Source of the DNA: Methylacidimicrobium sp. AP8
GTDB lineage: Bacteria; Verrucomicrobiota; Verrucomicrobiia; Methylacidiphilales; Methylacidiphilaceae
Assembly (NCBI RefSeq): GCF_903064525.1
Contig: NZ_LR797830.1
Coordinates: 62,001-126,000, forward strand
Length of the DNA stretch: 64,000 nt
Direction: 5' to 3'
How positions within the stretch are numbered: position 1 is the stretch's first letter; each line of letters opens with the position of its first letter. Below, in pieces: positions 1 through 64,000 of the stretch. A model generated the notes under the pieces. That model did no database searches. It was not told the DNA's origin and was given only the letters and a program-made list of their open reading frames with translations. A program made the position numbers and the translations under genes.

Positions 1-678
1 GAGCGCCCCCGGCCAATCATGGACATGAAAGACGTCCGGTATCCAGGCCAGAGACTTGCAGATTTCCAGGGCGGCCTTCGCAAGGAGGGCGAACCGGAAC
101 GCGTTGTCCGCGTACTCTCCGGACGGCTCGTCATAGACGCCGGGCCGTCCGAAATAGTTCTGGTAATCGATGAGCCACACCGGGACCCGCTCGGCTCCCA
201 GGACCGTTTCCCAGACGGCGATCCAATGTTCCTGCCCATCCCCCATGTGCACGCAGCAGGAGCCGAGGAGGCGGGCGGAAGCCTTTTCGCGGTCGATTGC
301 GGCATAAAAGGGGAGAACGATCCGTACCTCGTGGCCGCGCCGGGCGAGCGCCGATGCGAGCCCTTCGACGGCGTCGCCTACTCCTCCTACCTTCACCAGC
401 GGCGCGCATTCCGCGGCGACGAACAGGATCTTTCTCCGGTTCTCCGCGGCAGAAGCCGACTCCGGCCTGCGACGAGGGCCCGCCGCGCCAGCGGAGCTCT
501 TCCGCCTGCGCCGCGGCTTTTCGATTTGGCCCGGAACCGCTTCGACCGCCTTGGCGTGCAAGCCGACCTCCGCGTGCTGGGCTTTCTGGTCCTTTCCCGG
601 AGACACGGTCGGTTCCGACCGCTTCCGCCCCGGTCGACGCTCTTTCTTGCTCGATCGCTCGGATGGTTGCAGGGCCAT
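1..678 (-). CDS. glgA: Glycogen/starch synthase GlgA, N-terminal part (cut by left edge)
   Basis: ADP-glucose:glucan glucosyltransferase (GT5), which elongates alpha-1,4-glucan in cytoplasmic glycogen synthesis. The visible 226 codons begin at ATG 678-676. They start with a basic, low-complexity leader of about 80 residues that GlgA proteins do not usually have. The family start follows: KILFVAAECAPLVKVGGVGD, containing the KVGGVGD ADP-glucose-binding loop, then the early conserved stretch PDVFHVHDWPGAL at the window edge. The basic leader (rich in K, R, P, S) is the odd part; a later start close to KILFVAAE is possible. The gene is divergent from the lytic transglycosylase, with about 108 bp between the starts. 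Family assignment is firm, but the catalytic C-terminal domain is outside the window. Confidence 0.9.
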   Translation of the reverse strand, partial: MALQPSERSSKKERRPGRKRSEPTVSPGKDQKAQHAEVGLHAKAVEAVPGQIEKPRRRRKSSAGAAGPRRRPESASAAENRRKILFVAAECAPLVKVGGVGDAVEGLASALARRGHEVRIVLPFYAAIDREKASARLLGSCCVHMGDGQEHWIAVWETVLGAERVPVWLIDYQNYFGRPGVYDEPSGEYADNAFRFALLAKAALEICKSLAWIPDVFHVHDWPGAL

Positions 679-786
679 GATTGGATTCTCTGCCCATGAG
701 CGAAGCGGCGGCAAGCTTTTGTCGAGCGGCGCCCCGACTACCGGCAATTGGCTTGCGTGGTCCGGCGGGCAAGGGAAAATGACGGA

Positions 787-1422
787 ATGCGCCGGGCATT
801 ATTGTCGGCCGCCGCCCTCGTCTTTCTCTTCCTGCTCGGCTATTGGGCTTGGCGAGGCATGGTCCTGCGGGAAGACAGCCGCTACGAAGCGCAGGTCCGG
901 CAGGCGGCCGCGCGCTACGGGGTCGATCCTCTGCTGATCCGCGCGGTCATTTGGGAGGAGACCGGATTCCGCCTGAACAAGGTGGGGCGTGTCGGCGAGC
1001 TCGGCCTCATGCAGGTCCGTCCCACGACCGCCTTCGATTGGGCTCGCAGCGAGAAGCGGACCGATTTCCGGCCGGAGCAGCTTGCCGATCCCGAGATCGG
1101 TATTTTGGCCGGAAGCTGGTATCTGGCTCGGGCGCTGCGCCGCTGGAAGGATACCGACAATCCCCCCGTGTTCGCCCTGGCCGAATATAACGCCGGACGC
1201 CGGAATGCCCTGCGTTGGGTCGACCCGGCGCATCCGAAAAGCGGCCGCGCCTTCTTTGCGCGCATCGATTTTCCCAAGACAAGACAGTATGTGCGCGAAA
1301 TCCTGGATCGCTATGCTTTCTACCGCGGCCGCCCGCCATGGGAGGCCTGCCGTAGCCTCACGTCGCGGCCCGGCCGGGTCCGGAAAGGAGAGGAGGCCGT
1401 GGCCGACTCGGCGCGGCCGTAG
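787..1422 (+). CDS. Membrane-anchored lytic transglycosylase (SLT domain)
   Basis: Peptidoglycan-cleaving lytic transglycosylase of 211 residues. It has an N-terminal hydrophobic signal or anchor (residues 4-19, LLSAAALVFLFLLGYW), then a goose-lysozyme-like SLT domain. The catalytic Glu is expected at about residue 58 (IWEETGF, aligning with ARQESAW of Slt70). GELGLMQVRP (about 74-83) and AEYNAG (about 134) are the other family motifs. An in-frame TTG at 748 would lengthen the protein, but ATG 787 places the hydrophobic segment at the terminus and is preferred. It probably acts in the periplasm or at the inner membrane in wall turnover. The substrate chain and partners cannot be read from the sequence. 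Confidence 0.88.
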   Translation: MRRALLSAAALVFLFLLGYWAWRGMVLREDSRYEAQVRQAAARYGVDPLLIRAVIWEETGFRLNKVGRVGELGLMQVRPTTAFDWARSEKRTDFRPEQLADPEIGILAGSWYLARALRRWKDTDNPPVFALAEYNAGRRNALRWVDPAHPKSGRAFFARIDFPKTRQYVREILDRYAFYRGRPPWEACRSLTSRPGRVRKGEEAVADSARP

Positions 1423-1520
1423 CTTCCCGGGAGCGCACCGGCGGATCCGCGAACAAAGCAGGAAAGAAGAAAAACGGGTTGCCAAGCCCGCGGCCCGGTG
1501 CATGATGAAACATTGTCGCA

Positions 1521-1594
1521 GGGCCCTTAGCTCAGCGGATTAGAGCGTCTGACTACGGATCAGAAGGTCGTAGGTTCAAATCCTACAGGGCCCA
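1521..1594 (+). tRNA. tRNA-Arg (anticodon ACG)
   Basis: Complete cloverleaf: acceptor stem GGGCCCT/AGGGCCC, D-stem GCTC/GAGC, anticodon stem TCTGA/TCAGA with loop CTACGGA (anticodon ACG at 1555-1557), T-arm GTAGG-TTCAAAT-CCTAC, discriminator A at 1594. CCA is not encoded. A34 would be expected to be deaminated to inosine by TadA to read CGN codons. Confidence 0.95.
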
Positions 1595-1607
1595 GGCCGG
1601 AAACGCT

Positions 1608-1678
1608 GCGGGTGTAGTTCAATGGTAGAACGGCAGCCTTCCAAGCTGCATGCGAGGGTTCGATTCCCTTCACCCGCT
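1608..1678 (+). tRNA. tRNA-Gly (anticodon TCC)
   Basis: 71-nt tRNA 13 bp after tRNA-Arg, probably co-transcribed. Acceptor stem GCGGGTG/CACCCGC, anticodon stem GCAGC/GCTGC with loop CTTCCAA (anticodon TCC at 1640-1642), T-loop TTCGATT, discriminator T. CCA is not encoded. Confidence 0.95.
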
Positions 1679-1772
1679 CTCTCGGCCGGCCATGCGACGG
1701 ATCGCGTTCTCCCGCTGGATATGGCCGGGTTTCGCCGGCGCTCGTGAGTTCGGCTGCGGATGGGCGAGGGGC

Positions 1773-1963
1773 AGCCGGCCGGAATTTGTCACAAGCTTTT
1801 TCCTGCGGCTTGCAAACCGGGCTTCCCTGCTTTGCCTTCGCTTGGTTTCCCATCCTCGCAGTACGTCTTCGTACAGCTTCCGGTGGAAACCCTGCGCCCC
1901 GCCTTGCACCTAAGCCCATTTCCGGCGCCCTCGGCTACACAATGGGTGAGAAATGGCCGCTAG
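1773..1963. repeat. MITE-like hairpin repeat, copy A (downstream of gadB)
   Basis: About 190-bp element, clearly homologous in reverse orientation to 18923-19108. The right terminus GGTGAGAAATGGCCGCTAG is conserved; the left terminus is degenerate. Internal nested stems can pair: GGTTTCC with GGAAACC, and GTACG with CGTAC around a TCTT loop. The last CTAG supplies the TAG stop codon of gadB (1960-1962 on the minus strand). It has no credible coding capacity. This is probably a non-autonomous mobile repeat, or a repeated 3'-end RNA structure. The left boundary is approximate. Confidence 0.75.
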
Positions 1964-3351
1964 TGAGCAAAGCGGTTCGCCCGCTTGCGCCTTTCCGAAG
2001 GCGTCGCCGGCTTCCCGGCGCCGGTCTGGACGGCCCAGTGAAGGTCTCTTAAGAAATGGTCCGCCATGTCTCGGGAAAAGCCCTCCCGCACGACGATGCG
2101 CAGGACCGAAACGGTTTCGGCGTCGGGAGGCATCGTATAAGCCGGCACCTGCCATCCGCGTGCATGAAGCCGCTCGGAAAGGGAAAACGCCGACAAGGGC
2201 GCCGGTTCCTTGAGCCGGAAGGCGAAGGTCGGCAACTGCGAGCCGTCGCTGACCAGATCGAACGGACCCATCTTGGCGATTCGGCCGGAGAGAAAGAGAG
2301 CGGTTTCCCGGATCGCTTTCAAGATCCGGGTGTATCCCGTGCGGCCGAGGCGGAGAAAGTTATAATACTGGGCGATGACCGGAGCGCCGGGGCGGGAGAA
2401 GTTCAAGCCGAAGGTCGGCATCTCGCCTCCCAGATAATTGACGCGAAAGATCAGCTCTTCGGGCACCGCTTCCTGGGAACGCCAGAGCACCCATCCCACG
2501 CCGGGATAGACGAAACCGTACTTGTGGCCCGATACGTTGATCGACTGGACGAGAGGGAGCCGGAAATCCCACCGGAGATGGGGATCGAGAAAGGGGGCGA
2601 CGAACCCGCCACTGGCCGCATCAACATGGAGGGGGACTTCCCACCCTTTCGTTTTCGCGATGGCGGCCAGAGCGTCGTGAATCTCCTCGATCGGCTCGTA
2701 CTCTCCCGTCATGGTGGTCCCGAGAATCCCGATCACCCCGATAGAATTTTCGTCGACGTGAGCGGAGACCCCGGCCGGAGTCGTCACGTAGCAACCGGGG
2801 GTCACCGGGATCAGCCTCGGCTCGACTTCGAAGTAGCGGCAGAACTTTTCCCAGACGACCTGGACATTTGCCCCCATCACTAGATTCGGGCGATCGGCGG
2901 GCAGCCCGGAGGCGAGGCGTCGCTTCCGCCAGCGCCATTTGAGCGCCAAGCCCGCCAGCATCGCCGCTTCCGAAGAGCCGATCGTCGAGGTTCCCATCGG
3001 ATTCTCGCCGGCCGGAGCGTGGAAGAGATGGCCGAGGATGCTGACGCAGCGCTGCTCGATCTCCGCGGTCTGAGGATATTCGTCCTTGTCGACCAGATTC
3101 TTGGCGAAACTCTCCGCCATCAGGTCGCGGGCCTGCTTTTCCATCCAGGTCGTGACGAAGGTAGCGAGGTTGAGCCTCTCTTGCCCGTCGAGCAGGAGCT
3201 CGTCGTGGATGAGCTGATAAGCGATCTCCGGAGGCATCTCCCCGTCCGGCAGGCGGTGGCGCGGCGCGGGCTGGCTCATAGCTCTCTGCGCGTACGCGGG
3301 GGATAGGAAGGATTCCGGAGCTTCGGGGGGATGGGAGATGACTTTGTGCAT
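1960..3351 (-). CDS. gadB: Glutamate decarboxylase (PLP-dependent)
   Basis: Converts glutamate to GABA and CO2, consuming a cytoplasmic proton. It has 463 residues, close to the 466 of E. coli GadB. The PLP lysine lies in SGHKYG (K277) and the cofactor-binding Asp in HVDAASGGF (D244); TSTIGSSEA (about 121-129) is the phosphate-binding region. ATG 3351 is preferred; the frame stays open upstream, but that stretch overlaps ppx and lacks family similarity. It is the last gene of the minus-strand run clpB/4391-4741/ppx/gadB, 38 bp after ppx. No glutamate/GABA antiporter lies next to it. Its stop codon falls in the terminal CTAG of the hairpin repeat. An acid-resistance role is inferred from the family. 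Confidence 0.95.
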   Translation of the reverse strand: MHKVISHPPEAPESFLSPAYAQRAMSQPAPRHRLPDGEMPPEIAYQLIHDELLLDGQERLNLATFVTTWMEKQARDLMAESFAKNLVDKDEYPQTAEIEQRCVSILGHLFHAPAGENPMGTSTIGSSEAAMLAGLALKWRWRKRRLASGLPADRPNLVMGANVQVVWEKFCRYFEVEPRLIPVTPGCYVTTPAGVSAHVDENSIGVIGILGTTMTGEYEPIEEIHDALAAIAKTKGWEVPLHVDAASGGFVAPFLDPHLRWDFRLPLVQSINVSGHKYGFVYPGVGWVLWRSQEAVPEELIFRVNYLGGEMPTFGLNFSRPGAPVIAQYYNFLRLGRTGYTRILKAIRETALFLSGRIAKMGPFDLVSDGSQLPTFAFRLKEPAPLSAFSLSERLHARGWQVPAYTMPPDAETVSVLRIVVREGFSRDMADHFLRDLHWAVQTGAGKPATPSERRKRANRFAH

Positions 3352-3389
3352 AGTGTGGATCCGATGGCCGGATGGGTCCTTTTTGCGTG

Positions 3390-4394
3390 TCAGATCTTCC
3401 GTAGCCGCTCGACCAAGCCGTGGCGCAGCCCACGCACGCTGACGGTCAAGCGATCGATCCCTAAGGCGGCGAGCGTAGAAAAGAAGACCGCGACTCCCGG
3501 GACAAAGATATCCGCCCGCCTGGCGGGAACGCCGGGAAGTTCCTGCAACCGGTCGAGATCCAAGCGCGAGAGATCTTCGAGAAGGCGCTCGAGGGTCTGG
3601 GCGGTCGCCGAGAAAAGATGGATCTTCTCGACATCGAATTGTCGAAGCTCCTGAAGCAGGGCGGCGAGCGCTGTGGCCGTCCCTCCCACGGCGATCAGCG
3701 TGCGGTCGCGGGCGGAAAACTCCCGCAAGGCCTCCCGAAGCTGCTTCTCCAGGGTGAGGAGCATCGTGGCCAGCGACTTGCTTCCGATCGGAAATTGCGA
3801 GATGAACCGGTCGCGGAGGCGGATGCAACCCAAGGGTAGGCTCAACCGCGCGCCGACCGCGCCCGCCCGGCCTTCCGTCCACTGTGAGCTGCCGCCGCCT
3901 ACATCGGCGACCAGCAGTTCGCGGTTCCGGAGCGCAGGGTCGGCGGCAACGCCCTGGAAGGTGGTCTCCGCTTCCTCTTCGCCCGAAAGCAAGAGAACCG
4001 GACAGTCGAGAAGGTCGCCGACCTGCTTGAGGAAGCGCTTTCGGTTCCGGCTGTCGCGCACCGCACTGGTGGCCGCCGCGATTCGGCGCCCGGCCCGCCA
4101 CCTGTCGGCGGCCTCGCGGAGGGCGCGCAGCGCGTCCACGGTCTGCTCCACGGCTTCTTCGGACAGCTCACCCGTGGTAAGCACCCCTTCGACGAGCCGG
4201 GTCGTAAAGCTGCGGTGGTCGAGGACCCGCAAGTCGCCGCCGTCCCATTCGGCAACGAGGAATTTGATCGAATTGCTTCCGATGTCGAAGACCGCGTATC
4301 GGGCTGCGGCGGGTGCTTTCCCCCCGTCCGCGGGAGCCGGGATGACATCCGGCCCGCCCCCTTTGCAAGCGCAGCCAAGCAGTTCGTTCGTCAC
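3390..4394 (-). CDS. ppx: Exopolyphosphatase / guanosine pentaphosphatase (Ppx/GppA)
   Basis: 334-residue ASKHA-fold phosphatase that releases phosphate from polyphosphate and/or converts pppGpp to ppGpp. Phosphate-binding loops are AVFDIGSNSIKFLVAE (about 34-49) and VADVGGGSSQW (about 161-171). SAVRDSRNR and LPLGCIRLRDRF are further family motifs. It is close in length to short Ppx2-like proteins and lacks the C-terminal HD-like domain of long Ppx. It starts at GTG 4394, overlapping the preceding stop as GTGA, so it is probably translationally coupled. Substrate preference cannot be read from sequence. Confidence 0.9.
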   Translation of the reverse strand: MTNELLGCACKGGGPDVIPAPADGGKAPAAARYAVFDIGSNSIKFLVAEWDGGDLRVLDHRSFTTRLVEGVLTTGELSEEAVEQTVDALRALREAADRWRAGRRIAAATSAVRDSRNRKRFLKQVGDLLDCPVLLLSGEEEAETTFQGVAADPALRNRELLVADVGGGSSQWTEGRAGAVGARLSLPLGCIRLRDRFISQFPIGSKSLATMLLTLEKQLREALREFSARDRTLIAVGGTATALAALLQELRQFDVEKIHLFSATAQTLERLLEDLSRLDLDRLQELPGVPARRADIFVPGVAVFFSTLAALGIDRLTVSVRGLRHGLVERLRKI

Positions 4395-4741
4395 GACGGC
4401 GTCTCCTCGGCCTCCTGGGATGCTTCTTCGAGAAGCTCCTCCAACTCGCCGATCAACTGGTCGATCCTCCGCAAGTCCTTCCTGCGCCCCTTTTCCGGGA
4501 CGATCGACAAGGATTCGAGCTTGGCGGCGGCCTTGGCCAAGAGCCTCTGCTCCCGCTTTCCCGGAAGCCGACCGGCTCGATCCAGCTCACGAACGGTCAG
4601 GGTCAACTGGCGGATCTCCCGCTGCAGGCGCGCGACGTAGTGCGCGGCGGTCTCATCGAGCAAAAAGGAGAGGGAGGCCAAGCCCCGCTCCACTTCGCTT
4701 GAGCGCCGCGGGCGCGCGAGCAATCGGGGGAAGTGCTTCAT
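4391..4741 (-). CDS. Small charged coiled-coil protein, function unknown
   Basis: 116 residues from ATG 4741, overlapping the clpB stop as ATGA and ending inside the ppx start as GTGA, so it is tightly coupled in the operon. The protein is almost entirely helical and highly charged. Leu/Arg/Glu heptad-like stretches (about 27-60 and 85-110) suggest a coiled coil. It has no cysteines, signal peptide or membrane segment. I recognise no family. Its position between ClpB and Ppx hints at stress physiology only through context. Confidence 0.75.
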
Positions 4742-7344
4742 CCGTTGCCCTCCGGCTTCGTCCGGAAGAGAAGCTGCCCGTTGTTCCAATCGATCGTGAG
4801 CGCGGTCTTGTCCGGAATTTCTCCGGAGACGATCTTGCGGGAGAGGGGAGTCTCGATCTCCTTCTGGATGACCCGCTTTAGCGGGCGTGCCCCGTAAGTC
4901 GGGCTGTATCCCAAGCGGGCGAGATGCTCCTTGGCGGCCGGGGTCAGCTCGATGGTGATCGACCGCTCCGCCAATCGCTTGCGCAGCTCCTCGAGCTGCA
5001 GATCGACGATCTTCTGGAGCTGCTCCATCTGCAGAGGCTTGAAAAGCACGATCTCGTCGAGCCGGTTGAGAAACTCCGGCCGGAAATGGGCGCGCAGCTC
5101 CTCCATCACGCGGTTCCTCACCGGCTCCGGAATCTCCCCCGAAGGGCCGATCCCTTCGGTCAGATAGACGCTGCCGATGTTGGAGGTCATGACGATGATG
5201 GTGTTGCGAAAATCGACCGTGCGGCCTTGGCTGTCGGTGAGCCGGCCGTCGTCGAGGATCTGGAGGAAGACGTTGAAGACGTCCGGATGGGCTTTCTCGA
5301 CCTCGTCGATGAGGATGACGCTGTAGGGCTTGCGCCGTACCGCCTCGGTCAGTTGGCCCCCCTCTTCGAATCCGACGTACCCCGGAGGGGCGCCGATTAG
5401 GCGAGCAACCTGATGCTTTTCCATGTACTCGCTCATATCGAGCCGGATCATGTTCTCCTCGCTATCGAAGAGCGCTTCGGCCAAGGCCCGGGCGAGCTCG
5501 GTCTTCCCCACGCCGGTGGGCCCCAGAAAGAAGAACGATCCGATCGGCCGCTTGGGATCCTTAAGGCCGGAGCGGGCGCGAATCACGGCGTCGGCGACGG
5601 CGGCGACCGCCTCGTCTTGCCCGACCACTCTCTGGTGAAGGATCGAATCGAGCCGCAGCAGCTTCTCCTTTTCGCCCTCCAGAAGCTTGGACACCGGAAT
5701 CCCGGTCCAGCGGGCGACGACTTCCGCGATCTCCTCCGGGGTCACTTCCTCGCGCAAAAGCCTTCCCTCCGCTTGTCCCTTAGCGAGCTTTTCCTCCAGC
5801 TCCTGGAGGCGCCGCTTCAGCTCGGGAATCCTTCCGTACTGGAGCTCGGCCACCCGGTTGAGATCGTACGACCGTTGGGCGATTTCCATCTCGTGCTCGG
5901 CGGCCTGGAGCTCTTCTCGCACCTTCTGGAGCGCGCCGATCGCCCCCTTCTCCTCTTGCCATCGAGCGCGGACCTGATCCCTTTCGCTCCGCAGGTTGGC
6001 CAGCTCCGCCTCGAGAGCTTCGAGGCGCTTGCGCGAGGCCTCGTCGCGCTCCTTTCGGAGAGCTTCCTTTTCAATCTCGAGCTGGAGCACGCGTCGCTCC
6101 AGCCCTTCGAGCTCCTCCGGCATGCTCTCCATCTCGGCCTTCAGCTTGGCCGCCGCCTCATCCATCAGATCAATCGCCTTGTCCGGGAGGAACCGATCGG
6201 TGATGTATCGATGAGAGAGCACCGCCGCCGCCACCAGGGCGCTGTCTTGGATGCGCACCCCGTGATGGAGCTCGTACCGTTGCCGCAACCCCCGGAGAAT
6301 CGAAATCGTATCCTCCACGGTCGGCTCGGAGACAAGAACCGGCTGGAAGCGGCGCTCCAGAGCGGCGTCCTTCTCGATGTACTTCCGGTACTCGTCCAGG
6401 GTCGTGGCGCCGATGCAGTGAAGCTCTCCGCGCGCCAGGAGCGGCTTGAGCATGTTGCCCGCATCGATCGCGCCCTCCGCCTTGCCGGCTCCCACCATGG
6501 TGTGGATCTCGTCGATAAAGAGAATGATCTGCCCTTCGGCCGCCGTCACTTCCTTGAGCACCGCCTTGAGCCTCTCTTCGAACTCCCCCCGGTACTTGGC
6601 TCCGGCGATCAGCGCCCCCATGTCGAGCTGCACGATCCGCTTGCTCTTCAAGCTCTCCGGTACGTCGCTGGCCGCGATCCGCTGTGCCAATCCTTCGACG
6701 ATGGCGGTCTTGCCGACTCCCGGCTCGCCGATCAGGACCGGGTTGTTCTTCGTCCGTCGCGACAGGACCTGGATCGTGCGGCGGATCTCCGCATCGCGCC
6801 CGATCACCGGGTCGAGCTTCCCTTTTTTCGCGAGTTCCGTCAGGTCTCGCCCATACTTCTGGAGCGCCTCGTAGGTCTCTTCGGGGTTGGGACTGGTGAC
6901 ACGCTGGTGGCCGCGAACTTCCGTCAACGCCTGCAGAAAGGATTCCCGATTGACGGCCGCCTCGCGAAGGAGGCGGCCGGTGACCGTGGAGGAGGGCTCC
7001 TCCAGAAGTGCCAGCATCAGATGCTCGACGCTGACGAACTCATCCTTGAGCCGCTTGGCCTCCTCCTGCGCCTTGACCAGGGCTTCGCGAAGACGCTGGG
7101 TGATATAGGCCCCGGTGTTGGCGCCGGTAACGCGCGGCAGCCGCAAAAGCTCCTGGCCCAGGCGCTCGCGCAGCTGGCCGACGTCGACGCCCGCACGCTC
7201 CAGCAAGCGGGGAACGAGCCCCTGGCCGTCGGCCAAAAGAGCCTCGCAGAGATGCTCCACATCGACCGACTGGTGGGAATGGCGAACGGCTAGATTTTGC
7301 GCTTCGGCGATGGCCGCCTGCGCTTTTTCGGTGAATCGATTCAT
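4738..7344 (-). CDS. clpB: ATP-dependent disaggregase ClpB
   Basis: Hsp100 AAA+ chaperone that works with DnaK/DnaJ/GrpE to extract polypeptides from aggregates. It has 868 residues, close to the family standard of about 860. Order: N-terminal Clp_N repeats (1-145), NBD1 with Walker A GEPGVGKT (about 206-213) and Walker [10 protein letters not shown], the coiled-coil M domain (about 400-525, which distinguishes ClpB from ClpA/C), then NBD2 with [11 protein letters not shown] and [16 protein letters not shown], and the D2-small domain with GARPLKR. No ClpP-docking IGF loop is evident. It is the first gene of a four-gene run. No CIRCE-like inverted repeat was noticed in the 64 bp upstream. Confidence 0.98.
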
Positions 7345-7408
7345 AGAAAAGGCCCGCTGAAGGGAAAGTAGCGGAGGCCGCCGGGAAAGTGCAAAACTTT
7401 TGGTACGG

Positions 7409-7783
7409 CTAGGAAGCTGGCGCGGGCTTACGGAAAAGAGCTTCCAGCCCCACTGCGAGCCAGCCGATGCCCAAGAGGCTTCCGCCGAAGGGTGTGACCC
7501 GGGTCCAGCCGGCGTTTCCCGTGAGAACCCACGCGTACAGGCTTCCGGAGAAGAGCACGATGCCGAGCAGGAAGCAGACGGAAGAGACGGCGAAAGCCTT
7601 GGGGTGGCGGCTTAAGGAGAGAAGGGCTAAAACGTGGACGAACTGGTACAAGACAGCCGTTTTCCAGGTATCCAGCGCGTGGGGGGAGCCGGGCGAGAGA
7701 GAAAGACGGTGCGCGCCGTAGGTCGCCGCGGCGATCCCGAGGAAACCGAGCAGACCCGCGGAAAAAGCCCGAAAACGGTTCAT
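7409..7783 (-). CDS. DUF423 family inner-membrane protein
   Basis: 124-residue integral membrane protein resembling E. coli YgdD. Four hydrophobic helices: about 8-24 ([17 protein letters not shown]), 42-58, 64-86 and 96-116. The family signature AATYGAHRL and the pattern [14 protein letters not shown] are present. The biochemical role of the family is not established. It ends 64 bp before clpB and may share its transcript. It is divergent from the sugar kinase at 7992. Confidence 0.85.
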
Positions 7784-7991
7784 GCCATAAACCTACAGGT
7801 GGAAAAGGGGTCCCGTATGCGGGATTTGTCCGCGAGGGACCCCTCTTCTGTCGAGCGGATTTTCGGCCGCCGGAATCGCAAGGGACCTTTCCCGGCCGGC
7901 CCATAGGTTCCGACGACGCCCGACCATAGGCTCGTTTCCTTGCGGCGCGGCATTGTCAAGAGGTCGGCAAGTGCGTATAGGAGAATGCGCC

Positions 7992-9113
7992 ATGGCCGAG
8001 CGGCGCCTCGCCCGACAGACCGGAGAACAGCTCCTCGGCTCTCGGGCCCAACTGCTCAAGCGGGTTTGCCTGTCGGGATTCGACGGCTTGGTGGAGGAGT
8101 CCTTCCGCGTGGTGGGCCATCGCCGTTCCCCGGAGCAGTACTCCGTCCTTGCTTCGGTTCGCGAGTTTCTGGTCCGTTTGCAGTCCGAGGACGATGCGGG
8201 AGCGGATCGGGTTTTCGAGCTGGTCGAGGGGCGTCCCCGCATGGCGGGGAGCGCTCCCTGGTTTTCCTCGGCGCTCGGCGCGCTGGGGGTGCAGGTCCAC
8301 TTCGTCGGCGCCTGCGGAAAGCCGGGGTGCATGCATCGGGCTTTTGCCGAGCTCGAAAAGCGCGCTCGCGTTTATCCGGTGGCTGCCCCCGCTTATGAGC
8401 GGGTCTTGGAGTTCGGCGACGAGCGCATCTCTTTCGTGGATTATCGTCCCTGGGGGGAGATCACCTGGGAGCTGGTAGAGGAGCGCGTCGGAAAAGCCGC
8501 GCTGCGCGACCTCTGGGCGAAGGCCCATCTGGCCGCATTCCCCAACTGGTCACGGCTCACGCATCTCTCGCTCCTCTGGAGACGGCTCCTTTCCGAGCTC
8601 TGCCCCACCTCCGGGGCGCCGCGGAAGCTGCTCCTCTTCGACCTGGGGGACCTTCGCCATTCCACCGACGCCGACGTCCTGTCGGCGATCAAGATCCTTC
8701 AGGAGTTCCAGGCATGCCATGACGTGGTCCTGAGCTTGAACGCTCGGGAAAGCCAGACGGTCGCCCGCGTGCTCCGCCTGCCGAGAATCGGCCTCGATTT
8801 TGCCGGCGCGCCTTCCGCGGCGGCCGCCCTCCGGGAGAAAATCGGAATCTCCACGGTGGTCATCCACTGTCCGCTCTACGCAGCCGCCGCCGACGGAGAG
8901 GGCGAGGAGGGGCTCGAATGCGCGCATACGGCCAAGCCGAGGACCGTTCTCCAAGCAGGCGACCATTTCAACGCCGGATTTTCCGCCGGCCGTCTCCTCG
9001 GCTGGCGGGCGCGCTACTGCCTGCAGCTCGGAATCGCCTGCGCCGGCTTCTATGTCCGGCACGCGGTGAGTCCTAGTCGCGAGGAGCTCGTCCGCTTCCT
9101 GCGGGCGCTCTGA
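7992..9113 (+). CDS. PfkB-family carbohydrate kinase
   Basis: Ribokinase-fold sugar kinase of 373 residues. The C-terminal PfkB signature AGDHFNAGFSAG (about 328-339) contains the catalytic Asp and anion hole, with His where GAGDxF proteins usually carry Ala. APWFSSALGALGVQVHFVGACG (about 88-109) resembles the N-terminal GG-like substrate motif in degenerate form. ATG 7992 is chosen because AGGAG lies about 10 nt upstream; an in-frame GTG at 7953 lacks this. It stands alone, divergent from DUF423. The substrate is unknown and the weak N-terminal motif makes a guess unsafe. Confidence 0.8.
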   Translation: MAERRLARQTGEQLLGSRAQLLKRVCLSGFDGLVEESFRVVGHRRSPEQYSVLASVREFLVRLQSEDDAGADRVFELVEGRPRMAGSAPWFSSALGALGVQVHFVGACGKPGCMHRAFAELEKRARVYPVAAPAYERVLEFGDERISFVDYRPWGEITWELVEERVGKAALRDLWAKAHLAAFPNWSRLTHLSLLWRRLLSELCPTSGAPRKLLLFDLGDLRHSTDADVLSAIKILQEFQACHDVVLSLNARESQTVARVLRLPRIGLDFAGAPSAAAALREKIGISTVVIHCPLYAAAADGEGEEGLECAHTAKPRTVLQAGDHFNAGFSAGRLLGWRARYCLQLGIACAGFYVRHAVSPSREELVRFLRAL

Positions 9114-9560
9114 GCGCGACGGCCTCTCCGCCGGATTGCCCTCCCCCAGATTCTTTGGCAGGGCACGGGCCCGCGCGCGGACATCCGGAGAGAGAGAGGA
9201 GGAGGGGAAAAAGAGCATGGTTCCAAGCGCATGGGTCGAGCCGTTTGCCCTGGGAGCAGTTCTTGCTGGCGGCGGCGCCGCCGTCGATTTCCGCGGAGCC
9301 TCGTCCGGCAAGTCCACCAGCGGCGCTTCGGCGAAGAAGAAAAACTGGACGCCCCCTGCGCACAAGATTTTTGCCCAACTGCTCGCAAGCGACTCAACCG
9401 GCACCTCTCTCGCCCGAAAGCTCGTACTGGTGAGAAATGGGGGCTATGGTCGCTCTCCGCCGGAAAAACGGTCGTCGCATTGTCTTGGTTTTTAGGATTC
9501 CCGAGACAATCGCTCCCCATGCCGCATCCGACCGCCGCCGCATCGTGGCAAACTCTGGTA
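9114..9560 (+). other. Non-coding or decayed stretch between the kinase and the repeat array
   Basis: No convincing gene. Several overlapping open frames exist without family similarity or good starts. GTGAGAAATGG preceded by GAAAGCT near 9410-9441 resembles the end of the hairpin repeats at 1963 and 19108, so it may be a degenerate copy. The remainder looks like decayed sequence beside an insertion-sequence remnant. Confidence 0.4.
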
Positions 9561-9742
9561 CTAAGGCCGACAGGCTGCTAGCTCCCGCGCAATCTCCCGA
9601 ATCCCCTTGCCCTGCCGCCTCATCACCCGAATCACCATCACCGCCATCTGGTCCAACATCCGCAGCCTCCCAGCTGCCAATTTCACCCAAATGGGTCAGT
9701 TTCCCTCCGGCGATCCGGGTCAGTTTTGCATCGGCGGTGACA
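9561..9742 (-). mobile_element. IS21-like insertion sequence end with IstA start (remnant)
   Basis: Read on the minus strand, a terminus beginning TGTCACCGCCGATGCAAAAC (from 9742) carries two CTGACCC repeats, as expected for multiple transposase-binding sites at an IS21 end. It is followed by an ATG (9659) opening a frame with IRVMRRQGKGIREIARELA, the helix-turn-helix start typical of IstA. The frame stops after 33 codons (TAG at 9561-9563) and no istA body or istB follows. Remnant status is clear; the family call rests on this short motif and the repeat pattern. Confidence 0.55.
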
Positions 9743-9808
9743 CGGAAGGCGACGTCCGCAACGGGAAAGAAATCCGCCTCGGGCGCATTCGAGCAGGAGT
9801 CGGGTCAT
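9683..9808 (-). pseudogene. Truncated 5' end, fifth unit of the tandem family
   Basis: From ATG 9808 the frame reads MTRLLLECARGGFLS, identical to the start of copies 1 and 3. The match to the array ends at 9763, after the 16-bp GGGAAAGAAATCCGCC. The frame then runs into unrelated sequence and the IS21-like end, stopping after 41 codons with no export hydrophobic core. Either this is the stump of a lost copy, or it is the original downstream gene start that donated its 5' end to the array. Confidence 0.7.
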
Positions 9809-9857
9809 CGTCTTGGGCTCCTCCCACGCCAAGGGCAACGTCGCTGCCTCACCCCTT

Positions 9858-10865
9858 TCAATCACCCGAATGTCCGGAGAAGCCCGCCGCAGCGTAGATC
9901 TGCTTGGTAAGCGTGTAGACGGCATCGTGCATTTTCTGATCATGCAAGGCCCGGGCAAGGTCGTTGAGTGCATAGAGCACCTGACTTTGTGGGGAAAAGG
10001 CGATAGCGATCGGCCGGACCGGAGGAAAAATGGCGATGGCGGGCTCGAGATTGGGTCCTTTGGCAAATTGGGCGATCTCTTCCCAAAACCAGCTGGGCAT
10101 CGCGGAAAGCTTCCAAGCAGGTTTATCCGCTATAGGTACACCACCTTCTGCGAACCAAATGTCTCGTAAAACCCCGAGGAACTCCTTTGCCGACCACCAG
10201 TTCTCGAGGACCTGATGGAGCTTTTCCGGCCCCCAGCGGGTGAAGAGCTCGTAATCTTCTTTTAGTTCCCTGGCATTCTCCTCGTCGTATTGGCTTTCGG
10301 GCAGCTGGTTGGCACGAATCGCTTGCGCGTCCTGTAAATCCTGAAGCTCATAGGTGGCCTCCCGCTGCTCCGGAGTCAGATGCGCGAGCCACCAGGCGTC
10401 CCATGCGGCTTCCTCGGTATCGAGAATCTGCTCCTGTTCTTCGTCAGGGAGATCCAAAAATTGCGGGGGGACATCCTTTTGGCTTTGTCCTCGAAGCCTC
10501 AAGAGCGCATCGAGGATCGGAATGGGAAGGGTGGCGAGCTTTCGCTCCAGCTTGCGGATCTCTGTGCGGACAACGAATTTCCCCTCTTCGGTATGCCTAT
10601 CGGTGTGCGGAGTCGACCAGCGGTAGGCCTGATCCATCGCCCACCGTCCTTCGGGAGTCTGAAGGGTTTCGGCAAAGAGCTGCGGGTCGACCGTCTGCAA
10701 AAAAGAAAAGGTTGCGGGCATCCGCAAGGTGGTGAGCTTTTGGATCAAGGCTTGGGCCTCGGGAGAGAGGGGAGCGGATGGTTTGTCCTCTGCAACGGCC
10801 ACGGCGGCAGTCAACCAGAGGGAAAGAAATCCGCCTCGGGCGCATTCGAGCAGGAGTCGGGTCAT
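9858..10865 (-). CDS. Tandem-family exported protein, copy 1
   Basis: 335 residues, no recognised family. N-terminal signal peptide: charged start MTRLLLECARG, hydrophobic core FLSLWLTAAVAVA, likely cleavage AVA/ED at about 23. The mature part is helical, charged and rich in Trp (WDAWWLAHLTPEQR, ENWWSAKEFLG, MPSWFWEEIAQF). It has no cysteine after the signal and no membrane segments, so a soluble periplasmic or secreted protein is likely. The start at ATG 10865 is supported by GGAGGAG 8-9 nt upstream, inside the repeat unit. The frame is open further upstream but crosses the next copy's 3' end. Function unknown. Confidence 0.8.
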   Translation of the reverse strand: MTRLLLECARGGFLSLWLTAAVAVAEDKPSAPLSPEAQALIQKLTTLRMPATFSFLQTVDPQLFAETLQTPEGRWAMDQAYRWSTPHTDRHTEEGKFVVRTEIRKLERKLATLPIPILDALLRLRGQSQKDVPPQFLDLPDEEQEQILDTEEAAWDAWWLAHLTPEQREATYELQDLQDAQAIRANQLPESQYDEENARELKEDYELFTRWGPEKLHQVLENWWSAKEFLGVLRDIWFAEGGVPIADKPAWKLSAMPSWFWEEIAQFAKGPNLEPAIAIFPPVRPIAIAFSPQSQVLYALNDLARALHDQKMHDAVYTLTKQIYAAAGFSGHSGD

Positions 10866-11558
10866 CGTCTTGGGCTCCTCCCACGCCAAGGGCAACGTCG
10901 CTGCCTCACCCCTTTCAATCACCCGAATGTCCGGAGAAGCCCGCCGCAGCGTAGATCTGCTTGGTAAGCGTGTAGACGGCATCGTGCATTTTCTGATCAT
11001 GCAAGGCCCGGGCAAGGTCGTTGAGTGCATAGAGCACCTGACTTTGTGGGGAAAAGGCGATAGCGATCGGCCGGACCGGAGGAAAAATGGCGATGGCGGG
11101 CTCGAGATTGGGTCCTTTGGCAAATTGGGCGATCTCTTCCCAAAACCAGCTGGGCATCGCGGAAAGCTTCCAAGCAGGTTTATCCGCTATAGGTACACCA
11201 CCTTCTGCGAACCAAATGTCTCGTAAAACCCCGAGGAACTCCTTTGCCGACCACCAGTTCTCGAGGACCTGATGGAGCTTTTCCGGCCCCCAGCGGGTGA
11301 AGAGCTCGTAATCTTCTTTTAGTTCCCTGACATCATCCTCGGCGTATTGGCTTTCGGGCAGCTGGTTGGCACGAATCGCTTGCGCGTTCTGTAAATCCTG
11401 AAGCTCATAGGTGGCCTCCCGCTGCTCCGGAGTCAGATGCGCGAGCCACCAGGCGTCCCATGCGGCTTCCTCGGTATCGAGAATCTGCTCCTGTTCTTCG
11501 TCAGGGAGATCCAAAAATTGCGGGGGGACATCCTTTTGGCTTTGTCCTCGAAGCCTCA

Positions 11559-13377
11559 CCCATCTTCCGCACAATTTTGAGGATTGTTTCGGCAGATGAA
11601 GGACTTACGCAAAATAATGTAGGACGTGTAATGCGAATACAATGTGAATAACATTTGTTTGCATAAGCATCATGCTCTTGGCATATTGTAGGCATGTACG
11701 TGCAAGAGGTGCGCACTTGCCAGAGGGGCAAAGTCTACCGATCCGTTCTTGTCCGGGAGTCGTATCGGGTGGGCAAGCAGGTCAAGACGAGGATCCTGTC
11801 CAATCTGACCCGGATGCCGGTGGAGGTCCAGCAGGCGGTCCGAGCGCTGCTGCAGGGGAAGAAGCTGGTGCCCCTGGACGGACTGGAAGGGCAGGAAGCT
11901 CTGGATTACGGAGGAATCGCGGTCCTCGAGCAAGCGTGGCAGCGATTTGGACTCGATCAGGTTCTTTCCGGGGTGGGTTCGGAGCGGAAGGGGCGGCTTT
12001 TGAAAGCGATGATCTTTGGACGGATTCTCTTTCCCTCTTCCAAGCTCGCCCTTCGGGAGGAAGCAGGCGGGACGCTTTTGGCTAAGGTATGCGGGCTGGA
12101 GGAGAAGGACCTGGAAGAAGACGATCTCTACCGGGCGATGGATGGGCTCAACGGCGTTTGGAGCGGGATCGAGAAGAAGCTTTACCGGGAAGCCCAACCA
12201 GAGGGAGCGAGCTTGGTGCTCTATGACCTTTCGAGTGTCTACTTCGAGGGGACGGCCCCGAGGGGATTGGCGCAGTACGGCTACAGCCGGGATCACCGGC
12301 AAGATCGGCGGCAGGTGCTTCTTGCGGTCGCCACCGATGCCCGGGGGATCCCGATCCATGTGGAGGTCCTGCGGGGGAACCGGGCGGACAGCACGACGCT
12401 GACGGGGCTCTTGGTGACTCTCAGACGCCGACTCGGGATCCGAGAGGCTACCTTCGTCTTCGATGGCGGGATGAAGAGCCGGTGGAATCTGGAGATGCTC
12501 ACCGGCATGGAGCTTGAGTACGTGACCCGATCAACTGGGACCAAGCTCCAGGAGATCGTTCGGCGACTTCCCAAAGATCGGCAGCTCTGGCTGACGGATC
12601 GAACCCGGGTGATGGAGATCGAGCACCAAGGGGTTCGCTACGTCGTTGCCGGAGGGGAGTGGCGCGCGATGCGCGATCGGGAGCGGCGGCAGAGCCGCAT
12701 CGCCCGAGGAGAGGAAGAGCTGCGCCAGATTGCCAAGGCAACGCGCAAGGGGGCAGACCCAGTCGAGCTCGGCAGCCGGATCGGCCGGGCGCTCCAGCGG
12801 ATCCAGGCCCATAAGTACTTTCAGTATGGAGTCGACGCCAAGGGCCGGTTCTGGTGGAAGCTTGACCAAGAGCGGGTCAAAGAAGAAGAGGCGATCGACG
12901 GCTGGTATCTTTTGGAGACCAACCTCCCGTCCGCCAAGGCTTCTCCTCAGGAGGTGCTGACCCACTACAAGCGGCTCGCAGAGGTCGAGGCCGCTTTTTC
13001 AGAACTCAAGAGCTACCTCGAAGTCCGTCCGGTCTATCATTGGCGGCCCGATCGGGTCCGCAACCACGTGAGAATCTGCTTCTTGGCTTTCTGGATGAAT
13101 GCCCGCCTCAGGACCGAATGGGTGGCCAAAGGGTTTACCGAAGAGGTGCCCAAGGTGCTCCGCCGCCTTCAGGCGATCCGCTTGATCCGGCTTGCCCCAA
13201 ACGGACGGCCTTTGATCGGGTTCTTCTCCAAGATCCCCGCCGACATCAACCCACTGCTCCAAAAGCTCGACCTCCTCCCCCTCTTTGCTCGCCCGCCCAA
13301 ATGGGCCATGTAGGCAGAACGAAAAAGTCTTAACGTTCTGCTACAATCACTTGCGACACTACACAGCGGAAGTTCGG
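11559..13377 (+). mobile_element. Complete IS1634-type insertion sequence (about 1,819 bp)
   Basis: Boundaries come from comparing the interrupted copy 2 with intact copies. Host sequence AAGCCTCAAGAGCG is split with direct repeat CTCA on both sides (11555-11558 and 13378-13381). The ends form imperfect inverted repeats: left CCCATCTTCCGC, right (reverse complement) CCGAACTTCCGC. It holds one full-length transposase on the plus strand, opposite to the host gene. The 4-bp duplication is shorter than the 5-6 bp usual for this family. Confidence 0.9.
11694..13313 (+). CDS. IS1634-family DDE transposase
   Basis: 539-residue transposase with RNase H-like DDE core. Candidate catalytic residues: D178 in VLYDLSSVYFEG, D257 in FVFDGGMKSRW, and E432 in YKRLAEVEAAFSELK, the Y-R-E-K region of the IS4/IS1634 group. 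GYSRDHRQDRRQ and VLRGNRADSTTL are typical IS1634 signatures. The gene looks intact and begins 135 bp inside the element, so the IS could still be active. The insert's youth is supported by the preserved host reading frame on both sides. Confidence 0.93.
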   Translation: MYVQEVRTCQRGKVYRSVLVRESYRVGKQVKTRILSNLTRMPVEVQQAVRALLQGKKLVPLDGLEGQEALDYGGIAVLEQAWQRFGLDQVLSGVGSERKGRLLKAMIFGRILFPSSKLALREEAGGTLLAKVCGLEEKDLEEDDLYRAMDGLNGVWSGIEKKLYREAQPEGASLVLYDLSSVYFEGTAPRGLAQYGYSRDHRQDRRQVLLAVATDARGIPIHVEVLRGNRADSTTLTGLLVTLRRRLGIREATFVFDGGMKSRWNLEMLTGMELEYVTRSTGTKLQEIVRRLPKDRQLWLTDRTRVMEIEHQGVRYVVAGGEWRAMRDRERRQSRIARGEEELRQIAKATRKGADPVELGSRIGRALQRIQAHKYFQYGVDAKGRFWWKLDQERVKEEEAIDGWYLLETNLPSAKASPQEVLTHYKRLAEVEAAFSELKSYLEVRPVYHWRPDRVRNHVRICFLAFWMNARLRTEWVAKGFTEEVPKVLRRLQAIRLIRLAPNGRPLIGFFSKIPADINPLLQKLDLLPLFARPPKWAM

Positions 13378-13792
13378 CTCAAGAGCGCATCGAGGATCGG
13401 AATGGGAAGGGTGGCGAGCTTTCGCTCCAGCTTGCGGATCTCTGTGCCGATAACGAATTTCCCCTCTTCGGTATGCCTATCGGTGGGAGTCGACCAGCGG
13501 TAGGCCTGATCCATCGCCCACCGTCCTTCGGGAGTCTGAAGGCTTTCGGCAAAGAGCTGCGGGTCGACCGTCTGCAAAAAAGAAAAGGTTGCGGGCATCC
13601 GCAAGGTGGTGAGCTTTTGGATCAAGGCTTGGGCCTCGGGAGAGAGGGGAGCGGATGGTTTGTCCTCTGCAACGGCCACGGCGGCAGTCAACCAGAGGGA
13701 AAGAAGTACGCCTCGGGCGCATTCGAGCAGGAGTCGGGTCATCGTCTTGGGCTCCTCCCACGCCAAGGGCAACGTCGCTGCGGAATCCTCTT

Positions 13793-14800
13793 TCAATCAC
13801 CCGAATGTCCGGAGAAGCCCGCCGCAGCGTAGATCTGCTTGGTAAGCGTGTAGACGGCATCGTGCATTTTCTGATCATGCAAGGCCCGGGCAAGGTCGTT
13901 GAGTGCATAGAGCACCTCACTTTGTGGGGAAAAGGCGATAGCGATCGGCAGAACCGGAGGAAAAATGGCGATGGCGCGCTCGAGATTGGGTCCTTTGGCA
14001 AATTGGGCGATCTCTTCCCAAAACCAGCTGGGCATCGCGGAAAGCTTCCAAGCAGGTTTATCCGCTAAAGGTGCACCACCTTCTGCGAACCAAACGTATC
14101 GCAAAACCCCGAGGAACTCCTTTGCCGACCACCAGTTCTCGAGGACCTGATGGAGCTTTTCCGGACCCCAGCGGGTGAAGAGCTCGTAATCTTCTTTTAG
14201 TTCCCTGGCATTCTCCTCGTCGTATTGGCTTTCGGGCAGCTGTCGGGCACGAATCGCTTGCGCGTTCTGTAAATCCTGAAGCTCATAGGTGGCCTCCCGC
14301 TGCTCCGGAGTCAGATGCGCGAGCCACCAGGCGTCCCAGACGGCTTCCTCGGTATCGAGAATCTGCTCCCGCTCTTCCTCAGGGAGATCCGAAAATTGCG
14401 GGGGGACATCCTTTTCGCTTTGTCCTCGAAGCCTCAAGAGCGCATCGAGGATCGGAATGGGAAGGGTGGCGAGCTTTCGCTCCAGCTTGCGGATCTCTGT
14501 GCGGACAACGAATTTCCCCTCTTCGGTATGCCTATCGGTGTGCGGAGTCGACCAGCGGTAGGCCTGAGCCATCGCCCACCGTCCTTCGGGAGTCTGAAGG
14601 GTTTCGGCAAAGAGCTGCGGGTCGACCGTCTGCAAAAAAGAGAAGGTTGCGGGCATCCGGAGGGTGGTAAGCCTTTCGATCAAGGCTTGGGCCTCGGGAG
14701 AGAGGGGAGCGGATGGTTTGTCCTCTGCAACGGCCACGGCGGCAGTCAACCAGAGGGAAAGAAATCCGCCTCGGGCGCATTCGAGCAGGAGTCGGGTCAT
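13793..14800 (-). CDS. Tandem-family exported protein, copy 3
   Basis: 335 residues, the same chimeric start as copy 1 (MTRLLLECARG, then FLSLWLTAAVAVA/ED) and the same GGAGGAG site. It differs from copy 1 by scattered substitutions, for example QSEKDVPPQFSDLPEEEREQ for QSQKDVPPQFLDLPDEEQEQ and APLADK for VPIADK. Some of these are shared with copy 4, so the copies have exchanged segments or diverged in steps. The frame is fully open, with no frameshift. The product is likely exported; its function is unknown. Confidence 0.8.
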   Translation of the reverse strand: MTRLLLECARGGFLSLWLTAAVAVAEDKPSAPLSPEAQALIERLTTLRMPATFSFLQTVDPQLFAETLQTPEGRWAMAQAYRWSTPHTDRHTEEGKFVVRTEIRKLERKLATLPIPILDALLRLRGQSEKDVPPQFSDLPEEEREQILDTEEAVWDAWWLAHLTPEQREATYELQDLQNAQAIRARQLPESQYDEENARELKEDYELFTRWGPEKLHQVLENWWSAKEFLGVLRYVWFAEGGAPLADKPAWKLSAMPSWFWEEIAQFAKGPNLERAIAIFPPVLPIAIAFSPQSEVLYALNDLARALHDQKMHDAVYTLTKQIYAAAGFSGHSGD

Positions 14801-14849
14801 CGTCTTGGGCTCCTCCCACGCCAAGGGCAACGTCGTTGCCTCACCCCTT

Positions 14850-15857
14850 TCAATCACCCGAATGTCCGGAGAAGCCCGCCGCAGCGTAGATCTGCTTGGT
14901 AAGCGTGTAGACGGCATCGTGCATTTTCTGATCATGCAAGGCCCGGGCAAGGTCGTTGAGTGCATAGAGCACCTGACTTTGTGGGGAAATGGTGATAGCG
15001 ATCGGCCGGACCGGAGGAAAAAGGGCGATGGCGCGCTCGAGATTGGGTCCTTTGGCAAATTGGGCGATCTCTTCCCAAAACCAGCTGGGCATCGCGGAAA
15101 GCTTCCAAGCAGGTTTATCCGCTAAAGGTGCACCACCTTCTGCGAACCAAATGTCTTGTAAAACCCCGAGGAACTCCTTTGCCGACCACCAGTTCTCGAG
15201 GACCTGATGGAGCTTTTCCGGCCCCCAGCGGGTGAAGAGCTCGTGATCTTCTTTTAGTTCCCTGACATCATCCTCGGCGTATTGGCTTTCGGGCAGCTGG
15301 TTGGCACGAATCGCTTGCGCGTACCGTAAATCCTGAAGCTCATAGGTGGCCTCCCGCTGCTCCGGAGTCAGATGCGCGAGCCACCAGGCGTCCCATGCGG
15401 CTTCCTCGGTATCGAGAATCTGCTCCCGCTCTTCCTCAGGGAGATCCGAAAATTGCGGGGGGACATCCTTTTCGCTTTGTCCTCGAAGCCTCAAGAGCGC
15501 ATCGAGGATCGGAATGGGAAGGGTGGCGAGCTTTCGCTCCAGCTTGCGGATCTCTGTGCGGACAACGAATTTCCCCTCTTCGGTATGCCTATCGGTGTGC
15601 GGAGTCGACCAGCGGTAGGCCTGATCCATCGCCCACCGTCCTTCGGGAGTCTGAAGGGTTTCGGCAAAGAGCTGCGGGTCGACCGTCTGCAAAAAAGAAA
15701 AGGTTGCGGGCATCCGCAAGGTGGTGAGCTTTTGGATCAAGGCTTGGGCCTCGGGAGAGAGGGGAGCGGATGGTTTGTCCTCTGCAACGGCCACGGCGGC
15801 AGTCAACCAGAGGGAAAGAAATCCGCCAAGCCATTGGTGACGGAAAATGGTCTTCAT
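14850..15857 (-). CDS. Tandem-family exported protein, copy 4 (probable founder)
   Basis: 335 residues. It differs from the other copies in the first ten residues (MKTIFRHQWL) and in upstream sequence, then joins the common GGFLSLWLTAAVAVAED signal peptide. It lies 20 bp downstream of the EreA/ChaN-like gene, with its own AGGAG 8-12 nt before ATG 15857, so it fits a normal operon position and is probably the original gene. The mature protein has the same Trp-rich helical character as the other copies. No family recognised. Confidence 0.82.
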   Translation of the reverse strand: MKTIFRHQWLGGFLSLWLTAAVAVAEDKPSAPLSPEAQALIQKLTTLRMPATFSFLQTVDPQLFAETLQTPEGRWAMDQAYRWSTPHTDRHTEEGKFVVRTEIRKLERKLATLPIPILDALLRLRGQSEKDVPPQFSDLPEEEREQILDTEEAAWDAWWLAHLTPEQREATYELQDLRYAQAIRANQLPESQYAEDDVRELKEDHELFTRWGPEKLHQVLENWWSAKEFLGVLQDIWFAEGGAPLADKPAWKLSAMPSWFWEEIAQFAKGPNLERAIALFPPVRPIAITISPQSQVLYALNDLARALHDQKMHDAVYTLTKQIYAAAGFSGHSGD

Positions 15858-15877
15858 GGTTTCTTCTCCTTGTCCTC

Positions 15878-17317
15878 CTATGGACCTTGCGGCACCGAGC
15901 TTGCCCTGCGATTGACCGCCTCGGAAAGAGAGTGGTCGATCGGTTTTCCCGACAAGGGGTCGTAGGGCGTGCGACCCGGATCGAGCGCAATGTTCGCAGC
16001 TGCTTGCTGGTTGCGTTGGGACACAATTGCCTGCACCTGCTGGGGAGTCAAATGGGGAATGGGTGGCGCCGGTTGCCCTGGTTGCGCCGGTGGCGAAAAA
16101 TATCCCAAGCCCAGTTCGGCCAAAAAACCTTGGGGGGTGATGGCACTCTGTACAATGGCAACCGAAGGGATGTGATAGATGTTCTCCAATAGGTAGTTGA
16201 GTCCGGGATAGATCTCGTTCGGCTTGCTCGTTGTCGCAATCCGCTCATTGGGGAGGAATCCCATGTGGGAGACTCCCCCAATGACAATGGTTCGGGCGTT
16301 CGGCTTGGTGACCTGGGCCGCAAACGCGGCAATGCTCAGGTTTCGATCCTTCATTCCCCGTGGGGACGCCAAAAACCTCATCAATTCAGCGTCTGTGACT
16401 GGCCGGCTGGGGGAATTCACGATTAGGTTCCCGTTCTGGTCCAGTCCGATATTCCGGTCGAGGTCGCCTCCGATTACCTTGTATCCTGTCTTGTAGAAGT
16501 GGCGCCAGAGGCGAAACATTTGCATCTGTGCTCGGAGACCATCGATGGCCTCTGGATCCACGCCGTTCGCCATCGCGAACGCTTGCGCCGCGCTGCGGGT
16601 CAGTGAGTCAACCTTTTGAAGGATTACCGCATACCTCTTTATGAGGTTGCTGTGTTTTTTTCGATCCCGATTCCCATTCGGATCGTCCGGCGCGTACCCA
16701 GAGGCAAGCTCGGCCATGTTCTGGTAGCTCGGATCTTTCAGAAACCGGTCGAGCTGCTTCTGCTTGGCGGCGGGATACTCGAGGATCACGTTTCGGAATC
16801 CGTGGGTATAGGCTGAGTCGGCGAACCTTTCTTCGGCCTGCATCTGCTCGGGAGTGAAATGAAATTCTCCAAGGCCGACGCACTGGATGCCCGCCTTGTC
16901 GAGGGCGGCCCAATTGCTCTTGTCGGCCTGGGTGATCGGGTTTTGCCCGGGAGGCAAGGGGGAGATCGGCGCGCCGGCGGGGGCCGCGGTTTGTCCCGGG
17001 CCTGACGAAGAGCTTTGGAGAGCGGTTGCCGCGGCGGCGGCCGCCGCCGCTGTGCCCATCTGGGTGCCTATCGCCGCTCCTTCCGCAGCCGTGCTCTCGG
17101 CCGTCTGGGCCGCCGCCTGCGGCGCGGCCTGGTCGGTTCCCTCGGGATTGGCGGGAGAAGGAGCGCAGGGGTCGCCGCAGGGGGGAGCGGTCAGAGCGGC
17201 GGGGGCCTCCCCATTGGGGGCGGCTTCCGGAGGGGCGACGCAAACCTGCCCATAGCTCCTCAAGCCCCCCGCGAAGGCCAAAGGACGGTCGCCCGCAGCA
17301 GGAGGCCAGAACGGCAA
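15878..17317 (-). CDS. EreA/ChaN/TIKI-superfamily-like protein with Ala/Pro-rich leader
   Basis: Up to 479 residues. The N-terminal ~130 residues are low-complexity Ala/Pro/Gly. The remainder shows the spaced motifs of the EreA/ChaN/TIKI fold: GEFHF (150-154), VILEYP (E180), VIGGDLD (about 281-287), and IGGVSHMG (346-353). These Glu/His residues form the active or haem-binding site in relatives, which include erythromycin esterases, haem-binding ChaN and TraB/Tiki proteases; which activity applies is unclear. The only canonical start in frame is a TTG at 17317 without a good signal peptide. An ATG at 17334 in another frame encodes a signal-like MRPKAFCRSGLLLRATVLW and would join this frame after a +1 change in the C6 run at 17265-17270. 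Confidence 0.6.
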   Translation of the reverse strand: MPFWPPAAGDRPLAFAGGLRSYGQVCVAPPEAAPNGEAPAALTAPPCGDPCAPSPANPEGTDQAAPQAAAQTAESTAAEGAAIGTQMGTAAAAAAAATALQSSSSGPGQTAAPAGAPISPLPPGQNPITQADKSNWAALDKAGIQCVGLGEFHFTPEQMQAEERFADSAYTHGFRNVILEYPAAKQKQLDRFLKDPSYQNMAELASGYAPDDPNGNRDRKKHSNLIKRYAVILQKVDSLTRSAAQAFAMANGVDPEAIDGLRAQMQMFRLWRHFYKTGYKVIGGDLDRNIGLDQNGNLIVNSPSRPVTDAELMRFLASPRGMKDRNLSIAAFAAQVTKPNARTIVIGGVSHMGFLPNERIATTSKPNEIYPGLNYLLENIYHIPSVAIVQSAITPQGFLAELGLGYFSPPAQPGQPAPPIPHLTPQQVQAIVSQRNQQAAANIALDPGRTPYDPLSGKPIDHSLSEAVNRRASSVPQGP

Positions 17318-17374
17318 AAGGCCTTTGGTCTCATGGCCGGGTTGCTCCCTGGGAGGCTTGGGTTCGGAAGGATT

Positions 17375-18400
17375 TTACCGGGGTCGGGGGCTCTTGCCTT
17401 TCAATTGCTCGATTTGCGCCCTTTGGCAGAGGAAGGCATCGATCCACCGGTTACGTTCCCGGGCGAGCTCCCGGTAGTAGGCTACAAAGCAGGACTCGGC
17501 GTCCTGCGGCTCGAGCGCTCGGACGGGGGCGAGGATCCGCCCGGCCCAGTCGGTCTGGGCAGCATAACCCGGCGAGGCGACGGTCCAGCGCAAAAGGGCG
17601 GAAGCGGTTTCCGGCGCGAGCATCGGCCTCGGAGAGGAGAAGAGCTCCGGCTCGGTGGCCCGAAGCCACTCTTGGGCTCGGGCGGCGATCGCCGGCCGCG
17701 GGGCGCCGGGAACTCCCCAGGTGGCGTAGTAACGGAAGCGGAGCTCATTCCAGTTTTGGTCAAAGCTCGCCTCCAAGGGCCGCAGGCAGCGGTTGCCCGC
17801 GAGGCGCAGGGCCAAGCCGTCGCCCTCGCGAAGGGCCAGGATCTCTGCGGCGACAAAGCCGCAGTTCCATTCGAGAAGGGAGGGGGCGGCCAGGAGAATC
17901 TTCCATTGGCCGTCGACGACCCGGGCCCGCTCGACCCGCCAGCGAAAGACGAAGGGGTCGCCCGCCCTCAGCAGCCGGTGCTTGTGCTGCACATCGTGGT
18001 GGCAGCCCGGCGGGAGGTAGGCATCGAAGAGGAGATCCGACCAGATGCGGGCGACCGGCTCGGGCATTTCTTTGGGGAGGGGGAGCCGGAGCGCCGGCAC
18101 CACATAGAGGTCGATCCGGGAGCGGACGACCGCCCGGTAGTCGATCGCCACTCCCCCGGGGAGACGCTCGTAGCCGATGGGCTCAAGGGAGTCGATCGTC
18201 ACCGGCCGCATGAGGTGGCGTTGCAAGCAGGCGCGCGCGGCGGAAACGGGCGGGAGCTCCCTGCGCTCGACCTCGGGATCGAGCCGCCGGGCTTCCCGAA
18301 GCCCCGGGTCTCCTTCCCGGAGCCAGTGGAGGAGCTCTCTGCGCCAGCGGGCATAGTCGGCGCGCAGCCGAGCCAAGGAGTGGGGCTCGTCATCGGCCAA
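17375..18400 (-). CDS. Unknown protein, N-terminus uncertain
   Basis: About 341 residues from a weak TTG at 18400. No family recognised. Composition is Arg/Leu/Trp-rich with no catalytic signature seen; PPGCHHDVQHKHRLL (about 133-147) is a striking His cluster that could bind metal. The frame is open back to a TAG at about 18542, and this extra stretch encodes a hydrophobic LSLLAAALLALHPRAKERKR followed by AVAVPASLA. That would make a good signal or anchor but contains no ATG, GTG or TTG. Either a non-standard CTG start is used or the true start is lost. It is the first gene of the minus-strand run leading into the tandem array. Confidence 0.55.
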   Translation of the reverse strand: MADDEPHSLARLRADYARWRRELLHWLREGDPGLREARRLDPEVERRELPPVSAARACLQRHLMRPVTIDSLEPIGYERLPGGVAIDYRAVVRSRIDLYVVPALRLPLPKEMPEPVARIWSDLLFDAYLPPGCHHDVQHKHRLLRAGDPFVFRWRVERARVVDGQWKILLAAPSLLEWNCGFVAAEILALREGDGLALRLAGNRCLRPLEASFDQNWNELRFRYYATWGVPGAPRPAIAARAQEWLRATEPELFSSPRPMLAPETASALLRWTVASPGYAAQTDWAGRILAPVRALEPQDAESCFVAYYRELARERNRWIDAFLCQRAQIEQLKGKSPRPR

Positions 18401-18541
18401 GGAAGCGGGAACGGCGACCGCTTGGGGAGGGGTTGCCGGCCGCTTCCGCTCCTTCGCCCGAGGATGGAGCGCCAGCAGGGCGGCGGCCAGCAGGGAAAGG
18501 GGTGACCAGGAGGGCGGCGCCGGTGGGCTTCCGCGGCCCGC

Positions 18542-18922
18542 CTAGGCCGCTCGGCGGCCGGACGGGCCGGGAGTCGCCTTCCCCTTGTTGTGGCTGAAAA
18601 TAGGACCTCTCGGAACACTCCGTCTCTTCCCGCTCCGGAAAAACGACCGCGCGCATGGCTCCTTCCTCCCTTGCGATCCTTCTTTCCCGCGGCCCGCGGG
18701 ACGTGCCGGTGCCCGCCGAAGCCGAGGTTTCGGGCTCCTTACCGGGAAGGAAACTAGCAGGGTCGCCGGGAGAAGGGGCAAGCGGTTTTTCGGTTACATT
18801 TTGGTGACGATTTCTTCAGATTTTCCGTTAAGGAAAGGCCGCTCTTCCCGGAGGCCGTGAACCCTGGCCGGGACAGGCGGGGCCGCGGCCGGCGCCCGGC
18901 GCGGGTTCGGTCGCGTTAAGGG
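18542..18922. other. Intergenic region upstream of the accessory operon
   Basis: No gene supported. A locally AT-rich patch at about 18780-18840 contrasts with the surrounding GC-rich sequence and is the best place for a promoter or terminator, but no clear -35/-10 pair or hairpin with T-run was identified. It ends at the hairpin repeat. Confidence 0.5.
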
Positions 18923-19108
18923 CTAGCGGCCATTTCTCACAAATTTCGTAGCCGAGGCGCTACAAATGGGCTTGGGTGCGAGGCGGGCGCAGGTTTTCCA
19001 CCGGAGCTGTATGAAGACATACTGCGAGGATGGAAAACCAAGCGGGAGCCAAGCAGACGAGCCCGTTTTGCAAGCCGTAGGAGAAAGCTTGTGAGAAATG
19101 GCCGCTAG
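18923..19108. repeat. MITE-like hairpin repeat, copy B (downstream of thyA)
   Basis: 186-bp element with perfect 20-bp terminal inverted repeats: CTAGCGGCCATTTCTCACAA at 18923-18942 and its complement at 19089-19108. It is the reverse complement of copy A at 1773-1963 and clearly similar throughout. Nested internal stems pair (GGTTTTCC/GGAAAACC and GTATG/CATAC around TCTT when read on the minus strand). The right CTAG supplies the TAG stop codon of thyA. It is non-coding. Mobility is inferred from the inverted termini and dispersion. Confidence 0.82.
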
Positions 19109-19899
19109 ACCGCGACCGGGGCGGGAATGGACGGGTGGGGATCGTAATCGCGGAGGGCGATGTCTTCGTAGCGGATCTCTTCCAGCGAGCGGACCTTGGG
19201 GTCGATCTCCACGCGGGGAAGGGGCCTCGGGGAGCGGGAGAGCTGGATGCGGGCCTGCTCCAAATGGTTGGCGTAGAGGTGGACGTCGCCGAAGGTGTGG
19301 ATGAATTCCTTCGGCCGCAGCCCGCAGACGTGGGCGATGAGGAGGGTAAGGAGGGAGTAGGAGGCGATGTTGAAGGGGACTCCGAGGAAAAGATCGGCGC
19401 TCCGTTGATAAAGCTGGCAGGAGAGGAGGCCCTCCTGCACATAGAATTGAAAAAGGACATGGCAGGGAGGAAGCGCCATCTGCCCGAGCTCGGCGGGATT
19501 CCACGCGGTGACCAGAAGACGCCGGCTGAACGGATCGCGGCGGATCTGCTCCAGGAGATTCCGGATCTGATCGACGACGGCCCCGTCCGGCCCGCGCCAG
19601 CCGCGCCATTGCGCTCCGTAGATCCGTCCCAGGTTTCCTTCGGCATCGGCCCATTCGTCCCAGATCGTGACCCCGTTCGCCCGGAGGCTCGCCACGTTGG
19701 TTTCCCCCCGGAGGAACCAGAGAAGTTCATGGACGACCGACTTCCAATGGATTTTCTTGGTGGTCAGCAGCGGGAAGCCGGCGGTTAGGTCGAACCGGAG
19801 CTGGGCGCCGAAAAGAGAATAGGTGCCGGTTCCCGTGCGATCGGGGCGGTAGCGGCCCTCGCACAGGACGGTCTTGAGCAGTTCGAGGTAATTTTTCAC
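19105..19899 (-). CDS. thyA: Thymidylate synthase
   Basis: Methylates dUMP to dTMP using methylene-tetrahydrofolate. GTG 19899 is chosen as start: it gives [12 protein letters not shown] and 264 residues, exactly the E. coli ThyA length, whereas the longer frame adds a non-family leader. Motifs: DRTGTGTYS near residue 20, catalytic Cys in [12 protein letters not shown] (about 146), [19 protein letters not shown] (dUMP binding), and HLYANHLEQ. The C-terminus reads [14 protein letters not shown], slightly altered from the usual KMPVAV end. The TAG stop is contributed by the adjoining repeat, so the last residues may have been remodelled by insertion. It is divergent from mutS with only 29 bp between. 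Confidence 0.97.
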
Positions 19900-19928
19900 G
19901 CCGGACCGGGCTCGACTGTAGGAGAAGA

Positions 19929-22493
19929 ATGAAGTCGCCACAATCCTCACCCGAAGGCAAGGCTCCGGCCGAAACGCCGATGATGGCGCAGTACCGCGAA
20001 CGGAAGGCGGAGCTGCCCGCCGACGTGCTGCTCCTCTTCCGGCTGGGGGACTTCTACGAGCTCTTCGGGGAGGACGCCCAGACGGGGGCGGCTCTCCTCG
20101 GGCTCGCTCTTACCCACCGGCAGGGCGTGCCCATGTGCGGCATCCCGGTCGACTCGGCCGACGGCTACATCGCCCGGCTGGTGCAGGCGGGCCGGCGGGT
20201 GGCGGTCTGCGACCAGGTGGAGACCCCGAAGCCGGGCAAGCTCGTCCGGCGGGAGATCACGCGGGTCGTCAGCCCGGGAAGCCTGCTCGACCCCGCCTCG
20301 CTCCGCTCGAAGGAAAATAACTTCTGTCTGGCTCTGGTTGCCGGCCGCGGTCGCTTCGGGGTGGCCGCCCTCGACCTGGGGACGGGCGAGTTCCGCGCGG
20401 GGGAGCTGGGCGGCGAGGCGGAGCTGGCCGACCTGCTCTGCCGGCTTCGGCCCAGCGAGATCGTGATCCCGGAAGAGGCGGCGGATTCCCGGCGGGCGCA
20501 GGCTCGCAGCGGGGAACTCCGGGCGCTGTTGGAAGCCTGCGGCCGGTCGGCTCTGACCGAGCACACGAAATGGGCCTTTTCCCCGGAGCAGGCCTCCGGC
20601 CTTTTGCTCGCCCACTTCGGAACGAAGTCTCTCGCGGCTTTCGACCTCACCGAGGCCTCGCCGGCCCTTTCGGCGGCCGGCGGCCTTTTCCACTACCTGC
20701 GGGAGGAGCTGCGGCAGGACCTCTCCCATGTCCGGGACATCCGCCCGATCCGTCGCTCCGATCTGCTCGTCCTGGATGCCGTGGCCCAGCGCACCTTGGA
20801 GCTCCTCTCCGCCGCCGGCCGGGGGAAAAGCCTTCTGGAGGCCATCGATCGGACGCTCACCCCCGGAGGGGGGAGGCTCTTGCGGCAGTGGCTCTGCGAA
20901 CCCCTCCGCGACCGGTCGCAGATCGAGGCGCGGCAGGAGGCGATCGCCTACTGGATGGAAGAGGATCGGCGGCGGTGGGAGCTCCGGGAGCTTCTGGCCA
21001 ACGTCCGGGATTTGGAGCGGCTGCTGGCGAGGGTCGCGCAGGGATCGGCCACGCCTCGGGAGATCGGAGCGATCAAGGAATCCCTCAAGCCGCTCGCGCG
21101 GATCCGGGAGCTTCTGCCGCGTTCCTGCCGGTGGGAGCGCTGGCGGGGAAATCTGGAGCCGCAGGACGATCTGGTCGCCGAGATCGAGCGGGCGCTGGTG
21201 GAGGATCTTCCTCCCTCGTGGCGGGACGGGGGGATCTTCCGGCCGGGTTTCGATCCCGCCCTCGACGCGCTGCGCGAGGCGGCGGAGAAGGGCAAGCAAT
21301 GGCTGCTCGCCTTCGAGCGGAGCGAACGGGAGCGGACCGGCCTCCGCTCGCTCAAGCTCCGCTACCATCCGGTCTTCGGCTACCTCCTGGAAGTGGCCCG
21401 CGGCCAGCTCTCCCAGGTCCCTGCGGACTACGTCCGCCGGCAGACCTTGGCGAACGCGGAACGGTTCACCCGGCCGGAGCTCCAGGCGATGGAAGAGAAG
21501 ATCCTCGGGGCGGAAGGGCGGGCCCGCGAATACGAGAAGGAGCTCTTTGAGGCTCTCCGGCGGAGGCTTTGCGAGCGGCTCCCCGTGCTCCAGAGGGCGG
21601 CACGGGCCGTGAACGAGATCGACGTTGTGGCGGCGTTGGCCGAGCTCGCCCGGGAAAGGCAGTATGTTCGCCCGGAGATGGTGGACGACCCGGTCGTCGA
21701 AATCGCCGGCGGCCGCCACCCGGTCGTCGAGCAGGCTCTGGTCGGAGAGCGGTTCGTTCCCAACGACACCTATCTCGACGGCCGCCGCGCCCGGCTGGCG
21801 ATTCTCACGGGGCCGAACATGGCCGGCAAAAGCACCTATCTGCGGCAGATCGCGCTCATCTGTCTGCTCGCCCATATCGGCTCCTTCGTGCCCGCGACGC
21901 GGGCGAGGATCGGAGTCCTCGACCGGATCTTCACCAGAATCGGCGCGAGCGACGATCTGGCGAGCGGCCAGAGCACCTTTCTGGTCGAAATGCAGGAGAC
22001 CGCCAACCTGCTCCGCCACGCCACCGAAAGGAGCCTGGTGATCCTCGACGAGGTGGGCCGGGGGACGAGCACCTTCGACGGGCTCTCCATCGCTTGGGCG
22101 GTTGCCGAGGAGCTCTGCGACCGGAACCGCTGCCTCACCCTCTTTGCCACGCACTACCACGAGCTGGCCGAGCTGGCGAACACCCGGAGCGCGGTGCGCA
22201 ATCTCTCGATGGCGGTCCGGGAGATCGACGGGCGGGCGGTCTACCTGCGCAAGGTCGTCGAAGGAGTGATCGACAAGAGCTACGGGCTCCAGGTGGCGCG
22301 GCTGGCGGGCTTGCCCGAGCGGACGATCCGGCGGGCGGCCGAAGTGCTCTCCGGGCTTGAAGCCGAGGAGGAAGATCCGGCGAGCCGGGCGATGGAGGTC
22401 CGCCGCCGGCGGCGCCGGGAGGAGGCCGAAGAACTCCCGCTCTTTCCCGGCTGGGATCGGCCGGACGCCGGGGAGGGGGATCGCGCCGGCTGA
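19929..22493 (+). CDS. mutS: DNA mismatch repair protein MutS
   Basis: Mismatch-recognition ATPase of 854 residues (E. coli 853). The mismatch-intercalating Phe and hydrogen-bonding Glu lie in GDFYELFG (about 37-44). Connector, lever and clamp domains follow. The ATPase has Walker [14 protein letters not shown] (about 623-635), the ST motif region [13 protein letters not shown], and Walker [24 protein letters not shown] is the H motif. AGGAG lies just upstream of ATG 19929. It is divergent from thyA; the promoter must lie within 29 bp or in the thyA 5' region. Confidence 0.98.
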
Positions 22494-22562
22494 AGCCGGC
22501 GCCGGCTCCGCGCGGCTTTGGCGTTGACCCGGTCCGCGTCCGATGCGACCATCCTTTCCTTC

Positions 22563-22988
22563 ATGAGCGCCGGATCGGAGATCGAGCAGAGCAGCCGGCT
22601 CGAGCCGCGGTTCGACCCGGCCGGGACCATCCCTTGCATCACCGTGGATGCCGAGACCGGGGAAGTCCTCATGGTCGCCTACATGAACCGGGAGGCGCTC
22701 GACCGGACGATCGCCACGGGCTTGGCGACCTATTACAGCCGCTCGCGCGGGAAGCTCTGGGTGAAAGGGGAGGAGTCGGGCTTCGTCCAGCAGGTTCGAG
22801 AGATCCGGGTCGACTGCGATCAGGATTGCCTCTTGCTCAAGGTTTCCGTGAAGGGCGGGGCCTCCTGCCACGTCGGCTACCGGAGCTGCTTCTACCGGCG
22901 GCTTAAGCCGGGAAGCGCGGAGGAGCTCGAGTTCACCGAGTCCCAAAAGGTTTTCGATCCGGAGAAGGTTTACCGGCGCAGCTCCTGA
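22563..22988 (+). CDS. hisI: Phosphoribosyl-AMP cyclohydrolase
   Basis: Third step of histidine biosynthesis: opens the adenine ring of PR-AMP. 141 residues, the stand-alone form without a HisE (PR-ATP pyrophosphatase) domain. Motifs: [28 protein letters not shown], the Mg-binding DCDQD (about 85-89) and the Zn/active-site [11 protein letters not shown] (about 102-112). The chosen start ATG 22563 has no strong ribosome-binding site; the frame extends to TTG 22518. No other his gene is in the window. Confidence 0.95.
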
Positions 22989-23015
22989 AACGCGGAGCGC
23001 TCCGGGCCGGACCCG

Positions 23016-24128
23016 TTATCCGCCGGGGCCGCTCCGGCGGCGGGGAGCCGGCGGCAGGCCCGGCCCTTCCCAGTCGACCCAACGGACCAGATCGGCCAGC
23101 GGGGTCCTTCCGTCGTGATGCCAGAGCGGGGAAGGATGCTGCATCCTTCCCGCCGGGCAGAAGCGGCTGGCTCCGAGACGGCAAAAGAGCTTGCGGACGG
23201 CGGCGGGGAGCGGACCGGCGATCCCGATCGTAGAGAGGTGGCCGGCGAGGGGAGCCAGCCAATGCTCGAGCCGGGCTTCCGGGACCGCGTCCAGGTAGAG
23301 GACCCGGTGTCCGCAGGAGGGTTGGAATTGCGGAAGATCGCGGACCACCAGCGTCCACTGGAGCCTTTCTCCGTCATCCCAGACGGGCCAGCCGAGCGCG
23401 CGCGCGACCGTTCGCGCTTCGCGGATCCGGGCCGCTTCCCAGGCGCTGCGGCGGACGGGATGGTCCTGCGCTTCGCGGGAAAGCGCGCGGACCAGCAGTT
23501 CGGTCAGGGGGGAGAGGGCGGTCGCCGGGTCTAGGAGGAGGCACTGCGGAGAGAGGCAGCCGGCTTGGTCGTATGCGCCCACGTCTCGGGCGACGGCCTC
23601 GGCCAGGGCGGGCGTCGGGCGGCCGATCCTGCCGGCCCAGAGCAGGCTCGCGCGGTGTCCGTAGCCGACAAAAATCCGGTCGTCGCGGCACCGCGACCGG
23701 AAGTGGCGGATCGTTTGGTCCCGCCCGAAGACCACCACGGCGTCGGCCGCGGCAAAGAAGTCCTCCGAATACGCCGGAAGGATCCGCGCCTTTTTCCGGA
23801 GTGCCGGCGGGAGGGCGGCGCGGAACCGGAAGAGAGCGCCCCGCTGCTCCTTGGGGCACTGGAGAAGGTTGTCCGATCCGAGGAGCAGGCCCTCCAAAAG
23901 GGATCGCCAGCCCGAAACGGGAAGAGTGCTCGCGAGCACGTGGTAGATGCGTCGGGGCGGGATCGCGCGGCTCCAGCCGGAGCCGTGGCGGACGAAGCCG
24001 TCGAGGGCTTCTATGCTCCCCAGGGCCGCGGCGAGGAGCGAGCGGAGATCCTCCGGACCCGAGATCCCCAGCTCGGGGAAGAGGCGGCAGACGGGCGCCA
24101 ATCGCTCGATCCGGTCCGCGGCCGTCAT
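23016..24128 (-). CDS. LuxC-like acyl-CoA/acyl-protein reductase
   Basis: 370-residue protein of the LuxC family, which reduces an acyl-enzyme or acyl-CoA to the long-chain aldehyde with NADPH. The diagnostic DVGAYDQAGCLSPQ (about 193-206) carries the acyl-accepting Cys, matching the DQxxCLSPQ pattern of LuxC. The start ATG 24128 overlaps the stop of the LuxE-like gene as ATGA, so the two are translationally coupled. No luxA/B luciferase is nearby, so a role in bioluminescence is unlikely. Aldehyde or alcohol production for lipids is one inference. Confidence 0.78.
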   Translation of the reverse strand: MTAADRIERLAPVCRLFPELGISGPEDLRSLLAAALGSIEALDGFVRHGSGWSRAIPPRRIYHVLASTLPVSGWRSLLEGLLLGSDNLLQCPKEQRGALFRFRAALPPALRKKARILPAYSEDFFAAADAVVVFGRDQTIRHFRSRCRDDRIFVGYGHRASLLWAGRIGRPTPALAEAVARDVGAYDQAGCLSPQCLLLDPATALSPLTELLVRALSREAQDHPVRRSAWEAARIREARTVARALGWPVWDDGERLQWTLVVRDLPQFQPSCGHRVLYLDAVPEARLEHWLAPLAGHLSTIGIAGPLPAAVRKLFCRLGASRFCPAGRMQHPSPLWHHDGRTPLADLVRWVDWEGPGLPPAPRRRSGPGG

Positions 24129-25207
24129 TGCGCGCGAAGCTCTTCGGCGGTAAGGGAGCACCCTCGCAGCGGAACGGAGGCGGACCGGCCGAGGAGGCGG
24201 AAGCTGTTCCGGGCGGCGATCGCTTCGTCGCGAGTCTCGACCGCCAGCACCGAATCGACGTTGGCGAGGTCGATCCAGGCAACCAAGCCCTTGCTTCCGG
24301 TCCGGCACTCCCGGCCGGTCCGCGGGTCGAGAATCCGGACACGCGTCCAGGGCGGAACCCGGTGGATCCCCCCGACACCGCGGGCGTAGGCTTGGCTCGA
24401 AAGCTCGGTCATCCCGTATTCGCTCCAGATCTCCTCTGCCGGGATGCCGAAGGCGCTTTCCAGGGCCCGATAGAACTCGCGTTTGGGAAGTTCCCGCGTC
24501 CGGCCCTTAAAGCCGCCGGTTTCCAAGAGGAAGCTCCCCCGGGGGAGGGGCAGGGTCGTTCCTCGGCAGCTCTCCAGAAGCGGGATGAACGCGAAGGCGG
24601 TTCCGCAAAGCCCGACGGGCCGCCCTTGACCGATCGCCTCCTCCAGGGCGGAGAGCAAGCCGGTCCGGTCGAGCAGGCCGTCGCGAATCCAAAAGCGGGA
24701 CGGGCGGGGGTTGGCTTCCGCCCAGAACCCGAACATCGCGGAAAGAGACGAATGGGGGGCCTCTTCCGGAGAGGGAGCAAGAAAGTGGAGGTCGACCGCC
24801 TCCCAGGGGACCCCCGCCCGTCTGGCTCCTTCGGTGCTCACAATCCGATAGAGATCGGTGTCGAGGAGGAAGTGGCGCCCGCGATTTCCACTGGTCGTTC
24901 CGCTCGTTTCGAAGACTTTTTGCGGAGGCCGGGGCGCATGGGCGAATACAGAGGCCTGCTTGAAAAGCTCCTGAGGCAAAAAAGGAATTTCCCGCCAATC
25001 TCCGGAGCGATCGCTCTGGGCCTCGAGCAGCCGCCGTAGCGGCGCAACTTCCTTCGCCTGGGCTCGGCAGAGGGCGAGCGCAAGGCGCCCGAATCGTTTC
25101 TCGTCGTTCTCGCCGAGCTTCAGGAGAAGATCTCCCCAGCGTCTTCGGCCTTCCGGGCCGCCGAGAAGCTCCCGGAGCGAAACCGGCGTGCTTTTCTCTT
25201 TTGCCAT
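24125..25207 (-). CDS. LuxE-like acyl-protein synthetase
   Basis: 360-residue ATP-dependent acyl-activating enzyme of the LuxE family, adenylate-forming fold. VFETSGTTSGNRG (about 98-110) is the P-loop-like phosphate motif, GLCGTAFAFIPLL and SEYGMTELSSQAYA (about 268-281) the adenylate-binding motifs. LuxE activates fatty acid and hands the acyl group to LuxC. ATG 25207 has CAGGAG 8-13 nt upstream. It is first of the LuxE-LuxC pair and divergent from the bactofilin pair. Confidence 0.8.
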   Translation of the reverse strand: MAKEKSTPVSLRELLGGPEGRRRWGDLLLKLGENDEKRFGRLALALCRAQAKEVAPLRRLLEAQSDRSGDWREIPFLPQELFKQASVFAHAPRPPQKVFETSGTTSGNRGRHFLLDTDLYRIVSTEGARRAGVPWEAVDLHFLAPSPEEAPHSSLSAMFGFWAEANPRPSRFWIRDGLLDRTGLLSALEEAIGQGRPVGLCGTAFAFIPLLESCRGTTLPLPRGSFLLETGGFKGRTRELPKREFYRALESAFGIPAEEIWSEYGMTELSSQAYARGVGGIHRVPPWTRVRILDPRTGRECRTGSKGLVAWIDLANVDSVLAVETRDEAIAARNSFRLLGRSASVPLRGCSLTAEELRAQ

Positions 25208-25262
25208 TCTTCGTCTCCTGGGCGATCATATCAGCGCATTTGCCCTACGGAGCGGGGAAAAT

Positions 25263-25580
25263 TTGTTTCCGAATCTGTTTCCAAGCAACGCAGCGAACCG
25301 GTTTGCGGGCTCGGACGGCGAAGAGAAGGTCAGCCTGATGCCCGGTTGCGAGCTCCAGGGCGAGCTTTTCACCCAGCGGGACGGCTGGGTCGGAGGGAAG
25401 TTTTCCGGCACTCTGGTGGTGGGCGGGCGGCTCGTCGTGGCCGGGTCGGCCGAAGTGCAGGGGGTGGTGGTTGCCGGCAGCATCGACGTCGAGCCGGGTG
25501 CCCGGGTGCAGGGCATCTGCTTTGTCGGCCCTCAGGGCATTGAAGAATGGAAGCGGTATCGGGAAGCGAAGGTCGCATGA
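25263..25580 (+). CDS. Small bactofilin-like protein
   Basis: About 105 residues from a TTG at 25263 (AGCGGGGAAAAT precedes it). An ATG-started version would begin only at MPGCELQGEL. The core (about 30-95) is a short run of the right-handed beta-helix repeats of bactofilins: GKFSGTLVVGGRLVVAGSAE, then VQGVVVAGSIDVEPGARVQG. Bactofilins polymerise into nucleotide-independent filaments that place wall or membrane machinery. Its stop overlaps the next gene's ATG (ATGA). Confidence 0.75.
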   Translation: MFPNLFPSNAANRFAGSDGEEKVSLMPGCELQGELFTQRDGWVGGKFSGTLVVGGRLVVAGSAEVQGVVVAGSIDVEPGARVQGICFVGPQGIEEWKRYREAKVA

Positions 25581-26353
25581 CCTGCGGGAACGGCCCGAGG
25601 GATCGGAAGAAGATCCGCTGCCCGCATTGCGGTGGGGAGCAGTGGGAGGCGCCTGCGGCCCTCTCGACGATCTGCCGCCGGTGCCAGGAATACATTTCCC
25701 TCGTGCCGAAGCGGGAGAGCGGCTTCGAGCGCAAAGGTCGGCCCGCGCGGGACCGGTTCGTCCGCTGCCCGTTTTGCGGGGCGGGCCAATGGGTCTACGC
25801 GTCCGCCCGCTCATCGGGATGCATCGCCTGCGGGAGCGACCTGAACTTGGTCGATTACCAAGTGCACGGGAGGGCCAGAGAGCCGCTGAAGACTCTCGGG
25901 GATGTCGAATTCCATCCGGGCTGCGACTATCGTGGGCCGCGAGTGGAGGCGCGCCAAGTGCGGATCAGCGGCCGGATCGTGGCGGAGGTGCGGGGGAGCG
26001 CGGCCGTGCAGTTTCGGAAAGAAGGAGATGTCAAGGGAGGGGTCGTCGCCCCGGACGTGGAGGTCTGCTCCCGGTCGAGCGCCTCCGCGGCCGCTATCGT
26101 CACCTGCGTCCTGCGGGTGGCCGGTCGGCTGGAAAGCGATCGGATCGTGGCGCTGTGCAGCTTGGAGGTGAGGGACGGAGGCATCCTCCGCGCCGGGCGG
26201 ATCTTGGCTCCGCGACTTCGCGTGATCGGGCGTGCCTCTCTTCTTGGAAGGATCGAGGTTCTCCCTCTGCCCGAGCCGCCGGAGGTCTCCCTCCCCGCCT
26301 TGGAAGCGGTGGCCAGGCGGATCGTTCCGGAGGAACCTCTTTTCGGGTGGTAA
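25577..26353 (+). CDS. Zinc-ribbon protein with bactofilin-like C-terminal half
   Basis: 258 residues. Two N-terminal zinc ribbons: CPHCGG...CRRC (about 15-36) and CPFCGAG...CIACGSD (about 64-87). Then a region with beta-helix periodicity (VEARQVRISGRIVAEVRGSA, VKGGVVAPDVEV, RVAGRLESDRIVALCSLEV) resembling bactofilin (DUF583) repeats. Coupled to the small bactofilin by ATGA. Zinc ribbons might tether the filament to nucleic acid or a protein partner; that is inference. It has no signal peptide. Confidence 0.7.
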   Translation: MTCGNGPRDRKKIRCPHCGGEQWEAPAALSTICRRCQEYISLVPKRESGFERKGRPARDRFVRCPFCGAGQWVYASARSSGCIACGSDLNLVDYQVHGRAREPLKTLGDVEFHPGCDYRGPRVEARQVRISGRIVAEVRGSAAVQFRKEGDVKGGVVAPDVEVCSRSSASAAAIVTCVLRVAGRLESDRIVALCSLEVRDGGILRAGRILAPRLRVIGRASLLGRIEVLPLPEPPEVSLPALEAVARRIVPEEPLFGW

Positions 26354-26408
26354 AAACTCCCTTCCGGTTGCGGTCGGTGGGGCGATCTCGTATGGTGGAA
26401 GGCCGTTT

Positions 26409-27095
26409 ATGCTGCAGCCACTCCTCCCTTGGCCACGTATCCTGAAGGCCTGCTTCTGGTTTTTGGCCATCGGCACGCCGGCGGTCCACGCCTACTTCCT
26501 ACCGGAGCGCCCTCCACCTGCCATTCCCGGAGCCCAGCTTCCGGAAACGGACGAGGAGGAGCGAGCGGCACGGGATCGGGATTTGGGCATGCGCATCTAC
26601 CGGGAAGCGATCTACAGCGCGGGCATGGATACGGGAAGTCTTCCGGGGGGCGGCACCTTTTCCGGCGCGGCGGCCGTTGCCTTCGTGTTGAACCGGGTTC
26701 TCGGCGCCCCGCCGGTCAGCCCCTATCTCTCGGATCTTGAGCACTGGCTGGAAGGAAATGGAAAGCGGATTGCGGACATGCGCCAATTGCGTCCGGGCGA
26801 CATCATCCTTTCGCCCCATTCGCTGACCATTGCGGGCCAGGCGGGAATCCTCGGCAGAAAAATCAGCAACTATCCCGATTTCGAGATCTATGCGAACTGG
26901 GCGCAGAACCATCTTTTTGTGCCGAGCTGGTCTCTGCGGAAGTGGAAGGAGTATTTCGAGAGCCGGCTCGGGCTCGATTTGGTTTTTTTTCGCGTGACGC
27001 GCAGCCCGGAGAAGGATGGAGGTGAACCCCATGAGAGCCTGGATCGTCGTCGCCGCCCTCTTATCGGTCTTCTGCCGGCAAGCCCTAGCCGATGA
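26409..27095 (+). CDS. Exported protein, possibly degenerate NlpC/P60-like
   Basis: 228 residues with an N-terminal hydrophobic signal (ILKACFWFLAIGTPAVHA, about 11-28). The mature part has TFSGAAAVAFVLNRVLG and MRQLRPGDIILSPHSLTIAGQAGILG. These recall the dCSG and LxPGDLVxF...HVGI layout of NlpC/P60 hydrolases, but the catalytic Cys is replaced, so it would be a non-catalytic relative. That resemblance is tentative. The last 65 bp overlap the next gene's signal peptide, an unusually long overlap. Confidence 0.55.
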   Translation: MLQPLLPWPRILKACFWFLAIGTPAVHAYFLPERPPPAIPGAQLPETDEEERAARDRDLGMRIYREAIYSAGMDTGSLPGGGTFSGAAAVAFVLNRVLGAPPVSPYLSDLEHWLEGNGKRIADMRQLRPGDIILSPHSLTIAGQAGILGRKISNYPDFEIYANWAQNHLFVPSWSLRKWKEYFESRLGLDLVFFRVTRSPEKDGGEPHESLDRRRRPLIGLLPASPSR

Positions 27096-27564
27096 GTCGC
27101 CCGTTCTTTTGCCCAACACGACGCCCCGGTTGGCGCGCTACTTGCAGCAGCTGCCGGTAAAGGCGCAGCAGGAGATCGCCCGGCGCTTGCGCGCCGAGCT
27201 TACCTACGACCTGATCGGGAGCGGAGCCGTTCCGGACGCGCCGGGAAGGACGATCGTGGAGATCGAGCTGGTGACCGAATCGAGCTGCGGAGTTCTGGTC
27301 TTCGAGACGACGGCGACCGACGCCCGGTTTCTCTTCCTCGACGATCTGCCTTATCGCATTCCGGATCGCTTCCGGCTCACCGATGCGGAAAAGCGGACGA
27401 TCGCCCTGGTGTTCGCACAATACGAAAAGGCCGAGTTCAAGGATAGGGATTGGGCGCGCATGTGGTTTTCCCGGCCTTCCTTGATGACTCCGTGGCAGGT
27501 GCAGGCCTATCGCGAATTGGGCATGCTACCGCGGGAATTCGGTCGACTAGGATACGGTCCGTGA
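27031..27564 (+). CDS. Exported protein of unknown function
   Basis: 177 residues from ATG 27031, preceded by GGAGGTG at good spacing. Signal peptide MRAWIVVAALLSVFCRQALA with cleavage ALA/DE. The mature protein has no recognised domain; one Cys (SSCGVLVFE) is present. It starts inside the preceding ORF and ends in the GTGA overlap with the ferritin-like/VIT1 gene, so the three are probably co-expressed, but a joint function is not evident. Confidence 0.7.
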   Translation: MRAWIVVAALLSVFCRQALADESPVLLPNTTPRLARYLQQLPVKAQQEIARRLRAELTYDLIGSGAVPDAPGRTIVEIELVTESSCGVLVFETTATDARFLFLDDLPYRIPDRFRLTDAEKRTIALVFAQYEKAEFKDRDWARMWFSRPSLMTPWQVQAYRELGMLPREFGRLGYGP

Positions 27565-28715
27565 AGAGCGGAAAGCGGGACGACGCCGCCCTGCTGCGGA
27601 AATACTGGCTCGCCGAGAAGAGGAGCGCGGAGGCCTATCGGGATCTGGCCGAAGCCGAGCCCGTCGACCGCCGTCGGGAGATCTTCCTGCGCTTGGCGGA
27701 GACCGAGGAGAGACATGCGGCTCGATGGGAGGAGGAGTTGCGGGCGCGGGGAGTTCCCCCTCCGAGCCTGCCGGGCGGCTGGCGGCGCTGGTGGCGGCGC
27801 TGGTGGCGGCGGGCGGTCGGTCCGGCCCTGATCATCGGGAAGCTGGAAAGAGCCGAAGATCGGCAAGAGCAGGAGTATCTGAGGCGGCGGAAGGAGGGAT
27901 TGATCCCCCAGGCGCTCGACGCCGCCTTCCGGGAGATGGCGGCCGAAGAGCGCTCTCATGCCCAAGTCTTGCAGGCGCTCGGAGGGGCCAATCCCCCGAA
28001 GAGCGTCGCGGGAAAGATTCTCGCCCGGGAGCGTTGGCATAAGCGCGGCGGCGGATGGGTGGCCGATGCGATCTACGGCGTGAACGACGGCCTGGGCGCG
28101 GTCTTCGGCATCGTATCCGGGGTCGCAAGCGCCACCGAGAACCAGACCCACTATGTGCTTCTCTCCGGGTTGGCGGGCATGCTCGCGTCGGCGCTGTCCA
28201 TGGGAGCGGGCGCCTATCTGGCCGCCAAGAGCGAGCGGGAAGTCTACGAGGCGGAGATGGCCCGGGAAGCCGAGGAGGTGGCGCAAAACCCCGAGGAAGA
28301 AAAACAAGAGATGGCGCTCTTTTATGAGCTCCAAGGATTCGACCGCGAGGAGGCGCGGGCGATGTCGGAAAAGCTTTTTTCCCGCCCGGAGCAGTTTCTG
28401 GCGGTGATGTCCCGCTCGGAGCTCGGGCTTGCCGAAGAGTCGTTCCCCCGCCCGTTGACCGCTTGCCTATCCGCATCGATTTCCACGGGGATCGGCGCCT
28501 TGGTTCCTCTCCTTCCGTTTTTCTTTTTGGGCGGCGTCCAGGCGATTTCGCTCTCCTTCGGGATCAGCCTGGCGGCCCATTTCCTCGTCGGCGCCGCCAA
28601 GTCCTTGATCACGACCCGATCCTGGTGGTCTTCCGGGCTCGAGATGACCATGGTCGGCGTTCTGGAGGCGATCGCGACCTACGGGCTCGGCTTCCTCTTC
28701 CGGGTTCCGATGTAG
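27561..28715 (+). CDS. Rubrerythrin-VIT1 fusion (membrane iron/manganese transporter)
   Basis: 384 residues from GTG 27561. N-terminal ferritin-like diiron domain (about 5-155) with ExxH-type ligands: EKRSAEAYRDLAE, ETEERHAARWEEE, ERAEDRQEQEYLR, EERSHAQVLQ. The C-terminal VIT1/CCC1 domain (about 165-384) has AIYGVNDGLGAVFGIVSG, the SMGAGAYLAAKSERE helix and three further membrane helices. Members of this erythrin-VIT group export or sequester Fe(II)/Mn(II), with the ferritin-like part acting as a metal sensor or oxidase. Coupled to the preceding gene by GTGA. Transport direction is inferred from the family. Confidence 0.88.
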   Translation: MKSGKRDDAALLRKYWLAEKRSAEAYRDLAEAEPVDRRREIFLRLAETEERHAARWEEELRARGVPPPSLPGGWRRWWRRWWRRAVGPALIIGKLERAEDRQEQEYLRRRKEGLIPQALDAAFREMAAEERSHAQVLQALGGANPPKSVAGKILARERWHKRGGGWVADAIYGVNDGLGAVFGIVSGVASATENQTHYVLLSGLAGMLASALSMGAGAYLAAKSEREVYEAEMAREAEEVAQNPEEEKQEMALFYELQGFDREEARAMSEKLFSRPEQFLAVMSRSELGLAEESFPRPLTACLSASISTGIGALVPLLPFFFLGGVQAISLSFGISLAAHFLVGAAKSLITTRSWWSSGLEMTMVGVLEAIATYGLGFLFRVPM

Positions 28716-28724
28716 GCTCTCGGG

Positions 28725-30419
28725 TCACCCCGCCTTTCCGGGGGATCCCGCTCGCGGAGCTGCCGAAAGCATGCGGTCGGCCAGCGCCAGCGATTCCTCG
28801 CTCTTTCCTCCCAGCATGCGCGCCAGCTCCTCCCTCCTTCGCGACTCGTCGAGGCGCTCGAGCCGGATCCGGGTTTCGGTTTCGGACTGTTCTTTGCGGA
28901 CGCAAAAATGGCGATCGCCTTGAGCGGCGACCGGGGCGAGGTGGGTGACGCAGATGACTTGATGGTGCGTTCCCAGGTTGCGCAGATGGCTGCCTACCTT
29001 CCAAGCGGTTTCGCCTGCCACGTTCGAGTCGATCTCGTCGAAAACGAGGATCGGAACCCGGTCGACCGCCGCGAGGACCGTCTTGACGGCAAGCATGAGG
29101 CGGGCCGTCTCCCCGCTCGATGCAATCTCCCGGAGAGGGAGAGGCGGCTGTCCGGGATTGGCGGCGAAGAGAAACTCCGCTTCCTCCGCGCCTTTTCTGC
29201 CCGGTTGCGGACGGGGGATCCAGGCGATCCGGAAGTCCGCGCGCGGAAATCCGAGCTCGGCCAACTCGCGGGAGACCGCCCGGGCGAGCTGCTCGCCCAC
29301 GCGCCTCCGCTCTTCGCTGAGCCGCCGCTGGGCTTCTCCGAAGCGGCGCTCGAGCTCGGGCCGTATTTCGGCGAGCTCCCGGCGCCGCCGCAGCTCCTCC
29401 TCTTCCTCGGCCAGTTCCCGTTCGGCGGTTTGCAGCGTGCGGAGGACGTCGGAGAGGGAGGGGCCGTACTTCCGCTTCAAGCTTTCCAGGAGGCTCCGCC
29501 GTGCTTCCAGGGCGTTGAGCCGTTCCGGGTCGACCTCGAGCCGTTCCCGGTAGTCGATCAGCAGAGCCTCGAGCTCCCGGAGACCGACGGCCGAGGCTTC
29601 CAGAAGCTCCTCGGCTTTCGCGGCACCGGGGCCGTCGAGGCTCGCCCAGCCGGCGAGCACACGCCGGGCGCGCGCGACGCGCTCGAGGGCGCCCTGCTCG
29701 CCGAATAGGAGTGCGTCGACCTCACCGACCGTCTCGAGCAGCTTCCAGCCGTGCCGCGAAAGCTCAAGCTCCCGGAGGATCTCTTCCTCTTCTTCGAGCC
29801 GGATGGCCGCTTGCCCGATCTCCTGAACCGCGTTCCGGCGCAGACGACGGGCGCGTTCCCGTTCCGGATCGGAGAGAATCCTTTCTTGGCTTCTGGCCTC
29901 TTCGAGCCGGTCGTAGGCCTCCTCTACGCGACCGACCAGCTCCTCCAAGCCGCCGAAGGCGTCGAGAAGAGAGAGCTGGGTGCTACGCCGGAGGAGGGAC
30001 TGGTGCTCATGGGGGCCGTGCAGGTCGAGAAGGAGGTCGCCGACCTGCCGCAGGACGGCGGTCGTGGCCGCGCAGCCGTTGAGGAACTGCCGGCCGGAGC
30101 CGGAAGGCGAAAGAACTCGTCTTACCAGCAGAACCCCTTCCTCGCAGGGCTGGGCGCCGCTCGATTCCAGGACCGGGTTCAAGGCCGCTGCCGCCGCCTC
30201 CTCGAGGTGGAATTCCCCTTCGACCGAGCAGGCTTTGCCGCCGCCCGGAAAGAAGGAGCGGTCCGGCCGGTTCCCCAGGAGAAAGCCCAAGGCCCCGATC
30301 AAGAGGGACTTGCCGGCGCCCGTCTCGCCCGTGACGACCGTGAAGCCGGGACCAAGCTCCCATTCGAGGCAGCCGATCAGAGGCAGGTGTTCGACGCGCA
30401 GGAACCGGAGCACGATCAC
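28725..30419 (-). CDS. recN: DNA repair protein RecN
   Basis: SMC-like ATPase acting in double-strand break repair. 564 residues (family about 550). Head N: Walker A GETGAGKSLLIGAL (about 31-44), then HGPHEHQSLL and two coiled-coil arms (about 160-370). Head C: EIASSGETARLMLAVK signature, Walker B ILVFDEIDSNVAGETA and VTHLAPVAAQGDRHF. It starts at GTG 30419, 15 bp after prfB, so the two genes probably form one transcript. No LexA-like box was identified. Confidence 0.96.
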   Translation of the reverse strand: MIVLRFLRVEHLPLIGCLEWELGPGFTVVTGETGAGKSLLIGALGFLLGNRPDRSFFPGGGKACSVEGEFHLEEAAAAALNPVLESSGAQPCEEGVLLVRRVLSPSGSGRQFLNGCAATTAVLRQVGDLLLDLHGPHEHQSLLRRSTQLSLLDAFGGLEELVGRVEEAYDRLEEARSQERILSDPERERARRLRRNAVQEIGQAAIRLEEEEEILRELELSRHGWKLLETVGEVDALLFGEQGALERVARARRVLAGWASLDGPGAAKAEELLEASAVGLRELEALLIDYRERLEVDPERLNALEARRSLLESLKRKYGPSLSDVLRTLQTAERELAEEEEELRRRRELAEIRPELERRFGEAQRRLSEERRRVGEQLARAVSRELAELGFPRADFRIAWIPRPQPGRKGAEEAEFLFAANPGQPPLPLREIASSGETARLMLAVKTVLAAVDRVPILVFDEIDSNVAGETAWKVGSHLRNLGTHHQVICVTHLAPVAAQGDRHFCVRKEQSETETRIRLERLDESRRREELARMLGGKSEESLALADRMLSAAPRAGSPGKAG

Positions 30420-30434
30420 CCCACGCGATGCCGG

Positions 30435-31563
30435 CTAAGGCTCTTCCTCCGCCGCGGAGGAGCGCCGCTTGCCCTGGAGAAAAGCGGAGAGGAAGGAATC
30501 GATCTCCCCATCGAGCACCCCTTGCACATCGGAAGTCTCCTCGCCGGTGCGCAGATCGCGCACCAGCTGGTAGGGCTGGAGCACATAGGAGCGGATCTGG
30601 CGGCCCCATCCGATTTCTCCCTTCTCCCCGTAAATCCGCTCCTGCTCCGCCCTCCTTCGGTCGAGCTCGATCTCGTAGAGGCGGGAGCGGAGGACGCGGA
30701 GGGCCGTGGCGCGGTTTTGGAGCTGGGAGCGCTGGTTCTGGCAGGTGACGACGATCCCGGAAGGCAGATGGGTGATCCGCACGGCGGAATCGGTCGTGTT
30801 GACCCCCTGCCCGCCATGGCCGCCCGATCGGAAGACATCGATGCGCAAATCGGAGGGGGAGATCTCGATCGTGACTTCGTCATCGACCTCGGCGACGACG
30901 TCGACCGAAGCAAAGCTGGTCTGCCGCTTTCCCTGAGCGTTGAAGGGAGAGATCCGAACCAAGCGATGAACCCCCCGCTCGCCTTTGAGATATCCGTACG
31001 CATAGGAGCCGGCGATCAAGGCCGTGGCCGCCTTCACCCCGGCCTCCTCCCCGGCGAGAAGATCGAGGATTTCGAACTGAAAGCCGTGGCGCTCGGCATA
31101 GCGCTGGTACATACGAAGCAGCATCGCAGCCCAATCGCAGGCCTCGGTCCCTCCGGCTCCCGCGTGGATGCCCAGGATCGCGTTTTTGGCGTCGAGCGGG
31201 TCGGCCAGCAGGAGCCGAAGCTCCGCTTCAGCGAAGAAGGACTCCGTTTCGGAGATCTCACGATCCAGCTCATCCTGGAGCGATGGATCGGGATTCTCGG
31301 CCAGGAGCTCCTCGAGCGCACGGAGGTCCGCCATCCGCCGCTCGAGAGCGGCTAGATCCTGCAGCCGCGCTCGGACTTCCTTGCTGCGGGCGATCGTCTT
31401 TTCCGCTTCTTGCCGGTCGGCCCAGAATCCGAGGGAAGCCATGCGCTCCTCGAGCTGCTTCCGTTCCGCAAGCAGGCGATCGGCGTCAAAGAAACCTCCG
31501 CAGCTCGCGGAGGCGCGCTTCGAACACTACCCATCGGGCGGAATTGTTCTTCTTGTCGTCCAT
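30435..31563 (-). CDS. prfB: Peptide chain release factor 2, with programmed +1 frameshift
   Basis: Terminates translation at UGA and UAA. The gene starts at ATG 31563; the zero frame hits TGA at codon 26 (31488-31486). Shifting +1 at CTT TGA C gives a 375-residue protein. In that numbering the stop-codon tripeptide SPF falls at 205-207 and the peptidyl-hydrolysis motif GGQ at 250-252, the same positions as in E. coli RF2. IHAGAGGTEACDWA and RSQLQNRATALRVL are further family motifs. Starting only at 31442 would drop the first 40 residues. The frameshift gives autoregulation: low RF2 increases shifting. Confidence 0.96.
31485..31500 (-). promoter_or_regulatory. prfB programmed frameshift site
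   Basis: On the minus strand: CGGAGGTTTCTTTGAC. An internal Shine-Dalgarno-like GGAGG lies 3 nt before the slippery CTT, followed by the in-frame TGA and C. This matches the classic RF2 site in element order and spacing. Confidence 0.93.
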
Positions 31564-31672
31564 GGGCGAAGCATAAGCGTTCCGGCGGGGAGCTGCAAGG
31601 GGCGCGGGGACGGACCTCCTCCCACCGTTTCCGCTTGCCTCCGGCGGAAACGGAAGCTCTTCTTCAAGAGCG

Positions 31673-32857
31673 ATGGTGACGGCGGACGAGGGATGGCGCG
31701 TCCTGGGAAGCTTGGCGAAACCGGTCGGATCGGAACGGGTCCCCTTGAGACGCCTCTACGGAAGAGTGCTGGCCGAGGAGATCCGGGCGGAGAGCCCGCT
31801 TCCCCCATTTTCCCGCTCGCTGGTGGACGGATATGCGGTGCGCGCCGAGGATCTGCCCGGCCCGCTCCCCGTTTGCGGGGCTTCGGAAGCGGGACGGCCC
31901 TTTCCCGGAACGTTGCCGCCGGGCTCGGCCGTGCGCGTCCTGACGGGCGCGGTCGTTCCGGAGGGCGCCACGCACGTCGTGATGCAGGAATATGTCGAGC
32001 GTGCCGCCGAAGGGATCCGCGTGCTCTCGCCTCTCGGACCCACTAACATCCAGAGGAGTGGAGAGGATGCGCAGCCGGGCCAGCTCCTGCTCAGCCCGGG
32101 GAACCGGCTCGGGGCGGGGCAGATCGCCCTCCTGGCGGCCTTAGGGAGAAGCGAGGCCTCGGTTTTCCGGCGGGTACGCGTAGCCCATCTGCTTTCCGGG
32201 GATGAGCTGGCTCCCGCGGGCGAGCTTCTTCCGGCGGGGCGGATCCACGACGTCGACGGTCCGATGATAGCCGCTCTCTGCGAAGCTGGGGGCTTCGATC
32301 TGGTCGGACAACGGTGGGTGCCGGACGAGCGGGAGGAGATGGAGCGGGCGGTCGAAGAGTGGATCCCCGAGGTTGACGTTCTCGTTCTTTCCGGAGGGCT
32401 GGGGCCGGGGGAGACCGACCTCGTGCCCCGGACCCTGTCGGCATTGGGGTGCACGATCCATGTTCAGGGGCTCGCGATTCGGCCGGGCAAGCCGTTCTTG
32501 TGCGCCTCGCGGGAAACAACGCTGGTGCTGGGCCTGCCCGGCAACCCGGGCGCCCATCTCGCACTTTTCTGGCTCTTCGTGAAGCCGCTCCTCGAGGCCC
32601 TTTGCGGCATGCCTTTTTCCATTCCCTGGCAGACCGGGCGCTTGAACGTCGATCTTGCCGCCGGCCCTCTGGTCCGCGAGACCTTCTGGCCGGTGAGGAC
32701 GGCGATTCGAGAGGGCGGGGTCTGGCTGGAGCCCCTCCCGTGGACCGGCTCGGCTTCCGTGACGACTCTGGCGCGCGCGCAGGGGTTCGTCCGGCTGCCG
32801 AGAGGCCGCGGACCGTTCGCGGCCAAGGAGCTCCTCTCCTTTCTCCCCTTCGCATGA
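31673..32857 (+). CDS. moeA: Molybdopterin molybdenumtransferase MoeA
   Basis: Inserts molybdate into adenylated molybdopterin. 394 residues (E. coli 411). Conserved parts: [16 protein letters not shown] (about 44-59) with the substrate-binding Asp, [19 protein letters not shown], the MPT-binding [10 protein letters not shown] (about 240-249), RPGKPFL and [11 protein letters not shown]. The domain IV end is short. Starts moeA-moaC-mogA; its stop overlaps moaC as ATGA. The genes for MoaA, MoaD and MoaE are not in the window. Confidence 0.95.
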
Positions 32858-33348
32858 CTCCCGCTTCATCCTCTTCCTCCCCGTCCTTCTCTCACCTTGA
32901 CGATTCCGGGCGGGCCCGGATGGTCCGGGTGACCGAGAAGGCCGACCAGAGGCGCAGGGCGATGGCCGAGGGATTCCTGCGGCTGGCTCCGGAAACGGTC
33001 GAAAGGCTCCGTGCGCAGGCGCTGCCCAAGGGGGACGTCCTCACCGTCGCTCAGGTCGCCGGGGTCCTCGGCGCGAAGAAGACGGCGGAACTGATCCCTC
33101 TCTGCCATCCGCTCCCCCTCCATCACGTGGAAGTGCGGCTGGTGCCCGAGACGGATCGAATCCGGATCGTGGCGGCTGCGGAAACCGTGGGAAAGACCGG
33201 GGTGGAAATGGAGGCGCTGACGGCGGTCGCCGTGGCGGCTTTGACTCTGTACGACATGTGCAAGGCGGTCGACAAGGGGATGTCGATCGAGGGGGTGCGG
33301 CTCTTGGAAAAAGAGAAGGAGCCGGTGGCGGGCAAAGAGGAATCATGA
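32854..33348 (+). CDS. moaC: Cyclic pyranopterin monophosphate synthase MoaC
   Basis: Second half of the first molybdenum-cofactor step, acting on the 3',8-cyclo-GTP made by MoaA. 164 residues. Motifs: [38 protein letters not shown] (catalytic Lys and His), [20 protein letters not shown] and KAVDKGM. A Ser-rich leader precedes the domain. ATGA overlaps on both sides indicate translational coupling with moeA and mogA. Confidence 0.96.
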
Positions 33349-33842
33349 AGGTCGGGCGGGTTACCTTGAGCGATCGGGCCCATGCGGGGGTCTACGAGGA
33401 TCGGAGCGGCCCCGAGATCGAGCGGATGGTCGAGGAGATCTTCGCCGAGCCGATCGAATTCGTGCGGATCCTGCTTCCGGACGAGGAGGACGCGATCGTC
33501 GAGGCGCTTCGTCGCCTTGCGGACCGGGAAGAGTGCGCGCTGGCCCTGACCACGGGGGGCACCGGCCCGGCTCCCCGCGACGTGACGCCGGAGGCGACAC
33601 GGCGGGTGCTGCAAAAGGAGCTGCCGGGATTCGGCGAGATCATGCGGTCTCGCTCGTTCGCCCGGGTCCCGACGGCGATTCTCTCTCGGGCGACCGCGGG
33701 CATTCGCGGCCGCTGCTTGATCGTCAATCTGCCGGGTCGACCGTCGGCCGTCCGCGACTGCCTCGAGCTCCTGGGACCGGCGATCGCCGAATGCCTCGAC
33801 CATATCCGGGGCTTCCGCCCTAGGCTGCGGGAGCGGAAGTAG
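33345..33842 (+). CDS. mogA: Molybdopterin adenylyltransferase (MogA/MoaB)
   Basis: Adenylates molybdopterin before MoeA inserts the metal. 165 residues. [20 protein letters not shown] (5-24) is the family start; [17 protein letters not shown] (about 68-84) binds the substrate; [14 protein letters not shown] is the C-terminal motif. Starts at ATG 33345, overlapping the moaC stop. Completes the moeA-moaC-mogA run. MogA versus MoaB cannot be separated with certainty; length and [15 protein letters not shown] favour MogA. Confidence 0.92.
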
Positions 33843-33899
33843 CGGCGGAGGGAAAACCCCGGCCGGAGGAGCCGGTGCGCTCAACGGAAGGCAAAGGAG

Positions 33900-34862
33900 A
33901 TGAAGGCCATTCGTGTGCATGAATTTGGCGATCCGGAGGTGATGCGGTGCGAGGAGGTGCCGGATCCGGAGCCGGGACCGGGCCAGCTGCTGCTTCGCAT
34001 CCGGGCCGCCGGGGTGAACCCGATCGACGCCTATATCCGTGCGGGCCGTTATGGGTCGCTGCCGCCTCTTCCCTATACTCCCGGGCTGGATGCCGCCGGC
34101 GTGATCGAGAGGGTGGGAGAAGGCGTGTCGATCCGAAAGGCGGGCGAGCGGGTCTATGTCGGGGGCAGCATCACCGGGACCTACGCGGAGTGGGCGCTCT
34201 GCGCCGAAAAGCAAGCCGGGCTTCTTCCCGAGTCGATCTCCTTCGCCCAGGGTGCGGGAGTCTACGTTCCCTATGTGACCGCCTACCGGGCTCTCTTTCA
34301 AAAGGCCGAGGCGATGCCGTCCGAGACGGTCTTCATCCACGGGGGGAGCGGTGCCGTGGGCCTGGCCGCGATCCAGTTGGCCGTCGCCGCCGGCTGCCGG
34401 GTTGCAGCATCGGCGGGGACCGAGGAGGGGCGCCGGCTCGCGAGGAAGCAAGGAGCCGAGCTGGTCGTCGACCACTGCTCGGAAGCGCACGGAGCGGAGG
34501 TGCTCGCCTGGACCGGAGGAGCAGGGGTCGCGGTTCTCTTGGAAATGCTGGCCAACGTCAACCTCGGCCGCGATCTGGATCTCCTTGCGGTGGGGGGGCG
34601 GGCCGTCGTGATCGGTTCCCGGGGCTCTGTCGAGATCGATCCCCGCGCCATCCTCTCCCGGGAGGCTCGCGTTCTCGGGGTTTCCCTCTTTCGCGCCTCG
34701 GACGAGGAGATCGCCACCGCGCGCTCGGCCGTCGAAGCCGGGCTGGCCAACGGAACGCTTCGGCCGATCGTGCGCGAGGAGCTGCCGCTAGCGCAGGCGC
34801 CCGTGGCGCACCGGCGGGTGATGGAGCCGGGAGCCTTGGGCAAGATCGTCCTGATCCCCTGA
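33900..34862 (+). CDS. qor: NADPH:quinone oxidoreductase, zeta-crystallin type
   Basis: 320-residue medium-chain dehydrogenase/reductase without the zinc ligands of alcohol dehydrogenases. Motifs: AAGVNPIDAYIRAGRY, PYTPGLDAAGVIERVGEGV, and the Rossmann-fold HGGSGAVGLAAIQLA (about 147-161). It probably reduces quinones or reactive enones with NADPH. Stands 57 bp after mogA, with GGCAAAGGAG before ATG 33900, and converges on pntAA. Confidence 0.92.
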   Translation: MKAIRVHEFGDPEVMRCEEVPDPEPGPGQLLLRIRAAGVNPIDAYIRAGRYGSLPPLPYTPGLDAAGVIERVGEGVSIRKAGERVYVGGSITGTYAEWALCAEKQAGLLPESISFAQGAGVYVPYVTAYRALFQKAEAMPSETVFIHGGSGAVGLAAIQLAVAAGCRVAASAGTEEGRRLARKQGAELVVDHCSEAHGAEVLAWTGGAGVAVLLEMLANVNLGRDLDLLAVGGRAVVIGSRGSVEIDPRAILSREARVLGVSLFRASDEEIATARSAVEAGLANGTLRPIVREELPLAQAPVAHRRVMEPGALGKIVLIP

Positions 34863-34889
34863 AGATCGCCCGGAGGGCCGCTAGGTTAT

Positions 34890-36044
34890 TTATCCGGCCG
34901 CCGCCGGCTGCCGGACGGCCTCGCTCGCCTGGCGAACGGCTTCGTGGACGATCTTCCCGTCCCGGCAGACTAACGTCTGCTGGAAGATGGGATCCTCGAG
35001 GTCGATCTCCATCGCCCCGTTCTTCACCAGGAGGGAGAGAAAGGCTTGGAGGTTCTTCGCATAGAAGAGGCTCGCCTGCGGTGCCAGCGCCGAGGCCGGA
35101 TGGAGGGGGCCGTGCACGATGACTCCGGAGCGAACGACGGTTTGGCCCGGCTCCGTCAGCTCGCAGTTGCCGCCCTGCTCCGCGGCTAGGTCGACGATCA
35201 CCGACCCGGGCCGCATCCCCTCTACGGCTTCCTTGGAAATGAGGAGGGGAGCGCGCTTCCCCGGAATGAGGGCGGTGGTGACGACGACGTCGGCCTTTTG
35301 GCATTGCGCGGCGATCAGCTCGCGCTGGCGGCGCAGAAACTCTTCGGATTGGGCCTTGGCATAGCCCGAGGTGTCCTCCGCCTTTTCCCGCTCCATCTCG
35401 AGCCCGATAAATCGGGCCCCCAGGCTTTCGACCTGCTCCTTGGCCACCGGGCGGACGTCGTGGGCTTCGACGGTGGCCCCGAGCCGCCGGGCCGTCGCAA
35501 TTGCCTGCAGTCCGGCGACACCGGCTCCGATGATGAAGACGCGTGCCGGGGGGATCGTCCCGGCGGGGGTCATGAGCATCGGGAAGAAGCGGGGCAGCGA
35601 AGAGGCGGCCAGAACGATGGCCCTATAGCCCGCCACCGTGCTCTGCGAGCTGAGCACGTCCATCGACTGGGCGCGGCTGATCCGGGGAAGCAGATCCAAG
35701 GCGAAGACCGTCAATCCCTTGCGGGCCATCTCCGCAACGAGCGGAAGGCGGGACAACGGGTAAAGAAGAGAAACGACCGTCGCACCGGGTGTGAGCGCCT
35801 CGATGTCCGACGAGGAGGGAGCATGAAGTTGACAGAGAATTTGGGCTTGGCGGAGCACATCGTTGCGGCTGGCCAGGCGCGCCCCTCGTTCGGAATAGGC
35901 CCGGTCGGGAAAGCCCGCTCCCTCGCCCGCTCCCGCTTCGAGCAGGACTTCGAAGCCCAGCTTCTTCAGGGCGGGGATTCCCTCCGGGACAAAAGAGACC
36001 CGGTTTTCCCCCGGCAAGGTTTCACGGCAGGTGGCCAAGATCAT
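34890..36044 (-). CDS. pntAA: NAD(P) transhydrogenase alpha subunit, part 1
   Basis: NAD(H)-binding domain I of the proton-translocating transhydrogenase. 384 residues from ATG 36044 (a TTG at 36068 would add eight). Motifs: RVSFVPEGIPALKKLGFEV, the Rossmann VFIIGAGVAGLQAIATARRLGA (about 167-188), VEAHDVRP, GYAKAQSEEF, and MRPGSVIVDLAAEQGGNCE. The alpha-2 (pntAB) and beta (pntB) subunits, which normally follow directly, are absent: the gene ends 27 bp from the convergent qor. The fold is shared with alanine dehydrogenase, but the motifs favour PntA. Confidence 0.88.
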   Translation of the reverse strand: MILATCRETLPGENRVSFVPEGIPALKKLGFEVLLEAGAGEGAGFPDRAYSERGARLASRNDVLRQAQILCQLHAPSSSDIEALTPGATVVSLLYPLSRLPLVAEMARKGLTVFALDLLPRISRAQSMDVLSSQSTVAGYRAIVLAASSLPRFFPMLMTPAGTIPPARVFIIGAGVAGLQAIATARRLGATVEAHDVRPVAKEQVESLGARFIGLEMEREKAEDTSGYAKAQSEEFLRRQRELIAAQCQKADVVVTTALIPGKRAPLLISKEAVEGMRPGSVIVDLAAEQGGNCELTEPGQTVVRSGVIVHGPLHPASALAPQASLFYAKNLQAFLSLLVKNGAMEIDLEDPIFQQTLVCRDGKIVHEAVRQASEAVRQPAAAG

Positions 36045-36108
36045 GTGGTCGGTCTTTTCCCGCGACAAACGGCGATGCTAGCTTTATAGGATGTCGCCTT
36101 TCCGGGAA

Positions 36109-37452
36109 TCAAGGGAGCAAAAAGAGTTTTCGCAGGGTTCGAGAGGCCGGCGCAGGGAGTCGCCGATCATCGCCCGGGCGGCGAACCGGAGGCCTGCTGT
36201 CCGGAAGCCGGATCAGGAAGAAGAGACCGGCGGCTATGAGCAGGCTCAAGCAGAGGAAGACGACGGCGTAGCCGTCGACTTCCCAAGGGCCGATCGAGCG
36301 CTTCTCTCCCGGAAAGGCGGCGAGGACCCCTCCCCATAGGATCGGACCCGCTCCCAAAGCCAGGCTGTTGACCACGCTGAAGCGGGCGAAATACCGGCTG
36401 CGACCCTCGCCGGGAGCCAGCCGCATCGCCTGGTGGACGTTTCCGACTGGAAAACAGGCGAAGCCGATGCCCCAGGAGACGATCAGGATCGCTAGAGGGA
36501 TCGGATCGGGGGCGAGCCGCCGCGCGGCGATCGCGGCCCAGAGGCTAAAACAGATCATCATGGCGAAAGCCGATGCAATGAGCACCGGACGGCTGCCGAA
36601 CCGGTCGACCCGGTTGCGCAAGAAAGCGAGGCTGAGGAGAACCACACCCGTCTGGGCCGCTAAGAGGCCGAAGACGCCCGCGGGGTCCCAGCGGTACGCT
36701 CCTTCCAGGAGAGGAACCCAGAAGACCGCTCCCGCCGCCAGAGAGCTTGCCGTCAACGCGTTGAAGGCGAAGAAAGCCGGCAACCCGGTTCTTGGCGAAA
36801 ATGTCGGGGCGCCGATCGGATCCGCCCGGTCAGCGGCCGGAACCGGAACGTCGGGCACTTTCCGGAGAAACCAAAGGCTGACGACCCCGGCTGCGAAGCT
36901 TCCCCAGAAGGTCCAGGAGAAGGTCGCCGCCGAGGGATGGCCGCGAAAGAGAAGGAAGGAGCCGGTCAGGATCAGCAGATTGGCGGCGGCCGAGAAAAAA
37001 AGATCCCGAGCCAGATACCATCCCCGCAGGCCTTCCGGCACCAGAGATGCCATCCAAGGGAGGAATCCGCAGAGGGAGGCTCCTCGGGAGGCGTTGTACC
37101 CGAGGAGCAAGAGAAGCATCGCCGCCATGGCGGCTTCGCGGCCGATGCAGGGAATCACCCATGGGACCAGAGCCATCCCGGCGATGAAACCGGTGCGGAG
37201 CGACCATCCTCCCACCACGAGCCGCCGGTAGCCGACCCGGGGCAGGTAACGGGTTGCCGGAATTTGCAGCAGATTGAGCGCGGGACCGAGAGCGGCGACG
37301 ATGCCGAGCAACCAATCGGAGGCTCCCAGCTCGCGGAAAAAGAGAACCATCGGAACCCCGTTGACGAGGGTGAAGGAAGCCGTGTTGAAGAGCTGGAAGA
37401 GGTTGATCCGCAGCACCGTCTTCCGAACGTGGCTGCCGGGGGAGGCTACCAT
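36109..37452 (-). CDS. Major facilitator superfamily transporter
   Basis: 447 residues with 11-12 predicted membrane helices and a basic C-terminal tail. An N-terminal amphipathic start (VLRINLFQLFNTASFTLVNGVPMVLFF), paired helices with GASDWLLGIVAALGPALNLLQIP, a central loop (about 205-230), then the second bundle. The intracellular loop after helix 2 is RVGYRRLVVGGW rather than a classic GxxxDRxGRR motif. The substrate is unknown. It follows the deoxyhypusine-synthase-like gene by 21 bp, and pntAA starts 64 bp downstream, all on the minus strand. Confidence 0.82.
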   Translation of the reverse strand: MVASPGSHVRKTVLRINLFQLFNTASFTLVNGVPMVLFFRELGASDWLLGIVAALGPALNLLQIPATRYLPRVGYRRLVVGGWSLRTGFIAGMALVPWVIPCIGREAAMAAMLLLLLGYNASRGASLCGFLPWMASLVPEGLRGWYLARDLFFSAAANLLILTGSFLLFRGHPSAATFSWTFWGSFAAGVVSLWFLRKVPDVPVPAADRADPIGAPTFSPRTGLPAFFAFNALTASSLAAGAVFWVPLLEGAYRWDPAGVFGLLAAQTGVVLLSLAFLRNRVDRFGSRPVLIASAFAMMICFSLWAAIAARRLAPDPIPLAILIVSWGIGFACFPVGNVHQAMRLAPGEGRSRYFARFSVVNSLALGAGPILWGGVLAAFPGEKRSIGPWEVDGYAVVFLCLSLLIAAGLFFLIRLPDSRPPVRRPGDDRRLPAPASRTLRKLFLLP

Positions 37453-37473
37453 GGGAGAAGCGACCGCCGGGGG

Positions 37474-38445
<972 letters not shown>

Positions 38446-38542
38446 CGGAATCCTGGAAAATCCGCATGCCCCGGACACGAGGCCCGCGCGGATCGGTTGA
38501 TTATTACTTTCGAGGCGCCGGAAAACGCAAGTCTTCGGTCAT

Positions 38543-39178
38543 CTAACCCTTCGACCCGATCGCGGCGCGGATGCCGTTGAGGAGGAACTGGACGGCGAAG
38601 GCGGCCAGAAAGAGCCCCATGAGGCGGGTCGTCACTCGAAACGCCTTGGGACCCAATAGAGCGTTCCCCGCCCTGGCCGCCCAATGGAACAGGAAGTAGG
38701 TGAGGGAGAGCACGATGCCGACGATCAGGAAAACGACGGCCTTTTCCATCGGGCTGCGCGCCCGCTCGGCCAAGAGGACCACGGTCGAGATGGCGCCGGG
38801 ACCGGCAAGGAGCGGGATCGCCAGAGGACTGACGGCGACGTCTTCGCCCTTCGGGCCGGGGACCTTGTCTTCGCCGCTTTCCTGAATAGCCGACCGCTGG
38901 GCCATCAGCATGTCGTGGGCCATCGAAAGAAGGATGAGACCTCCGGCGATTTGAAAGGCCGGCAGAGTGATGCCCAGGAAGCGGAAGAGGACCTGGCCCG
39001 CAAGCGCAAAGAAGAAGAGGATGGCGGCGGCGAGCGCGCAGGCCAGGCGTGCCGAAAGGATCTGTTCCCGGAAGTCGTGCCGGGAGGTCAACGCCAGAAA
39101 GGTGGGGAGCGCGGCGATCGGGTCGACCGAAAGGAACAGGGAGGAGAACGCGAGCATCGCGAATTGGAGAAGATCCAT
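38543..39178 (-). CDS. MarC/UPF0056 family membrane protein
   Basis: 211 residues, six membrane helices in two triplets: about 6-28, 42-62, 66-86, then after a cytoplasmic loop (about 92-115) 117-137, 145-165 and 185-207. Family motifs SLFLSVDPIAALPTFLALT (12-30) and VSPLAIPLLAGPGAISTVVLL (116-136). Despite the name, the family is not a proven drug transporter and its role is unknown. Divergent from the hpnD-hpnE fusion across 161 bp. Confidence 0.9.
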   Translation of the reverse strand: MDLLQFAMLAFSSLFLSVDPIAALPTFLALTSRHDFREQILSARLACALAAAILFFFALAGQVLFRFLGITLPAFQIAGGLILLSMAHDMLMAQRSAIQESGEDKVPGPKGEDVAVSPLAIPLLAGPGAISTVVLLAERARSPMEKAVVFLIVGIVLSLTYFLFHWAARAGNALLGPKAFRVTTRLMGLFLAAFAVQFLLNGIRAAIGSKG

Positions 39179-39339
39179 CTCTCCTGCTGTTGGTGAAAGG
39201 ACAGGTGGTCGGCGTCAAGCGGGAAAACCGGAGCCGGCCGGCTTTTCCGTGCCCGCGCGATGGGAAGCGAGCGGAAAATCCGTTCTCGGCATTTCCTCGG
39301 GAATCGATAATAAGGAAGGCGCGGAAAGAGACGGGACGC

Positions 39340-41595
39340 ATGGAAACGGAGACGGGGCGCGTGCTTACGGCGCGCAGCGGATCGAATCTCGCCGCTGCGT
39401 TCTTCTGCTTGCCGCGGGAGAGGCGGCAGGCAATGGCCGTCTTCTACGGGTTCTGCCGGGTGGTGGACGACGTGGCCGATTCCTCGTCCCTCTCGCTTGT
39501 CGAAAAGCAGGAGGGGATCGCGTTTTGGCGGGCCGAGATCGATCGGGCATACCGGGGAACGCCACGCTCCACGCTCGGCAAGGAGCTGGCGCCGGTCGTT
39601 CGGCGGTACCGGGTCGCCCGGGAGCTGCTCGAGGAGGTGGTCAACGGCGTCGAGATGGACCTGCGGCAGAGCCGATACCGGACATTTGCCGAGCTTGCGG
39701 TCTACTGCCGGCGGGTCGCCGGTGCTGTGGGACTGGTCAGCATCGAGATCTTCGGCTGCCGGAGGCCCGAGAGCCGCTGCTACGCCGAGGACCTGGGGAT
39801 GGCCTTTCAGCTCACCAACATTCTGCGGGACATCCGGAAGGATGCCGCCGCCGGCAGGGTATACCTGCCGGAAGAGGAGCTCGCCGAGTTCGGGCTCGGA
39901 CTCGAGGATGTCCTTCAGGGCCGGTGGAGTCCGCGGATGCGGGATCTCTGCCTCTTCCAATGCCTGCGGGCCGAGCACTACTTCGCTCGCTCGCGCCGGT
40001 GGATCCATCCCGAGGATCGGAGGAAGCTGGTCGCCTCCGAAGCGATGCGCGCGGTCTACAAGGCGATCCTCGATAAGATCCGCAAGGCGGATTTCCGGAT
40101 TTTCTCCGGGGCGGGCCGGATGGGAAGGCTTGAGCGCGCCCTCCGAATGGCGGCCGCACTCCTTGCTTTCGCCCGGGACCGGCAGCTTCCCTGGAATCCG
40201 CCGCGGCAAGTGGTCATCCTCGGCGCCGGGCTGGCCGGGATGGCGGCGGCGGTGGAGGCGACCTTGGCGGGCGATCGGGTCATGCTTCGGGAGGCGCGGG
40301 CGGAAGCCGGAGGGCGGGCGGGCAGCTTCGTCGAGGTCAAGACCGGGGAGAAGCTCGACACCGGACAGCACCTGCTGATGGGGTGCTACCGGGAGACTCT
40401 CCGGTTGCTCCGCACTCTGGGCGCGGAGCGGAAGCTGCTCTGGATCGAGCCGCTGCGGATTCCCTTTCGCAGTGCCCGGGGAACGAGCCTACTGGCGGCT
40501 TGGCCTCTTCCCGCCCCCTGGCATCTGTTGGGGGCCTTGATCGGCTATCGGGAGATTGCTTGGAGCGACCGGCTGGCGGCCATCCGGCTGATCGGCTCGC
40601 TCATCCTTGGGCGCGAGCCTCTCGAGGAAGAAACCGCCGAGAGCTGGCTCCGGCGGATGGGGCAGCCGCGAGGGATCGTCCGAGCGCTTTGGGAGCCTCT
40701 GTGCCTCGCCGCCTGCAACCAGGAGATCCGCCGCGCGTCCGCCCGCATGCTGGCGATCGTCATCCGCCGGGCGCTCTTGGGGAACCGCAAGGGCTCGGCC
40801 CTGATCCTCTGCCGCGGCAATCTCGGCGAGCTTTTGGCGGTCGAGTGCGCCCGGCTTCTCCGTTATTGCGGGGGGAGGCTCGTCTGCCGCTCGCCGGTGA
40901 GCCGGCTCGTATTTGCCGGCGACCGGGTGGCGGCGATCGAGGATCGGTCCGGGGAGCGTTGCGAGGTCGATCAGCTGGTGAGCGCCCTTCCGTGGCATTC
41001 CCTCCGCTCCCTCCTGCCCGAGGAGAGCCGGCTCCAAAGGATCTGCCGGTCGATCGGAGAGGAAACGATCGTCAATCTCTATCTCTGGACCGATCGGCCG
41101 CTCACGGACGAGACGGTGGTCGGCTTTCTCGACTCGACCGTCCATTGGCTCTTTTCGCGCGAAAAGATCCTGGGGAGGGCCTCCCCTTGCGGCCATGCCT
41201 ACGCGGCGGTGATCAGCGCCGCGCGCTCCTGGAAAGAGCTTTCCCGAGAGGCGGTGGCCGATCGCGTGATGGAAGAGCTCCGCCGGCGGCTGCCGGAAGC
41301 CGCCGAGGCTCGGCTCCTCCATTCCTTCCTCTATCGGGCGCACGCGGGCACTCCCTCTTTGGGCCCGGCCGAATGCGCGCGGCGACCCGGGTCCCGGAGC
41401 GAATGGCGCAACCTTTGGCTTGCTGGAGATTGGACAAACACCGGTCTCCCCGCCACCATCGAGGGAGCTGTCCAGAGCGGGATTTCTGCGGTTCGGACGA
41501 TGAACGGAGCGGCGGATGATAAGGTGGCATCGCCTCTGGTATCCGGCGGCGGGTGCGCGATGGAGGAGGCGGGGAAGGAGGGCATGGTCTCATGA
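39340..41595 (+). CDS. hpnD-hpnE: Fused presqualene diphosphate synthase (HpnD) and hydroxysqualene dehydroxylase (HpnE)
   Basis: 751 residues combining two enzymes of the bacterial squalene route. Residues 1-285: squalene/phytoene-synthase fold with Asp-rich motifs DDVAD (43-47) and QLTNILRDIRKDA (158-170), plus the AVYCRRVAGAVGL helix. Residues 290-735: FAD amine-oxidase-like domain with the Rossmann motif ILGAGLAGMAAA (294-305), EAGGRAGSF, TGQHLLMGCY and the C-terminal LWLAGDWTNTGLPATIEGAVQSG. Start ATG 39340 fits the domain start. No hpnC lies nearby. The following gene is coupled by ATGA. A squalene product is inferred, and the downstream squalene-hopene cyclase is not in the window. Confidence 0.88.
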   Translation: METETGRVLTARSGSNLAAAFFCLPRERRQAMAVFYGFCRVVDDVADSSSLSLVEKQEGIAFWRAEIDRAYRGTPRSTLGKELAPVVRRYRVARELLEEVVNGVEMDLRQSRYRTFAELAVYCRRVAGAVGLVSIEIFGCRRPESRCYAEDLGMAFQLTNILRDIRKDAAAGRVYLPEEELAEFGLGLEDVLQGRWSPRMRDLCLFQCLRAEHYFARSRRWIHPEDRRKLVASEAMRAVYKAILDKIRKADFRIFSGAGRMGRLERALRMAAALLAFARDRQLPWNPPRQVVILGAGLAGMAAAVEATLAGDRVMLREARAEAGGRAGSFVEVKTGEKLDTGQHLLMGCYRETLRLLRTLGAERKLLWIEPLRIPFRSARGTSLLAAWPLPAPWHLLGALIGYREIAWSDRLAAIRLIGSLILGREPLEEETAESWLRRMGQPRGIVRALWEPLCLAACNQEIRRASARMLAIVIRRALLGNRKGSALILCRGNLGELLAVECARLLRYCGGRLVCRSPVSRLVFAGDRVAAIEDRSGERCEVDQLVSALPWHSLRSLLPEESRLQRICRSIGEETIVNLYLWTDRPLTDETVVGFLDSTVHWLFSREKILGRASPCGHAYAAVISAARSWKELSREAVADRVMEELRRRLPEAAEARLLHSFLYRAHAGTPSLGPAECARRPGSRSEWRNLWLAGDWTNTGLPATIEGAVQSGISAVRTMNGAADDKVASPLVSGGGCAMEEAGKEGMVS

Positions 41596-42152
41596 GCAGG
41601 AGATGGTGGGTGTTCGTCGGCGTGTGCTGGGCCGGTCTGGTCGGGGGGATGGGAAGCTCTCTCCGCGGGGCGGAGGGCGCGGCCGGCTTCGAAGCGGAGT
41701 TCCAAAACGTGGGCAGCACTCTTCGGAAGGCCCCGCTTCCGGAGTATCCCGGCCTCGTCGACCAGAGGCTTCGGCCGCTCTTGCGCCGGGTGCGCGCCGC
41801 GCTCCTCGAAGAGGGGCCCAAGGCGGAAGCGACGATGCGGGCGGTGCTTTCGGGGGCGAAGGAGCTACTGGCCATCGAGGACGTGGAGGCGGCCATGCTG
41901 ACCGCCTACGCGGTCTCCGCCAGGCCGGAGCTGGTCGTTCGCGTGCTGCGCGCCCTGCCGGAGGCGGACCGGGAGGAGCTCGCCTTTTACCTCTTCGTCG
42001 GAACGTCGAGCTGCGGGGAAGGGGATCCGCGCAAGCCTTCCCTCCTTCGCTTGGAGCTGGCGATGGCGCCCCTGCTCGACGAGCTGATCCTCAAGGCCGA
42101 CGAGGAAGCCGCCGCCGAGGCGCAAGCCTCGGGAAGCCGTTCCCGCAAATAG
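41592..42152 (+). CDS. Exported protein of unknown function
   Basis: 186 residues; start ATG 41592 overlaps the hpnD-hpnE stop (ATGA). The N-terminus is signal-like (RRWWVFVGVCWAGLVGGMGSSLRGAEG), with likely cleavage near LRGAEG. The mature part is helical and acidic with no recognised domain; a lone Cys occurs in GTSSCGEG. Coupling suggests co-expression with squalene synthesis, but no biochemical link can be shown. Confidence 0.65.
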   Translation: MSRRWWVFVGVCWAGLVGGMGSSLRGAEGAAGFEAEFQNVGSTLRKAPLPEYPGLVDQRLRPLLRRVRAALLEEGPKAEATMRAVLSGAKELLAIEDVEAAMLTAYAVSARPELVVRVLRALPEADREELAFYLFVGTSSCGEGDPRKPSLLRLELAMAPLLDELILKADEEAAAEAQASGSRSRK

Positions 42153-42198
42153 CGCCCCCCGTCGCCCGGAGGGGCTTCCGCCGCGCTGCGCGTCGCCG

Positions 42199-44973
42199 TC
42201 AGAAGTTGATCTGGACCGTGCCCTGGATCCAGAAAGGGAGCTGCGCGACGATGTAGTCGTAATTCATGAAGCGTGCATTGCTGAACCCGGGCGCTCCCGG
42301 CAGCCAATACTGCTCATTGGTTAGGTTGTAGATGTAGAGGCTCGCTTCCCACCGCTTAGTGGCGTAGAAGAGGCGGGCGTTGAGGGTGTACCAGGTGGGA
42401 ATCCGGGTGGAATAGGTGTAGAAGATAAAATTTCCGCTCTCCGTGTTCCCCCAGAGGGAGATGCCGAAGCCGTTGTCGAACTTGTAGGTCGCCATCAGGT
42501 TGCCGTAGTTGGTCGGAAAGCCGATGAACGGATAGTTGGCCGGAGGGAGGTTGACCATCGGATCGACGGGCAGGCCGTACTGGCGGGCGACCGAGGTCGA
42601 GTAGGGCTGCTCCGCCAAGGGTCCTTGCGGGAGGCCTGCCCACTGCTCCTGCGCGGCGATGTAAGCGTAGCCGAAGTTGAGCCAAAAGTTCCGGTTGGGC
42701 TGGTAGCTGCCGGTGAGCTGGATCCCTTGGATGTCCGCTTGGGCCGTGGCGATCGGCCCCCCGGGGATGACCTGTGCGGGGATGTAGCCGCTCTGCATGT
42801 AGGCGGAGAAGCCGAGGAAGAGCCGGTCGTGCAGGAGGTCGAGCTTCGTTCCCAGCTCGTAGAGAAAGTTGTTTTGATGGTAGTAGTCGGAGGGATAGGA
42901 GGGCCCGAAGCTCCCGAACTGGCTCAATAGGGTAGTCTGTCCGTAGAAGAAGGTGAAGTAGTTGGTCATCCACGGGAAGAGCTTATAGCTGGGGCTGATC
43001 GAGACCTCGGGCTGGACGATGCTCATCGAGGTCGGCGTCAAAGGCGGAAGTCCGAGCGCGGGGGCCGCGGCCGAAATCTCGGCCGGAGTCCCCGGCGGCG
43101 GGGAAGCTTCGATGAAGTAGGCGTTCATCCGGCCCGAGAGCAGGAGGCTCCACTGGTCGGTGAAGTCGAGCTTGTGCTGGTAGAAGGGCGAGACCTCGTA
43201 AAAGGTGTCGGCGGTCGACAAGTAGTTGAAGACGTTGTAGTAGGCGCCCGGGTAGCCGGGGACCGGAATATCGGTAAGATACGGGTTCTGGTAAATCGGG
43301 CCGATCGCCTGGGCGAAGGAGACCAGCGGGGAAAATTCCCTCGCGGTGAGCGGCTGGGTCAGGTTCCAGATGTTGATCGGCGAGTGCCAGACGCCGGAAT
43401 ACTCGGTGTCGCTGAAATAGCGAAACTCGAGGCCCGCATCGATCATGTGGTGGAGCTTCCATCCGCCGCCGGACGCTCCTTCCGCGGTCTGGTCTAAGGA
43501 GGGAGCGGGCTTCTTTCCCTTCCCGATCGGAGTGTCGAAAGAGGCGCGTAGCTCGAGGCGATCGTCGAAGTCGTAGCCCGCCGGCAGCACGGCCCAGAAG
43601 GTGGACGGAATCGCCTGATCGATAAAGGTGCTGAAATATTCGAACATCGAGTTGTTCACGAGCGAGAGGTTGTCGTCGATCTTGAGCGTTTCGATCGCCT
43701 GGGCGACATAGTAGAGCTGCTGGGTCGAGTTCTCGGAGTTGGCGAAGAGGTTCGTCCGGCGGCTGATCGGCACCTGCGGTCCCCAGTTCATCGCGTAGCC
43801 GGCGCCGGGCGGGGCGGTGCCCAGCCCCGGGTGCAGGACGCCCGGGGGGCCGTACCAGCCGACTAGGGAGCCGGTCTGATAAAGGCCGTCGCTGATCAGG
43901 GCCTGGTCGGGGCGGTTGAGCCCGGCGACCGTGTTAAGGTGGTTGACGTCGAACTCGGTGTTGAAGTCAATCGAGAGGTTGTCGTAGGGCTTGGCGGAGA
44001 GGGCGAGGTAGGCGCACTGGCGCTGGAGGTAGGCACCGTCATAGTAGTTGTAAGGAGCGTAGCCGTCCTGTCCGAAGTAATCGACGCGGTAGGCGAGCTT
44101 GTCCTTGAGGATGGGCCCTCCGATGTCGATGTTCCAGAAGTTCGTGCTGTACATTCCGCCCGTGTAGCTCGCGCTTCCCCGGAACTGGTCGAAATAGGGC
44201 TGCTTGGTGACCTCGTTGGCGAATCCTCCCGCCATCTCCTGGGGGCCGAAGACGATGCTGACCGGCCCGGTGACCACGTCGAGGTTGTCGTAGGCGTTCA
44301 TGTTCATGAGCGGTCCCCACTGGGCCGACTGGCTGAAGCCGACGAGCATCCCGTTCCGGTAGGCTGTTGCCGGAAGGCCGCGGATGACGGGTTCCGAAAC
44401 GGGGCTGCCGGTCATCTGCGTCGGATTGACCCCGGGGACGAAGGCGGCCAGATCGTTGACCGACTGGGCGTTGATGGTCTGCATCTCCTCCTTGTTCACT
44501 ACTTGGACGGTCCGAGGAGTCTCCATGACGCTCATTTCGGGGCCGAGCACCCCGACCGGTTCCTCGGCCGGAACGACCGTCTCGTAGGGAGCGGAGCCTG
44601 CGACGGGGACCTCGCCGAGGACCGGGCCGAGCCCGGCGGGCAGCTCCCCTCCCGGTAAGGGGCCCGGCGGAGCCGTGATGGGCGGGGCGGCTTCCGAGGG
44701 GGTGCGGTCGGAGCGGCGGCCCCGGGATTCGGAGGTGGCGGCGCCTCGCCGGAAGGCACCGCGGGTTTGCTTCCGGGGCCTCCGGAGCGCTTTCGGCCGG
44801 GGTGCCGGGGTGCTCTCCGCCGGTTGGTCGGCGGCCCCGGAAGGTGCTGCCTCCGCGGCGGGAGCGGGGCCGGCGGCAGGGTCGGCGCCTAGGGCCGGAG
44901 TCCGGAGCCCGGCGAAGAGGAGGAGCCCGGTAAGGGCGGAGGCCGCAGTTTGCTCGAGGCGGGAGCGGCGCAT
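42199..44973 (-). CDS. TonB-dependent outer-membrane receptor
   Basis: 924 residues from ATG 44973, which places the signal peptide at the N-terminus (ALTGLLLFAGLRTPALGA); an in-frame ATG at 45048 adds a leader. A long Pro/Ala and Arg-rich linker (about 26-125) precedes the plug: METPRTVQVVNKEEMQTINA, VNDLAAFVPGVNPTQMTG, VIRGLPATAYRNGMLVGF and VDVVTGPVSIVFGP-like sequence. The 22-strand barrel ends in an aromatic VQINF. The frame is intact. It lies 114 bp after tonB on the same strand. The ligand is unknown; large barrels of this type import siderophores, metals or glycans. Confidence 0.9.
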   Translation of the reverse strand: MRRSRLEQTAASALTGLLLFAGLRTPALGADPAAGPAPAAEAAPSGAADQPAESTPAPRPKALRRPRKQTRGAFRRGAATSESRGRRSDRTPSEAAPPITAPPGPLPGGELPAGLGPVLGEVPVAGSAPYETVVPAEEPVGVLGPEMSVMETPRTVQVVNKEEMQTINAQSVNDLAAFVPGVNPTQMTGSPVSEPVIRGLPATAYRNGMLVGFSQSAQWGPLMNMNAYDNLDVVTGPVSIVFGPQEMAGGFANEVTKQPYFDQFRGSASYTGGMYSTNFWNIDIGGPILKDKLAYRVDYFGQDGYAPYNYYDGAYLQRQCAYLALSAKPYDNLSIDFNTEFDVNHLNTVAGLNRPDQALISDGLYQTGSLVGWYGPPGVLHPGLGTAPPGAGYAMNWGPQVPISRRTNLFANSENSTQQLYYVAQAIETLKIDDNLSLVNNSMFEYFSTFIDQAIPSTFWAVLPAGYDFDDRLELRASFDTPIGKGKKPAPSLDQTAEGASGGGWKLHHMIDAGLEFRYFSDTEYSGVWHSPINIWNLTQPLTAREFSPLVSFAQAIGPIYQNPYLTDIPVPGYPGAYYNVFNYLSTADTFYEVSPFYQHKLDFTDQWSLLLSGRMNAYFIEASPPPGTPAEISAAAPALGLPPLTPTSMSIVQPEVSISPSYKLFPWMTNYFTFFYGQTTLLSQFGSFGPSYPSDYYHQNNFLYELGTKLDLLHDRLFLGFSAYMQSGYIPAQVIPGGPIATAQADIQGIQLTGSYQPNRNFWLNFGYAYIAAQEQWAGLPQGPLAEQPYSTSVARQYGLPVDPMVNLPPANYPFIGFPTNYGNLMATYKFDNGFGISLWGNTESGNFIFYTYSTRIPTWYTLNARLFYATKRWEASLYIYNLTNEQYWLPGAPGFSNARFMNYDYIVAQLPFWIQGTVQINF

Positions 44974-45087
44974 GGGCGTAGTTAGGGTAAGGCGCGCGTC
45001 GGACGGCTTGAGCCTCTCTGTTCCGGAAAGGGCTTCCTTGTCAACCATTCTAAGGGCGGAGGAAGCCCTTCCGGCACGGAGGCTCGG

Positions 45088-45816
45088 CTACTGAAGGTAA
45101 AAGCGCACCGGCACGACCGCCTGCGACTCGACCGGCTTTACGCCCGCCAGGGCGGGGTGAAAGCGCCAATGCTCGACGGCGGTCAAGGCCGACTGATCCA
45201 GGTCGGCAAAGCCCGAGCTGCGAACGACCCGCGCCATTTCGACGCTACCGGCGGGCGAGATCTTCACCCAGACGTAGACGATCCCCTGCTCCTTCTTCTG
45301 TCGAGCCGTCTCGGGATAGACCGGCGGGGGATTCCGCAAGTAGTCCGGCTGCGCGACCCGGGTCGGCCGGGGCGCGGCGGCAACCGCGGGCGCCGGTTTC
45401 GGCGGGGCGGCGGCCTTCTTGGGCTGCGGCTTGCGGACAATGGCCTGCGCCATGTCGCCGGGCTTGCTCGGCTGCGGTTCGACGGGAGCCGGAGGCTGCT
45501 TCATCGGCTCCGGAGCGGCCACCAGATCCACCGTCGCCGGCGGGAACGTGGGGGCCGCCGCCGGCTTGATCTTGGGGGTCAGGCTGATTCCCGCTCCCAG
45601 GAGCAGCGCCGCATGGAAAACCAGGGAGAGAATCCAGCCTGCGGTCCGCTCGCTCCGTTCGACGGGATCTTCCTCGTACGGAAGGCATGCCGTGGTTTTG
45701 CGAGGGGAGGTCTTGGCTGGCTGGGTCGTTTTCGGGGTCGCTCCGCCGCCCAGCAAACTCGAAAGCTTCGCCAGCCGGACGCCTTGGCTCTTCTGCTCTT
45801 CTTGGAGAAGGATCAT
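45088..45816 (-). CDS. tonB: TonB energy-transducer protein
   Basis: 242 residues. A cytoplasmic N-terminal stretch (about 1-58), unusually long for TonB, precedes one membrane helix (GWILSLVFHAALLLGAGISL, about 60-79). The Pro/Lys/Ala-rich periplasmic spanner (85-155) follows, then a TonB C-terminal domain: PPVYPETARQKKEQGIVYVWVKI and SGFADLDQSALTAVEHWRFHPA. No exbB/exbD is adjacent. It lies directly upstream of the TonB-dependent receptor and downstream of a two-component system that may control both. Confidence 0.9.
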   Translation of the reverse strand: MILLQEEQKSQGVRLAKLSSLLGGGATPKTTQPAKTSPRKTTACLPYEEDPVERSERTAGWILSLVFHAALLLGAGISLTPKIKPAAAPTFPPATVDLVAAPEPMKQPPAPVEPQPSKPGDMAQAIVRKPQPKKAAAPPKPAPAVAAAPRPTRVAQPDYLRNPPPVYPETARQKKEQGIVYVWVKISPAGSVEMARVVRSSGFADLDQSALTAVEHWRFHPALAGVKPVESQAVVPVRFYLQ

Positions 45817-45936
45817 GGCGGGCTCCTTTCCGTTTTCCGCCCGGCGGCGGCTCCCCGGGAGCCGCCGACGACCGGCCGGCGGAGCCCGCGAGAGTCACCC
45901 TGGGCGATTTTTCAACCCGCCGTCAGCTTAGGCCAT

Positions 45937-45955
45937 CCCTCTTTAAAAAAGGGGG
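45937..45955 (-). terminator. Palindrome between the sensor kinase and tonB
   Basis: CCCTCTTT-AA-AAAAGGGG can fold on either strand. It lies 64 bp past the kinase stop and 121 bp before tonB. It could be a terminator for the two-component genes or an operator for tonB. There is no clean T-run after the stem, so the call is weak. Confidence 0.3.
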
Positions 45956-46018
45956 CGTCCGGAGTTTAAGTTTTCTTCAAGTTGCGAAATCGGAGGGGAA
46001 GCCAAGGCCGCCGCCGGT

Positions 46019-46984
46019 TCACCCGCTAGCCATTTTGGGGAAGATCCGGAGCCGCGCGCAATGCCACTCGCGGCAGAGCCGGTAGGCGGCGCGCATGTTC
46101 CCGTGGCTCTGGACGAGCGCGGCCACGATCCGCTTGCCCATACCGAGCCCCGATCGGCCCACGCCGCTGCGCTTGATCCGGTTGCCGACGGCGAGGGTGA
46201 TGCCGGAGGCGTTGCGGCGGAGGCGGAGGTAAATCGGGCCCCGGCCATGGCGGAGCGCATTGGAGATGAGATTGTAGAGGATCTGCTTGAGATAGGTGCG
46301 ATCCGCGTCGGCTTCGGCAGGGATCATGCGGGCTTCGATCGTCCGCCCTTCGGCTTCGGCCAACAGGCGGAAGCCTTCCAAGAGCTCTTCCAGGAGCTCG
46401 TCGACGCGAAGCCGCTCCCAGCGGAGGACCAAGCCCCCCTTTTCGGCTCGTGCCAGGAGGAGCGCGCGATCGAGGTAATGGCTGAGGCGGTCGAGCTCCG
46501 CTTGGATCTGCTCGGAGATCGCGGGATCGACCCGTTCGACCGCCTGCTCCATCCGGAGGCGGGCCATCGTGAGCGGAAGCTTGAGCTCGTGGGCGACCCG
46601 TGCCGAAGCACGGTCGGCCTCGGAGAGAGTTTCCTGGACGCGGTCGAGCAGCCGGTTGATCTCCTGCACCAAGGCTTCGATCTCCGGATCCCGCTCATCG
46701 ACGTGGACTCGCTGCCAGGGGTTTTGCGGGTCGAGCAGGGAAAGTTGGCGGCGGAGCGCCCGGAGCGGCTGCTTGGCCGCGGCCGCTACCAGGAACCCGA
46801 TCCCTGAGAAGGTGGTGAGCATGGCCAGCGCATAGGCGGCTTCCCACCGGACCATCTCGCGGCGGTGCTCCGCCGATTTCAGGAAACGCGCCTCGCGTGC
46901 CGAGGCCACCCAGTGAAAGATGGTGGACACTCCGAGGAATCCCAAGCCGAATACGGCCGTCAGCGTGAGCCACCGGCGGTTCAT
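46019..46984 (-). CDS. Sensor histidine kinase
   Basis: 321 residues. Two membrane helices (about 7-27 and 50-70) flank a short periplasmic loop; a HAMP-like linker follows (70-120). HisKA has phospho-acceptor His132 in ARVAHELKLPLTMARLRME. The ATPase domain has the N box LKQILYNLISNALRHG and G2 GRSGLGMGKRIV, but the G1 box (DxGxG) is not recognisable; the equivalent reads LAVGNRIKRSGVG. Short catalytic lids of this kind occur in other kinases, so activity is plausible. Start overlaps the regulator stop as ATGA. Confidence 0.88.
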   Translation of the reverse strand: MNRRWLTLTAVFGLGFLGVSTIFHWVASAREARFLKSAEHRREMVRWEAAYALAMLTTFSGIGFLVAAAAKQPLRALRRQLSLLDPQNPWQRVHVDERDPEIEALVQEINRLLDRVQETLSEADRASARVAHELKLPLTMARLRMEQAVERVDPAISEQIQAELDRLSHYLDRALLLARAEKGGLVLRWERLRVDELLEELLEGFRLLAEAEGRTIEARMIPAEADADRTYLKQILYNLISNALRHGRGPIYLRLRRNASGITLAVGNRIKRSGVGRSGLGMGKRIVAALVQSHGNMRAAYRLCREWHCARLRIFPKMASG

Positions 46985-47670
46985 GGCGCGGGGGACGGCG
47001 GGGAGGCGCGCAGCGCAAAGCCGACGCCACGGATCGTCTGGAGCAGCGGGGGCTTTCCGGGCAGGTGGAGCTTCTGGCGCAAGTGGTTGACGTGGACGTT
47101 GACCAGCGCGGTTTCCGAATCGAAGCAGCGATCCCAGATCTTTTCGAGGATGAGCGCCTTGCTCACGGGGTTGGGGGCGTGCTCGATCAGGAGCCGCAGG
47201 AGCTCGAACTCCCGATTGGTCAGGTCGATCGGCTGATCGCCGCGGGTAACCGATCGCGCTACCAGATCCATCTCGATGTCCTCGAACCGCAGCCGGCTGG
47301 TCAAGGTCGGGCTCTGCCGCCGGAGAAGGGCGCGCACGCGCGCGAGCAGCTCCCGGGTCGAGAACGGTTTCCCCAGGTAATCGTCGGCACCCGCGTCCAG
47401 TCCGCGTACCCGGTCCTCGACGTCGGCGCGGCCCGTGAGGAAGAGCACCGGCAGCCGCGATCCGGAACGCCGGAGCTGGCGAACCACCGAGATGCCGTCC
47501 CGCTCGGGGAGCATGAGGTCGAGGATGAGGAGATCGAAAGGATAGTTCTGGGCCAGCCAGAGCGCCTCTTCCCCGTCCTCGGCCACCTCGGCCGTATACC
47601 CCTCGGCCTGGAGAGCCGCCTTCAGGTGCTTCCAGATCTTTCGATCGTCTTCGGCAATCAAGATCCTCAT
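46981..47670 (-). CDS. OmpR-family response regulator
   Basis: 229 residues. Receiver domain 1-115 with acidic pocket EDD (7-9), phospho-acceptor D51 (LLILDLMLPERDG), Thr (FLTGR) and Lys (LGKPF). The C-terminal winged helix (about 130-225) has DLTNREFELLRLL and VNVHVNHLRQKLHLPGKPPLLQTIRGVGFAL. Cognate kinase follows with an ATGA overlap. Probable targets include the neighbouring tonB and receptor genes, by position only. Confidence 0.94.
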   Translation of the reverse strand: MRILIAEDDRKIWKHLKAALQAEGYTAEVAEDGEEALWLAQNYPFDLLILDLMLPERDGISVVRQLRRSGSRLPVLFLTGRADVEDRVRGLDAGADDYLGKPFSTRELLARVRALLRRQSPTLTSRLRFEDIEMDLVARSVTRGDQPIDLTNREFELLRLLIEHAPNPVSKALILEKIWDRCFDSETALVNVHVNHLRQKLHLPGKPPLLQTIRGVGFALRASPPSPAP

Positions 47671-47761
47671 CGTCCCATCCGCGGGGGCGCCTTTCGCCCG
47701 CTTAGGCTGCGGAGAACGTCACGGCGTAGGAAAGATCGCCTCGGCATAGCAACCTGCAAAC

Positions 47762-49417
47762 CTAACGAACGGGACCCGGGCGCTTTTCCGGTGCGAGGCG
47801 CTGGGCCAGTCGCTCGAGGGCGGGCGAGCGGTCGTGGGGGCTCAAGCGAACCTCGATCAGCCAATAGGATTCTTTCTGGCCCAGCGCGGCATGAAGAGCT
47901 TCTGCGAGCTCCTGGTTGGTTCGGGCTTGGCAGGCACGGCCGGCTCCCAGGAGCTCGGGAAGCCGGCAGTAGTTCCAATCCAGCAGGTCGTTGAACGGTC
48001 CGTCGAGAATATGCCGCTCGGTCGAGTAGCCGCGGTTGTTGAGCAGGACTACGATCGGACTCAAGCCGAACCGGACCGCGGTCGAGAGCTCCACCCCCGT
48101 CATCTGGAAGGCACCGTCTCCCACCAGGACTAAGGGACGCAGCCGGGGATTGGCGAGCGCGGCTCCCAGCGAGGCCGGAACCGCGAATCCGAGCGAGGCG
48201 TAATACGCGGGGCTCAGGAACTCGGTCGATTCCCGAATGACCAGCTCCGAGGCGCCGAAGAGGGCTTCGCCGACATCGGCGATCACCACGATATTCGGGC
48301 TTAGGATCCGGTTGATCTCGGCGAAGAGCGAGGCGACCGTGACCCGGTCCTGCGGCCGCGGCGGCGTTTTTGTTTCCCGGTCGGCGGGGCGCACCGCGAT
48401 GCCCGGCACGGCTTCCTTGCGGATACCCAGCTTGAGGAGGCCCCGAACGAAATCTTGCAGCCGCACGCCCTCGAAGGAGTGGTGGCGGATCGAGAGCTTC
48501 TCGCTGGTCGCATAGATGCAGCGGCCCATATCCAGGGAAGCCGAGCTTCCTCCCACCGTGATGTCGGTCAGGAAGACTCCCAAGAGGAGGAGGCAGTCGC
48601 TCGCGTCTACATAGTCGCGCACCTCGGCCCGTCCGGTCGCGCCCTCATAGACTCCGATATAGTGAGGATGGGTCTCCGCGATGACCGATTTGCCGAGCAG
48701 CGTGGCCGCGACCGGAATGTTCGTCTGTTCCGTGAGGGCGACGAGCTCCTTTTGGAGGCCGAAGCGGTGAATCTCCACGTCGGCTAGGATCAAGGGGCAG
48801 CGGGCGGCCAGCAGCATCTGCCGGGCTTCCTCCAAGGCTTCCGCAAGGGCTTGCGGGTCGCTCTCCTCGGGTTCCCGGAGAGCGGAGGATGGAGGGGCGG
48901 GTGCATCCATGAGATCCCGAGGCACCTCGATGTAGACGGGCCGGTGGTAGCGGCGGGCGAGGCCGAGCAGCCGGTCGATCTCCGACGAGGCGGTATCGGG
49001 ATTATCCAGGACGGCGGTGCCGACCGTGATCTCCTCGAAGATCTTCCGCTGCGTATCGAAATTGCGCACCTTGTGATGGAGCAGCGGGTCTTTCCTGCGC
49101 TCGGCCATCCCGGGAGCTCCGCTGATGACGATCACCGCCGATTTCTCGGCATAGGCCTCCGCCACCGCGTTCGCGATTTTCAGGCCGCCGACGCAGTAGG
49201 TGACGCAGGCCGCCCCGATGCCCCGGATGCGCGCATAGGCGTCGGCCGCAAAGCCCGCGCCCTGCTCATCACAGGTGTTGATGGTCTCGATGCCGCGCGC
49301 CCGGAACATGGGGAAGAGGGGCAGCGAGTAATCGCCCGGCACCCCGAATAGGTATTCGATGCCCTCGCTCCGAAGGCGGCTGGCCAAACGGTCCGCGACG
49401 CTCGGGAGTTCTTTCAT
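47762..49417 (-). CDS. ThDP-dependent 2-oxo-acid decarboxylase (pyruvate/indolepyruvate type)
   Basis: 551 residues from ATG 49417. Three-domain pyruvate-decarboxylase fold: catalytic Glu in TCDEQGAGFAADAYAR-like sequence (about 49), PYR-domain CVGGLKIANAVAEAYAEKSAVIV, a central domain, and the PP domain with ThDP/Mg motif VGDGAFQMTGVELSTAVRFGLSPIVVLLNN. The HH pair of PDC/IPDC near residue 110 appears as LLHHKV. It turns a 2-oxo acid into the aldehyde and CO2; pyruvate, indolepyruvate and branched oxo-acids are all possible. It is between uvrA and the response regulator, same strand. Confidence 0.88.
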   Translation of the reverse strand: MKELPSVADRLASRLRSEGIEYLFGVPGDYSLPLFPMFRARGIETINTCDEQGAGFAADAYARIRGIGAACVTYCVGGLKIANAVAEAYAEKSAVIVISGAPGMAERRKDPLLHHKVRNFDTQRKIFEEITVGTAVLDNPDTASSEIDRLLGLARRYHRPVYIEVPRDLMDAPAPPSSALREPEESDPQALAEALEEARQMLLAARCPLILADVEIHRFGLQKELVALTEQTNIPVAATLLGKSVIAETHPHYIGVYEGATGRAEVRDYVDASDCLLLLGVFLTDITVGGSSASLDMGRCIYATSEKLSIRHHSFEGVRLQDFVRGLLKLGIRKEAVPGIAVRPADRETKTPPRPQDRVTVASLFAEINRILSPNIVVIADVGEALFGASELVIRESTEFLSPAYYASLGFAVPASLGAALANPRLRPLVLVGDGAFQMTGVELSTAVRFGLSPIVVLLNNRGYSTERHILDGPFNDLLDWNYCRLPELLGAGRACQARTNQELAEALHAALGQKESYWLIEVRLSPHDRSPALERLAQRLAPEKRPGPVR

Positions 49418-49504
49418 GCCGCAAGGTTGCCCCAAAGAGTTCGTCGGGGAAATGCGAAAATCGGACGCTCCCTCCTGTCTGCGAGAATTCGGCACGGCCG
49501 GAGA

Positions 49505-55057
<5,553 letters not shown>

Positions 55058-55287
55058 CCGCTTTCTTTTTCTTCGGGCACGAGCGCGGCGGGCTCCATGG
55101 CGAGTTCGGGAAGATGGGCGGCGGCAGCGAGGGAAAACGGTCCGGTCCCCTCGGCCGCTGCCGCCCGGTAAAGATAGCGCTCTCTCCCGTGACCGCCAAG
55201 AAGCCCCGCCGGAGGAAGCTTCCGCTTGACCCGGCTACATGCGGGAACGTATATGCGGAGCTTCGGACGTCGGTCGGCGCGCAACTT

Positions 55288-56979
55288 GTGAGTAACCATT
55301 TACTTCGAAGCCGAGGAAAGCAGCGGGAGGGGCGGCGTTCCGGCTTCCCTCTCCGGGCTTTTCTGCTCGGAAGCCTTCTCGTCCTCTTCGAGGGCTGCAT
55401 GATCGGCCCCGACTATCAGCGGCCGGCCGTCGAAACCCCGACAAGCTTTAAATGGGGAGAGGGTTCCGGCAGCGAAAAGGTCCATACGGGTCAGAACGGC
55501 CAGCCGAGCCAGCCGCAGGCCGAGGGCGTCTCCCACAACATCCGGTGGAGGAAGGCCTTGCCCCAGGATGCCATCGCCAAGGGGGATTGGTGGAAGGTTT
55601 TCGGCGATCCGGTGCTCGACCAGCTGGAAAGCCAGCTTTCCGTCGGCAACCAGCAGATCAAGCTGGCATTCGCCCAGGCGACGGCTTCCCGAGCGCAGGT
55701 GGGGCAGGCACTCGCCAATTTCTTTCCCAATGTGGGCGTGGCTCCTTTTTATTCCAATATCAGCTTTTCGCAGAACCAGCCCTTTTTCTTTAAGCAGCAC
55801 CAGGTGCAGACGCCGGTGATCGGCACCAACGGCCAGCAGATCGGGACCGCGCAGTTCCCCGTCGGGTTGCCCCTCTCCTGGCAGGAGTACGCGATTCCGG
55901 GCTACGCCGTCTACGAGGCGGATATTTGGGGCGAGTTGCGACGGGGGCTCGAGGCGGCCAAGGCGAACGCCCAAGCGACCCAGGCTGCCTACGAGACGGT
56001 TATCCTCTCCCTTCACGCGGAGCTCGCGATCCAATATTTCTTTCTGCGCTACATCGATGCGCAGCTCGCCGTCTACAAGTACATGGTCGATGTCTTCCGG
56101 GATAACCTTTACCTGGTTCAAAGCCGCTACGACGGCGGCGTCGCCAACGAGCTCGACCTGGCGCGGGCCAAGACCGACTTGGCGACGGCCCAGTCCCAAT
56201 ACATCGGTCTGCAGAACACCCGAGCCCAGGCGGAAAATGCCATCGCCACCCTCATCGGCAAGCCGGCCTCCAGCGTGCGGATTGCCCCCAATCCCCTGCG
56301 GGGCGCCCCCCCGGTTCTTCCGACCTACCTTCCCTCCGATCTTCTCCAGCGGCGGCCGGACGTTGCGCAGGCGGAACGGCAGATGGCCCGCGCGAACGCC
56401 ACGATCGGGATGGCTCTCGGCGCCTTTTTCCCGTCGGTGAACCTCTTTGCGGTGGGCGGTCTCATCAGCGATGCCGCCTCGCTTTTGTTCCAGGGAGGAA
56501 GCCGTTTCTGGTCGATCGGGCCCTTTATCAACATTCCTCTCTTCGAGGGGGGCCGCCTGGTCGCCGGAGTGGAGTTTGCGCGGGCCTCCTACCAAGCGGC
56601 GGTGGCCAACTACCGGCAGCAGGTTTTGACCGCCTTCCAGGAAGCGGAAAACGCCCTGGCGGCGATTAAGATCCTTCTCGATCAGCAGGAGGCGCAGAAC
56701 CGGACTGTCGCTTTCGCCAAGCAGCAGTACGACGTTTCCCTGGTCCGCTTCAAGGAAGGGATGGTGAACTACATCGAGGTGGATACGACCATGCGCGTCT
56801 GGCTGAGCGCTCAGCTTCTCGATGTGCAGATCCTGGGGGAGCGGTATATGGCGCTCGTCTCCCTCATCCGGGCGCTCGGAGGCGGCTGGCAGGATTACTC
56901 GATGCGGCCGCTGGCGGCCAAGCAGGAAAGCGCCTCCGGCTCGTCGGAGGGCTATCCGGCGCCGAAGAAGAGCGGGTAG
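55288..56979 (+). CDS. Outer-membrane efflux lipoprotein (NodT/TolC-like)
   Basis: 563 residues from GTG 55288. Lipoprotein signal with lipobox LFEGC, then MIGPDYQRP, the standard NodT-family start. Two OEP repeats follow (about 145-335 and 370-545) with WWKVFGDPVLDQLESQLSVG, YDGGVANELDLARAKTDLATAQ, LLQRRPDVAQAERQMARANATIGMALGAFFP, and SLVRFKEGMVNYIEVDTTM. It forms the trimeric exit duct for an RND or MFP-linked pump, but no pump or adaptor gene is nearby. Divergent from uvrA over about 230 bp; the start is the weakest part of the call. Confidence 0.92.
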   Translation: MSNHLLRSRGKQREGRRSGFPLRAFLLGSLLVLFEGCMIGPDYQRPAVETPTSFKWGEGSGSEKVHTGQNGQPSQPQAEGVSHNIRWRKALPQDAIAKGDWWKVFGDPVLDQLESQLSVGNQQIKLAFAQATASRAQVGQALANFFPNVGVAPFYSNISFSQNQPFFFKQHQVQTPVIGTNGQQIGTAQFPVGLPLSWQEYAIPGYAVYEADIWGELRRGLEAAKANAQATQAAYETVILSLHAELAIQYFFLRYIDAQLAVYKYMVDVFRDNLYLVQSRYDGGVANELDLARAKTDLATAQSQYIGLQNTRAQAENAIATLIGKPASSVRIAPNPLRGAPPVLPTYLPSDLLQRRPDVAQAERQMARANATIGMALGAFFPSVNLFAVGGLISDAASLLFQGGSRFWSIGPFINIPLFEGGRLVAGVEFARASYQAAVANYRQQVLTAFQEAENALAAIKILLDQQEAQNRTVAFAKQQYDVSLVRFKEGMVNYIEVDTTMRVWLSAQLLDVQILGERYMALVSLIRALGGGWQDYSMRPLAAKQESASGSSEGYPAPKKSG

Positions 56980-56987
56980 CGTCGGGG

Positions 56988-58091
56988 ATGGCACGGTTGC
57001 TCTACGGCTCGAGCGAGCGGGATGCGGACCTCCGTTACGCCGTCCGTATGGCGGTCCCGGATCCATTCTTTTGGGCGGAAAAGGCGGGGCGAACCTATGC
57101 GGTGTTCAGTCCTCTGGAGATCGATCGCGCGCGGAGGACGGCGCGGGTGGACACGGTGATCGCCGCCGAGGATCTCGTGCGGGAGGAGCGGAAGCGATCC
57201 GATCCCGTGGAGCTGCTTCTGGCGTTGGCACGCCGGCTCGGGTTTGGCACGGCTGTCGTGCCGGAAACCTTTCCGCTCGGGATCGCGGACCGAGCCGGAA
57301 AGCGCGGCTTGCGGCTCCGCGTCCGGCGGGGGCCGTTCTTCCCGGAGCGCCAGATCAAGAACGAGCAGGAGATCGGGTGGATCTCCGAGGCGTTGCGGAT
57401 GGCGGAAGCGGGCATGGAGCGGGCTCGGGAAATCCTCCAAGAGAGCCGCCCGGATGCCGAGGGCGTTCTCCGGTGGGAAGGGGAAGAGCTTACTTCCGAA
57501 CGGTTGCGCGGAGAAATCGAGGCGGTGATCGTGCGGCGGGGCGGGATCGCGGAGCACTCGATCGTGGCCGGAGGAGCGCAGGCCTGCGATCCTCATGAGG
57601 AGGGGAGCGGGCCTTTGCGCGCGGGGGAGGCGATCGTGATCGACCTCTTCCCGCGGAGCCGGGCGAGCGGCTATTACGGGGATCTGAGCCGAACCTTCGT
57701 GAAGGGAGCGGCGTCCGAGCCGCTCCGGCGCCTCTATCAGACCGTAGCCGAAGGCAAGCGGTGGGTGCTCGACTCGATGCGGGCAGGCGCGGACGGGCGG
57801 GTGCTCCATCGGCGACTGCTCCGCCGCTTCGCCGAAGCCGGCTATCCCACGGAACGGCGCCAAGGGAAATGGGTCGGCTTTTTCCACGGAACCGGCCACA
57901 GCCTGGGCCTGGAGATCCACGAGCCTCCCCGTTTCGCGGCGGGGCGATTTCGCGCGGGGCAGGTGATGACCGTCGAGCCGGGTCTCTACTACCCGGAGAT
58001 CGGCGGCGTTCGCTTGGAGGATCTTGTCGTCATCGAAAAGGAAGGTGTCCGTAACCTGACCCGTTCCCCCGAGATCTTGGAAATTCCTTGA
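56988..58091 (+). CDS. M24-family metallopeptidase (Xaa-Pro aminopeptidase-like)
   Basis: 367 residues, starting 8 bp after the efflux gene. An N-terminal creatinase-like domain (about 1-120) precedes the pita-bread fold. Metal ligands appear as IVIDLFPRS (Asp), YYGDLSRTF (Asp), FFHGTGHSLGLEIHE (His), TVEPGLYY (Glu) and GVRLEDLVVI (Glu), so all five are present. It probably trims Xaa-Pro dipeptides; some M24 proteins cleave other amides. No signal peptide, so it is likely cytoplasmic. Confidence 0.9.
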   Translation: MARLLYGSSERDADLRYAVRMAVPDPFFWAEKAGRTYAVFSPLEIDRARRTARVDTVIAAEDLVREERKRSDPVELLLALARRLGFGTAVVPETFPLGIADRAGKRGLRLRVRRGPFFPERQIKNEQEIGWISEALRMAEAGMERAREILQESRPDAEGVLRWEGEELTSERLRGEIEAVIVRRGGIAEHSIVAGGAQACDPHEEGSGPLRAGEAIVIDLFPRSRASGYYGDLSRTFVKGAASEPLRRLYQTVAEGKRWVLDSMRAGADGRVLHRRLLRRFAEAGYPTERRQGKWVGFFHGTGHSLGLEIHEPPRFAAGRFRAGQVMTVEPGLYYPEIGGVRLEDLVVIEKEGVRNLTRSPEILEIP

Positions 58092-58151
58092 CGCGTCTCC
58101 TGGGCACGTGCTGGATTGCGGCGTGTATTCCCGGTGGGAAGCGGAACTCCT

Positions 58152-58448
58152 GTGAAAACGCGCGCCTTTCGCGGCCTTCTCCTCGGTTGCCTGCTCGGCT
58201 GTGCGGCATCGCCGGCTCCGGGAAAGCTTATCGGTTTCCCGGCGGGGGTTCCCCAGCAACTCCAGTCGGATGAGGAGCCCGAGCCCGGCCAGGAGCCGGA
58301 GTTGCGCCCGGGACACCAGCCGGGAACCTCGCATGGAGAGGAGCAGGAGCCGGGGGAACCTAAATCGCCCTCGGAGCCTCCCTTTACGCCGGAGCCCTAC
58401 TTTCCGGAAATTCCCCAGCTCCAGCCGGATATGCCGTTTGTTCCGTAG
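58152..58448 (+). CDS. Small Pro/Glu-rich lipoprotein, unknown function
   Basis: 98 residues from GTG 58152. Signal VKTRAFRGLLLGCLLGC ends in lipobox LLGC/A. The mature part is low-complexity, Pro/Glu-rich (EEPEPGQEPELRPG, PSEPPFTPEPYFPE) and probably unstructured. It is acidic and has no domain. An upstream TTG at 58116 would place extra residues before the signal. Confidence 0.6.
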   Translation: MKTRAFRGLLLGCLLGCAASPAPGKLIGFPAGVPQQLQSDEEPEPGQEPELRPGHQPGTSHGEEQEPGEPKSPSEPPFTPEPYFPEIPQLQPDMPFVP

Positions 58449-58487
58449 GCAAGAGGGGACGGGCGGGCGCCGGCCCTGCCGCGGAGT

Positions 58488-59606
58488 TCACCTCCGATTC
58501 ACCCGCCAGAGCAACAAGAAGCCGATCGCTTGAAAGACGATGTTCGGCATCCAGATGATGAGCTCCGGGAAGAGGCGCGCCTTGGCCTTCAAGGCATCGG
58601 CCAGGAGGACGATCGCGTAATAGGCCAGCACGATTCCAAGGCTTAAGGCGACCCCTACGGAGGTCTCCCTGCGGTGGACCTGGATGGCCAGCGGCACCCC
58701 GACGATCGCGAAGGTGAAGCAGGAGAGAGAAATCGCCAAGCGCTTCTGGAGCTCGGTCAAGATCGGTGTCGGATTATGATCCGGCATCAGCGAGGGATGG
58801 CCCAAGACCTGCTGGCCGATCTCGCCGAGTGTGGAGAGCCCGATGCTTTTTCGCACGGTGAGCCGGTCGAAAAGGGTGCCGAGGGAGATCTCGTAGGGGA
58901 CTTGGAGGGCGCGGGATCCGGCGACGATGCTCTTCACGTCCTCCGGGTTGGCGACGCTGCGCTCCTCCTGGCGGCTGTTCCGCAGGGTGAGGATGATCCG
59001 TTGATGCGGCATGTCGGCATCGATCTCCGCCTCATCGGCGCGGATCGAGCGCAGCGGGCGCAGCGCGCTATCGACTTCCCAGATGTAGACATCCTCGAGC
59101 CGGGTGCCGACGCGCTTGCTCGCGTACAGGCGGAAGCCGTCGAACTGCTCGATCGACTTTCCGCTCTCGAAGAAGGAGAGCGGATTCTGCAAGAGAACGT
59201 CCGAGAAGATCTCCTTAAAGGCATGGCGGCTCTTAGGTCCTAGGTAGGCGTTGATCGAAAAGCTGAAGAGGCTGTACGCGAGGGCAAACCAGATCACCGG
59301 TGCGAGAAGCGGACCGATGCCGATCCCGGCCGCCTTCAAGGCGATCAGCTCATGGTCCTGCGACATCCGGCCGAAGAGAAAGAGGACAGCCATGAGCAGT
59401 CCCCAGGGCAGGGTGAAAGTCAGGACAAAGGGGACCAGGGAGAGGACCAGCTTGCCGATCACCCAGAGCGGCACGTCATGGTTGATGATGAGGTCGGCGA
59501 CATCCCGGAACACGTTGGCCAGGACGAGGAAGAAGGTGAGGATGGCGGTGCTGGTCAGGCTGATTTTGAGAAGCTCGAGAAAGAGAAGACGGTAGACCGT
59601 TTTCAT
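58488..59606 (-). CDS. LptF/LptG-family lipopolysaccharide transport permease
   Basis: 372-residue YjgP/YjgQ protein, an inner-membrane subunit of the Lpt exporter that extracts LPS. Six membrane helices: three N-terminal (about 10-35, 55-80, 97-118), a periplasmic beta-jellyroll (about 130-265), then three C-terminal (about 285-370). GLLMAVLFLFGRMSQDHELIALKAAGIG is the family motif. LptF versus LptG cannot be decided; the partner is not in the window. Convergent with the small lipoprotein gene. Confidence 0.9.
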   Translation of the reverse strand: MKTVYRLLFLELLKISLTSTAILTFFLVLANVFRDVADLIINHDVPLWVIGKLVLSLVPFVLTFTLPWGLLMAVLFLFGRMSQDHELIALKAAGIGIGPLLAPVIWFALAYSLFSFSINAYLGPKSRHAFKEIFSDVLLQNPLSFFESGKSIEQFDGFRLYASKRVGTRLEDVYIWEVDSALRPLRSIRADEAEIDADMPHQRIILTLRNSRQEERSVANPEDVKSIVAGSRALQVPYEISLGTLFDRLTVRKSIGLSTLGEIGQQVLGHPSLMPDHNPTPILTELQKRLAISLSCFTFAIVGVPLAIQVHRRETSVGVALSLGIVLAYYAIVLLADALKAKARLFPELIIWMPNIVFQAIGFLLLWRVNRR

Positions 59607-59650
59607 CGAGCCTTCGTTTTTCCGGGTGCCCCCGAGGGGGAGAGGATGCT

Positions 59651-60124
59651 ATGCTGTCGCAGATGTCGCTTTTTCTAAGGATCAACGAGGAGCTCCGGGA
59701 GTCAATGCGAAAGCGGGACACGACCCGGACTTCTGCGTTGCGGATGCTCAAGTCGGCGATCCAGTATGCGGGGTTGGAGAAGGGGAGGGCCGGAGAGCCT
59801 TCCGATCCGGACGTGATCGCCGTGATCACCAAGGAAATTCGGAAGAGAGAGGACTCGATCGCGCGCTACCGGAGCGGGGGGAGAGAAGACCTGGCTCGAC
59901 AGGAAGAAAGCGAAATCGCCGTTTTGCGGGCATATCTTCCCGAACCCCTTTCTCCGGAGCAGTTGGAGGAATTGGTGCGCTCCGCGATCCGGGAGACGGG
60001 GGCGAGGAGCAAGGCGCAGTTGGGCGCCGTGATCAAGGCCGTGCTCCAGCAAGCCGGCAGCCGGGCCGACGGAAGGCAAGTGCGGGATGTAGCCGAGCGC
60101 TTTCTGGAAACGCGAGGCTCGTAA
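59651..60124 (+). CDS. GatB/YqeY domain protein
   Basis: 157 residues, stand-alone YqeY family related to the tRNA-binding tail of GatB. Motifs: LRMLKSAIQYAGLEKG, DVIAVITKEIRKREDSIARYRSGGREDLARQEESEI, LRAYLPEPLSPEQL. Role uncertain; the GatB tail contacts tRNA in the amidotransferase. ATG 59651 or 59663 (MSLFLRI) are both possible. It is 17 bp before the hemX-like gene and probably heads that operon. Confidence 0.9.
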   Translation: MLSQMSLFLRINEELRESMRKRDTTRTSALRMLKSAIQYAGLEKGRAGEPSDPDVIAVITKEIRKREDSIARYRSGGREDLARQEESEIAVLRAYLPEPLSPEQLEELVRSAIRETGARSKAQLGAVIKAVLQQAGSRADGRQVRDVAERFLETRGS

Positions 60125-60141
60125 CGGGAGCCGAGCGGGGC

Positions 60142-60945
60142 ATGGGAGAGAGGCTCTGGCTTGGGTTGGCGGGACTTTTCGGCTTCCTTGGCGCTCTGCG
60201 TGGTGCCTATGCGCTCGGATCGCGCGCGAAAGGGGCCGGGCGGCTCGCCGACTTTTTCCTGATGGCATCGTGGGCCAGCCAGACCCTCTTTCTCTACTTC
60301 CGGGGCAGAAAGATCGGCCATTGCCCGATCACCAACCTGCTGGAGACCATCGCATTCCTGGCTTGGGCGCTGCTGCTGATCTACTTGATCGTCGGATCGG
60401 CGTACCGTCTTTCCGTCCTGGGGTTTTGCACGGCTCCGGTTGTTTCCCTGCTGGATTTTGCCGCGCTGATCGCCCCCATCGATCGCGCAAATCCGATGCC
60501 GCAGCTGGGCTGGGCGTTAGAAGTGCACGGAACCGTCCTGCTCTTGGCCTACGGGGCGCTCGGGATCGGGGCGGTGGCGGGCCTTCTCTATCTTTTCGAG
60601 GACCAAACGCTCAAGAGTCGGCGCGTAGCGGGATGGTTCTACACCTTCCCCGCCCTGGGGGATCTGCTCCTTGTGCAACGAAGATTGCTCAACCTCGGAT
60701 TCGCTCTGCTCACGGTTGGACTATTGGCCGGGGCTCTGCTTTCTGCGCGAGGCAGCTGGGATTGGGTGAAGCTCTTCTGGTCATTGGGGGTTTGGCTGCT
60801 CTATCTTCTCTTGGTTTGTGCGCGCAGGCTATTCCGCTGGAGCCAGCGGAGGGTTGCACAAGGGATGATATGGGGATTTCTCTTTGTCATGATGACATTT
60901 TGGCTCATCAATCGGTGGAGTCGCGCGCATCAATTTCGGATCTGA
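60142..60945 (+). CDS. CcsA/HemX-like cytochrome assembly membrane protein
   Basis: 267 residues, about eight membrane helices: 4-22, 38-52, 66-90, 93-112, 128-150, 176-198, 203-222 and 236-258. Conserved parts include GHCPITNLLETIAFLAWALLLIYL, a WALEVHGTVLLLAYGALG helix with a candidate haem-ligand His, and VQRRLLNLGFALLTVG. It lacks the WWD motif of CcmC/CcsA, as HemX proteins do. Its place directly before hemA matches the hemX-hemA order of Bacillus-type operons. HemX lowers GluTR level in Bacillus; whether it does so here is inference. Confidence 0.82.
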   Translation: MGERLWLGLAGLFGFLGALRGAYALGSRAKGAGRLADFFLMASWASQTLFLYFRGRKIGHCPITNLLETIAFLAWALLLIYLIVGSAYRLSVLGFCTAPVVSLLDFAALIAPIDRANPMPQLGWALEVHGTVLLLAYGALGIGAVAGLLYLFEDQTLKSRRVAGWFYTFPALGDLLLVQRRLLNLGFALLTVGLLAGALLSARGSWDWVKLFWSLGVWLLYLLLVCARRLFRWSQRRVAQGMIWGFLFVMMTFWLINRWSRAHQFRI

Positions 60946-61053
60946 TTGGACTCTCGTGAACGGCGGTGCCTTCTTCGTGTTCCGGGCGACGATCCCCTCG
61001 GCGCGTTGTCCCGATCGGTATGCCCTGGAGAGGAAAATCGGAATGGGGACGCT

Positions 61054-62121
61054 ATGCAATTTCTCGTTGGTGGCGGGCTGAACTTCGAAAGAAGTCCTCT
61101 GGAGCTCCGCGAGCGTGTGGCTTTCCGCCGCGAGGAGTTGGCCAAAGCGCTCCCTCTCCTGCTGCAGGAACTATCTCTTGAGGAAGGGGTTCTTCTCTCC
61201 ACCTGCAACCGCGTCGAATATTTCGGAATCGCCCAAGACGCAGGTCGGTGCCAAGCGGGGTGGATCCGGTTTCTGGAACGTTACGACGGCTGCCAGGTCG
61301 ACTGGGAAAGCTACTCGCAATTCCGGCAGGGCCGCGCCTGCGTCGACCATCTGTTTGAGCTCGTTTCCGGGCTCCGCTCGATGGTGATCGGAGAGACGGA
61401 GATTTTCGGTCAAGTGAAGGAGGCCTATGAGGCGGCTCACCGGCTCGGGCTCACGGGGGCTTGGCTCAACCGCCTCTTTCAAACTTCCTTCGCTGCGGCC
61501 AAGGCCGTGCGATCGAAGACCTTCATCACCCGAGGAAACGTGTCGGTCAGCTCGGTTGCCGTGGAGCTTTCCGAGCGCCTCTTCGGCAACCTCTCCGGGA
61601 GATCCGTCATGGTGCTCGGCGCCGGGGAGACTAGCGAAAAGACGGCGCGCGCCCTCGAAGGACGAGGCGTGAGCCTGCTGCTCGTCGCGAACCGGACCCA
61701 TGGCCGGGCCTGCGAGCTGATGCGGGAACTCCGCGGGGAGGCGATTCCCTGGTCGGAAGTCCTGAACCGGATTGCGGTAGTCGATATCGTGATTAGCTCG
61801 ACTTCCGCTCCGCATTATGTGCTGACGCGCGAGAAGCTCCTCCCGGGGCTGGCGAAGAGAAACGGCAATCCGCTCTTCCTCATCGATCTGGCGGTGCCGA
61901 GGGATATCGACCCGTCGGTCCATGCCTTGGAAGGCGTTTATCTCTACAATATCGACGATTTGCAGACGATCGCCCGCCAGAACCTGGAGGACCGGGCGGC
62001 CGAAATCGCCCGCTGTCGTCGGCTGCTCGAACCCTACGTGGAACAGTTTGCGCATTGGGCGGCGCAGCGGCAGCGGGTGTTGAGAGATTCGGATCTGATG
62101 GGGAGGTTTCGTACGGCATGA
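61054..62121 (+). CDS. hemA: Glutamyl-tRNA reductase (C-terminally short)
   Basis: Makes glutamate-1-semialdehyde, the first committed step of tetrapyrrole synthesis. 355 residues versus about 420 in E. coli. Active-site Cys lies in LLSTCNRVEYFG (about 46-57). VSGLRSMVIGETEIFGQVKEAY and NVSVSSVAVELSE are catalytic-domain motifs; VMVLGAGETSEKTARAL (about 186-202) starts the NADPH domain; FLIDLAVPRDIDPSVHALEGVYLYNIDDL follows. After WAAQRQRVLRDSD the protein stops, lacking most of the C-terminal dimerisation domain. No frameshift is seen and hemC starts by ATGA overlap. ATG 61054 fits the family start. Confidence 0.95.
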   Translation: MQFLVGGGLNFERSPLELRERVAFRREELAKALPLLLQELSLEEGVLLSTCNRVEYFGIAQDAGRCQAGWIRFLERYDGCQVDWESYSQFRQGRACVDHLFELVSGLRSMVIGETEIFGQVKEAYEAAHRLGLTGAWLNRLFQTSFAAAKAVRSKTFITRGNVSVSSVAVELSERLFGNLSGRSVMVLGAGETSEKTARALEGRGVSLLLVANRTHGRACELMRELRGEAIPWSEVLNRIAVVDIVISSTSAPHYVLTREKLLPGLAKRNGNPLFLIDLAVPRDIDPSVHALEGVYLYNIDDLQTIARQNLEDRAAEIARCRRLLEPYVEQFAHWAAQRQRVLRDSDLMGRFRTA

Positions 62122-63053
62122 CGCGCCCGCTGATCATCGGGTCCCGCCGCAGCGGTTTGGCGAGAGTTCAGGCGGAATGGGTGAAGAGCGCGCTCGAAAC
62201 CTTGTCGCCGGGACGGCGCGTTGCGATCTCCCTTCTGGAGACGGCGGGAGATCGCTGGTCGGCGCGCGCAGAAGCGGCGTTGCCGGGCAAGGGGATGTTC
62301 ACCAAGGAATTGGAAAGCGCCCTGCTGCGCCGGGAAATCGACATCGCCGTCCATAGCATGAAGGATCTTGCAACCGAGCTTCCGGAGGGGCTGAGGATCG
62401 CCGCGATTCCCCCGCGCGAAGATGCCAGGGATGTCTGGGTGAGCCGGAGCTTTCCCCATTGGGAGGCCCTTCCTCCCGGATCGACCGTGGCCGTAGGCAG
62501 CCCCAGAAGGGTGCAGCAGCTCCGCAAGCTGCGGCCGGACCTCTCCTTTTGCGAGATCCGGGGCAACGTGGATACGCGGTTGCGCAAGCTCGAGGCGAAC
62601 CGGAATTGGGGCGGCACCGTTCTTGCCGCCGCCGGCTTGAAAAGGTTGGGCCTCTTCGGAGGCGGATTCCATTTTGCGTTTTTTCCCTTTGAGGCTATGT
62701 TGCCGGCTCCCGGTCAGGGTGCATTGGGGATCGAGACCCGCAGCGAGGACGTTCAGATTCGCGATCTTCTTCTGCCTCTCCATGACGAAGCGGCCGGCTG
62801 GGAAGTGACGGCCGAGCGGGCGTTTCTGAGAAGCTTGGGGGGAGGTTGCCGCTCGGCTGTCGGAGCGAAAGCGGCCGTACAAGGAGGAGAGCTCGCCTTG
62901 GACGGGGTGATGTGGATGGAAACCACCGGATGCACCTACCGGAGAAGAGCAGTGGGAAGGGCGGAGGATGCGGAGGCGATCGGAAAGGCTCTTGCAGAGG
63001 AGATCCTGAGCGCGGCGGGCTGCCGGCGCGGCCCCGGGAGCAGGATTCCATGA
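62118..63053 (+). CDS. hemC: Hydroxymethylbilane synthase
   Basis: Polymerises four porphobilinogens. 311 residues (family about 310). Motifs: IGSRRSGLARVQAEWVK, GKGMFTKELESALLRREIDIAVHSMKDL, EIRGNVDTRLRKLE, PAPGQGALGIETR and the dipyrromethane-cofactor Cys in SLGGGCRSAVGA (about 246). SPRRVQQLRKL stands for the usual SSxRRxAQL. ATGA overlaps with hemA and with the next gene show a tightly coupled operon. Confidence 0.96.
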   Translation: MTRPLIIGSRRSGLARVQAEWVKSALETLSPGRRVAISLLETAGDRWSARAEAALPGKGMFTKELESALLRREIDIAVHSMKDLATELPEGLRIAAIPPREDARDVWVSRSFPHWEALPPGSTVAVGSPRRVQQLRKLRPDLSFCEIRGNVDTRLRKLEANRNWGGTVLAAAGLKRLGLFGGGFHFAFFPFEAMLPAPGQGALGIETRSEDVQIRDLLLPLHDEAAGWEVTAERAFLRSLGGGCRSAVGAKAAVQGGELALDGVMWMETTGCTYRRRAVGRAEDAEAIGKALAEEILSAAGCRRGPGSRIP

Positions 63054-64000
63054 GTGCTGCTCCTCCGACGGGCAAGGTCTATCTGGTCGGTGCCGGACCG
63101 GGAGATCCCGGGCTCCTCACCCTCCGCGGGCGGGAGGTCCTGGCGGAGGCCGACTCGATCTTCTATGACGCCCTTTGCGCGCCGGAGCTCTTGCAATGGG
63201 CGAAGCCCGGAGCGCAAAAGATTTTCGTCGGAAAATCGAGCGGACGGCAGGCCTTTTCCCAAAGGGAGATCGAGTCGTTGCTTATCCGCCAGGCCCGGAG
63301 AGGGGAGCGGGTCGTCCGGCTCAAGGGAGGAGATCCGTTCCTCTTCGGGCGCGGCGGAGAGGAGTGCCTGGCGCTGGAAGCAGCGGGAGTCCCTTTCGAG
63401 GTCGTTCCGGGGATCACGTCCGCCTTGGCGGCGCCGGCTTATGCCGGGATCCCGTTGACGCATCGCGGTGTGGCTTCCGCGGTGACCATTGTGACCGGTC
63501 ATGAGGATCCGTCGAAGCCGGAAATATCGGTCGACTGGGTTGCCTTGGGAGGGTTGGAAGGCACCAAGGTCATCTTGATGGGAGCGGAAAGGCTCGCGGA
63601 AATCAGCCGCCGGCTTCTGGAGGGGGGCGAGCGAGAGCAGTGTCCGGTCGCCGCCATTCGGTGGGGCACCTTCGGGAAGCAGGAGGTGCGGGAAGGCACC
63701 CTGCAGCAGGCGGCCGGAGGCGAGTTTTCCGTCGAGCCGCCCTCCGTCATCGTCGTCGGAGAGGTCGTCAAGTTGCGCAGCCGGCTTAGTTGGCGAGAAG
63801 GGCTCCCTCTTCACGGACAGCGGATCGTCGTAACGCGCACCCGCTGCGAGTCGAGCCGGCTCGGAAAACGGTTACGCGAGCTCGGAGCCGATGTCCTCGA
63901 GATTCCGACGATCCGTAGGGTTCCCCGTCCTTTCGGCGAGGAGCAGCGGGACCTGGTGCGCCGCTTGGCCTCCGACTTCACGTGGATTCTGTTAACCAGC
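63050..64000 (+). CDS. cobA-hemD: Uroporphyrinogen-III C-methyltransferase fused to uroporphyrinogen-III synthase (partial)
   Basis: 317 codons before the right edge. Residues 1-245: SAM-dependent CobA/SumT with VYLVGAGPGDPGLLTLRG (10-27), FYDAL, VRLKGGDPFLFGRGGEE (about 89-105), VVPGITSALAAPAYAGIPLTHR, and VTGHE. From about residue 259 a second domain begins, LHGQRIVVTRTRCESSRLGKRLRELGA, the start of a HemD uroporphyrinogen-III synthase, continuing to FTWILLTS, the (V/I)xxTS motif, at the edge. It feeds haem and, through precorrin-2, sirohaem or B12. Bifunctional fusions of this kind are known. Confidence 0.93.
   Translation, partial: MSAAPPTGKVYLVGAGPGDPGLLTLRGREVLAEADSIFYDALCAPELLQWAKPGAQKIFVGKSSGRQAFSQREIESLLIRQARRGERVVRLKGGDPFLFGRGGEECLALEAAGVPFEVVPGITSALAAPAYAGIPLTHRGVASAVTIVTGHEDPSKPEISVDWVALGGLEGTKVILMGAERLAEISRRLLEGGEREQCPVAAIRWGTFGKQEVREGTLQQAAGGEFSVEPPSVIVVGEVVKLRSRLSWREGLPLHGQRIVVTRTRCESSRLGKRLRELGADVLEIPTIRRVPRPFGEEQRDLVRRLASDFTWILLTS

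Follow-up and report, generated by a model that had tools for sequence, protein, structure and literature searches.

An HpnD–HpnE fusion gene in Methylacidimicrobium sp. AP8 and its distribution in the class Verrucomicrobiia

In the HpnCDE pathway, as described in the passages of PMC5462960 that cite Pan et al. (2015), HpnD yields presqualene diphosphate, HpnC yields hydroxysqualene and HpnE reduces hydroxysqualene to squalene. The canonical operon, exemplified by plasmid NZ_CP054625.1 of Cupriavidus gilardii, carries three separate genes in the order hpnC–hpnD–hpnE, of which hpnD and hpnE share 28 bases, read in different frames. Fusions of related enzymes include (i) HpnCD, found in subdivision 2 Acidobacteria and in some Actinobacteria and Alphaproteobacteria according to PMC5462960, and (ii) thraustochytrid CrtIBY, encoded by a fused crtI–crtB–crtY gene (PMC5924542). 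The closest study in terms of organism group and genes is PMC9543262, whose passages on hpnCDE in acidophilic verrucomicrobial methanotrophs treat these genes as a canonical set, propose that they were gained with acid adaptation and do not mention a fusion. Searches of the open-access literature brought up no mention of an HpnD–HpnE fusion, which does not prove absence.

The window analysed here is a 64,000-nucleotide stretch, bases 62001–126000 of the one-contig 2.30-Mb genome of Methylacidimicrobium sp. AP8 (rated 99.89% complete), for which the closest named genomes, at about 80% protein identity, come from Methylacidimicrobium species and from Methylacidiphilaceae MAGs. Compared to the C. 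gilardii operon, the three predicted activities are the same (identities of 39% for the HpnD domain, 29% for the HpnE domain and 39% for HpnC), but HpnD and HpnE form one chain and hpnC lies about 242 kb away. As in HpnCD, a single gene encodes two enzymes of the same pathway; however, HpnCD joins steps 1 and 2 by means of two homologous SQS_PSY domains, whereas HpnDE joins two unrelated folds and, since HpnC performs the middle step, the non-consecutive steps 1 and 3. CrtIBY likewise combines a phytoene-synthase-type and a desaturase-type domain, i.e. the same two superfamilies as HpnDE, but it is a eukaryotic C40 carotenoid enzyme with the desaturase first, consecutive steps and an additional cyclase. 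As far as these papers describe them, the related-pathway fusions thus join consecutive steps, unlike HpnDE.

The hpnDE gene, its domains and its junction

The features of the locus, in window coordinates, are as follows.
39340..41595, + strand: hpnDE fusion gene, 751 aa, ATG start, TGA stop, zero internal stops
39367..40152, + strand: HpnD (presqualene diphosphate synthase) domain, residues 10–271, from TIGR03465, PF00494 and fold
39466..39480, + strand: first Asp-rich motif, D43-D44-x-x-D47, invariant in 25/25 aligned fusions
39829..39843, + strand: second Asp-rich motif, D164-x-x-x-D168, invariant in 25/25 aligned fusions
40177..40206, + strand: junction coil, residues 280–289 of the predicted model
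40210..41496, + strand: HpnE (hydroxysqualene dehydroxylase) domain, residues 291–719, from TIGR03467 and fold
40222..40239, + strand: GxGxxG dinucleotide (FAD) binding motif, residues 295–300, invariant in 25/25 fusions

The gene (C1:101340–103595 in the genome) is one stop-free frame in which both domains are matched, as the initial annotation had read it. Its ATG start is backed by two relatives (L018 and L019), in which the open frame extends merely 18 amino acids further upstream. In the product, Pfam places SQS_PSY at residues 11–256 and Amino_oxidase at residues 298–721. The N-terminal domain scores 277.4 bits with TIGR03465 (model span 2–262 of 267), 1.2 bits short of the 278.6-bit equivalog cut-off; for comparison, a stand-alone HpnD-like relative of the same class scores 277.1 bits. 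The HpnD model nevertheless ranks well ahead of those of HpnC (166.8 bits) and CrtB (151.5 bits), and a tree places the fused domain with HpnD, apart from HpnC. There is one SQS_PSY domain in the chain, so that the protein is not an HpnCD fusion. The C-terminal domain scores 375.6 bits with TIGR03467, well over the equivalog cut-off of 283.05 (model span 1–426 of 430).

The residues G295, G297, G300 and E318 are invariant in the 25 aligned fusions, and the invariant GxGxxG and E318, together with a match to structure 5mog, identify the HpnE domain as an FAD-binding fold of the amine-oxidase type. We take D43–D47 and D164–D168 to be the Asp-rich motifs with the role known from the squalene/phytoene synthase family, and the segment 295–300 presumably has the FAD role known from its own family. 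From these matches we infer the catalytic activities and the product: the N-terminal domain would convert two farnesyl diphosphates into presqualene diphosphate, and the C-terminal FAD domain would convert hydroxysqualene into squalene.

Two findings could have undone the fusion as annotated, namely an interruption of the frame between the domains, by a stop or a frameshift, and a separate paralogue with the activity; neither was seen. The fusion is intact in 13/13 genomes of the family, from three genera and with 47–83% identity outside the source genome, which excludes a sequencing or frame error, and with it an assembly artefact. Stops flagged within some homologous matches fall at the C-terminal end of the gene, not at the junction, in the five loci reached by alignment. 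As for paralogues, SQS_PSY proteins number exactly two in the complete genome, HpnC being the one other than the fusion, and no HpnE match above 39 bits was seen besides the fusion.

The fusion was folded with a mean pLDDT of 88.5 and a pTM of 0.89, from an alignment in which only six of the 65 rows were fused. In the predicted model, the last HpnD helix (263–279) and the first HpnE strand (290–294) leave only a short joint. The linker had been proposed to be short and to lie at about 285–290; its shortness holds, while the coil at 280–289 puts the junction slightly earlier. Fold searches showed that the HpnD half is helical and resembles CrtM-type and HpnC structures (Z 28–31), and that the HpnE half resembles phytoene desaturase 5mog (Z 39.7, rmsd 2.3, 431 residues aligned). 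Among the chains listed, none spans both domains as one enzyme of this kind, which does not imply that such a chain is absent.

The distance from the anchor to GxGxxG ranges from 25 to 33 residues in 52 fusions versus 12 to 51 in 28 stand-alone pairs. The special length constraint that these figures evoke was dropped after a length-variability control on 44 fusions (L116, L137 and L119 left out): ranked from least to most variable, the junction came 583rd out of 657 windows. It is also poorly conserved, with a mean top-residue frequency of 0.36 versus 0.63 in the D domain and 0.57 in the E domain (44 fusions). A junction this variable argues against a finely tuned passage or interface and for a simple tether or neutrality.

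Distribution and origin of the fusion

A survey of the fusion, as had been suggested with the annotation, was run on the order and on a class sample of 384 genomes taken from a larger group. The fusion is real, conserved and lineage-wide. Besides all 13 Methylacidiphilaceae genomes (three genera), a match crossing the junction was found in 57 of the 62 genomes of the order; the two halves lie on different contigs in G023, which cannot be judged, and G014, G029, G032 and G048 gave no match at 1e-40. Further fusions occur in 14 genomes from six additional families (f18, f21, f24, f28, f46 and f60), giving 15 families in the class sample. HpnE scores above cut-off in 64 class genomes, in 63 of which it sits in a frame of 717–1065 aa, the remaining one (G023) starting at a contig edge; no split-back, stand-alone HpnE above cut-off was seen in the sample. 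One genome, G037, has a second, stand-alone HpnE-like gene beside its fusion (C53:195518–196840; 227.7 bits, below cut-off).

The fusion is therefore a clean lineage marker for the class, and surveys that tally hpnD and hpnE separately, or that file the protein under a single name, will miscount. Because HpnE above cut-off was seen in the class essentially only in fused form, and the fusion in 15 families, the distribution appears to fit inheritance within the class better than the recent gain linked to acid tolerance proposed in the passages of PMC9543262. That non-consecutive steps are linked in what is essentially the sole above-cut-off form of HpnE in the class also makes the fusion more than an isolated curiosity.

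Beyond the class, the survey was confined to Acidobacteriota, Myxococcota and 63 loci of named genomes. Five of the 63 named loci are fused, all of them from Methylacidiphilaceae; wherever the remaining loci contain both genes, these are separate neighbours, mostly after hpnC. This layout and that of the C. gilardii plasmid bear out the earlier statement that hpnC, hpnD and hpnE are usually separate neighbours; a plasmid search returned a single match, with separate genes. Matches at 1e-90 or below were found in 74 of 297 Acidobacteriota genomes, seven of them crossing the junction and all seven with a stop there, and 22 of 329 Myxococcota genomes matched, with three matches crossing the junction and each containing a stop. 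None of these 74 and 22 matching genomes has a stop-free D–E fusion; among the genomes surveyed, this class alone yielded true fusions. At ten loci of other phyla, D and E lie in the same frame and are kept apart at the junction by one or two stops. Neighbours that are sometimes one stop from fusing suggest that the ancestral layout was one of neighbouring genes.

The ten same-frame loci also agree with a selectively neutral fusion, in which a stop was lost between co-transcribed in-frame neighbours and the fused state was fixed by descent with no functional gain, and so does the poor conservation of the junction. Against it stands a fused state kept across 15 families with no split-back HpnE above cut-off; we regard neutrality as a serious contender, at somewhat less than even odds.

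The trees, from which L115, L080, L088, L089 and L110 were excluded as partial or near-copies, point to one origin for most of the fusions. The HpnD tree unites 46 of 47 fused rows in a single clade (SH-aLRT 92), whose sister group consists of stand-alone HpnD-like proteins from other families in the class (SH-aLRT 96 for the joint clade). The genes of this sister group, L138–L143, have neither HpnC nor HpnE alongside. The full HpnE tree groups 44 of the 47 fused rows (SH-aLRT 100) and places the two f60 rows and G070 (L137) elsewhere on long branches. A reduced HpnE tree, in which 16 of the 99 rows (eight fused and eight stand-alone, either long-branch rows or near-copies, including the aberrant fusion L137 and, on long branches, the stand-alone rows L072, L055 and L064) were dropped, puts all 39 remaining fused rows, f60 included, on one side of a branch (99.9). 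We read the main fusion group as being of one origin. The position of the f60 rows and G070 off this group in the full tree leaves room for a second origin, which G070 may represent. The G070 fusion (L137, 2213–4465, family f18) combines diverged HpnD-like and HpnE-like domains, both below cut-off, and lies near ispH in a genome with no HpnC above cut-off.

The position of hpnC, taken from coordinates read by eye, separates Methylacidiphilaceae from the rest. Among the 59 fusion genomes from other families, 47 have hpnC immediately upstream of the fusion and three more have it 1.0–1.2 kb upstream, the remaining nine having it unlinked or not allowing a judgement; in Methylacidiphilaceae it is upstream in 0/13 genomes and elsewhere in 13/13. 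Therefore, hpnC–hpnDE is likely to be the starting layout, and hpnC to have moved in Methylacidiphilaceae. The main fusion group would thus have arisen by a single joining of the neighbours hpnD and hpnE within an hpnC–hpnD–hpnE operon of the class, the departure of hpnC in Methylacidiphilaceae coming later.

HpnC, the order of steps and the role of the fusion

The initial annotation noted that no hpnC is adjacent and suggested looking for hpnC and shc elsewhere. The first point is correct locally, but the genome carries an intact HpnC gene some 242 kb from the fusion, at C1:345335–346270 (311.8 bits, cut-off 250.45) and next to genes for a dephospho-CoA kinase and a HisJ-like protein, which rules out absence of HpnC from the genome. 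The squalene–hopene cyclase is encoded at C1:322670–324733 (725.3 bits, cut-off 431.1), preceded by a farnesyl diphosphate synthase gene (341 bits, cut-off 275) and followed by an HpnG-like gene that scores below its own cut-off. With the fusion, HpnC and these two genes, the route from farnesyl diphosphate to hopene is fully encoded, at three places. All three enzymes of the HpnCDE pathway are thus encoded, outside the single hpnC–hpnD–hpnE cluster that is usual though not strictly required; with hpnC unlinked, operon-style coordination of the three genes is lost.

HpnC is retained well beyond this genome: of the 72 genomes with the fusion, G023 included, 69 have an HpnC that scores above cut-off. 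The other three are G013 and G041, with partial matches of about 200 bits, and G070, with 174 bits. In G041, HpnC, D and E share a 1038-aa frame; a triple fusion was rejected there, since the HpnC part switches frame midway and appears to be a broken or mis-sequenced hpnC.

These data bear on two suggestions made with the annotation, that the steps may run in a different order and that hydroxysqualene may be channelled between the two fused sites. The former rested on a missing HpnC; with HpnC intact in the same genome and in nearly all the others, no changed order is indicated. The latter finds no support either: hydroxysqualene is the product of HpnC, not HpnD, so that a direct hand-over from D to E would be expected only with HpnC placed between the two. 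Such a hand-over could occur if HpnDE were a complete squalene synthase whose HpnD domain takes on the HpnC step as well, and one may quote in its favour the short junction between two active sites and the unlinked HpnC of all 13 family genomes. The conservation of HpnC, its gene lying directly upstream of the fusion in most genomes outside the family, and the presqualene diphosphate reported as the HpnD product in PMC5462960 make this very unlikely.

A role in C30 carotenoid rather than hopanoid synthesis seems equally improbable. Both domains are related to CrtM-type and carotenoid desaturase structures, and the genome has a CrtI/CrtD-like gene at another locus; yet the HpnE score is far above its cut-off, the CrtI/CrtD-like protein falls under all the curated cut-offs shown, and the genome contains the complete HpnC and squalene–hopene cyclase set.

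Most likely, the fusion performs the ordinary HpnC–HpnD–HpnE chemistry with D and E tethered. The separate HpnC would convert presqualene diphosphate into hydroxysqualene between the two reactions of the fusion, and the cyclase would take squalene on to hopanoids. Overall, we favour, with a probability of roughly 0.82, an HpnDE protein in charge of steps 1 and 3 and a separate HpnC, the main fusion group having a single origin in the class and hpnC having been relocated later in Methylacidiphilaceae. The likeliest benefit of the tether, if any, would be a fixed 1:1 expression and the co-location of both end enzymes, while HpnC carries out the step in between. Active channelling in HpnDE is conceivable, and a new activity is not indicated.

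Co-location could go further if HpnC docked on HpnDE, with presqualene diphosphate and hydroxysqualene passing from D to C to E inside a complex. That the fused steps are non-consecutive and the middle enzyme nearly always kept speaks for such docking, and the pTM of the predicted model is consistent with a defined domain arrangement; on the other hand, the junction is one of the more variable parts of the protein, by length as well as by sequence, and the model, which drew on few fused rows, was that of the fusion chain without HpnC. We consider docking conceivable but doubtful. Slightly more speculative still is the combined proposal that HpnDE is a bookend scaffold holding HpnC, with three steps and two greasy intermediates in one complex, and that the diverged G070 fusion is perhaps an independent squalene or C30 synthase. 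By leaving step 2 outside, the fusion offers a clear test case for HpnC working within a complex, and for squalene production it provides a part in which two enzymes are already combined.

Neighbouring genes and other loci

Directly behind the fusion, with an ATGA overlap at its stop, lies a 186-aa ORF with a signal-like N-terminus (41592–42152, + strand). It has no Pfam or NCBIfam match and is found at the same place, with 71–76% identity, in the other Methylacidimicrobium loci compared. Scanning for promoters and terminators revealed no promoter-like site, and terminators were no more numerous than in shuffled sequences; Rfam found two tRNAs and nothing else.

Upstream, at 37474–38478 (– strand), is a gene for a protein of the deoxyhypusine-synthase family that scores under the cut-offs of all named subfamilies, homospermidine biosynthesis included. 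Downstream, at 42199–45048 (– strand), a 949-aa TonB-dependent receptor-like protein has a long Pro/Ala-rich N-terminal part and matches Pfam by its plug domain only. Direct repeats of at least 300 bases, spaced by 1057 bases and 97–100% alike in most copies, occupy about 9763–15896; they contain two near-identical 390-aa frames and flank an IS1634 transposase gene (11694–13313) on both sides. Elsewhere in the genome, at L014, the CrtI/CrtD-like protein of 640 aa is encoded at 5622–7544, preceded by a transposase gene of the IS3 type; upstream, at 1167–2642, is the gene for a type I-G Cas3-extension protein.
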